Shown here piece after piece: positions 1 to 7,163 of a DNA stretch of 7,163 nucleotides. The notes beneath the pieces were generated by a model. The model was not told where the DNA came from, made no database searches, and saw only the letters and a list, made by a program, of their open reading frames with translations. The stretch is from Phycisphaera sp. (GTDB lineage Bacteria > Planctomycetota > Phycisphaerae > Phycisphaerales > Phycisphaeraceae), in contig JARFRI010000048.1 in NCBI GenBank assembly GCA_029287335.1, positions 1-7,163 of the forward strand. The letters are read 5' to 3'. A program made the translations under genes and the position numbers. Each line of letters starts with the position of its first letter. Position 1 is the first letter of the stretch.

Positions 1-2
1 TC

Positions 3-2186
3 CCCGACGAGCTGACCGAGCACGGCGACCTGTTCATCCCGCCGGGCAAGACGTTCGACGCAATGGACGGCGACCGGGTGCGCGCCAAGGTCCGCCGAGA
101 GCGCGGCCGAGGCGGCAGTGGGAAATCACCCTACACCGGGGTCATCGTTGAGATCATCCAGCGGGCGGACCGGCAGTTTGTCGGCACGCTGGTAAAGAAG
201 GGCAAAACCTTCATGGTCAACGTCGATGGCCGAGTGATTGCCCAGCCAATCGTCGTGCGTGATGCGGAGTCGAGCAATGCACGGGTCGGCGACAAGGTTG
301 TTGTGGACATCATCGACTACCCGGATGCCAAGAAGAACGAGTTGGCCGAGGGCGTGATCGTCGAGGTGCTGGGCGAGTCGGGCCTGCCGGACGTCGAGAC
401 GCAGTCGGTGATGCGTGCCTATGGCCTGGGCGCGAAGTTTGAAAAAGCGGTCGTCGATGAAGCCCGCGCCGCCTCGCAAAAAATGGAGGGCACCGACGAC
501 AAGGTCCCCGAAGACCGCGAGGACCTGCGGCAGACCTTGATCGCGACGATCGACCCGCCCAACGCCAAGGATTTTGATGATGCCATCTCGATCAAGAAGA
601 TCGAGGGCCGGGGCGATACCGCATGGGAACTGGCCGTCCACATCGCCGACGTGGCGCACTTCGTCGAGCTCGGCGGGGCGCTGGATCAAGAGGCCTACAA
701 CCGCGGCAACTCGACCTATCTGCCACGCAAGGTGATCCCGATGCTGCCGGAGGTGTTGTCCAACGGCGTGTGCTCGCTGCAGGAAGGCGTGGACCGCTTC
801 GCCAAGTCGGTGTTTATCGCTTACGACGCCGAGGGCAACGTGCTGAGCCAGCGCTTCGCCAAGACGATCATCCGATCGGCCAAGCGCTTGACGTATCTCG
901 AAGCGCAGGCGTTGATCGACGACGACATCCGCGAGGCGGCCAAGCATTGCAAGAGCGAGGCGAAGTACCCCCGCGAACTGATCAAGGCACTCAAGCTGAT
1001 GAACGAGCTGTCGCGGACGATTCGTGATCGGCGGTTTAAGCAGGGCATGATCGTCCTGGGCCTGCCCGAGGTCGAGCTGATCTTCGATGACGCGGGCCAT
1101 GTAGTTGACGCCCAGCCTGAAGACGATGCGTACACGCACAAGCTCATCGAGATGTTCATGGTCGAGGCGAACGAAGCGGCGGCGCGTTTGTTCGATGATC
1201 TCAACATCCCGATGATCCGCCGAGTCCATGCCGACCCTGATGCGCACGGGCTTAAAGACCTGCGCAGCTTTGCACGGGTCGCGGGGTTCAACATCCCGGC
1301 CAAGCCTTCGCGCAAAGAGTTGCAGTGGCTGCTGGACAAGGTGCGTGACACGCCGGCCCAGCACGCGGTACACATGGCGGTGCTTAAGACACTGAGCCGG
1401 GCCGAGTACGCGCCCACGCTCATCGGTCACTTCGCTTTGGCCAGCGAGCACTACACGCACTTCACCAGCCCGATCCGCCGCTACCCCGACTTTATCGTAC
1501 ACCGCTCGCTTAACGCGGTGCTTGAAAAACAGCGCGAAGCAGGCCTGCCGATGGACGTGCCGCTGCGGGGTAAGGCGCTCAAGCAGATCTCGCACAAGGT
1601 CGCCAGCGACAAACGCGTGCCCAGCGAGGACGAGCTGACCGACATCGGTCGGCACTGTTCGACGACCGAGCGCAACAGCACCGCCGCGGAGCGCGAGCTA
1701 CGCAAGTTCCTCGTGCTGCAGTTGCTTTCCACTCGGCTGGGCGAAGACTTCAGCGCGACGGTCACCGGCGTCACCGGCCAGGGCGCGTTCCTGCAGATCG
1801 ATGCGTATCTGGTCGATGGCTTCGTGAAGCTGCCGGACCTGCCCGGGGACAAGGCCGACCGCTGGAAGCTCAACCCGAACACCGGCGCGTTGGTGGCCCA
1901 GCGCTCGGGCCGAACGATCGCGATCGGCGACCGCTTCAGCGCACGCATCGCCAACATCGACCTGCCGCGGAGACAAATGGAGCTGGTCATCCTCGACGAC
2001 CGAAAACCCCGCCGCCAGCAAGAGTCAGAAGGCAAGAAGACCGGCAAGAAAAAGAAGGGCCATGGCAAGCCCCAGGACCAGGCGATGCTCGACAGCAAGG
2101 ACCGCAAGGGTTCAAAGGTTTCGCGTCGCAAGAAATCGTCGACGATGAAAAAGAAGAAGCACCCGCCGCGCCGAGGCAAGCGCTGA
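3..2186 (+). CDS. rnr: Ribonuclease R, 3'-5' exoribonuclease (5' end missing)
   Basis: RNase R degrades structured RNA processively from the 3' end in the cytoplasm. The first in-frame ATG is at 63, but the same frame is open to the window edge and encodes PDELTEHGDLFIPPGKTFDA, typical cold-shock/OB-domain sequence. The gene therefore starts upstream and this copy is only cut by the window. OB-fold sequence runs to about 410. The RNB catalytic domain spans about 540-1660: DPPNAKDFDDA at 552-584 supplies the metal-binding aspartates, and YTHFTSPIRRYPD at 1452-1490 is the second conserved block. An S1 RNA-binding domain covers about 1740-2010 (SATVTGVTGQGAFLQID). The last 55 or so residues are a low-complexity Lys/Arg-rich tail, common in RNase R and thought to help bind RNA. 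Length and domain order separate it from RNase II. The gene converges on the 2187-3380 gene with no gap, and no smpB or ssrA is visible. Confidence 0.96.
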   Translation, partial: PDELTEHGDLFIPPGKTFDAMDGDRVRAKVRRERGRGGSGKSPYTGVIVEIIQRADRQFVGTLVKKGKTFMVNVDGRVIAQPIVVRDAESSNARVGDKVVVDIIDYPDAKKNELAEGVIVEVLGESGLPDVETQSVMRAYGLGAKFEKAVVDEARAASQKMEGTDDKVPEDREDLRQTLIATIDPPNAKDFDDAISIKKIEGRGDTAWELAVHIADVAHFVELGGALDQEAYNRGNSTYLPRKVIPMLPEVLSNGVCSLQEGVDRFAKSVFIAYDAEGNVLSQRFAKTIIRSAKRLTYLEAQALIDDDIREAAKHCKSEAKYPRELIKALKLMNELSRTIRDRRFKQGMIVLGLPEVELIFDDAGHVVDAQPEDDAYTHKLIEMFMVEANEAAARLFDDLNIPMIRRVHADPDAHGLKDLRSFARVAGFNIPAKPSRKELQWLLDKVRDTPAQHAVHMAVLKTLSRAEYAPTLIGHFALASEHYTHFTSPIRRYPDFIVHRSLNAVLEKQREAGLPMDVPLRGKALKQISHKVASDKRVPSEDELTDIGRHCSTTERNSTAAERELRKFLVLQLLSTRLGEDFSATVTGVTGQGAFLQIDAYLVDGFVKLPDLPGDKADRWKLNPNTGALVAQRSGRTIAIGDRFSARIANIDLPRRQMELVILDDRKPRRQQESEGKKTGKKKKGHGKPQDQAMLDSKDRKGSKVSRRKKSSTMKKKKHPPRRGKR

Positions 2187-3380
2187 TTAGCTGAGCTTGA
2201 CGCGGTTGAGCGTTACGATCAGTTCGCTGGTCTGCTGCCGGATCGTCTCGATCTCGGCGTCTTCCGCGTTGAGCGAGAGCAGCAGCTCGGTCGCCCGCTC
2301 GCTGATCGCGGGGAACCCATAGCCGTTGCCCGAGCCTTTGAGCTGGTGGGAGATGAACTCGAGTGTCTCGTAGTTGTTCATTGCGTTGGCGTCCCGCAAT
2401 TCATCGACATAGCCGGCTAGGCCGCGCGTGAACTCGGTCAGCAGCGGTCGCATGTCGAGGTCGTCTTTGAGTTTGGAAAAGATCGGTGCGGTATCCGCCG
2501 AGGCGTTGATGCCGATGAGCTGGTATGCCGCCTGCGCGAGCTGCTCGCCGGTGAAGGGTTTTTTCAGGAGCAGGTCAGCGCCAGCCTTGTGCATGAACGC
2601 TTCAAGCTCTTCGGATTCGTCCGATGACATCGCGATGATCGGGGCGGTGAATTGGTTTTGTCGAAGCTCTCGGATCAAGTCGAGCCCGCTGGTGGTGCCC
2701 AGCTTGTAGTCCACGAGTAACAGATCAAAGACCTGTTCTTGGACCTGGATCAGTGCGTTGCGTGAATCCGAGCAGCTCACCACCGCGAGCTTGGCCTGGG
2801 TCAACCAATGGCTCATCAACTTTCGGTCGCTGGCATAATCGTCAATGACCAGCACGCGGCTGGACAGCTCGACCACCTCGTTCTCGTCCGTCTCGGGGCG
2901 ATCGTCCGCCAACTCACGCAGGTAGCGCGTCTCTTCGCTCGGCGACAGGCTGACAAACTCGCTCAGGTCGATGGGCTCATCAAAGGCCACGCCTAGCTCG
3001 TGGATCGTCCCCTGGATATGTCGGATGTGCCGGACCGTGCCGAGGATGTTGTGCAGCATGCCGTTGTTGGATTCGATGCTCAACTCGCACCGTGTGTTTT
3101 CATGAACATATCGCCCGTGGACCAGTGCCGCGCCCCATCGGCTGAGGTTGCGCGCGAGCATGGAGAGCTTGGTCTCCCCCCCGCCATGGTGCTTCAGGGT
3201 GAGGACCGCTTCGTTCTTCGTGCAACTGACGCGCAGTCGGCGTTGGTTGTCGTTGTCGTCTTGACGGTTGGCCTGATCGATCGCCCACAAGAGCTTGGCC
3301 TTGTCCCGTTCGCTCAGACGAAGGGTCTGGATCGGTAATTCACTTCGGTTCGTCATGATGCCTAAGCCAAGGGGGTACAT
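2187..3380 (-). CDS. PilZ-REC-HPt three-domain signalling protein
   Basis: A 397-residue cytoplasmic signalling protein with three modules. Residues about 45-140 look like a PilZ domain, a family that often binds c-di-GMP: N-x-S-x-x-G is present as NLSRWG (78-83) and the fold end as GVAFD (130-134). The upstream arginine motif is imperfect (RRLR, 47-50), so nucleotide binding is uncertain. Residues 175-290 are a phosphoreceiver domain with acidic pair D180/D181, phosphoacceptor D224, S252 and K274 (KKPF). Residues about 305-395 are a histidine phosphotransfer domain with H345 in SHQLKGSGNGYG. No kinase, GGDEF or DNA-binding output is present, so it probably relays phosphate between partners under a PilZ input. 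The ATG at 3380 has GAGGGA 11 nt upstream; the ATG at 3356 (MTNRSE) is an alternative with no clear ribosome site. It appears monocistronic. Confidence 0.88.
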   Translation of the reverse strand: MYPLGLGIMTNRSELPIQTLRLSERDKAKLLWAIDQANRQDDNDNQRRLRVSCTKNEAVLTLKHHGGGETKLSMLARNLSRWGAALVHGRYVHENTRCELSIESNNGMLHNILGTVRHIRHIQGTIHELGVAFDEPIDLSEFVSLSPSEETRYLRELADDRPETDENEVVELSSRVLVIDDYASDRKLMSHWLTQAKLAVVSCSDSRNALIQVQEQVFDLLLVDYKLGTTSGLDLIRELRQNQFTAPIIAMSSDESEELEAFMHKAGADLLLKKPFTGEQLAQAAYQLIGINASADTAPIFSKLKDDLDMRPLLTEFTRGLAGYVDELRDANAMNNYETLEFISHQLKGSGNGYGFPAISERATELLLSLNAEDAEIETIRQQTSELIVTLNRVKLS

Positions 3381-3411
3381 TCAGGCTTGGTTCCCTCGCA
3401 CCAGCCCTGTC

Positions 3412-3440
3412 ATTATCGACACTTAGATGCACGCGATTAA
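3412..3440 (-). promoter_or_regulatory. Possible sigma70-type promoter of the PilZ-REC-HPt gene
   Basis: Read on the minus strand, a -10-like GATAAT (3417-3412, five of six matches) lies 17 bp after a poor -35 TTAATC (3440-3435, three of six). Transcription would begin near 3405, leaving a leader of about 25 nt that contains GAGGGA ahead of the ATG at 3380. Spacing and position fit, but the -35 box is weak, so this is only a candidate. Confidence 0.3.
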
Positions 3441-3458
3441 CAGCCCGTCGTGCGATTT

Positions 3459-3483
3459 CCTGAACGGGCAAACCGTTCTCAGG
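3459..3483. repeat. Bulged hairpin upstream of the PilZ-REC-HPt gene
   Basis: CCTGAACGG (3459-3467) and CCGTTCTCAGG (3473-3483) are complementary apart from a 2-nt bulge, with a 5-nt loop GCAAA. The hairpin lies about 20-45 bp upstream of the -35 side of the candidate promoter. It could be a regulator-binding palindrome or a structure in an upstream transcript. No T-run follows on either strand, so it does not resemble an intrinsic terminator. Confidence 0.4.
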
Positions 3484-3533
3484 CGCGTCACGCCCAGCGC
3501 ACATCCGGCGCAGAGAAATGGAGCCCGCCGTTT

Positions 3534-3592
3534 GAGCGAGGCGTTTAAGTCCAGCCATAGATGTGGTTTAGTACGCAAATAGGGCCTCGCTC
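3534..3592. repeat. 9-bp perfect inverted repeat with 41-bp spacer
   Basis: GAGCGAGGC at 3534-3542 is the exact reverse complement of GCCTCGCTC at 3584-3592. It lies in the 259-bp stretch (3381-3639) between the leftward signalling gene and the 3' end of the leftward repressor gene, where I see no credible coding sequence. Arms of this length could arise by chance in GC-rich DNA, and no function is assigned. Confidence 0.3.
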
Positions 3593-3612
3593 GCCTTTGT
3601 GCGCATCAGCCC

Positions 3613-3639
3613 GGCCTTCGGACCTTGGTTGCAAAGGCC
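3613..3639 (-). terminator. Hairpin directly after the repressor stop, possible terminator
   Basis: On the minus strand the base after the repressor's TAA begins GGCCTTTG, which pairs with CGAAGGCC across an 11-nt loop (8 bp including one G-T). Its position fits a transcription end, but no T-tract follows, so it would have to act Rho-dependently or as a 3' stabiliser. Confidence 0.22.
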
Positions 3640-4389
3640 TTACAGCCGGCTCATCCGCCACACCGCACGGAACAGCCCCGCCACCGCCTCGCGATCGACC
3701 GTCCTCGTCGGGTAGTCCAGGTTCAAGGGCTCCAGGCGGATCCGGCTCCCCTCGTCCTCAAAAAACACACGCTTAAAGGTGCTCTCATGGTCCGGCTCAA
3801 GCCTGGCAAAACAATCGCTGCCATCGACCACATCGGCCAAGGGCGAAAACACCACGATGTCGCCGGCGCGATAGTCCGGCGTCATCGAGTCGCCGCAGAC
3901 CGTCGCGGCAAACGCATCCGGGTCGTTGCCACCGTGCAACCCGGTGTAGCCCGGCACGACGACCGCGTCATCGCTGGCCCGGGCGGGGTAATCCATGTCC
4001 GTAAAACCTGCGGGATACCCCGCCGCGACCTTGTTAATCAAGGGAACGCTCGCCCCCCGGAAGCCCCCCCGCAAGTCCCCCCGGAAGCTTTCAAGGTCCT
4101 GCGGGCAATGGGGCTGAGGGGCGCTGGCCTGTTGGGCGCGCTGGAGTTGCTCGCGGATCGCCTGGGGCGTCCGCGCCCACTGCGCGGCCTTGCACAGGCT
4201 GCTGTCATGCACCGCTAACGCCGCCTCCAACCGGACCAGCACCTTCATCGATGGCGGGTTGTTCACCCGACCATTCTCAATCATCGACAGGTATCCCGGC
4301 GTCACGTCCACACGATCCGCCAGGCCGTTGAGCGTCAGCTCACGACCCCGCCTCAAACGACGAAGCAGCGATCCAAATGACGTGTCCAT
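3640..4389 (-). CDS. HTH-XRE / S24 peptidase repressor (CI/LexA-type)
   Basis: A 249-residue DNA-binding repressor predicted to inactivate itself by RecA-stimulated self-cleavage. The XRE helix-turn-helix occupies residues about 5-58 (LTLNGLADRVDVTPGYLSMI, 18-37). After a variable linker, an S24 peptidase domain covers about 115-249. The nucleophile Ser168 is in VCGDSMTPDYRAGDIVVFSP and the general-base Lys206 is in TFKRVFFE. A122-A123-G124 (KVAAGYP) is the likely Ala-Gly cleavage site. I chose the ATG at 4389 because it begins just before the HTH (MDTSFGSLLRRLRRG); an in-frame TTG at 4431 would add 14 residues without domain character. It is divergent from the HTH gene at 4535, and paired inverted repeats lie between them, the arrangement of a lysogeny-type or SOS switch. 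Chromosomal LexA is less likely given the PLINKVAAGYP-type phage-repressor sequence. The linker contains a G-rich 12-nt tandem repeat. Confidence 0.9.
   Translation of the reverse strand: MDTSFGSLLRRLRRGRELTLNGLADRVDVTPGYLSMIENGRVNNPPSMKVLVRLEAALAVHDSSLCKAAQWARTPQAIREQLQRAQQASAPQPHCPQDLESFRGDLRGGFRGASVPLINKVAAGYPAGFTDMDYPARASDDAVVVPGYTGLHGGNDPDAFAATVCGDSMTPDYRAGDIVVFSPLADVVDGSDCFARLEPDHESTFKRVFFEDEGSRIRLEPLNLDYPTRTVDREAVAGLFRAVWRMSRL
4051..4086 (-). repeat. 12-nt tandem repeat with G6-G7 runs inside the repressor linker
   Basis: On the coding (minus) strand three 12-nt units occur in a row: TTCCGGGGGGAC, TTGCGGGGGGGC and TTCCGGGGGGCG. They encode FRGD-LRGG-FRGA (residues 102-113), between the HTH and the S24 domain. 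Each unit holds six or seven consecutive G, giving three G-runs within 36 bp. This is prone to slippage and able in principle to form a G-quadruplex in the coding strand. Confidence 0.8.
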
Positions 4390-4426
4390 GGGATGATTCC
4401 GGGGGCGGTTGCGGACCTCATAAAAG

Positions 4427-4442
4427 TTCAATAACGATTGAA
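4427..4442. promoter_or_regulatory. Putative operator O1 (16-bp inverted repeat)
   Basis: TTCAAT-AACG-ATTGAA is a perfect 6-bp-arm inverted repeat. It ends 6 bp before the -35 box of the rightward promoter and lies 38 bp upstream of the repressor ATG. It shares the pattern TTNAA-N6-TTNAA with the second site at 4461-4476. Binding by the S24 repressor is inferred from position and symmetry. Confidence 0.55.
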
Positions 4443-4448
4443 AAAACC

Positions 4449-4477
4449 TTGACAGAATGCTTAAAATCGGGTTTAAT
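4449..4477 (+). promoter_or_regulatory. Strong sigma70-type promoter of the rightward operon
   Basis: A perfect -35 TTGACA (4449-4454) is followed after exactly 17 bp by TTTAAT (4472-4477, five of six -10 matches). Transcription would start near 4484, about 50 nt before the ATG at 4535. The surrounding DNA is AT-rich compared with the neighbouring genes. No equally good promoter is visible for the leftward repressor. Confidence 0.75.
4461..4476. promoter_or_regulatory. Putative operator O2 overlapping the -10 box
   Basis: TTAAA-N6-TTTAA is a 5-bp-arm inverted repeat whose right arm coincides with the -10 hexamer. It matches the O1 site in length and outer bases (TTNAA-N6-TTNAA). The centres of the two sites are 34 bp apart, roughly three helical turns. 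A protein bound here would block RNA polymerase. Confidence 0.45.
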
Positions 4478-4522
4478 ACCTAACATACACCAAACTATAG
4501 TCCGCGTCAAGCCTTTTCCTCC

Positions 4523-4526
4523 GGAG
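4523..4526 (+). promoter_or_regulatory. Ribosome binding site of the small HTH gene
   Basis: GGAG ends 8 nt before the ATG at 4535 and supports that start. It lies within the 8-bp palindrome CTCCGGAG (4519-4526), so it could be partly sequestered by pairing. Confidence 0.6.
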
Positions 4527-4534
4527 CATCATCC

Positions 4535-4963
4535 ATGGCCCTCTATCAGACCCAGGCAACCCAGCAAAACCTCGACCGACGGACCGCCCATCGCCTCGGC
4601 CCTGAACAGATCGTCCGCCTGGCACAGGCCCTGCCCGCGGATGATCGGCTGCTATTGGAGCGGCGCTATGCCGACGGCCTGACCGTTACCGATATCGCCC
4701 GGCGAAGCCGACGCTCCGCCAAGAGCATCCGTCAACGCATCGACCGCCTCACCCAACGCCTGGCCAGCCCCGAGTTCCGCTTCACGCTGCTGTACCAGGA
4801 CAAGCTGCCCCGCACGATGCGCCGCAGCGCCACGCTGCTGTTCATCCAGGGCCGGTCGCTGCGCGAAACCGCACAGCTCACCAAGAAAACCCTGCACCGC
4901 ATCCGCTGCGACCGGGCCTATCTGCAAACGATTGCCCGGGTGCAGGAGATCAATGAGTCCTGA
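4535..4963 (+). CDS. Small sigma-region-4-like protein with two HTH segments
   Basis: A 142-residue basic protein, first gene of the rightward operon behind a strong promoter and a good ribosome site. Residues about 24-76 resemble sigma70 region 4: LPADDRLLLERRYADGLTVT, then DIARRSRRSAKSIRQRIDRL, in the order length-helix, turn and recognition helix. A second HTH-like segment covers about 97-132 (LFIQGRSLRETAQLTKKTLH). There is no sigma region 2, so it is unlikely to act as a complete sigma factor; it is more likely a DNA-binding regulator or a phage late-gene-activator-like protein. Divergence from the S24 repressor suggests it is the main repressed gene. Its TGA stop (4961-4963) overlaps the start of a heptamer repeat element. 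No specific family is recognised. Confidence 0.8.
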   Translation: MALYQTQATQQNLDRRTAHRLGPEQIVRLAQALPADDRLLLERRYADGLTVTDIARRSRRSAKSIRQRIDRLTQRLASPEFRFTLLYQDKLPRTMRRSATLLFIQGRSLRETAQLTKKTLHRIRCDRAYLQTIARVQEINES

Positions 4964-5046
4964 GGCTTGCGGCTTGAGGCTTGTGCTTAAACAGACAAGC
5001 CACCTATTCGCGCAGACCCCAAGCCTCACCCCTCAAGCCTCAAGCC
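4962..5046. repeat. Heptamer-based inverted repeat element (GGCTTGA family)
   Basis: The left arm at 4962-4983 is three heptamers, GAGGCTT-GCGGCTT-GAGGCTT, plus G. The right arm at 5021-5046 is AAGCCTC-ACCCCTC-AAGCCTC-AAGCC. Heptamers 1 and 3 of the left arm pair perfectly with those at 5035-5041 and 5021-5027; the middle one is degenerate. The spacer is 37 bp. The element starts at the stop codon of the upstream gene and ends 8 bp before the next ATG, so it fills the whole gap. Similar repeats are, from memory, dispersed in planctomycete genomes. It would fold into a long hairpin in the operon mRNA. Confidence 0.75.
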
Positions 5047-5054
5047 AAATCCCC

Positions 5055-5774
5055 ATGATCACCCTGCCCCTCCAACACGATGTCCAATCCCGCGCCACAC
5101 CCACCGAGCGATCCATGCAGATCGCAGTGATGTTCGGCCTGTCCCTCGATGGCACCCAGACCCACACCATCATCCCACCCATCGAACTGACCCTCGCTCC
5201 CGGCACCATCGTCTTCGTCACCGGCGTGTCCGGCGGCGGCAAGTCGACCCTGCTGCGATTGATCCACCAAGGCATCGACGAGTTGGCCGATACGAACCAG
5301 CCGACCCCCGCAGTGGTTTGCAGCGATCACTTAACCGATATGCCGGGCGAAGCACTGGTCGATGCGCTCGCGATGCCGGAGGGGCAATTGGATGCTGCAC
5401 CGTCGCCCGCAACGCTTGAGCAGGTCTGCCACTGGCTGAGCCTGGCCGGGCTGAATGATGCGGCGGTGATGCTGCGCAAGCCCGACCAGCTTTCCGAGGG
5501 TCAGCGGCATCGGCTGAAACTCGCCCAAGCCATGGCTGTTGCGCAGCGCCGCCCCGAGCCTTGGTCCGTCCTGCTGATCGACGAGTTCGGCTCAACGCTG
5601 GACCGCACCACCGCCTTCGCGCTGGCGCGCAGCCTCCGCCGATGGGTCGTGAAGTCCAATGTCTGCCTCGTGTGCGCAACGACCCACGACGACCTGCTCG
5701 AACCGCTGGCCCCTGATGTGCTCGTCGAGGTCGGGCCGGGCGGTAAGTGTGATGTGCATCGACGGATTCTCTGA
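5055..5774 (+). CDS. Stand-alone ABC-type ATPase (COG2401-like ATPase half)
   Basis: A 239-residue soluble ATP-binding cassette protein. Walker A is GVSGGGKST (57-65), the ABC signature LSEGQRHRLKLA (146-157), Walker B VLLIDEF with D176/E177 (172-178), the D-loop STLD (180-183) and the H-loop H211 (ATTHDD). All catalytic motifs are intact, but the Q-loop glutamine is not obvious. There are no transmembrane segments and no permease gene nearby, so transport is unlikely. A GNAT acetyltransferase gene follows. This pairs the two domains that are fused in the family I recall as COG2401 (ABC-type ATPase fused to a predicted acetyltransferase). The frame is open upstream to an ATG at 4932, but that start would overlap the previous gene and translate the repeat element. 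I prefer the ATG at 5055 (MITLPLQHDV), although it lacks a Shine-Dalgarno sequence. Substrate and partners are unknown. Confidence 0.85.
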   Translation: MITLPLQHDVQSRATPTERSMQIAVMFGLSLDGTQTHTIIPPIELTLAPGTIVFVTGVSGGGKSTLLRLIHQGIDELADTNQPTPAVVCSDHLTDMPGEALVDALAMPEGQLDAAPSPATLEQVCHWLSLAGLNDAAVMLRKPDQLSEGQRHRLKLAQAMAVAQRRPEPWSVLLIDEFGSTLDRTTAFALARSLRRWVVKSNVCLVCATTHDDLLEPLAPDVLVEVGPGGKCDVHRRIL

Positions 5775-5789
5775 GTGCCGAACCAAAAT

Positions 5790-5926
5790 TGAACCACGAA
5801 GGCACGAAGAACACGAAGGGAAGCAAAAATCTATTCCTGCCTTTGTCATAAAAACCTTACGGCTTAGCAATTGCCACTTGTTTTATTCATTGCCTTTCTT
5901 CGTGTCCTTCGTGCCTTCGTGGTTCA
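5790..5926. mobile_element. CACGAAG-type hairpin element (REPIN/MITE-like)
   Basis: A 36-bp left arm (5790-5825, beginning TGAACCACGAAGGCACGAAG) and a 36-bp right arm (5891-5926) are reverse complements at 32 of 36 positions. Each arm carries three CACGAAG units spaced 8-9 bp apart. The 65-bp interior is clearly AT-rich. The element lies 15 bp after the ATPase stop and 33 bp before the acetyltransferase start. It has no coding capacity, and short ORFs through it are artefacts. The structure fits a pair of inverted REP sequences moved by a transposase in trans; that mechanism is inferred. Confidence 0.75.
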
Positions 5927-5959
5927 CTATCCCGTACTCAATTTGATCCATATCCAATC

Positions 5960-6742
5960 ATGCTCACCCTTCCCCTCCGATTTCAATCGCTTGACCGACA
6001 CGATCGCGGCGACGACCTGCCCATCGTTGTCGGCTGCCGTGCGGATTATCAGGCGCTCAAGGCCCACCACTATCGGCCGGGCAACCCGATGACGATGATG
6101 CGGATCCTGACGATCTGCGACGCGACGCCATCGGCGACCGATCGCTACCTGGCTCGACCGGTTACGCCACAACCCATCGCGGTACTGATCGAGTCGTTGC
6201 CTTCGTTGTCGTGTCGGCTGCGCGATGAGGCGCTGGGCGGGCGCTACGGCCACCTTCGGCCTAAGCCGCGGTCGCAACTGCTTAACGAAGAGCTGCGGTG
6301 CATCAGCCGAGTGATTATCGATCCGCGGTGGCGCGGGCTTGGGTTGGCGGTGCGGCTGGTGCGTCATGCCTTGGCGACGGCGACGACGCGCTACACCGAG
6401 GCGCTGGCGGTGATGGGCCGGGTCAGTCCGTTCTTCGAGCGTGCGGGGATGATTGCTTACGAGCGGCCCGCCCTGCCGGCGGTACAACGCGCACTGGATG
6501 CGCTGCGTTTTGCGGGGATCGAGCCGAATAGCCTGGCGATGCCGAGGGCGATTGAGCAGCGCATCAACGCGATGCCGACACCCAAACAGCAACTGCTCAC
6601 CAAGGAGCTGACGCGGTGGTACCGCACCGCTGGCGGGCGAGGTGTGTCCAAGTCGCCGAGCCTGGGACAGGTGCTCGGTGCCGCGCGGCGCGGCCTGCTG
6701 GCCAATCCGATCTATTACCTCAAGGAGAATCCGCATGTCTGA
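5960..6742 (+). CDS. GNAT-family acetyltransferase (COG2401-like acetyltransferase half)
   Basis: A 260-residue protein with a GNAT fold in its middle. Motif A is ISRVIIDPRWRGLGLAVRLV (115-134), with the acetyl-CoA pyrophosphate loop R-x-x-G-x-G as RWRGLG (123-128). A motif-B-like segment follows at SPFFERAGMI (156-165). The N-terminal 110 residues and the C-terminal 90 (ending in PIYYLKENPHV) are outside the GNAT core and may bind the substrate. Together with the upstream ABC ATPase it reproduces the domain set of fused ATPase-acetyltransferase proteins, so the two probably act as one complex. The acceptor substrate is unknown. The ATG at 5960 has no Shine-Dalgarno, but the first 19 nt are nearly identical to the start of the ATPase gene. 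The gene's 3' end overlaps the ParB-like gene by 8 bp. Confidence 0.82.
   Translation: MLTLPLRFQSLDRHDRGDDLPIVVGCRADYQALKAHHYRPGNPMTMMRILTICDATPSATDRYLARPVTPQPIAVLIESLPSLSCRLRDEALGGRYGHLRPKPRSQLLNEELRCISRVIIDPRWRGLGLAVRLVRHALATATTRYTEALAVMGRVSPFFERAGMIAYERPALPAVQRALDALRFAGIEPNSLAMPRAIEQRINAMPTPKQQLLTKELTRWYRTAGGRGVSKSPSLGQVLGAARRGLLANPIYYLKENPHV
6723..6727 (+). promoter_or_regulatory. Ribosome binding site of the ParB-like gene
   Basis: AGGAG lies 7 nt before the ATG at 6735 and inside the last codons of the acetyltransferase gene. It is the best Shine-Dalgarno in the operon and fixes the start of the overlapping gene. Confidence 0.75.
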
Positions 6743-7163
6743 TCATCCCCTGCATGAAAACGCGCAGCTGCCGATCGATCGGCTCGACCCGCACCCGCTC
6801 AACAGCAACGTGATGCCCAAGGCGCTGCTGGGTAAGCTGGCCGAGGAGATCCGGCGCACCGGCCTCTACCCGCCGATCATCGTCCGGCCCGTCGGCGATC
6901 GCTATCAGATCCTCGATGGCCACCACCGTGTCCAGGTGCTTCAACAGCTTGGCCATGATGCGGCGAACGTCGTGAGTTGGCCGGTGGACGACGAGCAGGC
7001 GTTGTTGATGCTCGCGTCGCTAAATCGCTTGCAAGGCGACGATGACCCACGGAAGCGAGCTGCCCTGCTTGCCAAGCTGCGATCCTCGATGCCGATTGGT
7101 GAACTGGCGCAACGCGTGCCCGAGGACAGTGCTCGTTTGAAGAAACTGTTGGCGCTCAATGCT
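6735..7163 (+). CDS. ParB/Srx-fold protein (3' end missing)
   Basis: An open frame of 143 codons without a stop, cut by the right edge. Residues about 11-85 form a ParB-type nucleotide-binding domain: LPIDRLDPHPLNSN (12-25), then KLAEEIRRTGLYPPIIVRP (34-52), then YQILDGHHRVQVLQQLG (57-73). In ParB proteins that last position carries the GERR-like phosphate-binding motif; here it reads GHHR. Residues about 105-143 (IGELAQRVPEDSARLKKLLA) look like the start of a helical or HTH region. The ATG overlaps the preceding stop by 8 bp and has a strong ribosome site, so expression is probably coupled to the acetyltransferase. No parA precedes it, and the context points away from chromosome partition towards phage-type or defence-type ParB proteins. 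Roles as a CTPase, DNA-binding protein or nuclease are all possible. Confidence 0.85.
   Translation, partial: MSDHPLHENAQLPIDRLDPHPLNSNVMPKALLGKLAEEIRRTGLYPPIIVRPVGDRYQILDGHHRVQVLQQLGHDAANVVSWPVDDEQALLMLASLNRLQGDDDPRKRAALLAKLRSSMPIGELAQRVPEDSARLKKLLALNA

What the first reader, a model, noticed from the sequence alone, without database searches (positions are those of the whole stretch)
4535..7163. Repressor-controlled cassette: HTH protein, ABC ATPase, GNAT acetyltransferase, ParB-like protein
A soluble ABC ATPase with intact catalytic motifs, a GNAT enzyme and a ParB-fold protein lie in one direction behind an inducible-looking promoter. The first two reproduce, as separate genes, a domain fusion I recall as COG2401. 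No transporter, partition or biosynthetic context explains them. The set could be a prophage early or packaging-adjacent module, a DNA- or protein-modification system, or a defence or stress system. The 8-bp overlap of the last two genes argues for a functional unit.
Basis: partly seen in the sequence, partly recalled or inferred. Interest (0 to 1): 0.8.

Follow-up and report, generated by a model that had tools for sequence, protein, structure and literature searches.

The report
DNA-packaging operon of planctomycete gene-transfer particles
These genes are the DNA-loading half of a phage-derived set of capsid genes that about half of the sampled Phycisphaerae bacteria carry as ordinary chromosomal genes, likely a gene transfer agent (a tamed virus that would package pieces of its host's own DNA), in a phylum for which our paper searches found none reported.

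Summary
The cassette is real, but its meaning lies outside the window, which is the end of a contig in a fragmentary genome. In relatives the operon continues past ParB into a small-terminase-like protein and a phage large terminase (TerL) with intact motor and nuclease motifs. The order (divergent self-cleaving S24 repressor; then sigma-r4-like HTH, ABC ATPase, GNAT, ParB, TerS-like, TerL) recurs across the planctomycete class Phycisphaerae. Tailed phages, including a Phycisphaerae prophage, carry the same module directly before portal and capsid. In cassette genomes the portal, scaffold and SU10-type capsid genes mostly lie at a second chromosomal locus. Capsid gene and cassette TerL co-occur in 111 of 247 class genomes (11 TerL only, 4 capsid only, 121 neither). 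The window's own genome has portal-scaffold-capsid on another contig, behind the same 16-bp palindrome that precedes the cassette. TerL follows host families and sits apart from prophage TerLs. Best reading: the packaging operon of an ancient, vertically inherited gene transfer agent, probably damage-inducible, with ABC-GNAT(-ParB) as a predicted DNA-base modifier acting before packaging. Particles, packaged DNA, tail genes and transfer are not shown.

The parts
3640..4431 (-). S24/HTH repressor, divergent; ATG at 4389 is the likelier start (the 4431 TTG lies inside the operator)
   Evidence: Pfam Peptidase_S24 8.3e-16, phrog_4 repressor 1.8e-25. Ala-Gly cleavage site, Ser and Lys invariant in 23 of 23 aligned homologues.
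4427..4442 (.). predicted operator, perfect palindrome TTCAAT-N4-ATTGAA
   Evidence: GTTCA-N8-TGAAC with at most 1 mismatch before the HTH gene in 45 of 74 loci, against 2.7% of 1480 random segments. The same 16-bp palindrome lies before the portal gene on contig C399 of the same genome.
4449..4477 (+). sigma-70-like promoter TTGACA-17-TTTAAT
   Evidence: read directly from the sequence
4535..4963 (+). sigma-70 region-4-like HTH protein (142 aa), predicted transcription activator
   Evidence: Pfam Sigma70_r4_2 8.5e-8; conserved in place in the synteny survey
5055..5774 (+). soluble ABC ATPase (239 aa)
   Evidence: ABC_tran 1.1e-11; phrog_293 8.5e-27, the PHROG of phage nickie's ABC gene beside its GNAT
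5960..6742 (+). GNAT-fold acyltransferase (260 aa), predicted DNA-base modifier
   Evidence: phrog_886 2e-10; AlphaFold model pLDDT 88.9, GNAT fold
6735..7163 (+). ParB-like protein, N-terminal 143 aa; runs off the contig. In relatives TerS-like and TerL follow
   Evidence: ParB_N 5.8e-8, phrog_723 5e-16; continuation in L029-L055

Best explanation
The cassette is the DNA-packaging operon, TerS-like and TerL genes included in relatives, of a phage-derived gene set whose portal, scaffold and capsid genes mostly sit at a second locus of the same genomes, and this set is likely a vertically inherited gene transfer agent of the class Phycisphaerae. Shown: the gene order, intact TerL motifs, co-occurrence with the capsid gene, portal-scaffold-capsid in the window's own genome, and a TerL tree that follows host families. 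Inferred: DNA damage (RecA) would make the S24 repressor cleave itself and leave its palindromes, turning on the packaging operon and, at least in the window's genus, the capsid cluster. The sigma-like HTH protein would then drive transcription. The ABC ATPase and the GNAT, with the ParB-like protein as DNA-binding helper, would acyl-modify the DNA to be packaged. TerS and TerL would load host DNA through the SPP1-type portal into SU10-type capsids. Release and delivery to kin cells are assumed by analogy with known GTAs.
For: Operon continues into TerS-like and TerL: six genes in order in 25 of 31 order-level loci and 31 of the 80 best genome-contig loci; HTH-ABC-GNAT-TerL in order in 27 of 31 and 64 of 80. 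TerL: Walker A (WAxRGGGKT), Walker B (RCDE) and the nuclease acidic residues are invariant in 25 of 25 sequences; PHROG TerL 2.4e-17; solved phage terminase nuclease 2.8e-12. Phages place ParB/ABC/GNAT/TerS/TerL before portal and capsid; Phycisphaerae prophage L264 has ABC-GNAT-ParB-TerS-TerL-portal-...-capsid. SPP1_portal in 42 of 46 cassette genomes, 2 of 14 controls; SU10_MCP 2.2e-86. Capsid and cassette-type TerL over 247 class genomes: 111 both, 11 TerL only, 4 capsid only, 121 neither. Own genome: portal 1.1e-22, scaffold-like 5.8e-7, MCP 1.3e-31 on contig C399, same palindrome upstream. L299, L300, L303 and L304 hold cassette genes and portal-capsid within 20 kb. Cassette TerLs form one clade apart from prophage TerLs (100/98); 7 of 8 host families with several rows unbroken. 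TerL and capsid distances correlate, r 0.82, Mantel 0 of 2000. dN/dS 0.17-0.66 in 25 valid gene comparisons from five genome pairs. Repressor cleavage residues 23 of 23.
Against: No particle, packaged DNA or transfer was observed. No tail gene was recognised: the genes after the capsid (c2, c6, c4, c7-c10) have no convincing PHROG or Pfam match. 11 cassette-type genomes have no capsid hit, one of them (G003) in the window's own genus at 98% completeness and also without the SPP1-type portal; 4 of 46 cassette genomes lack the SPP1_portal match, among them the complete chromosome G057. Some genomes of families f2, f8 and f13 lack recognisable ParB or TerS, and in two f9 loci (L239, L249) TerL stands alone. 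Before the portal gene the operator with at most 1 mismatch is in only 2 of 31 loci (control 0.9%), so co-regulation rests on the window's genus and G030. The capsid gene is interrupted by prophage-like inserts in several genomes. The compared genomes are related, so the co-occurrence odds overstate independence; no host marker tree was built.
Confidence: 0.76

Rival explanations
1. Phage-satellite-like or defensive use: the host keeps terminase and capsid genes to hijack or spoil infecting phages (decoy capsids, misdirected packaging), with gene transfer at most a by-product.
For: The repressor looks damage-inducible, as expected for sensing prophage induction; a prophage with the same packaging module occurs in the class; large serine recombinase elements sit inside the capsid gene in four genomes, as if in conflict.
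Against: No integrase recognised among the window's large ORFs; no defence family beyond general matches; class-wide, mostly single-copy, host-following inheritance is unlike mobile satellites.
Confidence: 0.1
2. The particle genes are kept, but for something other than DNA delivery, such as a protein nanocompartment or a lysis/killing device, with TerL doing DNA repair or degradation.
For: No tail genes recognised; some genomes keep TerL without a detected capsid gene.
Against: TerL motor and nuclease motifs are invariant and a portal is retained in 42 of 46 genomes, which fits DNA entering a capsid best.
Confidence: 0.08
3. A set of old, independently decaying prophage remnants.
For: Interrupted capsid genes in several genomes; ParB and TerS not recognisable in some.
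Against: Purifying selection, invariant catalytic residues, host-congruent tree and strong co-occurrence of two mostly separate loci.
Confidence: 0.03
4. Active chromosomal phage whose genome is simply scattered.
For: Head and packaging genes are present.
Against: Where TerL and capsid gene are on one contig they lie a median of 36 kb and up to 0.98 Mb apart.
Confidence: 0.03

Closest known systems
RcGTA-type gene transfer agents of Alphaproteobacteria
   Same: phage-derived head and packaging genes fixed in host chromosomes, vertically inherited, spread over several loci (PMC9662315, section 3 and passages read)
   Different: SU10-type capsid here, extra ABC-GNAT-ParB module, LexA/CI-like self-cleaving repressor; no tail genes recognised; function untested (RcGTA's capsid type and regulation recalled)
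Brachyspira BhGTA (VSH-1)
   Same: DNA-damage inducible (mitomycin C) and its only identifiable terL lies outside the structural cluster (PMC9662315, passages)
   Different: other host phylum; BhGTA is experimentally shown, this one is not
SSU5-like phage-plasmids, Nickievirus, Rhizobium RHEph10-type phages, Pasteurella phage Pmp13
   Same: ParB - ABC - GNAT - DNA-binding/TerS - TerL order (in the linear Cyrano record GNAT is at the end and TerS at the start; in Pmp13 one 366-aa 'hypothetical' gene carries the GNAT match and no separate ABC gene is listed)
   Different: these are phages with portal and capsid following; 22-26% identity to the window GNAT in six Pseudomonas phage records
ABC ATPase-coupled GNAT predicted to acylate a DNA base (jumbo-phage survey PMC7824862, passage in section 3.4.7)
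   Same: ABC ATPase plus GNAT pair
   Different: reported there from a few jumbo phages; here inside a terminase operon; chemistry untested in both
Phage Mu Mom (GNAT DNA modifier)
   Same: GNAT fold; Mom structure 8bv8 is rank 27 in the Foldseek list (E 2.5e-3)
   Different: no profile similarity (hhalign probability 0.2)

Membership tests
Gene transfer agent (features listed in PMC9662315, section 3) | uses caudoviricete-derived proteins to form caudovirion-like particles | tested here: inconclusive
   TerL, SPP1-type portal, scaffold-like and SU10-type MCP found; no tail gene recognised and no particle seen
Gene transfer agent (features listed in PMC9662315, section 3) | mostly encapsidates random host DNA | not testable with these tools
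   needs sequencing of DNase-protected DNA
Gene transfer agent (features listed in PMC9662315, section 3) | genome fully endogenised, often over multiple loci | tested here: met
   cassette and capsid cluster at two chromosomal places in most genomes: median 36 kb apart in the 46 genomes with both on one contig, range 2.5 kb to 0.98 Mb
Gene transfer agent (features listed in PMC9662315, section 3) | own genome cannot be fully packaged | not testable with these tools
   head capacity unknown; spread of the loci makes it likely
Gene transfer agent (features listed in PMC9662315, section 3) | mostly vertical inheritance, co-diversification with hosts | tested here: met
   TerL tree: 7 of the 8 host families with several rows are unbroken, f9 needs 2 changes; capsid distances track TerL, r 0.82. 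Tested against family labels; no host marker tree was built
Gene transfer agent (features listed in PMC9662315, section 3) | packaged DNA is delivered to other cells | not testable with these tools
   experimental
Temperate prophage | contiguous packaging and head-tail module | tested here: not met
   in most loci no portal follows TerL and the head genes lie elsewhere; exceptions with TerL and head genes within 20 kb: L298-L307 except L302's partial TerL at the contig start
ParB partition system | ParA partner and parS sites | not tested
   no ParA recognised among the window's large ORFs; ParB_N domain only; parS was not searched
Mom-type DNA modifier | sequence-profile similarity to Mu Mom | tested here: not met
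   hhalign probability 0.2; only the GNAT fold is shared
Small terminase subunit (TerS), for the 150-160 aa gene before TerL | HTH plus helical oligomerisation domain resembling solved TerS | tested here: inconclusive

The most novel reading that the evidence does not exclude
A class-wide gene transfer agent of Planctomycetota that chemically marks the DNA it packages: a damage-released operon in which an ABC ATPase-GNAT-ParB machine acylates host DNA bases before a dedicated terminase loads it into SU10-type capsids, with the marks protecting the cargo in recipients. Temperate elements counter it by integrating into its capsid gene.
Probability: 0.3. Interest if true: 0.93.

Novelty: new variant of a known kind. 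Interest (0 to 1): 0.84.

Why it matters
The functional GTAs listed in the classification paper (PMC9662315, section 3) come from alphaproteobacteria, a deltaproteobacterium, a methanogen and a spirochaete. A class-wide, vertically kept candidate in Phycisphaerae would be an independent taming of a phage in another phylum, which makes old questions testable: how often phages become GTAs, what holds them for so long, and how cargo is chosen. It also gives the ABC-GNAT-ParB module of several phage groups a definite place, next to the packaging motor.

Tried and rejected
Prophage: rejected, see rivals. Orphan terminase without a portal: this was my reading after Phage_portal PF04860 hit only 10 of 30 cassette genomes (11 of 46 when repeated) and the portal of the related prophages was strong only in the phage-type genomes, with weaker hits in G541 and G549; (SPP1_portal in 42 of 46) overturned it. 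L066/L067 looked like diverged GTA portals but read as prophages, L066 with its own TerL. HK97 capsid PF05065: 9 of 30, sporadic. Phage_portal_2: 19 of 46, partly multi-copy, read as prophages. The portals and capsids of prophages L246, L247, L262, L264 and L268 were first named by eye and confirmed only at the end (L268's capsid was not tested). Mom membership: no profile match. Viral-contig scans: the ABC query gave none; GNAT gave one locus (L198); TerL gave 38. The operator motif was noticed in the same loci in which it was then counted, so its counts include the discovery set; near-duplicate genomes remain in the 74. L029's 'ABC' is another transporter; its two dN/dS rows were dropped. 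The four capsid-only genomes include G000, whose contig ends before TerL.

Paper searches. By title, abstract start and, for PMC13055281, PMC12213060, PMC11237797, PMC8597652, PMC12507015 and PMC11312105, the passages on the search terms, none reports a GTA in Planctomycetota; PMC12946183 does not hold the words Planctomycet- or Phycisphaer-. The other papers listed were not opened, apart from PMC9662315, PMC7947584 and PMC7824862 cited here, and most subscription papers are not held. PMC8597652 lists short 'incomplete' prophages with tail genes in Phycisphaerales. PMC7947584 (passages) places a Zavarzinella prophage TerL near RcGTA TerLs; whether it is related to this TerL was not tested.
Full report
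WHAT WAS CHECKED. The window is contig C336 of a 2.33 Mb, 419-contig, 70% complete genome and ends at base 7163 inside the ParB-like gene. To the left lie an RNase R/II-type RNB protein (3-2186) and, on the minus strand, a response regulator with a weak Hpt match (2187-3380). The class name Phycisphaerae is inferred: contig lengths tie several G genomes of the window's genus to records titled Phycisphaeraceae or Phycisphaerae.

THE OPERON GOES ON. The GNAT was found in 38 of 61 genomes, own included (35 of 49 good ones), almost always once. In those genomes the genes after ParB encode a 150-160 aa protein and a phage large terminase. Over 31 order-level loci (window included) HTH-ABC-GNAT-TerL are in order in 27 and all six genes in 25; the four others are three cut by contig ends (window, L027, L029) and one rearranged locus (L052). 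Of the 80 best loci of the named genome collection (354 contigs encoded a relative) it is 64 and 31; the 16 others are 15 near contig ends and rearranged L119. In 16 further loci, 10 of them from other families of the class, it is 12 and 3; in f9 loci L239 and L249 TerL stands alone. The repressor is divergent upstream in 23 of 31, 51 of 80 and 5 of 16. The 80 records are planctomycetes by title (many Phycisphaerae or Phycisphaerales, others only Planctomycetota), apart from one titled Cyanobacteria and one titled only 'bacterium'. G046 and G037 lack recognisable ParB and TerS.

PHAGE PARENTAGE. SSU5-like phages (Cyrano, ST13-OXA48phi12.3), Rhizobium phages RHEph10 and RHph_N1_15, and Nickievirus carry ParB-ParB-ABC-GNAT-DNA-binding/TerS-TerL, then portal (unlabelled in RHph_N1_15). 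Pasteurella phage Pmp13 has ParB, a 366-aa protein that matches a GNAT query, TerS, TerL, portal. Within Phycisphaerae, prophage L264 (G427) has ABC-GNAT-ParB-TerS-TerL-portal-...-capsid, and L263 a ParB-like gene, ABC/GNAT, TerL and portal with an S24 gene upstream. The prophage portals tested are phrog_145, as in phage nickie (1.4e-96), and L264's capsid is Phage_capsid_3, so they share the packaging module with the cassette genomes but not the same head families. Outside the class, 18 same-phylum genomes matched TerL at E up to 1e-3; the best two, about 200 bits, are prophages L246/L247 with a phrog_145 portal and capsids of phrog_1328 (SU10_MCP in L247).

THE HEAD GENES ARE ELSEWHERE, NOT MISSING. 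I first took the cassette for an orphan terminase. Pfam SPP1_portal then hit 42 of 46 cassette genomes (14 control genomes: 2). Reading portal regions gave a conserved cluster: portal (PF05133, phrog_64), scaffold-like (PF06810, below cut-off, 6.6e-8), SU10-type major capsid protein (PF17236, 2.2e-86; phrog_1328), a ~215-aa protein c2 with 1466 database relatives (none of the 120 listed bears a Pfam domain), and either small membrane/lipoprotein-like genes or c7-c10. The capsid profile also matches solved capsids, SU10 among them by recall of the entry (7z45, 2.4e-11; best 9ny2, 4.2e-33).

CO-OCCURRENCE. In one and the same sample of 247 class genomes (at least 90% complete, own genome added), TerL is in 128 (E up to 1e-30) and the capsid gene in 115 (E up to 1e-20). 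Six TerL genomes were set aside as phage-type because TerL scored low and the prophage portal was found in each, in five of them beside TerL (in G490 on another contig). The table is then 111 both, 11 TerL only, 4 capsid only, 121 neither; without setting aside it is 111, 17, 4, 115. In the 46 genomes with both on one contig the median distance is 36 kb, range 2.5 kb to 0.98 Mb. In L299 the HTH, ABC and TerL genes lead, with a few small unlabelled ORFs between, into portal-scaffold-capsid, which looks like the ancestral arrangement. The window's own genome has portal, scaffold and the start of the capsid gene on contig C399 (L308). Against: G003 of the window's genus has neither portal nor capsid hit, and the complete chromosome G057 has no SPP1_portal hit.

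INHERITANCE AND SELECTION. In a 57-row TerL tree the 50 cassette rows form a clade (100/98) apart from the prophage TerLs. Families f1 (16 rows), f2, f5, f6, f8, f12 and f13 each need one change (f12 weakly, 73/88) and f9 needs two; the viral-contig TerL L163, on a long branch, is nearest. L163 has a phrog_64 portal next to TerL, the PHROG of the cassette genomes' portal. The capsid tree is less resolved, with f1, f2 and f12 needing two changes each, but TerL and capsid distances over 21 genomes correlate (r 0.82, Mantel 0 of 2000). Both fit vertical descent; no host marker tree was made. dN/dS by NG86 is 0.17-0.66 in 25 gene comparisons from five genome pairs. The TerL catalytic residues are invariant in 25 sequences, and so is a four-cysteine motif that also occurs in L163 and in the split TerLs of viral contigs L161, L164 and L194; my pattern did not find it in the six prophage loci tried.

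CONTROL. The repressor keeps the Ala-Gly cleavage site and the Ser-Lys dyad in 23 of 23, so RecA-stimulated self-cleavage is predicted. A palindrome GTTCA-N8-TGAAC with at most one mismatch precedes the HTH gene in 45 of 74 loci (20 exact) against 2.7% of 1480 random segments and 0.5% of 1520 shuffles. Before the portal gene it is there in only 2 of 31 loci (L284 of the window's genus, exact; L314 one mismatch), control 0.9%. In the window's own genome the shorter form TTCAAT-N4-ATTGAA stands once at each locus; composition predicts 3e-6 per 400 bases, and it occurs once (in L054, a cassette locus) in 502,497 bases of 27 relatives' loci. That form was chosen after seeing the window copy. In family f1 a GAF/sigma-54 activator gene is divergent from the portal in four genomes and in the own genome (Pfam run on two of them).

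VERDICT. A gene transfer agent-like, class-wide, phage-derived system; the window holds its regulator and the start of its packaging operon. Of the six features that define GTAs in PMC9662315, two are met here, one is inconclusive (no tail gene, no particle), and three need the bench.

Noticed in passing
L312 (G258), L311 (G425), L310 (G049), L287/L313 (G011); perhaps L314 (G030): The capsid gene of this system is interrupted near codon 57-62 (HEWLED motif) by inserts of about 7-12 kb (size not clear in G049) with a large serine recombinase (Resolvase + Recombinase + Zn ribbon) at the edge, in four genomes of four families: temperate elements seem to use the GTA capsid gene as attachment site. 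In G049 the two gene parts lie on opposite strands.
   Followed up: partly
L160-L181, L194 (viral contigs): TerL relatives matched only over the ATPase half in most of these contigs; in L194 a separate nuclease-like protein is seen by eye, and some have a ParB-like gene nearby. L194 has a 450-aa protein of phrog_7858, by eye methylase-like in front and GNAT-like at the end.
   Followed up: partly
window 5790-5826 and 5890-5926: Inverted repeat (CACGAAG type) between ABC and GNAT, with many copies on other contigs of the genome: a dispersed intergenic repeat.
   Followed up: no
window 4960-5050: GAGGCTTG/CAAGCCTC-type repeats between the HTH gene and the ABC gene; similar short matches on other contigs.
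   Followed up: no
L030:15578-16153, L031:13736-14662, L032, L035, L250: After TerL in the window's genus and two other genera of its family: a protein with an excisionase-like HTH and, by eye, a membrane stretch (HTH_17 2e-6; phrog_66 4e-8), role unknown.
   Followed up: no
L308:2928-3911 and cluster c11 in L284, L287, L294, L295: A GAF/sigma-54 activator gene divergent from the portal gene in family f1: possible second regulator of the capsid genes.
   Followed up: no
window 2187-3380, minus strand: Response regulator (Response_reg 1.2e-20) with a weak Hpt match and, by eye, a PilZ-like front; its stop codon lies directly against that of the RNB ribonuclease gene.
   Followed up: no
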